Source: an uncultured Eubacteriales bacterium
GTDB taxonomy: Bacteria > Bacillota > Clostridia > Peptostreptococcales > Anaerovoracaceae
Reading direction: 5' to 3'
Assembly: GCA_902779185.1 (NCBI GenBank)
Contig: CACZAM010000019.1
Coordinates: forward strand, 1 to 33,303
Length of the DNA: 33,303 bases
A program made the translations under genes and the position numbers. The notes below the pieces were generated by a model. The model was not told where the DNA came from and made no database searches. It was given only the letters and a program-made list of their open reading frames with translations. Of this stretch, positions 1-33,303 are shown piece after piece; within the stretch, counting starts at the first letter, position 1; each line of letters opens with the position of its first letter.

Positions 1-146
1 CGTAGACTGAAGGTACCAAATGCTGTTGTAGCAGTAAACAAGATCTTTTTTGATGTTTTTTTGTTTCAGAACTCGGTTTTAATTTTTCATTCTAAGGTTT
101 CGGCATCTATAGTGTAGCGCAATATGTGTCCGAAAAAGCGGACAGT
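1..146. other. Left edge of window, no gene recognised
   Basis: AT-rich sequence with T-runs. Frame 1 stays open from the edge for about 37 codons, but the translation is hydrophobic low-complexity and matches nothing I know. A 6-bp inverted repeat (TGTCCG at 127-132, CGGACA at 139-144) lies just before the terminator. I see no other signal. Confidence 0.5.
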
Positions 147-167
147 AAAAAACGCCCTTCAGGGCGC
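147..167 (-). terminator. Rho-independent terminator of the hypA redox operon
   Basis: Read on the minus strand, a GC-rich stem (CGCCC pairing with GGGCG around a four-base loop) is followed directly by six T. It lies about 55 bases past the stop codon of the 335-aa Fe-S protein, so it should end the leftward operon that starts near 4490. Confidence 0.75.
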
Positions 168-170
168 TCC

Positions 171-190
171 CGGCTCCTTCCGGCTCCTTC
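171..190. repeat. Tandem 10-bp direct repeat
   Basis: CGGCTCCTTC occurs twice head to tail, between the terminator and the stop codon of the 335-aa Fe-S protein. It may be a small duplication; no function is evident. Confidence 0.6.
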
Positions 191-220
191 TGCGTGAATA
201 CCGCATATAAATATGATACG

Positions 221-1228
221 TCAGTATTTTTCAAAGCTTTTCAACTCTAACGAGAAGTCCTCCAGAAAGTATTCTTTGATGCTTCCTCTCATAGGCATTG
301 TCTGTTTGATTTTAATAGCTCCCTGCTGGCACTTTGCCTTGCAGATGCCGCAGCCGACACAGTGGTTCTGATCGATTTCAATAACGCCATCCTCGCCAAG
401 TGACAGGGCATCCTGCGGGCATCTTACCGTAATACACTCGCCGCAGCCTATACATTTTGACCGGTCCGGTACAGCGGTCCAGCCGACCGGATGGAATCTG
501 TCCTTGATCTCTCTTGAAGCATTTCTTGAGAGGTTCATTGCAACGCAGCAGCATGGGCAGCAGAAGCATATTTCAAGGAATCTGTCCATATCGTCATTTC
601 TGATTCCCCAGATAAGCTGCTCGACTTCCACCCACAATGACTGTCCTACCAGGCCGTATTCTGCCGCCTTATCCACTCTGGCGCAGGCCTCTTCATATGT
701 GACCTGCTTTGCCAGACCGTTCCTGACTACCTGCTCCCCGATCTTTCCGATGAACAGGCACGCGATATCATGCGGGTAATCCTTGCAGTCTTTGGCATCC
801 CTGCACAGGCATCTGTTCATTGCGCCAATATAGTCCGCCTGAGCCAGAGCCTGCTTGATAAGATCCATCGGTATGACTACTTTCTCCGCTGCCTCGGATA
901 TATCGACGTTGAGCGGCATTACCAGACCGGTAGTATTCCTCTCCTTGTCAGGGGAGAACATCATCACCTTCTTGTAGAGCCTGCTCTTGAAGCCTTCCTT
1001 CCTCATCCAGGCCGATCCCGCAACGATAAGGTTGAACACCTTCAGAACGAGCTTCCAGTTCCAGTCGTGAGCACATGCATGTGACTTGATGAAATTGAAA
1101 ATGCCCAGTCCGTTGGGTCTGTTCTCAAACTTCTTATATCCCATGTGCAGATTATCGAAGCGCTCCTGATTGAAAGCTATCACATTGCCGTGATCGTCTA
1201 TATATTGTCTTGAATACTGATCTCTCAT
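221..1228 (-). CDS. Cys-rich 4Fe-4S ferredoxin-domain protein (335 aa)
   Basis: This is probably a cytoplasmic electron carrier or a subunit of a redox complex. A C-terminal two-cluster ferredoxin domain is clear: C259-C262-C265-C270 and C290-C293-C296-C300. The first cluster has four residues, not three, before its last Cys, where CP usually follows Cx2Cx2Cx3. Upstream are two further Cys groups, CLC at 140-142 with C148 and C157, and a dense C221/C223/C224/C226-228 patch. The same order of Cys groups followed by a ferredoxin motif occurs in the N-terminal third of the 912- and 952-aa flavoproteins in this window, so this looks like the same module standing alone. It is the third gene of the operon, 23 bases after hypA, with an AGGGGG ribosome site. 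The partner and substrate are unknown. Confidence 0.7.
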   Translation of the reverse strand: MRDQYSRQYIDDHGNVIAFNQERFDNLHMGYKKFENRPNGLGIFNFIKSHACAHDWNWKLVLKVFNLIVAGSAWMRKEGFKSRLYKKVMMFSPDKERNTTGLVMPLNVDISEAAEKVVIPMDLIKQALAQADYIGAMNRCLCRDAKDCKDYPHDIACLFIGKIGEQVVRNGLAKQVTYEEACARVDKAAEYGLVGQSLWVEVEQLIWGIRNDDMDRFLEICFCCPCCCVAMNLSRNASREIKDRFHPVGWTAVPDRSKCIGCGECITVRCPQDALSLGEDGVIEIDQNHCVGCGICKAKCQQGAIKIKQTMPMRGSIKEYFLEDFSLELKSFEKY

Positions 1229-1251
1229 GAAGTCTGCCCCCTTTTTAACCT

Positions 1252-1608
1252 CTAAACCAGGTTCTCATCAAAGCCTATTTCCTTTATTCTGAACTCCCTT
1301 CCGCCCAGAATCTTCTTGCTGCGGGAGCCGCATTTAGGGCACCGCCCTTCTTCCTTCATCACGTTGTACATCGCGCTGCACTCCTTGCACAGCGCTTCAC
1401 CCGTGACGGATATTATCTTGAGCTCGGAACCGTCAAATACCGGCCTGTTCTCGGTCACTATCGGGTAATACTTATAAAAAAACACAGGAATAAACCCGCT
1501 CAGCTCGCCCACCTCGAGTGTGAGGTAGGCGATCCTGGCGATGTTGTTCTCCTGTGCTGTTTTCTCAGCAATATCTACGGCCTGCTTCAGGACGCTGATC
1601 TCGTGCAT
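1252..1608 (-). CDS. hypA: Hydrogenase/urease nickel metallochaperone HypA
   Basis: At 118 aa it has the usual HypA length. It begins with Met-His-Glu-Ile-Ser; in the family the N-terminal Met-His-Glu forms the nickel site. The zinc finger is visible as CKEC near residue 74 and CPKC near residue 90. HypA hands Ni(II), usually with HypB, to immature [NiFe]-hydrogenase large subunits, and in some bacteria to urease. No hydrogenase, urease or other hyp gene is present in this window. Instead it lies between two Fe-S proteins, 40 bases after the 912-aa flavoprotein and 23 bases before the 335-aa protein, so all three are probably co-transcribed. The client must be encoded elsewhere, or the operon has an unusual nickel-dependent role. 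Confidence 0.9.
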   Translation of the reverse strand: MHEISVLKQAVDIAEKTAQENNIARIAYLTLEVGELSGFIPVFFYKYYPIVTENRPVFDGSELKIISVTGEALCKECSAMYNVMKEEGRCPKCGSRSKKILGGREFRIKEIGFDENLV

Positions 1609-1648
1609 CTTCCCGTCTCCACAGCTGCGCTTCGCTTTTTCTCTGAGT

Positions 1649-4387
1649 CTATGCTTTTACTTTCCTTGCGATCATCCTGCCGGTCTTCAGCAATTCTTCC
1701 TTCACGACTCTCGGCACGAGCTTCTCGTACGGAATTCCCCATACCTCCTGCACCTTGTCGAGGTGGATGGCATCGAACTTGCACTGTACCGTGCAGAGTC
1801 CGCAGCCGATGCAGATCTTCTGATCGACTTTCGCAGCGCCGCAGCTGAGACATCTTGCGGTCTCTGTTTTGACCTGCGCCTCAGTGAATGTCTTGCGTTC
1901 GTCTTTGAAAGTCCTGACCTTGGAAGGATCGATCTCATATCTTTCCCTTCCGCTTCTGTCATAGCTGCTGACTACGATGTTGTCCTTGTCTATGTAGTGG
2001 AAATTGTCTCTTCTGACGCGTCCGAGCGTGAGGCTGTGGCCTTCCCAGACGTATCTGTGTACGGACTCGGCTCCTTCCTTGCCGGCAGCGATGGCATCGA
2101 TCACGAACTTCTGGCCCGTGTAAATATCTCCGCCTACGAATACATCAGGCTCGGCAGTCTGATATGTCCAGCTGTCCGCCTCCGCAAGTCCACGGCCGGA
2201 AATCTTAACGTTGCTGCCCTCAGCCAGCTTGCCCCAGTCAGGCTTCTGTCCGATGCAGAAGAGCACTGTGGCGCATTTCGCCTCGTCGGTGACCGCATCA
2301 TCAAACTTCGGATCGAATCTGCCCTCTTCATTCTTGACGCTGGTGCACTTTCTGAATTTTATGCCTGTGCACTTGCCATCCTTCGCAGTGATCTCAGTCT
2401 GGCCCCAGCCCGCGTGGATCTCGATTCCGTCCTCTTCGCATTCATGCTGGTCTTCCGGACCCATCGGCATCTCATCGTAGGACTCAAGGCAGTACAGCAG
2501 CACCTTGTCCGCGCCGCATCTGACCGCAGTCCTCGCTACGTCAGCGCCTATGTTGCCGCCGCCGATGACTACGACATTGCCTTTGAGTTTAACGTCTTCT
2601 CCGCCGTTGACTCTCTTCATGAAGTCGATACCGGCCTGAACGCCCTCACTGTCTCCGCCAGGGATCTGCAGCACGCCGCCGTTCTGCAGGCCGATCGCTA
2701 CATAGAATCCCTTGTAGCCTTCTGCGCGGAGCTGGTCGAGCGTGACATCCCTGCCCACATCAACACCGCACTTTATCTCGACACCGAGCTGACGGATGAC
2801 ATCGATCTCGGCCTCCACCACGTCTTTTTCAAGCCTGAACGAAGGGATGCCGTATACCATCATGCCGCCCGGTTTGTCCTGTTTCTCGAAGACAGTCACA
2901 TCGTGTCCCCAGACAGCCAGGTAATATGCCGCGGAGAGTCCCGCAGGACCCGATCCGATGACAGCTACCTTCTTGCCCTCGTTGAATCTCTTCTCAGGTA
3001 TGTAGCGGTTTACAGCGTTCAGCTCCTGATCGGCGATGAACTTCTTTACCTCGTCGATGGCGACAGGCTCATCGATATCTCCTCTGGTGCAGACCTGCTC
3101 GCAGAATCTCGCGCATACGCGTCCGCACATTGCAGGGAACGGATTCTCCTTCTTTATGAGCTCGAGAGCTTCTCTGTACTTGCCCTCGCTTGCCTTCTTA
3201 AGATAGCCCTGTACAGCAATGTGTGCCGGACAGTTTGATTTGCACGGAGCAGTTCCGGTCTCCGGAACAACATTGTCCCTTTCTGTCAGGAACTTTTCTC
3301 CGTTCCAGTACTTAGGCGGCATCACGACAAAGTCGCTCGCTACCTTGGCCGGAGCGATCTCCACTGGCTTCTTCTGGCAGAGCTTCTGCCCCAGCTTTAC
3401 CGCATTCTGCGGACATACCTCTACGCAGCCACCGCACGCTACACAGTTGGACGGGTCGACGCTTGCCCTGTAGTTGGAGCTGGACAGATCAGGTGACGAA
3501 GTGTACCAGCTGGTTTTGAGGGCCATGCAGGTGTCCCATTTGCAGTTGCATATGAAGAGCGAAAAGTCCGGTCCGTCGATGTTGGACAGCTGGTGGACGT
3601 ATCCGAGCTCTTCTGCGCGCAGCAGGATCTTCTCAGCTTCCTCTCTTGTTATTCTTCTTGCCTTGCCCACGCGTATGCAGGACTCAGCATAGTTGCCGAG
3701 GTTGATGCACCACTCGCCCTCGAGGTCTGCCGTTCCCTCGCCTACCATGCGGCGGAGCTTGCGGCATTCACACGGAGCGATCCCGATGCTGTCACCGGCC
3801 TTGTCGAGCCAGTACGACACTTCCTCGAATTTTGCCTTGCGCGTATTGCCCTCGATCGCCTTTTCTACAGGTATGGTCCTCATCAGGGCAACTCCCATGA
3901 ATCCTCCCCAGGTGATTTTTTTCTGAAGATCGAGGATGTAATTGAGGAAAGCCGGAGCCGTCTCCGGATACATGTCCGTGCGCTCCTTGGTCATTACCGT
4001 GCTCTCCATGGCTCCCGGCGCAAAGACCGGAAGCTGCACCTTATCCTCCTCTCCCGGAGTGTTGCAATACTCGAGCAGGCCGATGTAGCAGAGGTCATAC
4101 GCCTTCTGCGCCGCCTCCTCCACGGACATCTTCTGGAGCTCCGCCAGCTCTTTTATTGTGTACTGGTGTCTGAGCTTCATCTTAAGCGCGAAGTCCACCT
4201 GCTCGTCGGTGAGCTGTCTGTCGAAAAAGATGTACTCCCACGAGTTCTCATCCGGAACAGGATTGAACATGTTGATGTGACGTACAAGTCTGATCAGATT
4301 CTTACGAGGCTTTGCGCTCTTTTCGCGATTATATGCCTCCAGGCATTTCTTTTCGCCTTCTGTAAGTTCATGTTTGGTTCTGAACAT
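1649..4387 (-). CDS. GltD-like NAD(P)H/FAD oxidoreductase with several Fe-S sites (912 aa)
   Basis: Domain order: an N-terminal helical region (1-200); a Cys-rich module with C206/C208, C227, C280/C282 and C287; a ferredoxin motif C315-C318-C321-C325; the Fe-S domain typical of GltD and dihydropyrimidine dehydrogenase (C382, C386, C421, C425, C429, C433); an FAD Rossmann motif GSGPAG at 478-483; an NAD(P)H motif GGGNIG at 609-614; and a C-terminal cluster C846, C849, C859, C862, C865, C869. The core belongs to the glutamate-synthase small-subunit family, which moves electrons between NAD(P)H, flavin and Fe-S centres. Such proteins can work with partners in ferredoxin-linked or bifurcating reactions, but the substrate here is unknown. 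It is the first gene of the operon with hypA, with ribosome site GAGGGAG and a promoter at 4489-4517. The protein at 19601-22459 is a close paralogue. Confidence 0.8.
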   Translation of the reverse strand: MFRTKHELTEGEKKCLEAYNREKSAKPRKNLIRLVRHINMFNPVPDENSWEYIFFDRQLTDEQVDFALKMKLRHQYTIKELAELQKMSVEEAAQKAYDLCYIGLLEYCNTPGEEDKVQLPVFAPGAMESTVMTKERTDMYPETAPAFLNYILDLQKKITWGGFMGVALMRTIPVEKAIEGNTRKAKFEEVSYWLDKAGDSIGIAPCECRKLRRMVGEGTADLEGEWCINLGNYAESCIRVGKARRITREEAEKILLRAEELGYVHQLSNIDGPDFSLFICNCKWDTCMALKTSWYTSSPDLSSSNYRASVDPSNCVACGGCVEVCPQNAVKLGQKLCQKKPVEIAPAKVASDFVVMPPKYWNGEKFLTERDNVVPETGTAPCKSNCPAHIAVQGYLKKASEGKYREALELIKKENPFPAMCGRVCARFCEQVCTRGDIDEPVAIDEVKKFIADQELNAVNRYIPEKRFNEGKKVAVIGSGPAGLSAAYYLAVWGHDVTVFEKQDKPGGMMVYGIPSFRLEKDVVEAEIDVIRQLGVEIKCGVDVGRDVTLDQLRAEGYKGFYVAIGLQNGGVLQIPGGDSEGVQAGIDFMKRVNGGEDVKLKGNVVVIGGGNIGADVARTAVRCGADKVLLYCLESYDEMPMGPEDQHECEEDGIEIHAGWGQTEITAKDGKCTGIKFRKCTSVKNEEGRFDPKFDDAVTDEAKCATVLFCIGQKPDWGKLAEGSNVKISGRGLAEADSWTYQTAEPDVFVGGDIYTGQKFVIDAIAAGKEGAESVHRYVWEGHSLTLGRVRRDNFHYIDKDNIVVSSYDRSGRERYEIDPSKVRTFKDERKTFTEAQVKTETARCLSCGAAKVDQKICIGCGLCTVQCKFDAIHLDKVQEVWGIPYEKLVPRVVKEELLKTGRMIARKVKA

Positions 4388-4480
4388 AATACTCTCCCTC
4401 TTCTTTTAGCTGTATTTTCAATCTTTGTTTCTTGTGTTTTACATCTGCTGTCATATCCCCCGTATGGGCATCCATATCTA

Positions 4481-4517
4481 CTGAAATAATTATAAAACCG
4501 GTGTATAATGCAGACAA
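4481..4517. promoter_or_regulatory. Overlapping divergent promoters between the redox operon and the tetR gene
   Basis: Rightward promoter: CTGAAA (4481-4486), 17 bases, TATAAT (4504-4509). Leftward promoter: TTGTCT (4512-4517 on the minus strand), 17 bases, TATAAT (4489-4494). The two share the same 37 bases, so RNA polymerase cannot occupy both at once. This arrangement fits autoregulation and cross-regulation by the adjacent TetR-family protein. Confidence 0.6.
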
Positions 4518-4540
4518 CCGACAAAAACCGACAAAAGTCG
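4517..4540. promoter_or_regulatory. Candidate TetR operator: direct and inverted repeats
   Basis: ACCGACAAAA occurs twice in tandem (4517-4526, 4527-4536), and the second copy runs into the dyad CGACAAAAGTCG (4529-4540). The site abuts the leftward -35 box and lies just past the rightward -10 box, so a bound repressor could block both directions. That the neighbouring TetR protein binds here is inferred from position. Confidence 0.5.
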
Positions 4541-4561
4541 TTTAGTGAAAAAGGTGCAACG

Positions 4562-5143
4562 ATGAACAAGAATGATCCCCGCTATATAGCAGCTGAAAAC
4601 AGAATAATGGATGCCGTGTACAGTCTTTTTGCAGGCAAGGATATCGATGAGATCCGGACTCAGGAGATCATCAGGACAGCCGGGGTCCACAAGAGCACTT
4701 TTTATTCCCATTACAAGGATAAATATGCTCTGCTTGAAGCAATAGAAGAAAGGGTCACTGACGAGCTGTACCCTCACCTTGAAAGCATTTTCATAAACAT
4801 GCTTGGCGAGAGAAAGGATCCCGAAAAACTCATTGAAAGTTATGAAGACCTTGCTGCCGCAATTATTGAAAATAAAGCACTGTTCAGGATAATCCTGCGG
4901 GGTTCGCGAGGAACGAATATTACCGCCAGGATCGCTTCAGAAATAGAGAATATATGGGAGCAACAGAAGATAGCGGATCCGAAGAGCCTGTATAATAACT
5001 ACCTGATCAACGCTACCGTATATGTAATGATCGGCACCATAGAAAAGTGGCTGAAGCGTGACTGCATCGATTCCCGGGAAGATCTGGTAAATCTGATCAA
5101 CGCTACCGGGATCGGCATACAGAATGCTTACGAAATGATGTGA
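4562..5143 (+). CDS. TetR/AcrR-family transcriptional regulator (193 aa)
   Basis: The N-terminal DNA-binding domain is typical of the family: helix-turn-helix at about residues 31-50, followed by TFYSHYKDKYALLEA, the conserved end of the TetR domain. The C-terminal ligand/dimer domain is variable and the ligand cannot be predicted. I place the start at 4562, after AAAAAGGTG. An in-frame ATG at 4508 lies inside the -10 box of its own promoter, so it cannot be transcribed as a start. The gene diverges from the redox operon with hypA through shared promoters, so control of that operon and of itself is likely. Confidence 0.85.
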   Translation: MNKNDPRYIAAENRIMDAVYSLFAGKDIDEIRTQEIIRTAGVHKSTFYSHYKDKYALLEAIEERVTDELYPHLESIFINMLGERKDPEKLIESYEDLAAAIIENKALFRIILRGSRGTNITARIASEIENIWEQQKIADPKSLYNNYLINATVYVMIGTIEKWLKRDCIDSREDLVNLINATGIGIQNAYEMM

Positions 5144-5164
5144 AAAATGAATGTCTATGAAAAC

Positions 5165-5211
5165 AGACTTCCGTCCTAAACGCTCAAAATGCGCCTCCGG
5201 GACGGAAGTCT
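5165..5211. terminator. Long hairpin between convergent genes
   Basis: A perfect 12-bp stem (5165-5176 with 5200-5211, AGACTTCCGTCC and its complement) encloses a 23-base loop between the convergent tetR and nitroreductase genes. On the minus strand it is followed by GTTTTC. There is no T-run on the plus strand. It is probably a terminator or mRNA 3'-end stabiliser, mainly for the leftward transcript. Confidence 0.5.
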
Positions 5212-5272
5212 TCAAACCATAATAAATATAATTTGCTTTTTCTAATGCAATTTATAAGTCTGGAGCTAACAA

Positions 5273-5938
5273 TTATCTGGCATTCACCTTTTTACCTGCT
5301 GCAGCCTCAAAATGATATGCCGCTATTCCCAGATCCACCTTAGTGAAGGTGCCGATGCCCCTGACTTTCACCGATGGCTCGTCATTTTCCAGCATGAAAC
5401 AGAACTTCTGCTGGTTCACTGCTGTCGGCGCCTTCAAAGCAGACTCGACTCCAGCCACGAACCACTCCGGCATGCCTCCTTTTACATCAATAACATCATA
5501 AAGGCTCTTGCTTTTATGAGGAGTGCCCTGCGTCTCGCCATAACCGAGCGCGATTACCATACATAGCTTTTCTCCGCCCGGAACCAGCTCCTTCACCTTT
5601 TTCTTATTGAATGTGAGCGCTGTCCAGCATGTGTTGAGGCCGAGCTGCTGCGCGTAAAGGACGATCTTTTCACCGAAGTAACCGCATTCGAAGTCAAAGT
5701 CCGCGCGCTTGCTGCCCTTAAGAATGATGTAATTTTTTACATTGCTGAAGCTGCCGTAATGCGCCAGTCTTGAGTCGAATCCGTCAGGATCATCATATCT
5801 GACCGTGGTGCTTAATCCTGACTCTTCATTGCACGCGCTGACAAACGCGTCGAGCTGATCGCGCACCTCCTGCGGTATCGGCATATCCTTATATGCCCGC
5901 ACCGAATGCCTGGCATCTATCGCTTCCATTATCGTCAT
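5273..5938 (-). CDS. Nitroreductase-family FMN protein (221 aa)
   Basis: The N-terminus carries the nitroreductase signature IDARHSVRAY (Arg-His-Ser-Val-Arg, which contacts FMN phosphate in the family). The mid-protein stretch GYFGEKIVLYAQQLGLNTCW matches the helix and 'glxtcW' region of these flavoproteins. The lower-case consensus is from memory. The layout resembles the 'putative TM nitroreductase' subgroup common in clostridia. These enzymes reduce diverse substrates with NAD(P)H; the physiological one here is unknown. A strong AAGGAGG site overlaps the end of the upstream HAD gene, 12 bases away, so the two are co-transcribed. Confidence 0.8.
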   Translation of the reverse strand: MTIMEAIDARHSVRAYKDMPIPQEVRDQLDAFVSACNEESGLSTTVRYDDPDGFDSRLAHYGSFSNVKNYIILKGSKRADFDFECGYFGEKIVLYAQQLGLNTCWTALTFNKKKVKELVPGGEKLCMVIALGYGETQGTPHKSKSLYDVIDVKGGMPEWFVAGVESALKAPTAVNQQKFCFMLENDEPSVKVRGIGTFTKVDLGIAAYHFEAAAGKKVNAR

Positions 5939-5950
5939 CTCCAGTCCTCC

Positions 5951-6628
5951 TTATCTGTCCTCTGGCTTCGTCTTGATCCCTGCCAGTCCCGGGATCTCGA
6001 CGGCGCTGTCTATAAGAATGTCTGCACCGTATTCCTCCAGCTCTGATCTCGGCCTGAAACCCCATGTGACACCAACTGCTGTGACTCCGGCGTTGCGGGC
6101 TGTCAGCATGTCGGTGTTGGTGTCGCCGAAATACAGGCATTCGCTCTTCTCCGCCCCGAACTTTCCAAGTATCTCATACACTCCGGACGGGTCAGGCTTT
6201 ATAGGAATGAGGTCGGTCTGACCCTGGACATGATCGAAGCAGCCCTTTCCGAATATGGTCTCCACCACTCCGATGGCGCTTTTGTGCGGCTTGTTGCTGA
6301 AGACCGCGATCTTCACGCCATTCCTTTTGAGTTCCTCAAGAGCCCACACCATGTGATCATAAGGAACCACATGATATGCCGGATCCTCCTGCATCCATGC
6401 GCGGCACTTCGGCAGGCCCTCCTCGAGATGAGACGCCTCAGTGTCGCCGGCAGCGATCAGAGCTCTTTTCAGCGCATTTTTGATGCCGTCTCCGGCGAAG
6501 TAATTAAAAGCCTCTACAGGCTGCGGAGGCAGGCCGTAGAGCGCGAGAGTCATATTCACGGGTCTTGCTATGGACTCCTGCGTTGCAGCCAGAGTCCCGT
6601 CAAGATCGAAGATGCATATTTTGATCAT
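5951..6628 (-). CDS. HAD-superfamily phosphatase, phosphoglycolate-phosphatase-like (225 aa)
   Basis: HAD motif I is FDLDGT at residues 7-12, with D8 the nucleophile and D10 the general acid. Motif II is VFSNKP, motif III the Lys of PIKPDP, and motif IV GDTNTD. A helical cap between motifs I and II marks subfamily IA, the group of Gph and PGMB-like enzymes. The substrate is not predictable. A longer reading exists from a TTG at 6649, but AAAGGAAG sits seven bases before the ATG at 6628, which I prefer. That ATG overlaps the stop of a 35-codon ORF (ATGA), suggesting translational coupling. It is followed by the nitroreductase gene in the same operon. Confidence 0.85.
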   Translation of the reverse strand: MIKICIFDLDGTLAATQESIARPVNMTLALYGLPPQPVEAFNYFAGDGIKNALKRALIAAGDTEASHLEEGLPKCRAWMQEDPAYHVVPYDHMVWALEELKRNGVKIAVFSNKPHKSAIGVVETIFGKGCFDHVQGQTDLIPIKPDPSGVYEILGKFGAEKSECLYFGDTNTDMLTARNAGVTAVGVTWGFRPRSELEEYGADILIDSAVEIPGLAGIKTKPEDR

Positions 6629-6732
6629 GTTAAAACTTCCTTTATACAAGAAGTGAAAGGCTGAATGCGATCAGCAGCTGACCGGCATAGTACAGCGCAT
6701 ACAATTAACAGAACTATCAGAATCCCCTGCAT
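6625..6732 (-). CDS. Possible small hydrophobic protein (35 aa)
   Basis: This is an ATG-started 35-codon frame. Its N-terminus is strongly hydrophobic (ILIVLLIVCAVL at residues 4-15), long enough for one short membrane segment, followed by a polar tail. A good ribosome site (AAAGGGG) lies seven bases before the ATG, and the stop overlaps the HAD start codon as ATGA. It may be a membrane microprotein or a leader ORF that couples translation to the phosphatase. No homologue is known to me. Confidence 0.4.
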   Translation of the reverse strand: MQGILIVLLIVCAVLCRSAADRIQPFTSCIKEVLT

Positions 6733-6792
6733 ATCCGGTCCCCTTTCTATAATTATTCTCTATTGTCCCCCTGATCTGACTGCAAATCCTGA

Positions 6793-6823
6793 TTGCCACT
6801 TTTTATGAATATTATTGTATCAT
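6793..6823 (+). promoter_or_regulatory. Candidate promoter of the flavoredoxin gene
   Basis: TTGCCA (6793-6798) and TATCAT (6818-6823) each match consensus at five of six positions, but the spacer is 19 bases, longer than optimal. Transcription would start near 6830. Confidence 0.35.
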
Positions 6824-6827
6824 TTAG

Positions 6828-6882
6828 GTACAACATACAAAAGGCTGTTGTGCAGGCTTTGAGCTCTTATGCCGGCAGCCTG
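6828..6882 (+). promoter_or_regulatory. Structured leader: two hairpins before the flavoredoxin RBS
   Basis: Stem 1 pairs GTACAACA (6828-6835) with TGTTGTGC (6846-6853), one G-U pair. Stem 2 pairs CAGGCT (6853-6858) with AGCCTG (6877-6882). The ribosome site AAGGAGG follows about eight bases later. It does not match a riboswitch class I know. The first stem begins at the predicted transcription start and could instead be an operator. Confidence 0.35.
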
Positions 6883-6904
6883 ATTTTCAAGGAGGATTTA
6901 TAAA

Positions 6905-7474
6905 ATGAAAAAGGATCTTGGTATCCAGCAGGCTGTTTTTCCAATGCCTGTGCTGATGGTTGCTGCTTACGACGAGAACGGGAAAGTCAATGCAATGAAT
7001 GTCGCCTGGGGACAGATCTGCGGCTCGGACCGCATCTATCTCTGTATCGGCAAGGGTAAGAAAACCCTGTCCAACATTCTCGTGAGCAAGGCGTTTACAG
7101 TTGCGCTTGCTGACCGTCCGCACATGGAAGTCGCCGACTTTTTCGGCATCGCATCAGGCAACAAAATGGATGACAAGTTTGAGCGCACAGGTTACACAGC
7201 AGTAAAAAGCGACAAGGTGAATGCGCCTGTCATCGAAGAGTTCCCTGTCGTTATGGAATGCGAATTTCTGGAGGAGCTCGACACTGAGCATATACACGGC
7301 GTTGTCGGCCGCATCGTGAATGTCAAGGCGGAGGAGTCAGTTCTCAACGAGGATGGCAAGATCGACGTGCTCAAGCTGAACGCGCTGATGTTTGACAACT
7401 CATGCCACGGCTACTACAGCGTAGGAGAAAAAGAAGGCCAGGCCTGGAGCGCAGGCATGGATCTGATGAAATAG
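6905..7474 (+). CDS. Flavoredoxin / flavin-reductase-domain protein (189 aa)
   Basis: The whole protein matches the FMN-binding split-barrel flavin-reductase-like domain: an opening PMPVLMVAAYDENGKVNAMN segment, then a central FTVALADRPHMEVADFFGIA block, which is the usual order in flavoredoxins of anaerobes. Such proteins bind FMN and pass electrons between flavin or ferredoxin and small acceptors in the cytoplasm. It starts after a consensus AAGGAGG site and stands alone, with no adjacent partner on its strand. The electron donor and acceptor cannot be told from sequence. Confidence 0.8.
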   Translation: MKKDLGIQQAVFPMPVLMVAAYDENGKVNAMNVAWGQICGSDRIYLCIGKGKKTLSNILVSKAFTVALADRPHMEVADFFGIASGNKMDDKFERTGYTAVKSDKVNAPVIEEFPVVMECEFLEELDTEHIHGVVGRIVNVKAEESVLNEDGKIDVLKLNALMFDNSCHGYYSVGEKEGQAWSAGMDLMK

Positions 7475-7592
7475 CATCTGTCCTAACGAGCAGATCAGAT
7501 TGCGACAGTTGATGCGTGGACAAGGTTGTAGATTTTCGTGTTGGTGTTTTTCAATTATATGACTCCAGATATGGCAGACATCCGCATGCCGC

Positions 7593-8522
7593 TTACTTCT
7601 GCGCGTATATAAACTCCGCGATGTCAGCTATCACATCTTCGCCGATGTGGCGCTCAACGCTGTACTCCTTTGATGCCTTGAGAATATCGTCGTAGATAGC
7701 CGGGACGAAGCAGTGGTTGAGCTCAGGATAGAGCTTGTAAGTGATATTGCTTCGGTCCGCGAGCTGCTCTTTGAAAGCCTTGAAATCGTCATCAGCGAGC
7801 ACCTGGAAGTCCCTGCCGCCCTGCATGATCAGCACAGGCTTGCTGCTCTCAAGCAGATAGTCCGAGGCGGTCTTCTGCCCCATTTCCTTGAAGTAGTACA
7901 GTGTGATATTGCCCGCGAATTTCTTCTTTTTCGCTTCTTCATCACTCAGCTCATAAAGGCCGTTGAATTTCCTTGCAAAGTATTTGCCCTCGAGCCTGGT
8001 CACCAATCCGAGCAGCAGGTTTGTTCCCCTGCCCTGATTTAGCTGCCTTATCACTATGTCCTCGAGGCGGTGCGGTGTTCCGGCCATCATAATGATGCCT
8101 TTTACATCTCCGCCTTCGGCGTCTGCGCGCGGCGCGAGCATTGCTCCCATGCTGTGACCGAGAATGAAGAGATTCTCGCTGTCTATGCGTTTGTCAGCTC
8201 TGAGCATTGCGAGCGCCAGGAGGGCGTCGTCTATCGTCTCTTCGCGAACGGTCATTCCGGCCGCGTTGGCTTTCATCATTTTCCGCCCATGCACAAAGGT
8301 GCGCTTGTCATACCTGATTGAGGCGATCCCATGCGCGGCAAGTCCATCCGCCAGATCTTTGAAAGGCGTCAGCTTCAAAACTTTCTCGTCCATGTTGCTG
8401 GAGCCCGAGCCGTGCACCATCACTACGGCCGGGACAGGTCCGGTTGCTCCGTCCGGGAGCGTCAACAGGCCGTTGAGCGGATATTCAGTTCCTTCACCTA
8501 TAACTATTTTTTCTCTGTACAT
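7593..8522 (-). CDS. Alpha/beta hydrolase, dienelactone-hydrolase/esterase-like (309 aa)
   Basis: The catalytic triad is readable: nucleophile S124 in GHSMG, D238 in GGRD, and H270 in ELNH. The oxyanion segment is VHGSGSS at 36-42. There is no signal peptide, so it is cytoplasmic. It resembles the broad group of acyl-peptidase/esterase-like clostridial hydrolases. It starts after AAAGGTG, 30 bases past the YhhN-like gene, so the two are probably co-transcribed. If that neighbour acts on ether or lyso-lipids, a lipase or thioesterase role is possible, but this is inference. Confidence 0.8.
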   Translation of the reverse strand: MYREKIVIGEGTEYPLNGLLTLPDGATGPVPAVVMVHGSGSSNMDEKVLKLTPFKDLADGLAAHGIASIRYDKRTFVHGRKMMKANAAGMTVREETIDDALLALAMLRADKRIDSENLFILGHSMGAMLAPRADAEGGDVKGIIMMAGTPHRLEDIVIRQLNQGRGTNLLLGLVTRLEGKYFARKFNGLYELSDEEAKKKKFAGNITLYYFKEMGQKTASDYLLESSKPVLIMQGGRDFQVLADDDFKAFKEQLADRSNITYKLYPELNHCFVPAIYDDILKASKEYSVERHIGEDVIADIAEFIYAQK

Positions 8523-8552
8523 TAGTTTTCACCTTTCCGGATACATCGGCCC

Positions 8553-9218
8553 TTACGCGTAGACGATGCTGAGCACTATCAGGAGCAGACCGACGAAATA
8601 CGTGAGGCTGTTGAACCTGACGAGCCATTTGTTGTTATCGAAAATGTATCTGTACACGTTGAGGTCGATATCTGAGATCATGAAGAGGAACGATCCGAGT
8701 CCCAGCATCACATAGCTGGTGCCAGGCAGCATTATCATCAGAGCAAGTCCTGTAATGCCGTGCATGAATATCGACGACAGATAAAATATCATTGGCCAGC
8801 GCATCTTGCCCATTTTGATCTTTTCGGGCCAGCGGCCGGTAGCGAATATCACTACGGCCAGCATCAGACCGGCCACCACGTAGGTCCACGCAAAGTCGTT
8901 GAACCAGTAGCCGTTGTCTATAAGCACTGCCTGCTCGTACAGCGTGAAGCATATGTTGCCCGCGAGGAAGAAGTCCCCGCCGCGGCCGAAATCGAACACC
9001 AGGAAAATGTCGCCCAGCCATGCCAGTATAAGGGCTGCCATGAGCAGGGTCTGGTAGCTCGTGAACTCATATTTGTTGAAGAATGTCACGAAGGCCAGCA
9101 CCAGATACATGGTGGCCATGAAATACTTGTTGATTGCCCTGTGTTTGATGTTGCCTGATGTTCTGGTCTTGAAATAACAGCAAAGAGCAATCAGATAAAT
9201 TACTATGAATACAGTCAT
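8553..9218 (-). CDS. YhhN/TMEM86-like integral membrane protein, lysoplasmalogenase family (221 aa)
   Basis: About eight hydrophobic segments cover the protein, with only short loops. The family-typical acidic motifs appear as AWLGDIFL (about 66-73) and FMISD (about 179-183). In animals TMEM86B hydrolyses the vinyl-ether bond of lysoplasmalogens, and bacterial YhhN-family members are placed in the same family. Activity here is unproven. A GAGGAAC site precedes the ATG. It is followed by the hydrolase gene and lies 99 bases after a lipid-kinase operon, and many clostridia make plasmalogens, so a role in ether-lipid turnover is plausible. Confidence 0.75.
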   Translation of the reverse strand: MTVFIVIYLIALCCYFKTRTSGNIKHRAINKYFMATMYLVLAFVTFFNKYEFTSYQTLLMAALILAWLGDIFLVFDFGRGGDFFLAGNICFTLYEQAVLIDNGYWFNDFAWTYVVAGLMLAVVIFATGRWPEKIKMGKMRWPMIFYLSSIFMHGITGLALMIMLPGTSYVMLGLGSFLFMISDIDLNVYRYIFDNNKWLVRFNSLTYFVGLLLIVLSIVYA

Positions 9219-9273
9219 TTTGCGTTCCTCAAGTTTTGGTTTTTATGTTTATTGCCTGCTTTCTGCGGGTGTG

Positions 9274-9288
9274 AGTGCCACGTGCACT
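9274..9288. repeat. Short dyad upstream of the YhhN-like gene
   Basis: AGTGC and GCACT flank a five-base centre containing CACGT, in the 99-base gap between the 391-aa reductase and the YhhN-like gene. No T-run follows on either strand, so it is not a terminator. It could be an operator for the YhhN-hydrolase pair. Confidence 0.3.
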
Positions 9289-9317
9289 AATGGTTTAATG
9301 CAGATACCCCGCTTCCG

Positions 9318-10493
9318 TTACGGATTCATGATCGGGATGTCGATTTCCATGTCTGACTCCGGATATGTGGAGCATGGATGGATGTAATTGAACTTTTTAT
9401 CAGCTGCACGGCGGAAGTCGTCCTTACTGTCGATAAAATATTCTCCGTTAACCACTCTGCTGTGACAGAATCCGCAGGAGCCGTTGCGGCATCTGACTAC
9501 TGCAGGTATGCCTGCGCGCTCCATAGCGGTAATCAGCGTCTCGTTATTCGCTGCATCAAGCTCATAAACTGAGTCACGGATGTGCACAGTGAGCCTGAAC
9601 AGTTTGATTTCACTGACCCTGCGGTCTCCAACGGAGTTTCTCTCCTGCCTTATCTTTGTCGGGTCGAAACCGAGGTCCTTCAGCTCGCCCTGGACGAATC
9701 TGTACATCGCGTCAGGTCCGCACATGAATACGCTTGTGTCAGCATCGATGTATTCCTTCAGCAGATCTGCGGTGATGAAGCCGTGTCTGTAGCCTTCCGC
9801 TTCTTCTTCAGAGAGGACCACAACCATATCGACACCTTCTACACGGAAGTCCTCCGGATCAAACGGAATGTGCGCCCTTGTCCTGGCGCCGTATACCAAT
9901 GTAAGTCTGAATTCCTCACTTCCCTCACGTATCGCTTTCATCATTGACAGAAACGGTGTGACTCCGCTCCCGCCTGCAATTGCGAGTATGTGGTTTCTGT
10001 CGCGGATACTGTCATGGCAGAAATCCCCTGACGGCTCACCCATCCACAGCTCAGTGCCCTCGGAAGCTTCGTTGATCAGGAAAGTGGAGAATATGCCCTT
10101 TCTCTGCACCATTATCTCCAGCATGCCCCCCAGAGCTTCTTTTGGCGACGAGATGATCGAATATGGGCGGCTCAGGAACGAGTCGCCGGCCCGGCAGCTG
10201 AGCGTTATGAACTGGCCGGCTCTGAAATACGGGAATTCCACGCCGCCCGCCGGTTCTCCTCCGCCGGCAGCCGGTCTCAGTCCTATCTTCACGCAGTCGG
10301 CGCTGCACGGAGTCTTTTCTGCTATAGCAACCTTTACGAAGCCCGGATGCAGCGCCTTTGCCAGGCGGTTCACTCCATACTCATAAACCAGAGGAGCCGC
10401 AGGCGTTTCATCTATAAGCTGCCGGCGCTTTGCCGTCATTTCCATCGCGAGCTTTATGTCTTCGCCCGGAACATTACTTCTTTTGAAAGCCAT
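9318..10493 (-). CDS. FNR-type NAD(P)H reductase with C-terminal 2Fe-2S ferredoxin domain (391 aa)
   Basis: It has the architecture of phenol-hydroxylase/HCR-like reductases. FAD-binding is marked by RPYSIISS (109-116), and NAD(P)H-binding by GGSGVTPF (174-181) and MCGPDAM (257-263). A plant-type 2Fe-2S domain is ligated by C335, C340, C343 and C374. An N-terminal extension of about 50 residues precedes the FAD domain. Electrons would flow from NAD(P)H through FAD to 2Fe-2S and a protein partner. The gene begins one base after the CrtI-like gene and its AAGGAGG site lies within that gene, so the two are tightly coupled and the CrtI-like flavoprotein is the natural partner. In anaerobes such reductases need not serve oxygenases. 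Confidence 0.85.
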   Translation of the reverse strand: MAFKRSNVPGEDIKLAMEMTAKRRQLIDETPAAPLVYEYGVNRLAKALHPGFVKVAIAEKTPCSADCVKIGLRPAAGGGEPAGGVEFPYFRAGQFITLSCRAGDSFLSRPYSIISSPKEALGGMLEIMVQRKGIFSTFLINEASEGTELWMGEPSGDFCHDSIRDRNHILAIAGGSGVTPFLSMMKAIREGSEEFRLTLVYGARTRAHIPFDPEDFRVEGVDMVVVLSEEEAEGYRHGFITADLLKEYIDADTSVFMCGPDAMYRFVQGELKDLGFDPTKIRQERNSVGDRRVSEIKLFRLTVHIRDSVYELDAANNETLITAMERAGIPAVVRCRNGSCGFCHSRVVNGEYFIDSKDDFRRAADKKFNYIHPCSTYPESDMEIDIPIMNP

Positions 10494-10494
10494 A

Positions 10495-12027
10495 TTACCT
10501 GCCCTCCTTTTCGATATCTCTCAGAGTGCGTCTGGCTTCGTTCACGCCGGACTTGTAGCTGCTCGGGAACCCCAGCAGTCTCTCTCCGTATCCTCCGCCT
10601 ATCCTGAGGCCCGGCACGAATCTGTCTTCCTCTACCATCTGGATCCTGTTCATAAGGCCATCATAGTACTGCGATTCGTAGCCGTAAACCGTTCCCTGCG
10701 GATGCCCGCAGTATCTGGCGTATGTTTCAGGGGTGGCAATAGCGATCTCTTCTATGTAATCGTGGATATTGGTGCCGGTCGCTTTCTCGAATCTCGCGAT
10801 CATGTCCGCGGCAACTTTGTTCTTGGTCTTAAAATAGTCTTCTTTTCCGACTGAACTCCATGCATCGTCCGTGAACAGCGTTGTCATGTAAATGATGCAT
10901 GTCCCTTCCGGCGAGCAGTCCGGATCCGCGTTGTTGAGACATACCGTCGCCTGCGCGGCAGTATTGCCTATCGTCTTCATGGATTCGTACTGCTTTACAC
11001 TATCCGCAGTGTCGTAGATGAAATAATTATGATCCTTGAGTCCCAGCTCTTCTGCGGACTTGCTGATCCCGAGGAACACAGTGAAGCCCCTGCCCGCCAG
11101 TTTTCTGAAATTTGTCAGTTTGAGAGCTCTTTCAGGCACGGCTTCGCTGTCCATGAGCTTTCCGTAGACGACATGCGGAGAACAATTTGCTATCACGTGC
11201 CTGCTTTCTATCTCCCTGCCATCCTTCAGTCTCACGCCGCACACATGGCCCTCTTCATCCGTCAGTATCTTCACGACCTCGCTGTTGAACCAGATGTCCC
11301 CGCCGAGCTCGTGTATCCGTTCCTCGAATGCCAGCGAAAGCTCGTGCGAGCGGTACTTCGGTATGGTCGCTCCTTTTGTGAAATAGCTGTATATCATGTT
11401 GGCGTAATGGAGGAAGCTGAGGCTGTTTCCGTCCGCGCCAAGATAGCACCAGTAGGTGTTGAGGTTGTCGACTATCACCTTCGGGTACCCCAGCGCCTCG
11501 AAAGCCTCGTTGACCGAATATGAACCGCAGGCCAGATAGTCAGGATACTTCTCCATCATCACGGCCGGATCCGGCTTGCCCTTCGTTTCGCCGATATAGG
11601 CCATCGCATCTCTTATCTGCCTGCACAGCTCAAGGAACTCGTTCACATACTTCTCGCCGTCCGGATGGAGCTGGTTGTTTGCCTTCGCGAAGGCCTCCCA
11701 GCCGAAAGGCATCACAAAGTCGTAGCCCTCCGCCTCTGAGATCAGATGATACGCGTCCTTCAGCTGTATCCATTCTATCTTGTCCGCGACGCCAAGCTCC
11801 TCAAAAAGAATCCGGGTGCTTCCCGGATCCTCGGGTGTGCCGATACCGTTGAATTCGTGGAGCGACGCCTCGAACTCGAATCTGCCGCGCACGAAACTCG
11901 TGGCGAAGCCGCCCGGAATATTGTGTTTCTCGCACACCAGGCAGGACTTCCCTTCATTGAGGATGCGGCAGGCAGCGCCGAGGCCGCCGTTTCCGGCTCC
12001 TATTACGATTACGTCATATTTATCCAT
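10495..12027 (-). CDS. Phytoene-desaturase/retinol-saturase-like FAD oxidoreductase (510 aa)
   Basis: It starts with a dinucleotide-binding fold, DVIVIGAGNGGLGAA (GAGNGG at 10-15), then CEKHNIPGGFA, the second FAD contact typical of CrtI-type enzymes. It ends with a GLRIGGGYGE-like FAD closing motif. The family covers carotenoid desaturases, isomerases and all-trans-retinol 13,14-reductase-like saturases. No other carotenoid gene (crtB, crtE) is nearby, so phytoene is unlikely to be the substrate. It sits between a lipid-kinase-like gene (15 bases upstream) and the FNR/2Fe-2S reductase (one base downstream). An electron-fed saturation or isomerisation of a lipid-like substrate is a reasonable inference. 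Confidence 0.8.
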   Translation of the reverse strand: MDKYDVIVIGAGNGGLGAACRILNEGKSCLVCEKHNIPGGFATSFVRGRFEFEASLHEFNGIGTPEDPGSTRILFEELGVADKIEWIQLKDAYHLISEAEGYDFVMPFGWEAFAKANNQLHPDGEKYVNEFLELCRQIRDAMAYIGETKGKPDPAVMMEKYPDYLACGSYSVNEAFEALGYPKVIVDNLNTYWCYLGADGNSLSFLHYANMIYSYFTKGATIPKYRSHELSLAFEERIHELGGDIWFNSEVVKILTDEEGHVCGVRLKDGREIESRHVIANCSPHVVYGKLMDSEAVPERALKLTNFRKLAGRGFTVFLGISKSAEELGLKDHNYFIYDTADSVKQYESMKTIGNTAAQATVCLNNADPDCSPEGTCIIYMTTLFTDDAWSSVGKEDYFKTKNKVAADMIARFEKATGTNIHDYIEEIAIATPETYARYCGHPQGTVYGYESQYYDGLMNRIQMVEEDRFVPGLRIGGGYGERLLGFPSSYKSGVNEARRTLRDIEKEGR

Positions 12028-12042
12028 GGCTCACTCCCGCAA

Positions 12043-12894
12043 TCAGATGCCTGCCTCGACGGTGTATGTCAGCACGTCTTCTATTACGTCGCCGTCGATC
12101 TGCAGAGCGCACGGCTGGTCGAAGGATACTGTCACCCTCTTGCCTGTCTGCACCGTAACCCAGTCCTTCTTAAGAACGTGCTCGCCCTTGTTGAGCGACG
12201 GGAACCTCATCAGCGTCACCAGCCTGTTCTTCTTGTAAAGCGTAACGACGGATACTGTTCCCTCCTCATTGAAGCGGTCCTGAGCCGGAGCCACCATCAT
12301 GCCTCCGCCGTAGAAGCGGCCCTTCATGGTGGAAGCCATCCACACGTTCTCAAACCTGCTTACCTTTCCGTCGACCTCCACTGTCGCCTTCTTGAGCTTG
12401 TAGCTGCCCAGAAGGAGCCTGATCGCGATATTCGAGTAGTTTACCGGCTTGTCGGAGGTGGCTCTCTGTATGTCGCCTATCCTGCAGGTCTCACCGTCTA
12501 TGCCGTAGCCTATGCCGTTCACGAATCTCCTCTGTATGCCATTGACCGTCACCAGAGGCAGGTTCTTAAGGAACGGCCTGAGGTCGATTTTTCCGTTTAC
12601 AGCGTATTTTTCGTTGTCACGGTAAAAGTCATTGCCGCTTCCGCATTTCACGTAATAAACCGGAATTTTGAACTCGTAGCCGTATACGTCGTTGGCAAAG
12701 CGGTTCATTGTGCCGTCTCCGCCTGTCAGTATGACTTCATCCTCTTCTTTCAGCCCGTCGAAGAACTCTTTCATGTCCTTGATATCCAGCAGGCTGACGT
12801 ATTCACACTCAACATTATTGTCGTATGCCCACTTTCCGGCATCCTGTTCTCCCTTTGAGTTGTTGGCTAATGGATTGTAAAGCAGATAAGTCAT
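12043..12894 (-). CDS. Diacylglycerol-kinase/YegS-like lipid kinase (283 aa)
   Basis: The catalytic-domain signature GGDGTMN is at 58-64, with a second nucleotide-loop motif GSGNDF at 85-90. The C-terminal half carries the family beta-sandwich with IDGD near the end. Length is normal for DagK/YegS/BmrU-type enzymes, which phosphorylate diacylglycerol or related lipids with ATP at the membrane face. It starts after AAGGGGG and is the first gene of an operon with the CrtI-like flavoprotein and the 2Fe-2S reductase. Which lipid is used cannot be decided. Confidence 0.85.
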   Translation of the reverse strand: MTYLLYNPLANNSKGEQDAGKWAYDNNVECEYVSLLDIKDMKEFFDGLKEEDEVILTGGDGTMNRFANDVYGYEFKIPVYYVKCGSGNDFYRDNEKYAVNGKIDLRPFLKNLPLVTVNGIQRRFVNGIGYGIDGETCRIGDIQRATSDKPVNYSNIAIRLLLGSYKLKKATVEVDGKVSRFENVWMASTMKGRFYGGGMMVAPAQDRFNEEGTVSVVTLYKKNRLVTLMRFPSLNKGEHVLKKDWVTVQTGKRVTVSFDQPCALQIDGDVIEDVLTYTVEAGI

Positions 12895-12950
12895 GGTCTC
12901 TACCCCCTTCTTCTGATTCCTTGTTTAATGCCTTTGTTTTCCCGTTAACA

Positions 12951-12959
12951 ATTGTATCA
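12951..12959 (-). promoter_or_regulatory. Extended -10 promoter of the lipid-kinase operon
   Basis: TGATACAAT on the minus strand matches TGnTATAAT at all but one position. It lies 57 bases before the start codon. No good -35 box is visible, as expected for an extended -10 promoter. Confidence 0.45.
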
Positions 12960-12982
12960 CATGTGCCTGACTGAGCATACAG

Positions 12983-13012
12983 AAAAGCCCCTGACCGTAA
13001 CGATCAGAGGCT
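12983..13012 (-). terminator. Rho-independent terminator after the M29 aminopeptidase
   Basis: On the minus strand AGCCTCTGA pairs with TCAGGGGCT (nine pairs, one G-U) and is followed by TTTTC. It begins about 15 bases past the aminopeptidase stop and separates that gene from the lipid-kinase operon. Confidence 0.75.
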
Positions 13013-13026
13013 CTGTGCTGCTTATT

Positions 13027-14259
13027 CTAGAATGCGAAATTTCCGTTTACAAATACCGGGATCTCCCTGCCGTCATGCGTGATGCCGGTGATCTCGAGAT
13101 CTTCGGAACCGACCATGAAATCGACATGTGTCATCGATGTGTTTGCTCCGCGCGCCTCGAGCTCTTCCTTTGTCATGTTTTCTGAGCCTTTGATCTGCGG
13201 ATATGCCTGTCCGAAAGCAAAATGGCAGGATGCGTTCTCGTCAAACAGTGTGTTGAAGAACAGCACACCGCTGTTGGAGATAGGCGAATCATGCGGAACG
13301 AGCGCCACCTCTCCGAAGTATGATGCTCCCTCATCTACTGTGATGGCATCCCTAAGGATGTCTTCGCCCTTGTCTGCATGCGCTTCGACGATTTTTCCGT
13401 TCTCCACCTTAAATACGATCCCTTCGATGACAGTTCCGTTGTGGCTGAGCGGCTTCGTGGATACGATGGTGCCGTTCATGCTGTTTCTGTCCGGAAGTGT
13501 GAATACCTCTTCAGTCGGGAGATTAGGCGAGAAGATCACGCCCGTGCCCGACTTCTCCGAACCGCCTTCCCAGAAGTGACCTTCCGGAAGATCGACCGTA
13601 ACATCGGTACCGGCTGAGTTCCTGTATCTCAAAGTTTTAAAATTATAACCGTTCAGTATGTCAACGTGCTTCTTGAGCTCATCGATATGGTTTTGCCAGT
13701 TCTGAACGGCATCGCCGCCATCGACCCTGCAGCATGCGAGTATCTCTTCCCACATCCTTGCGACCGCTTCTTCTTCGCTGAGCTGTGGGAACACTGCGCG
13801 CGACCATGCCTTTGACGGCACTGAGCATACGGTCCAAGGGACTGCGCTGCTCATCATCTTTGCGCGGTAATGCTCAAGTGCCTTGCCGCTGCTTATCTGA
13901 GATCTTCTGATGCGGTCAGGATCGACTCCGTTCAGGCTGTCAGGGTCTTCCGCGTAAATGGTGATGAACGCGCAGCCCTCGTCGACCAGAGCGTTTGCGC
14001 GGTCAACATCCCACTGATCTACGCTGTCAAAAACCTCGTCTGCCGCCTTGAGGTACTTCATGCGAGTGAGCTCGTCGTCGCGCCAGCGGAACAGGACTTC
14101 TTTGCAGCCCGCATCATATGCAGCATCAGCGCAGAGTCTTGCAAAGTCCGCGCATTCGATTTCACTTGTGATCTGCAGCCTCTGGCCTTTCTGTATATTT
14201 ACTCCTGATTTTACAACCAGTTCTGCATAATCTCTTTTAAGTTTTTCAAGAGCTGCCAT
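13027..14259 (-). CDS. M29-family (AmpS/PepS-type) metallo-aminopeptidase (410 aa)
   Basis: Length and metal ligands match family M29 (thermophilic aminopeptidase AmpS, PepS, AmpII). Visible ligands are E250 or E251 in TEEVFT, E317 in FGEVAL, H346 in CHFAFG, and H378 with D380 in HVDFM. The family uses a two-metal centre to remove N-terminal amino acids from peptides in the cytoplasm. The ribosome site AAAGGAG lies eight bases before the ATG. It is monocistronic, flanked by terminators at 12983-13012 and 14307-14336. Confidence 0.9.
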   Translation of the reverse strand: MAALEKLKRDYAELVVKSGVNIQKGQRLQITSEIECADFARLCADAAYDAGCKEVLFRWRDDELTRMKYLKAADEVFDSVDQWDVDRANALVDEGCAFITIYAEDPDSLNGVDPDRIRRSQISSGKALEHYRAKMMSSAVPWTVCSVPSKAWSRAVFPQLSEEEAVARMWEEILACCRVDGGDAVQNWQNHIDELKKHVDILNGYNFKTLRYRNSAGTDVTVDLPEGHFWEGGSEKSGTGVIFSPNLPTEEVFTLPDRNSMNGTIVSTKPLSHNGTVIEGIVFKVENGKIVEAHADKGEDILRDAITVDEGASYFGEVALVPHDSPISNSGVLFFNTLFDENASCHFAFGQAYPQIKGSENMTKEELEARGANTSMTHVDFMVGSEDLEITGITHDGREIPVFVNGNFAF

Positions 14260-14306
14260 TATGTAATGACTCCTTTCAGTGATAGTTTTTATTGTGATTA
14301 AAGCGT

Positions 14307-14336
14307 AAAAAGCGCCTCCGGTTCAGACGGCCGGAG
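14307..14336 (-). terminator. Rho-independent terminator after the 125-aa protein gene
   Basis: On the minus strand CTCCGG pairs with CCGGAG around a nine-base loop and is followed after GCG by C and five T. It closes the transcript of the two small genes at 14388-15359. Confidence 0.65.
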
Positions 14337-14387
14337 ACCCTTTATGAACGCATTCAAAAGCAGTGTTATTTATATCAAATGCCGGTA

Positions 14388-14765
14388 TCAGTCCCACGAC
14401 TCCGGCTTGAATCTGCGGTTTTTCATGTCCTCGATGAAATTTCTGTAAGCCTGTGTATCAGAGATCCTTGTCCTGTTATTGAGAGCCTCCTCCAGGGCTT
14501 CGATCTTGCCCGGGTCATATCTGTCAGCCATACGCCACTGATACGAATGAGGATATGCGTCGTCCTTGTCGAGCACGGTCGGGTCCCTCAGGATCATCCT
14601 CTCATAATCACGATAAAGCAGCTCAAACTCCGTGTTCGGATCATTGCCATTGCCGGCACCCTCCTCAGGCTTCCTGAAATCATTGACATCAGGGCCTGTG
14701 TAGCTGGCGTCCATTACTATCGTATATTCAAAATCTTTTTCGTTAAAAGTCTTTTTCTTGTCCAT
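14388..14765 (-). CDS. Hypothetical protein, acidic and polar (125 aa)
   Basis: I do not recognise this protein. It is soluble, rich in Asp, Glu, Asn, Lys and Arg, with no signal peptide, membrane segment or Cys. The middle contains a Gly/Asn stretch (EEGAGNGNDPN), and the second half is probably helical (GKIEALEEALNNRTR). It follows the YcxB-like gene by 60 bases and shares its terminator, so the two are probably co-transcribed. A GAGG site lies about 11 bases before the ATG. Confidence 0.65.
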   Translation of the reverse strand: MDKKKTFNEKDFEYTIVMDASYTGPDVNDFRKPEEGAGNGNDPNTEFELLYRDYERMILRDPTVLDKDDAYPHSYQWRMADRYDPGKIEALEEALNNRTRISDTQAYRNFIEDMKNRRFKPESWD

Positions 14766-14825
14766 TTATCCAAAACCTCTTTATCTATATTCAAATCGTG
14801 CCTTGCGCACAATGCTGTTTATTCC

Positions 14826-15359
14826 TTATCTGACCACCTTGACGTCTATATTATTGCTTTTGATATAGTCCATGATCTCTTTTCTGTAATCATTGTTAAC
14901 ACAGAGGACTATTCCGCTCATATCCTTGGAGAAGAAGCATGTGGATTCGACAAATGGCCTTACAAAAGCCACATTATCCCATGCCAGTCTTATCGCCTGC
15001 GAGCCGGTTTTTTCGATCTCGACGCCGTTTTCATCGAGAGTCACTACCGACGGACGGTCATCAGCGATGTAAGCGTTGACCATCTTGTTCATTCTGACGA
15101 GTATGACTATCGTTGCGACCGCTGCCAGACCCGCGAATATGACAGTCAGTATCTTCATCGCATTGAAGCCTCCCGTTATACCGCCGTAAAGACTCATGAG
15201 ACCGAGAAGTACCATTGCCGCGGTCAGGAAGATATATCTGGTAAAACCGTCTTTCAGTTTATCCTCAGGCCTGTACAGCAGCTGTCTGTACTGCGAAAGC
15301 ACATTCACTACCTCTTTGTAATATGCCTTTGATCCCTTCTCTTTTATCTCAATCGTCAT
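14826..15359 (-). CDS. YcxB-like membrane protein (177 aa)
   Basis: Two hydrophobic segments at about residues 43-61 and 68-90 form a membrane hairpin. The soluble C-terminal half (about 103-177) has the pattern LDENGVEIEKTGSQAIRLAW, followed by an FVxPFVE-like stretch, as in YcxB-type domains that resemble small PH-like folds. Function in the family is unknown. A GGAGGG site precedes the ATG, and a TGGTATCAT promoter lies at 15423-15431. The next gene codes for the 125-aa unknown protein. Confidence 0.65.
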   Translation of the reverse strand: MTIEIKEKGSKAYYKEVVNVLSQYRQLLYRPEDKLKDGFTRYIFLTAAMVLLGLMSLYGGITGGFNAMKILTVIFAGLAAVATIVILVRMNKMVNAYIADDRPSVVTLDENGVEIEKTGSQAIRLAWDNVAFVRPFVESTCFFSKDMSGIVLCVNNDYRKEIMDYIKSNNIDVKVVR

Positions 15360-15422
15360 CTCTTACCCTCCACTTGCCGGCTGGATCTTCCGGTCAGTGC
15401 TATATTGTATGCTCGAGTTCTA

Positions 15423-15431
15423 ATGATACCA
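15423..15431 (-). promoter_or_regulatory. Extended -10 promoter of the YcxB-like gene
   Basis: TGGTATCAT on the minus strand, in the context ATGTGGTATCAT. The same 12 bases occur at 32773-32784 before the DUF5714 gene. It lies about 64 bases before the start codon. Confidence 0.45.
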
Positions 15432-15507
15432 CATTTTGCGTGTGATAGTTTAACTCTTACAAAATTATTATACTCTAAGCGGCTTAATTTTATGCGTTCA
15501 TCAAGTG

Positions 15508-15528
15508 AAAAAGTTGCTGAAAATCAGC
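15508..15528 (-). terminator. Weak terminator after the YfcE-type gene
   Basis: On the minus strand GCTGA pairs with TCAGC around a three-base loop, then AAC and five T. It begins two bases past the stop of the phosphodiesterase. The stem is only five pairs. Confidence 0.35.
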
Positions 15529-15530
15529 TT

Positions 15531-16001
15531 TCAGATTCCTTTGAGGTCAACGGAAAATTCGCCGTTTTCGATGTTCAGTACCGCGTAACTGCAATAGTAG
15601 CCATAGCCGATGGTGCCCGGATTAAGAAGCGTAACGCCATCATTTTCGGAAAGATACTGATAATGTGTGTGCCCGAAAAGCGCGATGTCCGCTCCCGCCT
15701 CCTTTGCCTGATAAGTAAGGGTCCTGAGATCCTCCTCATATTTTACGTTGGACAGGTGCCCGTGCGTGGCGAATATAATAACGCCTTCGACATTAAAGAT
15801 GAGCAGCTTTTTCAGATCTGATCTGAAGTCGCAGTTGCCCCTTACTGCATAGACAGGCATAGCCGGGTATTTATCCTGGAGCCTGGCAATGTCCCTCTCG
15901 CCGTCTCCGAGAAAGAAACAGACATCCGGCTTTTCAAGTTCTACCGCAGCTATCATATTTTTTGTAACGCCGTGTGAATCAGAAAATACACATGCTTTCA
16001 T
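15531..16001 (-). CDS. YfcE/MJ0936-type metallophosphoesterase (156 aa)
   Basis: All five calcineurin-like metal motifs are present: D8-x-H10 in SDSHG, GDGE at 32-35, GNCD at 55-58, H80 and H82 in THGH, and GHTH at 110-113. Length fits the compact YfcE/YsnB/MJ0936 group, two-metal (often Mn) phosphodiesterases tested mainly on artificial substrates; the natural substrate is unknown. It follows the Cof-type phosphatase by 22 bases, so the pair is co-transcribed. An AAAGGAA site precedes the ATG. Confidence 0.85.
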   Translation of the reverse strand: MKACVFSDSHGVTKNMIAAVELEKPDVCFFLGDGERDIARLQDKYPAMPVYAVRGNCDFRSDLKKLLIFNVEGVIIFATHGHLSNVKYEEDLRTLTYQAKEAGADIALFGHTHYQYLSENDGVTLLNPGTIGYGYYCSYAVLNIENGEFSVDLKGI

Positions 16002-16023
16002 AAGTCGCAGTTCCTTTGTTTTA

Positions 16024-16848
16024 TTAGATGAGGCCGAGTTCGCGGAATGCCCATTCTATTCCGTCTTCAAAAGTCGGCGGGCAGATGAGGTCGCTCCGTT
16101 CCTTGAGAAAATCGCTTCCGTTCTCCATGCAGACGCTGGTCCCGACGGCTTCGATCATTTCTATGTCTATGTTGCTGTCGCCGAAACCGATGGTATCAGC
16201 CATGTCAAAATCCAGAGCATCGGCTACAATGCGCACAGCCCGTCCTTTATCGAACTTGCGGTTGATGATTTCGCCGAAATAGCAATCAGGTTCAGAGAAA
16301 TTATGAACGATGAACTGCAGCTCATCGCCCAGCGCCGCCTTTGCAGGAGCAATCTGATCAACGCTCGAGCATGTGAATACTACCTTGTACAGCGGGCAGC
16401 CGTCATATTCTGACATCGGTTTCGGTCCGAGCCCGATCCAGACAGCTTCGATCATGCTGAGCAGATAGTAATTCCTGGTATCGCTTTGCTCAAGGAATTT
16501 TCTCGCTCTCTCATCACTATATGCGTTGTCCCTGCCCTCGATCGACAGAAATACACCTTCGTTCGTCATCAGGGTGATCAGCTTATCCTGCTGATCTGCT
16601 GTAAGCGGGCAGTCGTAAAGCACTTTATCGCCTGCGTAAACATATCCGCCGCAACTGGCTATACCACCGTCAAAGCCGTACTTGTGAAGCGGTGACAGCA
16701 TACCATAATTGCGGCCTGAGCACAGGAACACCTTATGCCCGAGCTCACGCGCTCTTTTTACTGCCCTTACAGCGCTCCCGGGCGGCTCATAGCCGCCCGG
16801 AGCTGTAAACGTTCCATCAACATCAAGGAATATCAGTTTGCGGTTCAT
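16024..16848 (-). CDS. Cof-type HAD phosphatase (274 aa)
   Basis: HAD motif I FLDVDGT lies near residue 8-13, motif II is LCSGRN, the motif III Lys is in RKFDKGRAV, and motif IV is GFGDSNIDIEM. A large alpha/beta cap lies between motifs II and III, as in the Cof/YbiV (IIB) group, which dephosphorylates sugar phosphates, pyridoxal phosphate or FMN. I start it at 16848, after AGGGAG; a 14-residue longer reading to 16890 would pass through a GC-rich hairpin and has only a weak ribosome site. Confidence 0.85.
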   Translation of the reverse strand: MNRKLIFLDVDGTFTAPGGYEPPGSAVRAVKRARELGHKVFLCSGRNYGMLSPLHKYGFDGGIASCGGYVYAGDKVLYDCPLTADQQDKLITLMTNEGVFLSIEGRDNAYSDERARKFLEQSDTRNYYLLSMIEAVWIGLGPKPMSEYDGCPLYKVVFTCSSVDQIAPAKAALGDELQFIVHNFSEPDCYFGEIINRKFDKGRAVRIVADALDFDMADTIGFGDSNIDIEMIEAVGTSVCMENGSDFLKERSDLICPPTFEDGIEWAFRELGLI

Positions 16849-16864
16849 TTTTAATTGACTCCCT

Positions 16865-16885
16865 GCCGGCACCCCATGTGCCGGC
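16865..16885 (-). promoter_or_regulatory. GC-rich hairpin just before the Cof-type phosphatase RBS
   Basis: Perfect seven-bp arms, GCCGGCA and TGCCGGC, surround a seven-base loop. The AGGGAG ribosome site follows directly on the minus strand. There is no T-run, so it is not a terminator. It may affect translation or mRNA stability. Confidence 0.4.
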
Positions 16886-16966
16886 TCCATACTTCTTTTT
16901 CTGTTTTATTTTCGTTTTCTTCTGTTTCCGTTTTTTCCAAGGACGCCGTCACTGCGTGACACCTCA

Positions 16967-17953
16967 TTACTGGCTTGGGTATTTTTTCTTTAGCCCGGCG
17001 GATATCTTTTCGTAAAGAGGTGTGCTGACGCCGTACTGCTTGCCCATTCTGACGACGTCATAGATAAGGCCGTCTATCTCGGAGGCTTTCCCGGCAGCTA
17101 CGTCGCGCTGGAGCGATGTCGTCATGTCAGGTGAAAGACTTTCGATTATCTTCAGATTTGCCGCCACTATGTCTTCCCCGAAGCCGATACCCATGGCATC
17201 CGCCAGATCGGATACCTCTTTGATCAAACCGGCAAAGCAGTCTCTTATTTCCCCCGGCTCCTGGAAGGCACCGGCCGGCACGTCGTAATACAGGCCGCAC
17301 GCTCCCTGAGGCGAAACATATGAGAACTTCCTAAGGCAGTCTCTTTCTATGCTGTCCGAGAGTATGCCGTCGATCCCGCTGCTGCACAGGTCATCGCGCA
17401 CTCTTTCAAGGACCGGACCCATCTTGCGGCGCCACCATCTCTGTTCTTTCCTCAGACCGAAGACCACTCTCAGGATGATGCCGTTCATCCAGATGCACCC
17501 AGGCTCCTTTATCTCAGACGCAACGTAGATGCAGCCGTCGGTCACCGGCACATTCGGTATTCTCTCCTGAATGCGCGAGCCAGTCCCGAAGATATTGAGT
17601 ATCGGTATGACCACCGTATCCGGGCCGGCAACAAATGATATGAAAGGAATGATCTCATCTACGGAGTATCCCTTGACGCATACAAAAATCACATCCGGCG
17701 CAACATAACGTCCAAAGCTCCTTACCGTCTCAACTCTTCTGACACACTCTTCCGCAGTGAAGGCATTGACCGGAGCAATGAAGAATTCGCAGTCCGGCCG
17801 GCTCACTATGAGGCCGTTCTCCCTCATTGCCTCAAGGTGCTTTCCCCGCGCTATGAAAGTGACATTGTGTCCGGCGTGGGCCATGTGAGAGCCTAAAGCT
17901 CCGCCTGTGCCTCCCGCGCCTATTACCAGATATGTCAGCTTCTTTTTGTCCAT
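16967..17953 (-). CDS. Ketopantoate-reductase (ApbA/PanE) family protein (328 aa)
   Basis: The N-terminal Rossmann fold reads TYLVIGAGGTGGALGSHMA, the GxGxxG motif for NAD(P)H. VCVKGYSVDEI matches the conserved 'vKa' stretch (consensus from memory), and the C-terminal helical domain is typical of the 6-phosphogluconate-dehydrogenase-like group. The family includes 2-dehydropantoate 2-reductase of the pantothenate pathway, but no pan gene is nearby and many paralogues have other substrates. I start it at 17953 after GGGAAG. The in-frame ATG at 18037 lies only seven bases past the TATAAT box of the promoter, essentially at the transcription start. Confidence 0.8.
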   Translation of the reverse strand: MDKKKLTYLVIGAGGTGGALGSHMAHAGHNVTFIARGKHLEAMRENGLIVSRPDCEFFIAPVNAFTAEECVRRVETVRSFGRYVAPDVIFVCVKGYSVDEIIPFISFVAGPDTVVIPILNIFGTGSRIQERIPNVPVTDGCIYVASEIKEPGCIWMNGIILRVVFGLRKEQRWWRRKMGPVLERVRDDLCSSGIDGILSDSIERDCLRKFSYVSPQGACGLYYDVPAGAFQEPGEIRDCFAGLIKEVSDLADAMGIGFGEDIVAANLKIIESLSPDMTTSLQRDVAAGKASEIDGLIYDVVRMGKQYGVSTPLYEKISAGLKKKYPSQ

Positions 17954-18044
17954 CTCTTCCCATCCCTTGTATTTTTGTTGATTGTGCCCCTCTACTTTGT
18001 TAAGTATGGGCACTGAGGGGTAACAGAATCCCTCCATTTGTACT

Positions 18045-18053
18045 ATTATAGCA
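18045..18053 (-). promoter_or_regulatory. Extended -10 promoter of the ketopantoate-reductase-like gene
   Basis: TGCTATAAT on the minus strand is a perfect extended -10 element. The leader to the start at 17953 is about 85 bases. It diverges from the phosphoesterase promoter at 18115. Confidence 0.55.
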
Positions 18054-18114
18054 CGATATTTTTACTGGTTTGAGTTAGTTAACACAATTCCGCACGGATT
18101 CCGGCATTATCTTC

Positions 18115-18123
18115 TGATATAAT
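18115..18123 (+). promoter_or_regulatory. Extended -10 promoter of the YkuE-like phosphoesterase
   Basis: TGATATAAT on the plus strand, perfect for an extended -10, about 63 bases before the ATG. No clear -35 box. Confidence 0.5.
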
Positions 18124-18185
18124 CCGTTTGAGCGATATCCACTGCCCGGGTCACTGAATACGGTGTCCGGTGAACAAGAACTGAA

Positions 18186-19028
18186 ATGACAACCAAATCA
18201 AAAATAAACATAAAAAAAGCATTCGTCTCTGCCGCCGCCATTGTACTGGCAGGTCTGTCAGTATATACAGTCCGGACAGACTTGAATGTCTATGTAACGC
18301 ATTACAGCATGATGTCAGATAAAGTGACTGATCATATGCGGATAGTTCAGATATCTGACTTCCATAATGATCATCTGCTTGGCAGCAAAATGCTTGAAAA
18401 AGCCCGTGAAGAATCACCTGATATCATCGTTATTACCGGTGACTTCATAGACAAGATCAGAACCGATATACCGTATGCTCTCGAAACAGCTGAGTCGTTA
18501 GCGGAAATCGCACCTGTCTACTATGTTCCGGGCAATCATGAGTCCACAGTCAGTTCATATGACGGGTTTAAAGACGCGCTTATTCAGTGCGGCATTATCA
18601 TGCCCGGTTCCGACCCTGTCAAAGCAGACGCCGGCATCGATCTGTATGGAATAAACGATCCTTACTTCGTTTCGGTTGATGGTCACAACGGAAAAGCTGT
18701 AATAAGGGACAGCCTGACAGGCATCACTCCTGACAGCAGCAGGTACAGCATACTTCTTTCCCACAGGCCTGAAGCTTTTGAGGAATATGTTTCATCCGGA
18801 TTTGACCTTGTATTCACCGGTCACGCGCACGGCGGACAGTTCAGGCTCCCCGGGATCGGAGGTATATATGCGCCGGGACAGGGTCTCCTGCCTGAATATG
18901 ACGCAGGTGAGTTCAACGCCGGTGACACAACGATGATAGTGAGCAGAGGAATCGGCAAGAGCATTCTGCCGCTGAAAATCGGGAATCCTCCTGAGCTCGT
19001 GGTGCTCGACATTGCTCCGCTCACCTAG
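18186..19028 (+). CDS. Membrane-anchored metallophosphoesterase, YkuE/YaeI-like (280 aa)
   Basis: One N-terminal hydrophobic segment (about 12-28) would anchor it, with the catalytic domain outside. Calcineurin-like motifs are in order: ISDFHNDH (D58, H60), GDFID (85-89), GNHE (116-119), LSHRPE and TGHAHGGQ near 210. Enzymes of this group act on phosphate esters at the envelope, for example UDP-diacylglucosamine-like or phospholipid substrates in relatives; the substrate here is not known. The ribosome site is weak (GGTGA, about 12 bases away). Its TAG stop shares a CTAG with the stop of the convergent gene. Confidence 0.85.
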   Translation: MTTKSKINIKKAFVSAAAIVLAGLSVYTVRTDLNVYVTHYSMMSDKVTDHMRIVQISDFHNDHLLGSKMLEKAREESPDIIVITGDFIDKIRTDIPYALETAESLAEIAPVYYVPGNHESTVSSYDGFKDALIQCGIIMPGSDPVKADAGIDLYGINDPYFVSVDGHNGKAVIRDSLTGITPDSSRYSILLSHRPEAFEEYVSSGFDLVFTGHAHGGQFRLPGIGGIYAPGQGLLPEYDAGEFNAGDTTMIVSRGIGKSILPLKIGNPPELVVLDIAPLT

Positions 19029-19516
19029 TCTTTAACGTTTTCAGAGTCTATGACTTCAAGTTCAAAACTGAAGAACGGATCAAGCAGTTTTTTTAGCCGC
19101 CTTATATCCGGAATTACCTTGGCCGATGTCGCGACAGCGTCTCCGATAGACATGGAACCAAAAAAAGAAATGATAGCCAGCAGAACCTGGTCAAGAATCA
19201 CCGAAAGCGCCACGCCAACGATGCTGAGCAACGTGCCCATGACATATTCCCAGAAGGCAAGCCTTTTGTTCCGCGCGATCTGGCTGTCAAATTCCTCAAG
19301 GTCCCTCCTTGCGGCATTCTGAACACATACCTTGAAATGCTCACCATCGATCGGCTCGTCTGTAATGATTCTGATGACATCCAGTGGATGCTTCCCGGAA
19401 TTCAGTTCGGTGCAATATGATTTCAGGTAGTGGTATACATCATCACTGATCCGCTCCTTAAAGGGATCGAAGTGATTGTAGAGTTCTGACTCGTTTTTGA
19501 TTTTTAGCTGAACCAT
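19025..19516 (-). CDS. Hypothetical membrane protein (163 aa)
   Basis: I do not recognise a family. The N-terminal 80 residues are polar and probably helical; two hydrophobic segments at about 90-108 and 110-125 follow, then a charged C-terminal tail (DIRRLKKLLDPFFSFELEVI). It converges on the phosphoesterase gene and the two stops share the palindrome CTAG, a four-base overlap. The ribosome site is weak (AAAGAGAAA). Confidence 0.65.
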   Translation of the reverse strand: MVQLKIKNESELYNHFDPFKERISDDVYHYLKSYCTELNSGKHPLDVIRIITDEPIDGEHFKVCVQNAARRDLEEFDSQIARNKRLAFWEYVMGTLLSIVGVALSVILDQVLLAIISFFGSMSIGDAVATSAKVIPDIRRLKKLLDPFFSFELEVIDSENVKD

Positions 19517-19552
19517 TTAGTTTTTCTCTTTATTACCCTATTTTGACTGTAC

Positions 19553-19583
19553 AGGAGACAGGGGACGGTCCCCCCTGTCTCCT
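19553..19583. repeat. REP-like GC-rich palindrome
   Basis: A perfect 12-bp stem, AGGAGACAGGGG pairing with CCCCTGTCTCCT, has a seven-base loop containing ACGGTCC. No T-run follows on the minus strand, so it is a poor terminator for the 952-aa gene that ends 18 bases away. The GGGGACGGT..CCCC pattern resembles intergenic palindromes mobilised by REP-associated Y1 transposases; only this copy is seen here. Confidence 0.55.
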
Positions 19584-19600
19584 TTCTCCCTCTTTTCTGC

Positions 19601-22459
19601 CTACCTGGCAAGTTTTCCAAGCACCTTGCTGTTCTTTACTTTGATCTTTATTTCTCTAGGAAGCGCGTAAGGCAGGATAGCCTTGAGTTTGCCGTTCTCA
19701 GCAGAGTACATCCTTGAAGCAAGAGGATGATCTCTCTCCAGCTTGATGGCATCGAATTCGCACTTTGTTGTGCAGAGTCCGCAGCCGATGCACCTGTTGA
19801 CGTCTACTGTTGTAGCGCCACACTTGAGGCATCTGTTGGCCTCTGCTCTGATCTGCGCTTCTGTCAGCGGCTCTCTGAGGTCATGCCATGTCTTTACCGG
19901 ATCACCGTCTCTGTGACCAGGTTTCTGTCTCGGCATGTTGTCGTAGCTCTCAACAAGGATGTCGTCCCTGTTGAGCTCGATGATCTCTCTGAGGTCTCTT
20001 CCGACTGTCAGTCTGTTAGATCCCTGATCCTTATGTACGTATCTGTGCAGCGAATCAGCGATAGGTCTGCCCGCTCCGATCGCATCGATAGCGAACTTCT
20101 GACCTGTCACGATATCTCCTCCTGCGAAGATATCTTCTTCTGCTGTCTGCAGTGTCACAGGGTCAGCTACGATAAGGCCTCTCGGACTTATCTCTACTTT
20201 TGTGCCTTCGAGCATCTTGCCGAGGTCAGGTTTCTGGCCTGTGCAGTACAGCACAGTCGTGCACTCGAGTTCTGTTGTCTCGCTGTCGTCGAACTTAGGA
20301 TCGAATCTGCCCTCTGCGTCCTTGACGCTTACGCATTTGCGGAACTTGATACCGCAGACCTTGCCGCCCTTCGACTTGATTTCGACAGGTCCCCAGCCGC
20401 CGTTAACGCTGATGCCCTCTTCCTCGCACTCTGTTCTGTCTTCTTCTCCCATCGGGAGTTCGTCATATCCTTCGAGAGCATACATGAAGACTTTGTCTGC
20501 TCCGGATCTTACAGCTGTCCTTGCTACATCAGCTCCGATATTGCCGCCGCCGATGACTACTACATTGCCGCTGAGCTTGCCTGCCTTTGGCAGCTTGCCT
20601 TCCATAAGAGCGACTTCGTCCTCATTGATGATGCGCATGAAGTCGATTCCGCTCATCACGCCCTTCGCGTCAGCTCCGTCGACAGCGAGTTTGCCGCCGC
20701 TCTGAAGTCCGACAGCAATGTAGAACGCCGCATAGCCTTCATCTCTCAGCTGCTGGATGGTTACGTCCTTGCCGACCTCAACGCCTGTCCTGAACTCAAC
20801 GCCCATCTCCTTCATGACTTCGATCTCTGCGTCTACGACTTCCTTCTCAAGTCTGAATGACGGGATACCGTATCTCAGCATTCCGCCGAGTGCTTTCTGT
20901 TTTTCAAATACTGTTACAGGATAGCCGCGTTTTCTGAGATAGTAAGCTGCTGCAAGTCCTCCCGGACCTGCTCCGATGATTGCCATCTTATATTCGTCTC
21001 CCCAGAAGCCGCCGATCTCCTTGCCGCACTCAGGCACGAATCTGTTCTCTGCCTTGAGCTCCTGTGCAGCGATGAACTTCTTGATCTCATCGATAGCTAC
21101 AGGCTGGTCGATGGTTCCTCTTGTACATCTGTCTTCGCAGCGTCTGTTACATACAGCTCCGCAGACTGCAGGCAGCGGATTGTCCTGCTTGATCAACTCG
21201 AGAGCTTCTCTATAGCGGCCTTGATCTGCCATGTTGATGTAACCCTGGATCGACAGGTTTGCCGGGCATGCAGCCTTGCATGGCGATGTTCCGGTCTCAT
21301 AGCAGTTGATCTTGGCATCTTCTCTGTAGTTCTTATTCCACTTATGCGGTCCCCACTTTACTTCGTTAGGAAGCTCTGTAAGCGGATATTCAACAGCCTG
21401 TCCGTTCTTTTTGCACAGTTTCTGTCCGAGCTTGGCTGCACCTACAGGGCAGATCTCTACGCACTTTCCGCAGGCCACGCACTTATTGTGATCTACATGA
21501 GCTCTGTATGCCGATGCCGACATGTTAGGTGTGTTGAAGAGCTGGGATGTCTTCAGTGCGTTGCAGACCGTGTTGGAGCAGTTGCAGATGCCCACGATCT
21601 TGTCCTCGCCGTCGAGGTTTGTGATCTGATGCACATAGCCTGCCTTCTCAGCCTTTCTGAGGACTTCCATGACATCCTCATATGAGCAGTAGTACGCATC
21701 TTTTTTAGTCTCTACCAGATACTCAGCCATGTCGCCTACAGCTATGCACCAGTAGTCTTCGATCTCGCCGCCGCCTTCGCCTCTTATTCTCTGCTGTCTT
21801 CTGCAGGAGCATACGTCGAGGCAGAACTTGTCATACTTCTTCAGCCAGTATGAGAGCTTCTCGTATGAGATGGCCTCGTTTTTCCCTTCTATAGCTTTCT
21901 CTACAGGGATGACGTGCATTCCGAGTCCGCCGCCGCCCTCAGGCACCATGTGGGCTACCTTGCCTACAGGAACCATCGAGGCATAGTGGAAAAATGTAGC
22001 GACCTCAGGATGCTCCTCCATGAGCTTTCCGGTCATCAGCATGTACTCGCCTGAACCTACTACCCATTTCGGCACAAAGTACTGTTTCTCGTGCTTCTTG
22101 TTCTCGCGGTCATACTCAAGCAGACCCTTGCAGCAAATGCCCTCTGCGATTTTTTCAGCTTCCGCTTCAGACATGTTGTTGCGCTTTGCCATCTGCTTTA
22201 CTGTCAGCTTTACTGTTCTCTTCTTCTTGAAGCTGAGCATGAATCTGACTTCCTCAGTTGTCAGAAGTTTATCCAGCAGCCAGAAATCCGGCTCATCGTT
22301 TGCGATCTTCTCAGGCTTGCCTGCCATTCCGAGATCGTCAGTGATCATAGCCGCTAGCTGTCTGATCAGCTCCTCACGTTCCTTATCTGCCACCTCATAT
22401 GTTTCAGGCAGATAGTCGCGGTCATTGAAAAAATAATCCTGGAATCTTTCCGGTACCAT
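19601..22459 (-). CDS. GltD-like NAD(P)H/FAD oxidoreductase with several Fe-S sites, paralogue (952 aa)
   Basis: Domain for domain it repeats the 912-aa protein at 1649-4387: Cys module C217/C219, C238, C292/C294, C299; ferredoxin C327-C330-C333-C337; GltD-type Fe-S region C394, C398, C433, C437, C441, C445; FAD motif GAGPGG at 496-501; NAD(P)H motif GGGNIG at 637-642; C-terminal cluster C877, C880, C890, C893, C896, C900. Long stretches are identical, for example SGNVVVIGGGNIGADVARTA against KGNVVVIGGGNIGADVARTA. The N-terminus is about 12 residues longer and the end carries a basic tail. It is monocistronic, with no hypA beside it, and starts after AGGAGAG. The reaction is unknown; electron transfer between NAD(P)H and ferredoxin-like partners is likely. 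Confidence 0.8.
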   Translation of the reverse strand: MVPERFQDYFFNDRDYLPETYEVADKEREELIRQLAAMITDDLGMAGKPEKIANDEPDFWLLDKLLTTEEVRFMLSFKKKRTVKLTVKQMAKRNNMSEAEAEKIAEGICCKGLLEYDRENKKHEKQYFVPKWVVGSGEYMLMTGKLMEEHPEVATFFHYASMVPVGKVAHMVPEGGGGLGMHVIPVEKAIEGKNEAISYEKLSYWLKKYDKFCLDVCSCRRQQRIRGEGGGEIEDYWCIAVGDMAEYLVETKKDAYYCSYEDVMEVLRKAEKAGYVHQITNLDGEDKIVGICNCSNTVCNALKTSQLFNTPNMSASAYRAHVDHNKCVACGKCVEICPVGAAKLGQKLCKKNGQAVEYPLTELPNEVKWGPHKWNKNYREDAKINCYETGTSPCKAACPANLSIQGYINMADQGRYREALELIKQDNPLPAVCGAVCNRRCEDRCTRGTIDQPVAIDEIKKFIAAQELKAENRFVPECGKEIGGFWGDEYKMAIIGAGPGGLAAAYYLRKRGYPVTVFEKQKALGGMLRYGIPSFRLEKEVVDAEIEVMKEMGVEFRTGVEVGKDVTIQQLRDEGYAAFYIAVGLQSGGKLAVDGADAKGVMSGIDFMRIINEDEVALMEGKLPKAGKLSGNVVVIGGGNIGADVARTAVRSGADKVFMYALEGYDELPMGEEDRTECEEEGISVNGGWGPVEIKSKGGKVCGIKFRKCVSVKDAEGRFDPKFDDSETTELECTTVLYCTGQKPDLGKMLEGTKVEISPRGLIVADPVTLQTAEEDIFAGGDIVTGQKFAIDAIGAGRPIADSLHRYVHKDQGSNRLTVGRDLREIIELNRDDILVESYDNMPRQKPGHRDGDPVKTWHDLREPLTEAQIRAEANRCLKCGATTVDVNRCIGCGLCTTKCEFDAIKLERDHPLASRMYSAENGKLKAILPYALPREIKIKVKNSKVLGKLAR

Positions 22460-22828
22460 CTCTCTCTCCTCTCTACAGTAAAAAACACGTGCGCCAGTAC
22501 TTGTTCAAACTCTGATATCTACACTTATTTATTATTATAATAGTCCCATTTTTGTAATGCTATCAGTTTATTAGCTCTTACAATATTATTGAGCCATCCC
22601 GTCCGCAGCTTCAAATACTGTCCACCACACTGCGAGGGTCTCTTTACTGTCTATGCTGCCTGAGTACTCCGCATCACCGAGGTACCATTTCCGGGCCTGA
22701 TTATCATATATTATCTGTATATTCTTGCTAATATGATATCACATCAGGAGTTAATCGCTTTCGTAATATGATAGAATATCAGAAGTAATGTGTAAGATGC
22801 GTACAGGAATCGTAAGAGGATAACTGGT
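22460..22828. other. Divergent intergenic region, 369 bases
   Basis: It separates the 952-aa flavoprotein from the BspA/ART gene. The octamer ATATGATA occurs at 22731 and 22766 (within a 10-bp direct repeat TAATATGATA at 22729 and 22764) and inverted at 22702-22709. A TATAAT on the minus strand at 22534-22539 could serve the flavoprotein. TATGAT at 22767-22772 could be the -10 of the BspA/ART gene. No -35 boxes are convincing and no ORF is evident. Confidence 0.45.
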
Positions 22829-25800
22829 ATGGTCAAGAGAAATATAACAGGCATTGCTGTGATCACTGCATTGATTGCGGTTCTGATCGCAGCCGCCGGA
22901 CTTTTCACACAGGTATATGCGGCATCACCTGCCGGAGTTTCCGATCTCGGCATTCAGGTAACGAGCCGCCCCATGGTAAAGCTCACATGGGATAAGCAGG
23001 ATTGCGACGGTTACAAAGTCTATCGCGACAACAAAGCCATCGCACGCGTTGAAGCAGGACCGGCTGATGATAAGGTCAGCTATATCGACGACAGTATAGA
23101 CCCCGCAGGTTCGTACAAGTATTATGTCAGAGCTTATAATATCGAGGGCGGCAAGGAAGTATATGGCCCTTTTTCCCATGCAGCGAAGATTATTGACGGG
23201 TATACTTATGCGACCGCAGACACCGGTGGTGCCATTCTTACAGGCTATACAGGGCACGACAGTAAGCTTGTGATACCTGATATGATCGGCGGCAAGGCAG
23301 TCACAGAGATCGGTGACGGCTGCTTCAGCGGCAACGCATGGCCGCAGCGCGTTACTGTTCCTGAAGGAGTCACCAGATTAGGCGACTACAGCTTTGAGTG
23401 CTGCAGTCTTATGCAGAAGGTATTCCTTCCGGACTCACTTGAGACCATCGGAAACGGAGCTTTCTCAGGATGCGGCAGCCTTATACTGGCAGACATGAAC
23501 GAAGGCATTACATCCATAGGTGACGGCGCGTTCCTGGGATGTCTCGATCTTAAACACATCGTACTTCCTGGGAGCCTGAAATCAATGGGAAAATACGCTT
23601 TCGCGCTTTGCGAATCGCTCTCCATCGTCGAGTTCGGTGATGGAAAGAATAAAAATCTGACTGAGATCCCTGAGCGCGCATTCTACGGATGCTCGAATCT
23701 GCAGAATCTGGAGCTCCCGTCCGGCATAACCAGGATAGGAAAACGCGCATTTTTCAAATGCGACAGTCTCCAGTCTCTCTCAGGAAGCCTTTATATAACT
23801 GATATAGGCGATTATGCGTTTGAAGGAACTCAGATCAGAAATATCTACCCTATACTTGCGGATGATAATTTCTGGGGCTTCGGTGTATTTGCCCATAACG
23901 AGACCGACAACTTCCAGGCTGAATACAACGACGCGAAAGAACGCTGCGAGAGCTGCTTCGGTGAGGAAGCTCATACTACCTTACCGGCTTCCGCATCTCT
24001 TACCGAAGGAACGTTCTACGGTTCACATATCAATGGAGTTGAATTGTATGAAAAAGATTCTCCGTCCAATTTAAAGCTGATAAACGGGAGTCTTTATACA
24101 AGCGATGGCAAGACTCTTTTAGTCTACTTCCCTACTGCAGTCAATGAGGATTATGAATTCGTTCCGACAGATGAAGCACGTGATGGTGTTTTCCATGTGC
24201 CTGAAGGAGTCGAAAGGATCGCATCCTATGCATTCTTCAACTGCGGCCTGAGCAAAATATATCTTCCTTCAACAGTCACCGAGATCGCAGGTAATGCGTT
24301 CACAAAGAGCGGCATTGATCCTGACGCAGGGCGTATCGTTGATATGGATGGTGCCCCTCTTGATCTTTCCGGTATAAAGGTCAGTGACAAAGCATTTGAC
24401 AAATGGTCACTGGCGCAGAAAGAAGGTGTATATCCGGAGCCATCAGAGCCGACCGAATACGACTTTGAGCCTGCATCGCACGGCCCGTTCCCGGGAACAT
24501 ATTCCGTAAAATCTCTTGCCGGAGACAAGAGTCTGTACCGCGATGAAGACTTTAAAGGCTACTCAGATGTCACTGCCGGTTTTGATGAATGGTGCCGGTC
24601 ATATATTGAAGCCAATTCGGGCATTATGCCTATGAACACTGACCTCAGGACTCTGGCGCCATACTGTCATATGTACAAGGGTGACGGCCACTTTAACCAG
24701 ATGGGAAGCATCCTGAACGGTGATCCTGAATATATAGCGGAAGCCGTGAAGCAGGCAGGTTATGAATACGAGGAAATGTATCAGCTGGTCGACCACGGTC
24801 TTTTCACAGAGCTTGCAAGGGGCCGGATATGCGGAGATCTGCTCCTCTACAGCGGTGTGACACAGGCATGCGCTGAGGCTGTAGCCGGAGTTGAACCCGG
24901 TACGCCTGTAACCACAGATGCCCTTATAAATGCAATCGGCTCGGTATATACAGAAAAAGCAATGATGAGCACGTCTGCGTCCTCACGGGTATCCTACGGA
25001 TTTTCCATTGATTCGGGAGTGATGCTTTACATTCTGGCTTCACAGGAAGCAATGGATTCTCTCGGCGCTTTCTGTGTTGACTGCTTTACGGGCGCTGAAG
25101 GTAATGGCGGAGAGGAAGAGATCCTCTTCAATGCCGGAGCCAGAATGAAAGTACTGGATGTCGGAACATCAGATTATAATGTATGGGGACAGACGGGAAC
25201 ACGCACCTATGTCATCATGCAGCTGCTCGAGGATGAAAAAGATCCAAGCGAGCCGCTGGATGAGATGATCGATATTGATGATGAAGACACAACTGTCATA
25301 GATATAAGCAACTATAAAGTAACTCTGAGCAAAAAATCCTACGTATATACCGGCAAGGCTATCAGACCGGCTGTCAAGGTGCCGGGACTCAGTCCGGAGA
25401 ATTACACTGTATCGTATTCAAACAATAAAGCGATCGGCACAGCTACCATTTCCATAAAAGCAGTCGGAGATAAATACAAGGGCACGATCATCAGGACATT
25501 TAAAATCACAAAGAAAAGCAACCCGCTGTCAGTAAAAGGCAGGACTGCAAAAGTAAAATTCAGAAAGCTGAAAAAAAAGGCTCAGGTGCTGCCTGTCTCA
25601 AAGATAATATCCCGTACCAGAAAAGGCCGCGGAAAGATGTCCTACAAGCTTGTTTCCGCAAAGAAAGGCAGTAAGAGCTTCAGAAAACACTTTAAGATCA
25701 ACACGAGTACCGGCAAATTAACGGTTAAGAAAGGGCTAAAAAAAGGCACTTACACGGTAAAGGTCAAAGTCCGGGCAGCCGGAACCAAAGTGTACAAGGC

Positions 25801-25843
25801 TTCTCCTGCAAAGACCGTTAAAATCAGTATAAAAGTACAGTAA
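22829..25843 (+). CDS. Secreted BspA-type LRR protein with an ADP-ribosyltransferase-like domain (1004 aa)
   Basis: Domains in order: Sec signal peptide (1-31, ending QVYA); fibronectin-III-like domain (about 36-125); BspA-type leucine-rich repeats of about 23 residues (about 130-340, another block near 450-490), recognisable by repeated IG..AF..C..L; a domain at about 555-800 resembling ADP-ribosyltransferase exoenzymes; an Ig-like domain (about 825-898, with YTGKAIRPAVKV and YTVSYSNNKAIGTATISIK); and a Lys-rich tail repeat (900-1004). In the ART-like part I see STS at 714-716 and E762-x-E764. Where the family has Arg after a Tyr (LYRG-like), this protein has LYSG with S675. Spacing fits (39 residues to STS, 50 more to the last Glu). 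There is no LPXTG; the basic tail may hold it on the wall. Whether it is an active toxin is unknown. Confidence 0.7.
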   Translation: MVKRNITGIAVITALIAVLIAAAGLFTQVYAASPAGVSDLGIQVTSRPMVKLTWDKQDCDGYKVYRDNKAIARVEAGPADDKVSYIDDSIDPAGSYKYYVRAYNIEGGKEVYGPFSHAAKIIDGYTYATADTGGAILTGYTGHDSKLVIPDMIGGKAVTEIGDGCFSGNAWPQRVTVPEGVTRLGDYSFECCSLMQKVFLPDSLETIGNGAFSGCGSLILADMNEGITSIGDGAFLGCLDLKHIVLPGSLKSMGKYAFALCESLSIVEFGDGKNKNLTEIPERAFYGCSNLQNLELPSGITRIGKRAFFKCDSLQSLSGSLYITDIGDYAFEGTQIRNIYPILADDNFWGFGVFAHNETDNFQAEYNDAKERCESCFGEEAHTTLPASASLTEGTFYGSHINGVELYEKDSPSNLKLINGSLYTSDGKTLLVYFPTAVNEDYEFVPTDEARDGVFHVPEGVERIASYAFFNCGLSKIYLPSTVTEIAGNAFTKSGIDPDAGRIVDMDGAPLDLSGIKVSDKAFDKWSLAQKEGVYPEPSEPTEYDFEPASHGPFPGTYSVKSLAGDKSLYRDEDFKGYSDVTAGFDEWCRSYIEANSGIMPMNTDLRTLAPYCHMYKGDGHFNQMGSILNGDPEYIAEAVKQAGYEYEEMYQLVDHGLFTELARGRICGDLLLYSGVTQACAEAVAGVEPGTPVTTDALINAIGSVYTEKAMMSTSASSRVSYGFSIDSGVMLYILASQEAMDSLGAFCVDCFTGAEGNGGEEEILFNAGARMKVLDVGTSDYNVWGQTGTRTYVIMQLLEDEKDPSEPLDEMIDIDDEDTTVIDISNYKVTLSKKSYVYTGKAIRPAVKVPGLSPENYTVSYSNNKAIGTATISIKAVGDKYKGTIIRTFKITKKSNPLSVKGRTAKVKFRKLKKKAQVLPVSKIISRTRKGRGKMSYKLVSAKKGSKSFRKHFKINTSTGKLTVKKGLKKGTYTVKVKVRAAGTKVYKASPAKTVKISIKVQ

Positions 25844-25848
25844 CAGCG

Positions 25849-26319
25849 TTAATCCATGCACATACCAAATTCCCTGCACAGATTTTCAAAGCGCGCCTGT
25901 TCTTTCTCTTTTATGGATTTTGACAGATCGTTCATGCAATGATGGATGACATCTGCGTCTTTAAGGACCTCATCCATCGGTCCGTCTGTAACAAGCTTGT
26001 CATCATGATGATAGATTGCGGAGCATATAGTCTCTGTCTCTTCCTCATCCGTAAGGTTCAGTCTGCCCAGGATCTCTCTCGCCAGAGCGGCTCCCTTATG
26101 CGCGTGGTCATCATATGATCCGCTTCTATACGCGTGAAGGTCATGCAGCATGGCTGCCATTGACGCGATCTCCCAGTCGAGGCCGCGCTTTTTTGCGATC
26201 ATCGTCGCCGCAAGTGAAACACCGTAAAGATGTACGATCGCGCTGGTTCGCTTATCTTCATCTTCCATCTTATTCAGTTCAGCATTTACATATGCCCGTA
26301 ACTCCTTCAGTCTGCCCAT
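25849..26319 (-). CDS. HD-domain phosphohydrolase (156 aa)
   Basis: HD-domain metal residues are visible: H30, the H59-D60 pair in MLHDLHAY, His residues at 72-74, HH in IYHHDDK, and the distal Asp in KDADVIHH. The fold usually cuts phosphate esters or nucleotides; this small stand-alone form has no assigned substrate. An AAAGGAG site lies ten bases before the ATG. Its stop is only five bases from that of the convergent BspA/ART gene, and I see no terminator between them. Confidence 0.8.
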   Translation of the reverse strand: MGRLKELRAYVNAELNKMEDEDKRTSAIVHLYGVSLAATMIAKKRGLDWEIASMAAMLHDLHAYRSGSYDDHAHKGAALAREILGRLNLTDEEETETICSAIYHHDDKLVTDGPMDEVLKDADVIHHCMNDLSKSIKEKEQARFENLCREFGMCMD

Positions 26320-26410
26320 GATAACAGTACTCCTTTGATTGTTTTGTCTCCAGCTGTGAAAACACTCATTTTGTGATTGCTGACTGCAACATAGTTTGTC
26401 ATATAAATAG

Positions 26411-26836
26411 TTATGGTTTCCATACGTGCAGACCTTCGCCTGCTGTTATCTGCCTTATCAGTTCCAGAAGACTATCGTCAGGATTGAAAACTGTCATGCT
26501 TGTGTCATCCGGCTCTGATAGGATCATTGAATCCCCTGCCATAATATAGAGGAACCTTAGCCGCATCTCTTCTGCAATGCGCTCAGGTGACGGATTCACT
26601 TCTGTCTCCTCATCGATCGAGATGTCCCTGTAGCAATTAAGTTTGAGGATCACATTTATATGTTTTTCTTTTATCACTGCAAACCGTTCTTTTTCAAGAA
26701 AGTATTTCTCTACTTCAAAATACTGTCCCGGACTGTAAGCCGGCACTTGCTTTGGCAGTATGTCTATTATCCAGTATGGAGTTTGCAGTAATTCTTCTAT
26801 AGTCTTTTTCATATCACTCACATAGTTCTGTTTCAT
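26411..26836 (-). CDS. Conserved hypothetical protein (141 aa)
   Basis: The opening pattern TPYWIIDILPKQVP followed by PGQYFEVEKYFL is one I associate with small clostridial proteins of unknown role. It is soluble, acidic at the C-terminus, with no signal or membrane segment. It may begin at the ATG at 26812 instead; neither start has a strong ribosome site. The gene lies 24 bases after the 134-aa gene on the same strand, so the two may be co-transcribed. Confidence 0.65.
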   Translation of the reverse strand: MKQNYVSDMKKTIEELLQTPYWIIDILPKQVPAYSPGQYFEVEKYFLEKERFAVIKEKHINVILKLNCYRDISIDEETEVNPSPERIAEEMRLRFLYIMAGDSMILSEPDDTSMTVFNPDDSLLELIRQITAGEGLHVWKP

Positions 26837-26860
26837 TCATATGTCAGATATTGACCTCTG

Positions 26861-27265
26861 CTATCCCTCCAGAATCTTCTCAACAAAGTAATTGTATTTC
26901 AGGAAGAAACCGTCCTCCATATACGGCAGTTCTATATAGATATTCTCTCCCCTCCTTGAAAACAGCATATTCGCTTCACCCGGCTCATACAGATACCCCA
27001 CTTCCTGCAAGTCTTTTTCTTTCAGTCTGGTCACTATCCTGACAAAATCATCCTTTCGCGGTCCGGCGTATCCCAGACCAATTAAGGCTGCTTCTTCTCC
27101 GTCCAGTTCAAATCTGAAGGCATCTTCCACGCCACAGTCATATTCGACATAGAAATCAAAGGAATGGCTCAGCAGTTTCTTTCTTTTTTTGCTGCTGCAT
27201 TCCCTGAAGTATTTCCATTTTTCGACAACCCTGGCTTTCGTTTCATCCGTCAGCATTTCGTTCAC
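26861..27265 (-). CDS. Hypothetical protein (134 aa)
   Basis: I do not recognise this protein. It is soluble and mixed alpha/beta, with a basic patch near residue 26 (SSKKRKKLL) and an acidic C-terminal half. The start at 27265 is GTG; an ATG three codons later (27256) after GGTG is an alternative. It diverges from lanM with about 80 bases between its start and the lanM promoter. That position would suit an accessory or immunity gene, but nothing in the sequence supports this. Confidence 0.6.
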   Translation of the reverse strand: MNEMLTDETKARVVEKWKYFRECSSKKRKKLLSHSFDFYVEYDCGVEDAFRFELDGEEAALIGLGYAGPRKDDFVRIVTRLKEKDLQEVGYLYEPGEANMLFSRRGENIYIELPYMEDGFFLKYNYFVEKILEG

Positions 27266-27301
27266 CGTCTCTGCAAATCAAGTTTTTGTTTACTCTGCTC
27301 C

Positions 27302-27307
27302 ATTATA
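27302..27307 (-). promoter_or_regulatory. Candidate -10 box for the 134-aa gene
   Basis: A perfect TATAAT on the minus strand, about 37 bases before the GTG start. No -35 box or TGn extension fits. Confidence 0.35.
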
Positions 27308-27344
27308 CAATATGAATTTACTGATTTCTTTGCGGTCTCATCAT

Positions 27345-27375
27345 TTGAAAACAAAAAAACAATGTATGATATAAT
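27345..27375 (+). promoter_or_regulatory. lanM promoter
   Basis: TTGAAA (27345-27350) and an extended -10 TGATATAAT (27367-27375). The spacer is 19 bases, so the TG extension probably does most of the work. Transcription would start near 27382. Confidence 0.6.
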
Positions 27376-27380
27376 TCGTT

Positions 27381-27407
27381 TGAACAAACCGGTGTTCATG
27401 AATTCAT
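27381..27407 (+). promoter_or_regulatory. Candidate operator at the lanM transcription start
   Basis: A dyad TGAACA-AACCGG-TGTTCA (27381-27398) begins at the expected transcription start. It is followed at once by the perfect 10-bp palindrome ATGAATTCAT (27398-27407). A repressor bound here would block lanM; a 5' RNA hairpin is the alternative. It is not a standard LexA box, whose half-sites are closer. Confidence 0.45.
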
Positions 27408-27442
27408 AACGCCTTAAAGGAAGTATTTGACAAGAGGACGGC

Positions 27443-30226
27443 ATGACAGACTCCAGTTTGCAGGTAAATTCAGAAAATATATTTATGAGTATTTTCCGGG
27501 ATACGATGGCTCCATTTCTTTCGGAACTAGCCTCGGACTCCCCTGTTTTGCTGTCAGAAGAGGCAAAGGCAGATCTGGAAAAACCCTTTCGGGAGACTTT
27601 GATCCTCATTGCAGGCAATACGCTCGAAGAAGCAGCCGTTCAGATCATTGCCGCAGATCATCCCATTGTTGCCTTTGACCGCAAGCTGTGTACAAACGAG
27701 CAGCGGCATGAAGCATATCAGCTTCTTGAATCACAGCTTAAGGCCGGGGACCGGACGCTTCCGGCAGAACTCTATCATGTGATCCGTTCGCGGTTCCGGC
27801 TTTTAACAGATGCGCTGTCTGAAATGCTCAGAAACATCACGCGCAGCACAAATGAGATCTCAGATCTGCTGTTTGACGGAGTTCCCTTTACCCGCATTGA
27901 ACGGATAGAAGCCGGTGCAGGCGATTACCACAACAAGGCACGGGCGACGGCGATCATCAGGACGGACCGGGGAACGATGGTATATAAGCCCCGTAACTGC
28001 CTGACGGATGTGAGGACCCGCATGTTTGTGGAGCAATATTTTCCGGACAGCATCGTGATTCCGAAATGCTATACGGACGGCGCGTCTTTTGGTGTCTGTG
28101 AATATCTTAAAAAGGATCCTGTCAATGAGGATGCAGAAGCAGCATGGTTTTACGCGCTGGGAGAGCTGACCGTGATGACACAGATCCTGGGAAGCTGCGA
28201 CTTGCATAATGAAAATGTTATCGCATCAGGGGGCCTTCCCGCACTGATCGATCTGGAAACCATCCTCTCTCCCCGGATCCGCAAAGAGCCGGTTTCCGGC
28301 AGTCAGGAACATGCCTCATTTACTGACGCGATCTCTTATTCCATATGGTACAGCGCGCTTCTGCCTAAAGAACAGAACGGCCGGCAGCTCAGCATTCTGA
28401 TGCGTACGGATGATATGCCTGCTGCTGTTATAGATTACCCGGATGAGTATTTTGCCGGGATCGATACAGCTTACAGAAGATGTCTGGCCAAAAAAGAAAA
28501 ACTGGAACAGGATGTGAAGGATCTGTTTTCGGATGTGCCGGTCCGGCTTATGATGCGAAATACACAGATCTACGCAGACCTTATAAAAAGAAGATACAGC
28601 GCCGGCGTGCTTTCTTCAGAGGAGGCATTCAACTCGTTTTCACGAAATCTTGAGAAAGCCATGACGGCCACCCTGGCAGAGGAAATGTACACAGGTATTT
28701 GCCGTTCGGAAACAGAGGCGGTCCTTCAGGGAGACATCCCCTATTTCTATACATTCGGGAACAGTACCTTTGTGTTCGGCATAAACGGGAAGATAAGTGA
28801 TGCGGTCCGGGAAAGCGCAGTAAGTGAGAGTCTGAAAAGGATCAGATGCATGAGCGAACAGGACCTTCTGTTCGAAAAGAAATTGATACGGGAATCTTTA
28901 GAAGGTGTACCGGTAAAAAAAGAACAGAACAGCCGGAGCGTATCACCCGCAGACAAAGAGGATCTCCCGGAGCGGTCCGGAGAGATCCTTCCGGCCGGGA
29001 TATCTGCCGGAGAGGCAGGCGAGATCTTAAAGAAGATCTGCAACCGCATGGTCACCGCACCCGATGGAAGCTGCGGTTGGATCGATGCAGGAAGCCGCAG
29101 CGGATCCCCTGAGATCATGCGATCGGGTATGTTCACCGGGACTGCCGGTATCGGCGTATTTGCTGCTGCGGCAGCGGCCGCAGCAAAGTCCGGGGATGTC
29201 CTGGAAGCTGCCGTAAAATGCGAAAAAGCTGCGGCAGACAGCCTGGCAGAATCACTGGAATTGATGAAAGATATGAACCGGACCAGCCCATCAGGTTTTC
29301 TGAACGGAAGCATGGGTGAAGCTTCCGGCATGGGCGGGATCCTCCGGTGCCTGATTCTCATGAACCGCTATTCCGGCTGCAACAGGTATGCAGGAATGAT
29401 AGATGAGGTTCTTGATCTTTTAGCACGCACAGATATTTCTGCGGTTACTGACGCAGACAGAATAACAGGGCTGTCAGGCACCCTTTCTCTTCTGTGCAGT
29501 TATCCCGAGTTCTATCAGAAACAACAGGTGAAGTCCCTGATCGCTGAGATCGCTGACAGGCTGCTGGAGCTTCGCACCTTTGAGGCCGATGGGTTCAGGC
29601 TTTGGAAAACAGTTTCCGAGCGTCATCTCATCAGCGGAGCAGGACACGGCATGGCCGGCATAGCGGAATCCCTGCATGCGGCAGGCCGCCTTCTTTCGGA
29701 CAGGCGGTATACTGATGCCGCATCGGACGCGCTGGAGTATGAAGAGCAGTCGTACAGTGAGAAGTTCGGGACCTGGCCGGATAACCGGTCATGGCCGGCA
29801 CAGCACTATATGCATGGCTATTGCTCCGGAGCTCCGGGCATCGGGATAATGACGCACCGTATCCTGGAAAGCTTTTCCGCATCAGACACGGAGATGCCTG
29901 AATATGACAGGCTCTGCAGATCCTGCAGGAAATGTGCGCTTCTGGCCAAAGCAGCAAACGATAAACTGCCGCTTTTGTATCGTGACCATCTGTGCTGCGG
30001 AAACAGTGCGATCGCGGAGTATTACCTTGCAAACGGAGAGCCGGAGAAAGCCGGAAGTGTGTTGAACGCCATGTATCTGCGTAAAGAAAAGTCAGGAGAT
30101 TACATGACGATGTCCGCCGGATACCGGAGCAGGAAACCCATGATCTCATTGTTTTACGGGATTTCCGGTGTCGGGTATGAAATGCTCAGGTACGCTTTCC
30201 CGGACCGGATCCTTCCGCTGTTATGA
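27443..30226 (+). CDS. lanM: Class II lanthipeptide synthetase LanM (927 aa)
   Basis: It makes lanthionine rings in two steps: phosphorylation and elimination of Ser/Thr in the precursor, then addition of Cys thiols. The N-terminal dehydratase (about 60-500) has the kinase-like sites G160-D-Y-H-N, Y181-K182-P-R, D253-L-H255-N-E-N258 and D270-L-E272. The C-terminal LanC cyclase (about 545-927) has GHGMAGI (H735), YCSG (C794) and LCCG (C851, C852). The zinc ligands are thus three Cys, as in ProcM, instead of the more common Cys-Cys-His. A GAGGAC site precedes the ATG. Length is normal, perhaps slightly short. The precursor gene lies tail to tail downstream, beyond a shared hairpin. No LanT, LanP or LanFEG is recognisable nearby. 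CCGG-rich codon use contrasts with the AT-richer small genes around it, so transfer is possible. Confidence 0.92.
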   Translation: MTDSSLQVNSENIFMSIFRDTMAPFLSELASDSPVLLSEEAKADLEKPFRETLILIAGNTLEEAAVQIIAADHPIVAFDRKLCTNEQRHEAYQLLESQLKAGDRTLPAELYHVIRSRFRLLTDALSEMLRNITRSTNEISDLLFDGVPFTRIERIEAGAGDYHNKARATAIIRTDRGTMVYKPRNCLTDVRTRMFVEQYFPDSIVIPKCYTDGASFGVCEYLKKDPVNEDAEAAWFYALGELTVMTQILGSCDLHNENVIASGGLPALIDLETILSPRIRKEPVSGSQEHASFTDAISYSIWYSALLPKEQNGRQLSILMRTDDMPAAVIDYPDEYFAGIDTAYRRCLAKKEKLEQDVKDLFSDVPVRLMMRNTQIYADLIKRRYSAGVLSSEEAFNSFSRNLEKAMTATLAEEMYTGICRSETEAVLQGDIPYFYTFGNSTFVFGINGKISDAVRESAVSESLKRIRCMSEQDLLFEKKLIRESLEGVPVKKEQNSRSVSPADKEDLPERSGEILPAGISAGEAGEILKKICNRMVTAPDGSCGWIDAGSRSGSPEIMRSGMFTGTAGIGVFAAAAAAAAKSGDVLEAAVKCEKAAADSLAESLELMKDMNRTSPSGFLNGSMGEASGMGGILRCLILMNRYSGCNRYAGMIDEVLDLLARTDISAVTDADRITGLSGTLSLLCSYPEFYQKQQVKSLIAEIADRLLELRTFEADGFRLWKTVSERHLISGAGHGMAGIAESLHAAGRLLSDRRYTDAASDALEYEEQSYSEKFGTWPDNRSWPAQHYMHGYCSGAPGIGIMTHRILESFSASDTEMPEYDRLCRSCRKCALLAKAANDKLPLLYRDHLCCGNSAIAEYYLANGEPEKAGSVLNAMYLRKEKSGDYMTMSAGYRSRKPMISLFYGISGVGYEMLRYAFPDRILPLL

Positions 30227-30238
30227 TCCATAGACAAA

Positions 30239-30281
30239 AGGGCTTGATGCATTCGCTTAAATGCACCAAACCCTCTTTTTT
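30239..30281 (+). terminator. Terminator between lanM and the convergent precursor gene
   Basis: The stem runs AGGG (30239-30242) to CCCT (30271-30274), with TT/AA and TGCAT/ATGCA pairs inside, interrupted by small bulges. Six T follow on the plus strand. On the minus strand four T follow, so it may also stop transcription of the precursor gene. Confidence 0.75.
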
Positions 30282-30309
30282 ACATACACAACACAGTTGT
30301 TTTACCAGA

Positions 30310-30624
30310 TCAATCCCAGATGCAAGGAGAATCCGAATTTATCGATATCGCAATACAGCCGAATACCGTCGCTACGGTGGTAACCACGTCAAAAGGTGAA
30401 ACTTTGCCGCCGGCCACAGCTGATAGTTCTTCCTCACTCATTTTACGTCCACTGGCAGGCAGTTTCTCCTTAATGAATTCGATCAATTCATCTACTGTGG
30501 CTGAGCACTCATGTTTTTTCAGAAACGCAGCCGCATCTTCTTTGGTTGCTATGCTTCCGGAAAATTCTTTCTTCAGCTCATCAGACGCAATTATTTCGTC
30601 ATATAATGCCTGTAATGCTTTCAC
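30310..30624 (-). CDS. lanA: Lanthipeptide precursor with Nif11-type leader (104 aa)
   Basis: The 104 residues split into a charged helical leader (1-73) and a core (74-104). The leader resembles Nif11-derived leaders, with a conserved-looking FLKKHECSATVDELIEFIK stretch, and ends EELSAVAGG, the double-Gly cut site. The core has Ser/Thr at 76, 82, 83, 86, 94, 97 and 99 and Cys at 90 and 101, so up to two thioether rings are possible; it ends CIWD. The start is GTG at 30624, after an excellent AAAGGAG site about nine bases away. It has its own promoter at 30693-30701. The substrate relation to LanM is inferred from adjacency and from Nif11-leader pairing with ProcM-type enzymes. A C39-peptidase transporter to cut after GG must be encoded elsewhere. 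Confidence 0.85.
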   Translation of the reverse strand: MKALQALYDEIIASDELKKEFSGSIATKEDAAAFLKKHECSATVDELIEFIKEKLPASGRKMSEEELSAVAGGKVSPFDVVTTVATVFGCIAISINSDSPCIWD

Positions 30625-30692
30625 TTTACCGCTCTCCTTTCTGATCCAACCGTGATCTCAATGACCGGTTTCTTATTACGTTTTACATTGAA

Positions 30693-30701
30693 ATTATAGC
30701 A
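30693..30701 (-). promoter_or_regulatory. Extended -10 promoter of the precursor gene
   Basis: TGCTATAAT on the minus strand, a perfect extended -10, about 69 bases before the GTG start. No good -35 box. The precursor can therefore be expressed independently of lanM and of the genes upstream of it. Confidence 0.6.
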
Positions 30702-30764
30702 GAACCCGGTCCCTTTTAAAACAGTACCGATGCTAAACGCAAGTCACAGGCAGGCATGTACTGT

Positions 30765-31145
30765 CTATAATCCGGTCCTGTATAATTCGATCACATTTAT
30801 AACAGGTTCTTCATAAGGATGGACAGCTTTTACAGCTTCAATCGTCTCATCCAGCCGATCGCCATTTACAGTTACTTCAACTTTCAGCTCCTCTTCTTCG
30901 CTGATCATACCTTCTTCTCCAATGAACGGATCTGTGCCCGGAAGAGGTCTCCATGTTCCGATGACCCTGCTGTATGACAGACAGCAGTCATAATTACCTA
31001 TGTGCCCGGCATCTGCACTCTGAAGAGCTTTCCTCAGATCTGCAAAATGTGTTTCAGGAATGAATATCTCCAGCTTGAAGAATTTGTCATTCCCGCCGGT
31101 ATACTCAGCATCTTCTTTTTTCAGATTCTCAATTATGCGTTCCAT
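30765..31145 (-). CDS. NIF3/CutA-like PII-fold protein (126 aa)
   Basis: The sequence runs KLEIFIPETHFADLRKAL, then a GHIGNYD segment, then EELKVEVTVNGDRLDETIEA and VHPYEEPVINVIEL. This matches the stand-alone version of the domain inserted in NIF3/YqfO proteins, which has a PII/CutA-like fold. Metal or nucleotide sensing is suspected for the fold, but no function is proven. I start it at 31145 because GGAGGT lies four bases before; a start four codons upstream is possible. It follows the CmpB-like gene by 22 bases and precedes the lanthipeptide precursor on the same strand. Confidence 0.75.
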   Translation of the reverse strand: MERIIENLKKEDAEYTGGNDKFFKLEIFIPETHFADLRKALQSADAGHIGNYDCCLSYSRVIGTWRPLPGTDPFIGEEGMISEEEELKVEVTVNGDRLDETIEAVKAVHPYEEPVINVIELYRTGL

Positions 31146-31167
31146 TCTGACCTCCATTGGCCGCGAT

Positions 31168-31905
31168 CTATCTGTTCAGTGACTTTTCCAGTTCCTCCAT
31201 CCTCTGCCTGTAGTGTTCGAGCATCTCGTTCATTCTTTCTCTTCTCGGGAGGCTCATGAAGAACCGGATCTTATCCTCCTGCTCTTTGCGCTTCTCGTAT
31301 GTTATACGCTTGAATTCTTCGTACCTGACAACGATTTCCTTTTCATCAGCAAATTCCTTGATCCGTGTTACCAGGTTGATGGAATAGGCGACATCTATTG
31401 AAAACACTCCGAAGAAAACTCCTATAAAGAAAGAGAATGCAAGGTTGGATGCCAGCCATGCAAGTGCCTCAAGTATATGTGGATGGATCAGGTAATAGTA
31501 CATCACGCCAAGCAATGTCCAGAACAAGGTGAACAGCGGGCAGATAAGCCCATTCACATTTCCCCACATCATACTGTAATCCCACAGTCTGACATTTGCT
31601 GCTTTGAGGAGGAATATACCTGCTATGTACTCAAGCAGCGTGAGTTCTGCAGCTATGAGAATGAGAGCGAGTACATGCTGTGCAATGCCGGTGATACCAA
31701 GGCGTTCTATCATGCTTGCCATGAAATACAGTATGCATAGTCCGAATCCATACAGTGGGACATAAGGGCCAACACAGAACCCCGGATTGATCCATCTGTG
31801 CTCGGGATTAGCCCTTGAAAACCAGTGCCTGAATACTAGCTCCAGTCCCCATCCGAACAAAGATCCCATAAAAAAAAGAAATGCGTATATCAAAAAAACA
31901 TTCAT
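31168..31905 (-). CDS. CmpB-type (putative ABC-transporter permease family) membrane protein (245 aa)
   Basis: Five or so membrane segments fill residues 1-185, including GSLFGWGLELVFRHW and NPGFCVGPYVPLYGFG, the signature region of this clostridial family. A charged coiled-coil-like tail follows (about 195-245, rich in Glu, Arg and Lys). Despite the family name there is no ATPase partner, and it has no peptidase domain, so it is not a LanT exporter. I start it at the ATG at 31905; a TTG four codons upstream is also open. It is co-directional with the CutA-like gene. Confidence 0.7.
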   Translation of the reverse strand: MNVFLIYAFLFFMGSLFGWGLELVFRHWFSRANPEHRWINPGFCVGPYVPLYGFGLCILYFMASMIERLGITGIAQHVLALILIAAELTLLEYIAGIFLLKAANVRLWDYSMMWGNVNGLICPLFTLFWTLLGVMYYYLIHPHILEALAWLASNLAFSFFIGVFFGVFSIDVAYSINLVTRIKEFADEKEIVVRYEEFKRITYEKRKEQEDKIRFFMSLPRRERMNEMLEHYRQRMEELEKSLNR

Positions 31906-32029
31906 AATAACTTTCAAAAGCCTTTTTCTGTTACTACTTTTAAGTTTATCAATAGCGACCTCTTTTACTCAACGCCGCTGCTTGGAATCCAGCATTTTCA
32001 TGGTTTCAGCAGGTAAACCGTATTTTTTG

Positions 32030-32722
32030 CTAATGATTGATCTGTGAGAAAGGACATCTTCTGCCGATACACTGATTGTTTTGTGCAGAAAAGCTGCATA
32101 TAACTTCCGGCTTTTCCATTTCGATACCAAAGTGATCTTTTACAAAATCTACAGCAGTAAGAATGGACAGAAATGAATCTCTCTTACAGCATCGCGGACC
32201 TCCGACCTGACCAATCTCTCCCAGGGATGCAGCAGTCATCTTGTGCGATAATGCAAACGACTCAGTAGTCAAAGGTGTAGCCTTTAAAACAATGGAGACG
32301 AACATGCCCGTGCTTATTCCTGCTCCGCATGCACCCCAAAAGCCGCAGGCGCCACCGGGAACACTCTTCCCTCGGTTCATCATTTCAATCAAAGCGCTGT
32401 GAAGATCAATATCTCCACCGGCGTTATAATAGGCAGTCAGCAATGCTGAGCCGACCATGACATGGTGTTCCGGTCCGTGCATATGGCAGAACGGAAGAGC
32501 CATCATCTTTTCAATTATAACGATCGGGTCTTTTGATGTTTCCTTCAAACATAATCCTATAATAGTGTCAAGCCCCTGCGTATGGCAATCATTACAAACA
32601 TAATGCCCATTGACGCACCTCGTCTTACTGTTTTCTTTTTTATGACAGATCTCGCACTCCATGAGAATATCTGCATCAAGATACTCCAGCGGAGCCTTGC
32701 AGATCAAGCATTCTTCCTTCAT
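32030..32722 (-). CDS. DUF5714 Cys-rich protein (230 aa)
   Basis: An N-terminal zinc-ribbon-like part has CLIC, CEIC, C and CNDCH groups within the first 55 residues. The main domain carries HHVMVGSALLTAYYNAGG, GACGFWGACGAGISTGMF and GGPRCCKRDS, and ends with CIGRRCPF. This conserved pattern of Cys, His and Gly motifs is that of DUF5714, found in anaerobes and methanogens. Metal or Fe-S binding is likely, but the function is unknown. I start it at 32722 after GGAGGG; the ATG at 32797 lies upstream of the promoter and can be excluded. Confidence 0.75.
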   Translation of the reverse strand: MKEECLICKAPLEYLDADILMECEICHKKENSKTRCVNGHYVCNDCHTQGLDTIIGLCLKETSKDPIVIIEKMMALPFCHMHGPEHHVMVGSALLTAYYNAGGDIDLHSALIEMMNRGKSVPGGACGFWGACGAGISTGMFVSIVLKATPLTTESFALSHKMTAASLGEIGQVGGPRCCKRDSFLSILTAVDFVKDHFGIEMEKPEVICSFSAQNNQCIGRRCPFSQINH

Positions 32723-32943
32723 CAAGTTTCCCTCCAGATTCAGGATTTGTAGAGCTGAACAGCGGTACCCATATGATACCACATATTGAAATTTCAAAGA
32801 AATTCAGTAAAACAAAAGCTCCCGGACTTACGCATGAAGCCTTGAACGTACCGATGATATACAACTAATTGTATTTCGCAGATCATGCAGTCGCCGTGAT
32901 GATAAATCAGATCATATAAGGCCATATACAAAAGGGTATGAAT
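32723..32943. other. Intergenic region upstream of the DUF5714 gene
   Basis: Apart from the promoter and the GGAGGG ribosome site of the DUF5714 gene, I see no ORF, hairpin or RNA gene before the repeat element at 32944. Confidence 0.5.
32773..32781 (-). promoter_or_regulatory. Extended -10 promoter of the DUF5714 gene
   Basis: TGGTATCAT on the minus strand, inside ATGTGGTATCAT, identical over 12 bases to the promoter at 15423-15434. Transcription would start about 44 bases before the start codon. Confidence 0.5.
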
Positions 32944-33212
32944 AGGAGTTTCTAAAATTTTTCTAAAAAACAGGTGTTTTTTCAGGCCATTTTTAGAAAA
33001 AACAGCTCATCTTCCATGTTTGCATTATTATACATTAGTAAAAAACCCAGATTCGGTATTTATTGTAAAGTATTTCGGTTAACAAACGCGCAAATATGTC
33101 GTATCAGGATCTTTGTGGGACCTATCCCTACTCAGACATCGGTTTCAGGATGGATTTTTTCTAAAAAGCACGCATTTTTTCGTCCATTTTTAGAAAAATT
33201 TTTTAAACTCCT
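32944..33212. mobile_element. MITE-like element with nested inverted repeats (269 bp)
   Basis: The ends are 26-bp inverted repeats identical at 24 positions (32944-32969 and 33187-33212), both starting AGGAGTTT. Each end also forms its own perfect hairpin: TTTTTCTAAAAA with TTTTTAGAAAAA at 32958/32990 and again at 33156/33187, spaced 20 and 19 bases. The interior is AT-rich and has no convincing gene. No clear target-site duplication is visible. Size and terminal repeats fit a miniature inverted-repeat element; a structured regulatory RNA locus is the alternative. Confidence 0.55.
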
Positions 33213-33225
33213 CGTATTATAGTGT

Positions 33226-33254
33226 CATAGCCATTTCAAAGGATTTAGGCTATG
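33226..33254 (+). promoter_or_regulatory. Inverted repeat spanning a possible RBS and start codon
   Basis: CATAGCC (33226-33232) pairs with GGCTATG (33248-33254). The loop holds AAAGGA and the right arm contains the ATG at 33252, so the folded RNA could hide the start of the ORF that runs off the window. Confidence 0.35.
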
Positions 33255-33303
33255 CTGTTTAGGATACTGTGGATTGGTGGAAACTCCTACCACTTGATGG
33301 TTT
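33252..33303 (+). CDS. Possible partial ORF running off the right edge
   Basis: An ATG with AAAGGA nine bases before it opens a frame that stays open for 17 codons to the end of the window (MLFRILWIGGNSYHLMV). It is too short to identify, and the frame may be chance. If real, its position just past a MITE-like element makes a mobile-element or defence gene worth considering. Confidence 0.25.
   Translation, partial: MLFRILWIGGNSYHLMV

Follow-up and report, generated by a model that had tools for sequence, protein, structure and literature searches.

A class II lanthipeptide gene pair in an uncultured clostridial bacterium that probably uses a resident NHLM-type exporter in trans

Can a lanthipeptide synthetase and a single small reading frame form a working unit, and how would its product leave the cell? 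This question is raised by the window (the whole stretch of DNA analysed, 33,303 nucleotides of contig CACZAM010000019.1 from an uncultured Eubacteriales bacterium), in which the following features were found:

27345 to 27375, plus strand: candidate extended -10 promoter of LanM, seen by eye (TTGAAA-19-TATAAT with TG, 19-nt spacer)
27443 to 30226, plus strand: LanM with CCG-type zinc site (TIGR03897, PF13575, PF05147; catalytic and zinc residues present)
30239 to 30281, no strand assigned: intergenic hairpin with T tract (folding against shuffles)
30310 to 30624, minus strand: LanA precursor of 104 aa with GTG start (family profile 70.9 bits; eight-leader profile 28.2 bits)
30313 to 30405, minus strand: core peptide of 31 aa, KVSPFDVVTTVATVFGCIAISINSDSPCIWD (alignment A2; modest core-only similarity)
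30406 to 30624, minus strand: Nif11-type leader, residues 1-73, with M(-12)...E(-8)L(-7)...AGG end (alignment A2, hhalign)
30693 to 30720, minus strand: candidate extended -10 promoter of the precursor (promoter scan: TTTAAA-16-TATAAT with TG)

The synthetase is a complete LanM of 927 aa, as an earlier sequence-only reading had stated. It scores 385.8 bits against TIGR03897, above the curated cut-off of 304, and Pfam recognizes DUF4135 (PF13575, 172.4 bits) and LANC_like (PF05147, 105.1 bits); the curated profile score, the DUF4135 dehydratase and the LanC-like domain together identify a class II enzyme. K182, D253, H255, N258, D270 and E272, which we take to be the dehydratase K/D/H/N/D/E residues, are all present, as are H735, C794, C851 and C852, presumably the cyclase His and the zinc cysteines. 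The zinc site is of the three-Cys type, with a CCG motif lying within DHLCCGN. A PDB sequence search at E 0.01 matched LanM to LicM2 (6st5, E 2.2e-24) and CylM (5dzt, E 1.8e-18) alone, both class II synthetases but distant ones by this sequence comparison.

The 104-aa reading frame starts at a GTG preceded by the ribosome site AAAGGAGAG. Against a profile of 21 precursors adjoining related LanMs, from which the window was excluded, it scored 70.9 bits (E 3e-21), while the runner-up among 553 ORFs reached 5.7. These 21 references had first been collected with a nine-leader profile that included the window leader. A profile of eight leaders from other family members, with the window leader removed, found the window ORF at 28.2 bits (E 2e-6) and recovered precursors at E <=0.01 in loci L021, L023, L024, L025, L026 and L042, reaching those of L027 and L028 at 0.023 only. 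An overlapping plus-strand ORF (30320-30655) was set aside because the minus-strand ORF is the family member. The intact LanM with its zinc residues and the homologous precursor lead us to read the unit as a class II lanthipeptide pair. It might be argued instead that the peptide acts unmodified, as a double-glycine bacteriocin or signal, with LanM a mere neighbour, given a weak Pfam Bacteriocin_IIc match (15.3 bits against a cut-off of 27.1) and the shuffled genes of the region. Yet the peptide is homologous to precursors that adjoin related LanMs and retains their Cys positions, and we consider this alternative very improbable.

The leader closes in VAGG (residues 70-73) and the 31-aa core holds two Cys, four Ser and three Thr, in agreement with the VAGG end and Ser/Thr/Cys core described before. 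The suggested Nif11-like character of the leader stood in part: hhalign aligned it with cyanobacterial (Cylindrospermum) Nif11 leaders at 90.4% probability (E 1.4e-6), and the AGG end fits, but TIGR03798 gave 19 bits, under its curated cut-off of 32.3. The PF07862 profile had no match at the ORF. When seven related precursors from clade and sister loci were scanned, three exceeded the TIGR03798 cut-off. Judged by sequence, the peptide is a divergent relative of the TIGR03798 Nif11-derived precursors and not a full member. In alignment A2, which contains the window and so matches it by construction, Cys90 is invariant and Cys101 nearly so. The similarity of the core taken by itself is modest (rank 11 of 1925 scored), and the shuffle value (3636 of 100000 shuffles equally good) is only indicative since the core-only PSSM had several mis-registered segments.

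Both genes are convergent, tail to tail, as previously described, but the gap between their stops counts 83 nt, not 84. On the plus strand the hairpin between them folds at -14.1 kcal/mol (z -4.05 against shuffles) and is followed by CTTTTTT; on the minus strand it folds at -28.9 kcal/mol (z -5.60) and its 3' arm closes in TTTT. We infer that it serves as a two-way terminator for both genes. The common terminator proposed earlier thus has a strong hairpin with T tracts in its favour, although a simple terminator scan of the window did not list it. As for the suggestion that each gene has its own extended -10 promoter, the promoter scan returned that of the precursor but none for LanM, whose candidate was found by eye, and the three promoter-like hits were not above shuffles (mean 4.1). 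An Rfam search of the window and of contigs C60 and C72 at gathering thresholds gave no match.

To which enzymes is this LanM related? In a tree of 49 rows (48 hand-picked from a longer list plus L134; other ORFs, including partial and duplicate ones, were omitted) it falls into a supported clade (99%) whose enzymes, of ~900 aa, come from anaerobes of the rumen and gut. Cyanobacteria were represented by two LanMs from Cylindrospermum and one from Scytonema, not by ProcM itself, and these three lie in the opposite half. C-terminal trees were used to place L038, L039, L044, L059 and L053; they make the L038 LanM the sister of that of the window, with support of 100/99 in one and 99/97 in another. 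Nif11-type precursors adjoin LanM at eight of the ten clade or sister loci retaining upstream sequence; at the clade loci L039 and L059, which have such sequence, none was found, and their LanMs are broken or partial. The ProcM kinship claimed for the enzyme is therefore borne out as far as a Nif11-type-leader precursor beside a CCG-motif LanM goes, but descent beside the marine ProcM line finds no support in this tree, where the enzyme groups away from the three cyanobacterial LanMs.

It might be possible that LanM is a promiscuous ProcM-style enzyme with its main substrates elsewhere, the 104-aa ORF being one of several. The CCG zinc motif has been linked to promiscuous LanMs in the available text of PMC10027976 and PMC10783134, and clade relatives carry several precursors per LanM (five in L023, six in L024). 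However, searches with the window's own protein, TIGR03798 and the family profile yielded no second convincing precursor in the assembly, which is 79% complete, although the sequence-only reading had thought further precursors possible, and the Cys positions of the clade cores are fixed and not hypervariable (alignment A2). We find this explanation quite unlikely. What the unit shares with the prochlorosins and ProcM of marine picocyanobacteria is the Nif11-type GG leader and the CCG-zinc LanM, the use of this motif being described in those two sources; it differs in that one precursor was found and not dozens, in its conserved core cysteines and in the length (~900-927 aa) and gut/rumen placement of its enzyme, apart from the three cyanobacterial LanMs compared.

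No LanT was found inside the window, as stated before, but the genome does encode an exporter: the proposed search for a C39-peptidase ABC transporter found an NHLM-type C39/ABC transporter with ABC1 on contig C60 and its partner ABC2 on C72, and a second pair on C1 with altered C39 Cys. The C60 ABC1 retains the C39 Cys and scores 913.3 against TIGR03796 (cut-off 853.3); the C72 ABC2 lies slightly under the TIGR03797 cut-off (701 against 709.4) and the HlyD-like gene far under its own (30 against 156.2). C60 stops 98 bp past ABC1 and C72, which carries an IS200-type transposase, begins 103 bp ahead of ABC2; these ends differ from the junction in genome G043 with an ABC1-ABC2 gap of 14 nt, and an insertion may lie between the two genes. 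These ends, the transposase and the broken LanM of L059 would fit a stranded or decaying unit, in which LanM and precursor are intact and the product stays unexported behind an interrupted NHLM operon. Since ABC1, ABC2 and LanM are all full-length and any insertion would be intergenic, we regard such decay as unlikely.

Among 47 genomes of the genus, all four bearing LanM belong to the ten with an ABC1 over the cut-off (Fisher p 0.0012), and six members have the exporter without LanM. Three genus members have an AGG peptide with Nif11-like leader close to an exporter locus (G007 and G033, two of eight loci in one survey, and G014:C160). Six close relatives yielded no LanM, and the pair sits in a gene-shuffled region; an integron-like array was considered and set aside, since a 69-bp stretch that recurs at two places in L125 overlaps the start of a window gene. 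In L038, LanM stands directly upstream of an NHLM HlyD-like ORF, ABC1 and ABC2, and in L042 exporter, precursors and LanM share one cluster; by analogy with this linkage we infer that the exporter would handle the window precursor.

A Nif11-type precursor, a LanM and a TIGR03796/TIGR03797-type exporter within one genome also characterize the N11P/NHLP peptides with NHLM export (Haft et al. 2010, PMC2887384), where modification and export evolve mix-and-match, but here exporter and LanM are unlinked; the available part of that paper names LanM-adjacent N11P precursors for cyanobacteria only. The Lah cluster of Lachnospiraceae C6A11 (PMC6363468) likewise has Nif11-type double-Gly leaders, removed by the C39 domain of the Lah transporter, but its single cluster holds nine precursors; 'LahM' does not occur in the main text. 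The window leader follows the C39 pattern given there at E(-8), L(-7) and GG, with Met replacing Leu at -12.

We therefore consider it probable that the locus is a two-gene class II lanthipeptide unit using the resident NHLM-type exporter in trans. The complete LanM, precursor homology, linkage in the clade, exporter linkage in L038 and L042, the over-cut-off C60 ABC1 with its C39 Cys, co-occurrence in the genus, the AGG peptides near exporter loci and the C39 pattern of the leader were counted for it; against it we counted the unlinked exporter on two contigs, the six exporter-only genus members, the sub-cut-off ABC2 and HlyD-like scores, L039 and L059 without precursor, and the short core with its weak core-only similarity. 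The pair would have arrived in the gene-shuffled region as a module, relying on an exporter type already present in its genus. The leader would dock the precursor onto LanM, which would dehydrate several of the seven core Ser/Thr and add Cys90 and Cys101. At most two (methyl)lanthionine rings would result: the first would link the TT/T cluster with Cys90, the second Ser97 or Ser99 with Cys101. Cleavage at Gly73, on its C-terminal side, would fall to the C39 domain of the transporter on C60, which together with the ABC2 subunit from C72 would export a product of ~31 aa. This is probably a bacteriocin or signal; the chances of an antimicrobial use are about even.

More tentatively, and with somewhat less than even confidence, we propose that short CCG LanMs and their conserved-core Nif11-type lanthipeptides form a lineage of the gut and rumen, with members on contigs assigned by binning to Clostridia, a Coriobacteriaceae and two Treponema. 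Several of its loci also include an NHLM exporter, a radical SAM/SPASM enzyme and a STAS/SpoIIE/RsbW switch; in the window the lineage would be reduced to a portable plug-in of two genes, with export borrowed in trans from a resident transporter. The best match to the radical SAM partner in the window's own genome (29% over residues 85-247 of 465) was rejected as an orthologue.

If these readings are true, lanthipeptide maturation units can travel as two genes dependent on a standing peptide exporter, and searches that require a linked transporter undervalue them. The rumen and gut would likewise harbour a LanM lineage distinct from the three cyanobacterial enzymes of the comparison, with a conserved core that hints at a common target, and it might be possible that relatives make peptides bearing both lanthionine and radical-SAM modifications.

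The LanM gene and its putative precursor lie tail to tail on the window, which is one entire contig (C19) of an assembly of 2.25 Mb in 81 contigs that is 79% complete:

27443-30226, + strand: LanM, with DUF4135 and LanC-like domains (TIGR03897, 385.8 bits, cut-off 304)
30310-30624, - strand: 104-aa precursor ORF, convergent to LanM, with a GTG start and a good ribosome site upstream

The two stops are 83 nt apart and the hairpin between them is far more stable than shuffled sequence on either strand; the number of promoter-like sites in our scan was not above chance. In a 49-row alignment the LanM keeps the dehydratase residues, the cyclase His and all three zinc Cys, with a CCG site, and it gives the only LanC-like match in this 79%-complete assembly.

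The ORF encodes a 73-residue leader with an AGG end and a 31-residue core holding 2 Cys, 4 Ser and 3 Thr. It scores 19 bits, under the cut-off, with the NCBIfam Nif11 leader model and is not matched by the Pfam Nif11 model. With a profile of 21 precursors adjoining related LanMs, the window left out, it reached 70.9 bits (E 3e-21), the runner-up among 553 ORFs having 5.7 bits and the top of 2000 shuffles 18.1; these reference precursors were originally picked up by a profile that included the window's own leader. Eight leaders from the wider taxonomic family, again without its own, gave 28.2 bits (E 2e-6). The Nif11 cut-off was passed by three of the seven clade and sister precursors scanned (L023:651-962, L021 and L025), and a profile comparison of window-type leaders with Cylindrospermum Nif11 leaders gave a probability of 90.4%. 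All rows of a 17-row precursor alignment share Cys90, and nearly all share Cys101. The core alone showed modest similarity (rank 11 of 1925 scored), and in a simpler test its score was attained by 3636 of 100000 shuffles.

In the literature, N11P precursors are connected with NHLM exporters and, for cyanobacteria, also with LanM (Haft 2010, PMC2887384), and Nif11 leaders are associated with CCG LanMs (PMC10027976, PMC10783134). Nif11 class II family II 26 is assigned to cyanobacteria (PMC7268733), and the Lah precursors of a Lachnospiraceae are described as Nif11-type, with a C39 recognition pattern (PMC6363468). Rumen class II lanthipeptides are catalogued in PMC8241843 and PMC13289728, in whose accessible portions the Nif11-type leader is unnamed.

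LanM is rare near the window, occurring in 4 of 47 genomes of the genus and 8 of 349 of the family (both at E 1e-10), and in 4 of 393 in the order sample (E 1e-40). From 101 coding relatives we kept 80, at 75 loci. In the 49-row tree the window LanM groups at 99% with seven LanMs of 901-910 aa, and L027/L028 are sister to this clade (86). By binning, the contigs of the seven belong to Treponema, Coriobacteriaceae, Oscillospiraceae and other Clostridia, assignments that can be wrong, but members of the clade turn up in two Treponema MAGs (L021, L059). For four of the seven the source given in the record title is goat reticulum, sheep rumen or yak rumen, while UBA7014 is listed with no source; we take the RUG isolates to be from rumen. 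Our search of open-licence papers turned up no account of this gut clade. The sequence-only reading had proposed a relative of ProcM; the CCG zinc site agrees with this in part, but the enzyme does not group with the cyanobacterial LanMs compared: two from Cylindrospermum, both missing parts of the zinc site, and one from Scytonema fall in the opposite half of the tree.

Ten loci of the clade or its sisters include sequence upstream of LanM, and eight of them (L021, L023-L028, L042) have Nif11-type precursors. None was found at L039, where the LanM ORF is partial, or at L059, where LanM is broken; L022, L038 and L044 have no upstream sequence and stand outside this count. At L059 (7042-8768) the Treponema LanM is split into two ORFs, with 7 kb upstream free of a detected precursor. 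In the sister group holding the genus members G007 and G028, the loci inspected closely (L013, L014, L030, L031, L046) have short NGG-ending precursors whose core finishes in a Cys-rich G-x-aromatic motif. Since the precursor profile weakly matches at 6 of 17 loci of this group, the AGG and NGG leader types may be distantly related.

A radical SAM/SPASM gene lies downstream of LanM at 7 of 13 loci (L021, L023, L024, L026, L042, L044, L039), several of which also have STAS, SpoIIE-type phosphatase and RsbW-like genes; a second modification and partner-switch control are possible roles. Degenerate cyclase sites occur in the LanM homologues of L018, L019, L015, L020, L091 and L054, that of L018 keeping the three zinc Cys with the cyclase His missing. 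Nif11-leader precursors adjoining L018 and L019 (TIGR03798, 56.2 and 50 bits) have Cys-free, Ser/Thr-rich cores. An FMN-reductase-like gene lies near L018 (29 bits, under cut-off), with a similar one by eye at L019; the products are perhaps ringless peptides, dehydrated and then reduced.

The sequence-only reading had suggested that the enzyme might act on further precursors elsewhere, and had proposed searching the genome for these and for a C39-peptidase ABC transporter. Two C39/ABC loci are present. The idea of many dispersed precursors is not supported: when the protein itself, TIGR03798 and the 17-row profile served as queries, one convincing precursor emerged from the 79%-complete assembly. 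The exporter genes (ABC1, with the C39 peptidase, and ABC2) are:

C60, upstream of ABC1: short HlyD-like gene (30 bits, far under the cut-off of 156.2)
C60: ABC1 (TIGR03796, 913.3 bits, cut-off 853.3)
C72, at its start: ABC2 (701 bits, just under the cut-off of 709.4)
C1: transporter pair with the C39 Cys replaced (by-eye reading), scores under cut-offs

The NHLM-like pair on C1 is flanked by two related reverse-transcriptase genes (L007:5103-6386 and 17248-18501). Sequence after ABC1 (L006:6633-6730) and before ABC2 (L108:1-103) is unlike the 14-nt ABC1-ABC2 gap of the genus member G043; inserted DNA may separate the two exporter genes here.

At L038, whose LanM is the sister of the window LanM (100/99 in one tree, 99/97 in another), an HlyD-like ORF, ABC1 and ABC2 come immediately after LanM. 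The L042 locus lines up the exporter, precursors, LanM, radical SAM/SPASM, STAS, SpoIIE and RsbW-like genes in one row. Among the 47 genus genomes 10 have an ABC1 above the cut-off, and all four that carry LanM are among these (Fisher p 0.0012; 0.0055 when G033, with its degenerate LanM cyclase, is left out). Both values are optimistic, since the genomes are related to one another and incomplete. Two of the eight exporter loci examined in the genus (G007, G033) adjoin a peptide with an AGG end and a Nif11-like leader, the other six having none, and a third such peptide lies about 1.8 kb from an exporter on contig C160 of G014; with TIGR03798 the G014 peptide scores 20 bits, under cut-off, and the G007 peptide is unmatched.

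Within window positions 25849-31917, four single genes in the neighbourhood of the pair share 84-96% identity with their counterparts in close relatives, where they stand in other orders, and LanM has no match in the draft genomes of six relatives sharing the CmpB-like neighbour at 94-96%. Both observations fit a gene-shuffled region that would have taken in the pair as a unit. The nearest match of the C60 ABC1 is an exporter from the same genus (84% identity to G043, against 66% to L042 and 63% to L038), and hence the exporter looks resident in the genome and the LanM pair acquired. We infer modification, cleavage and export of the precursor.
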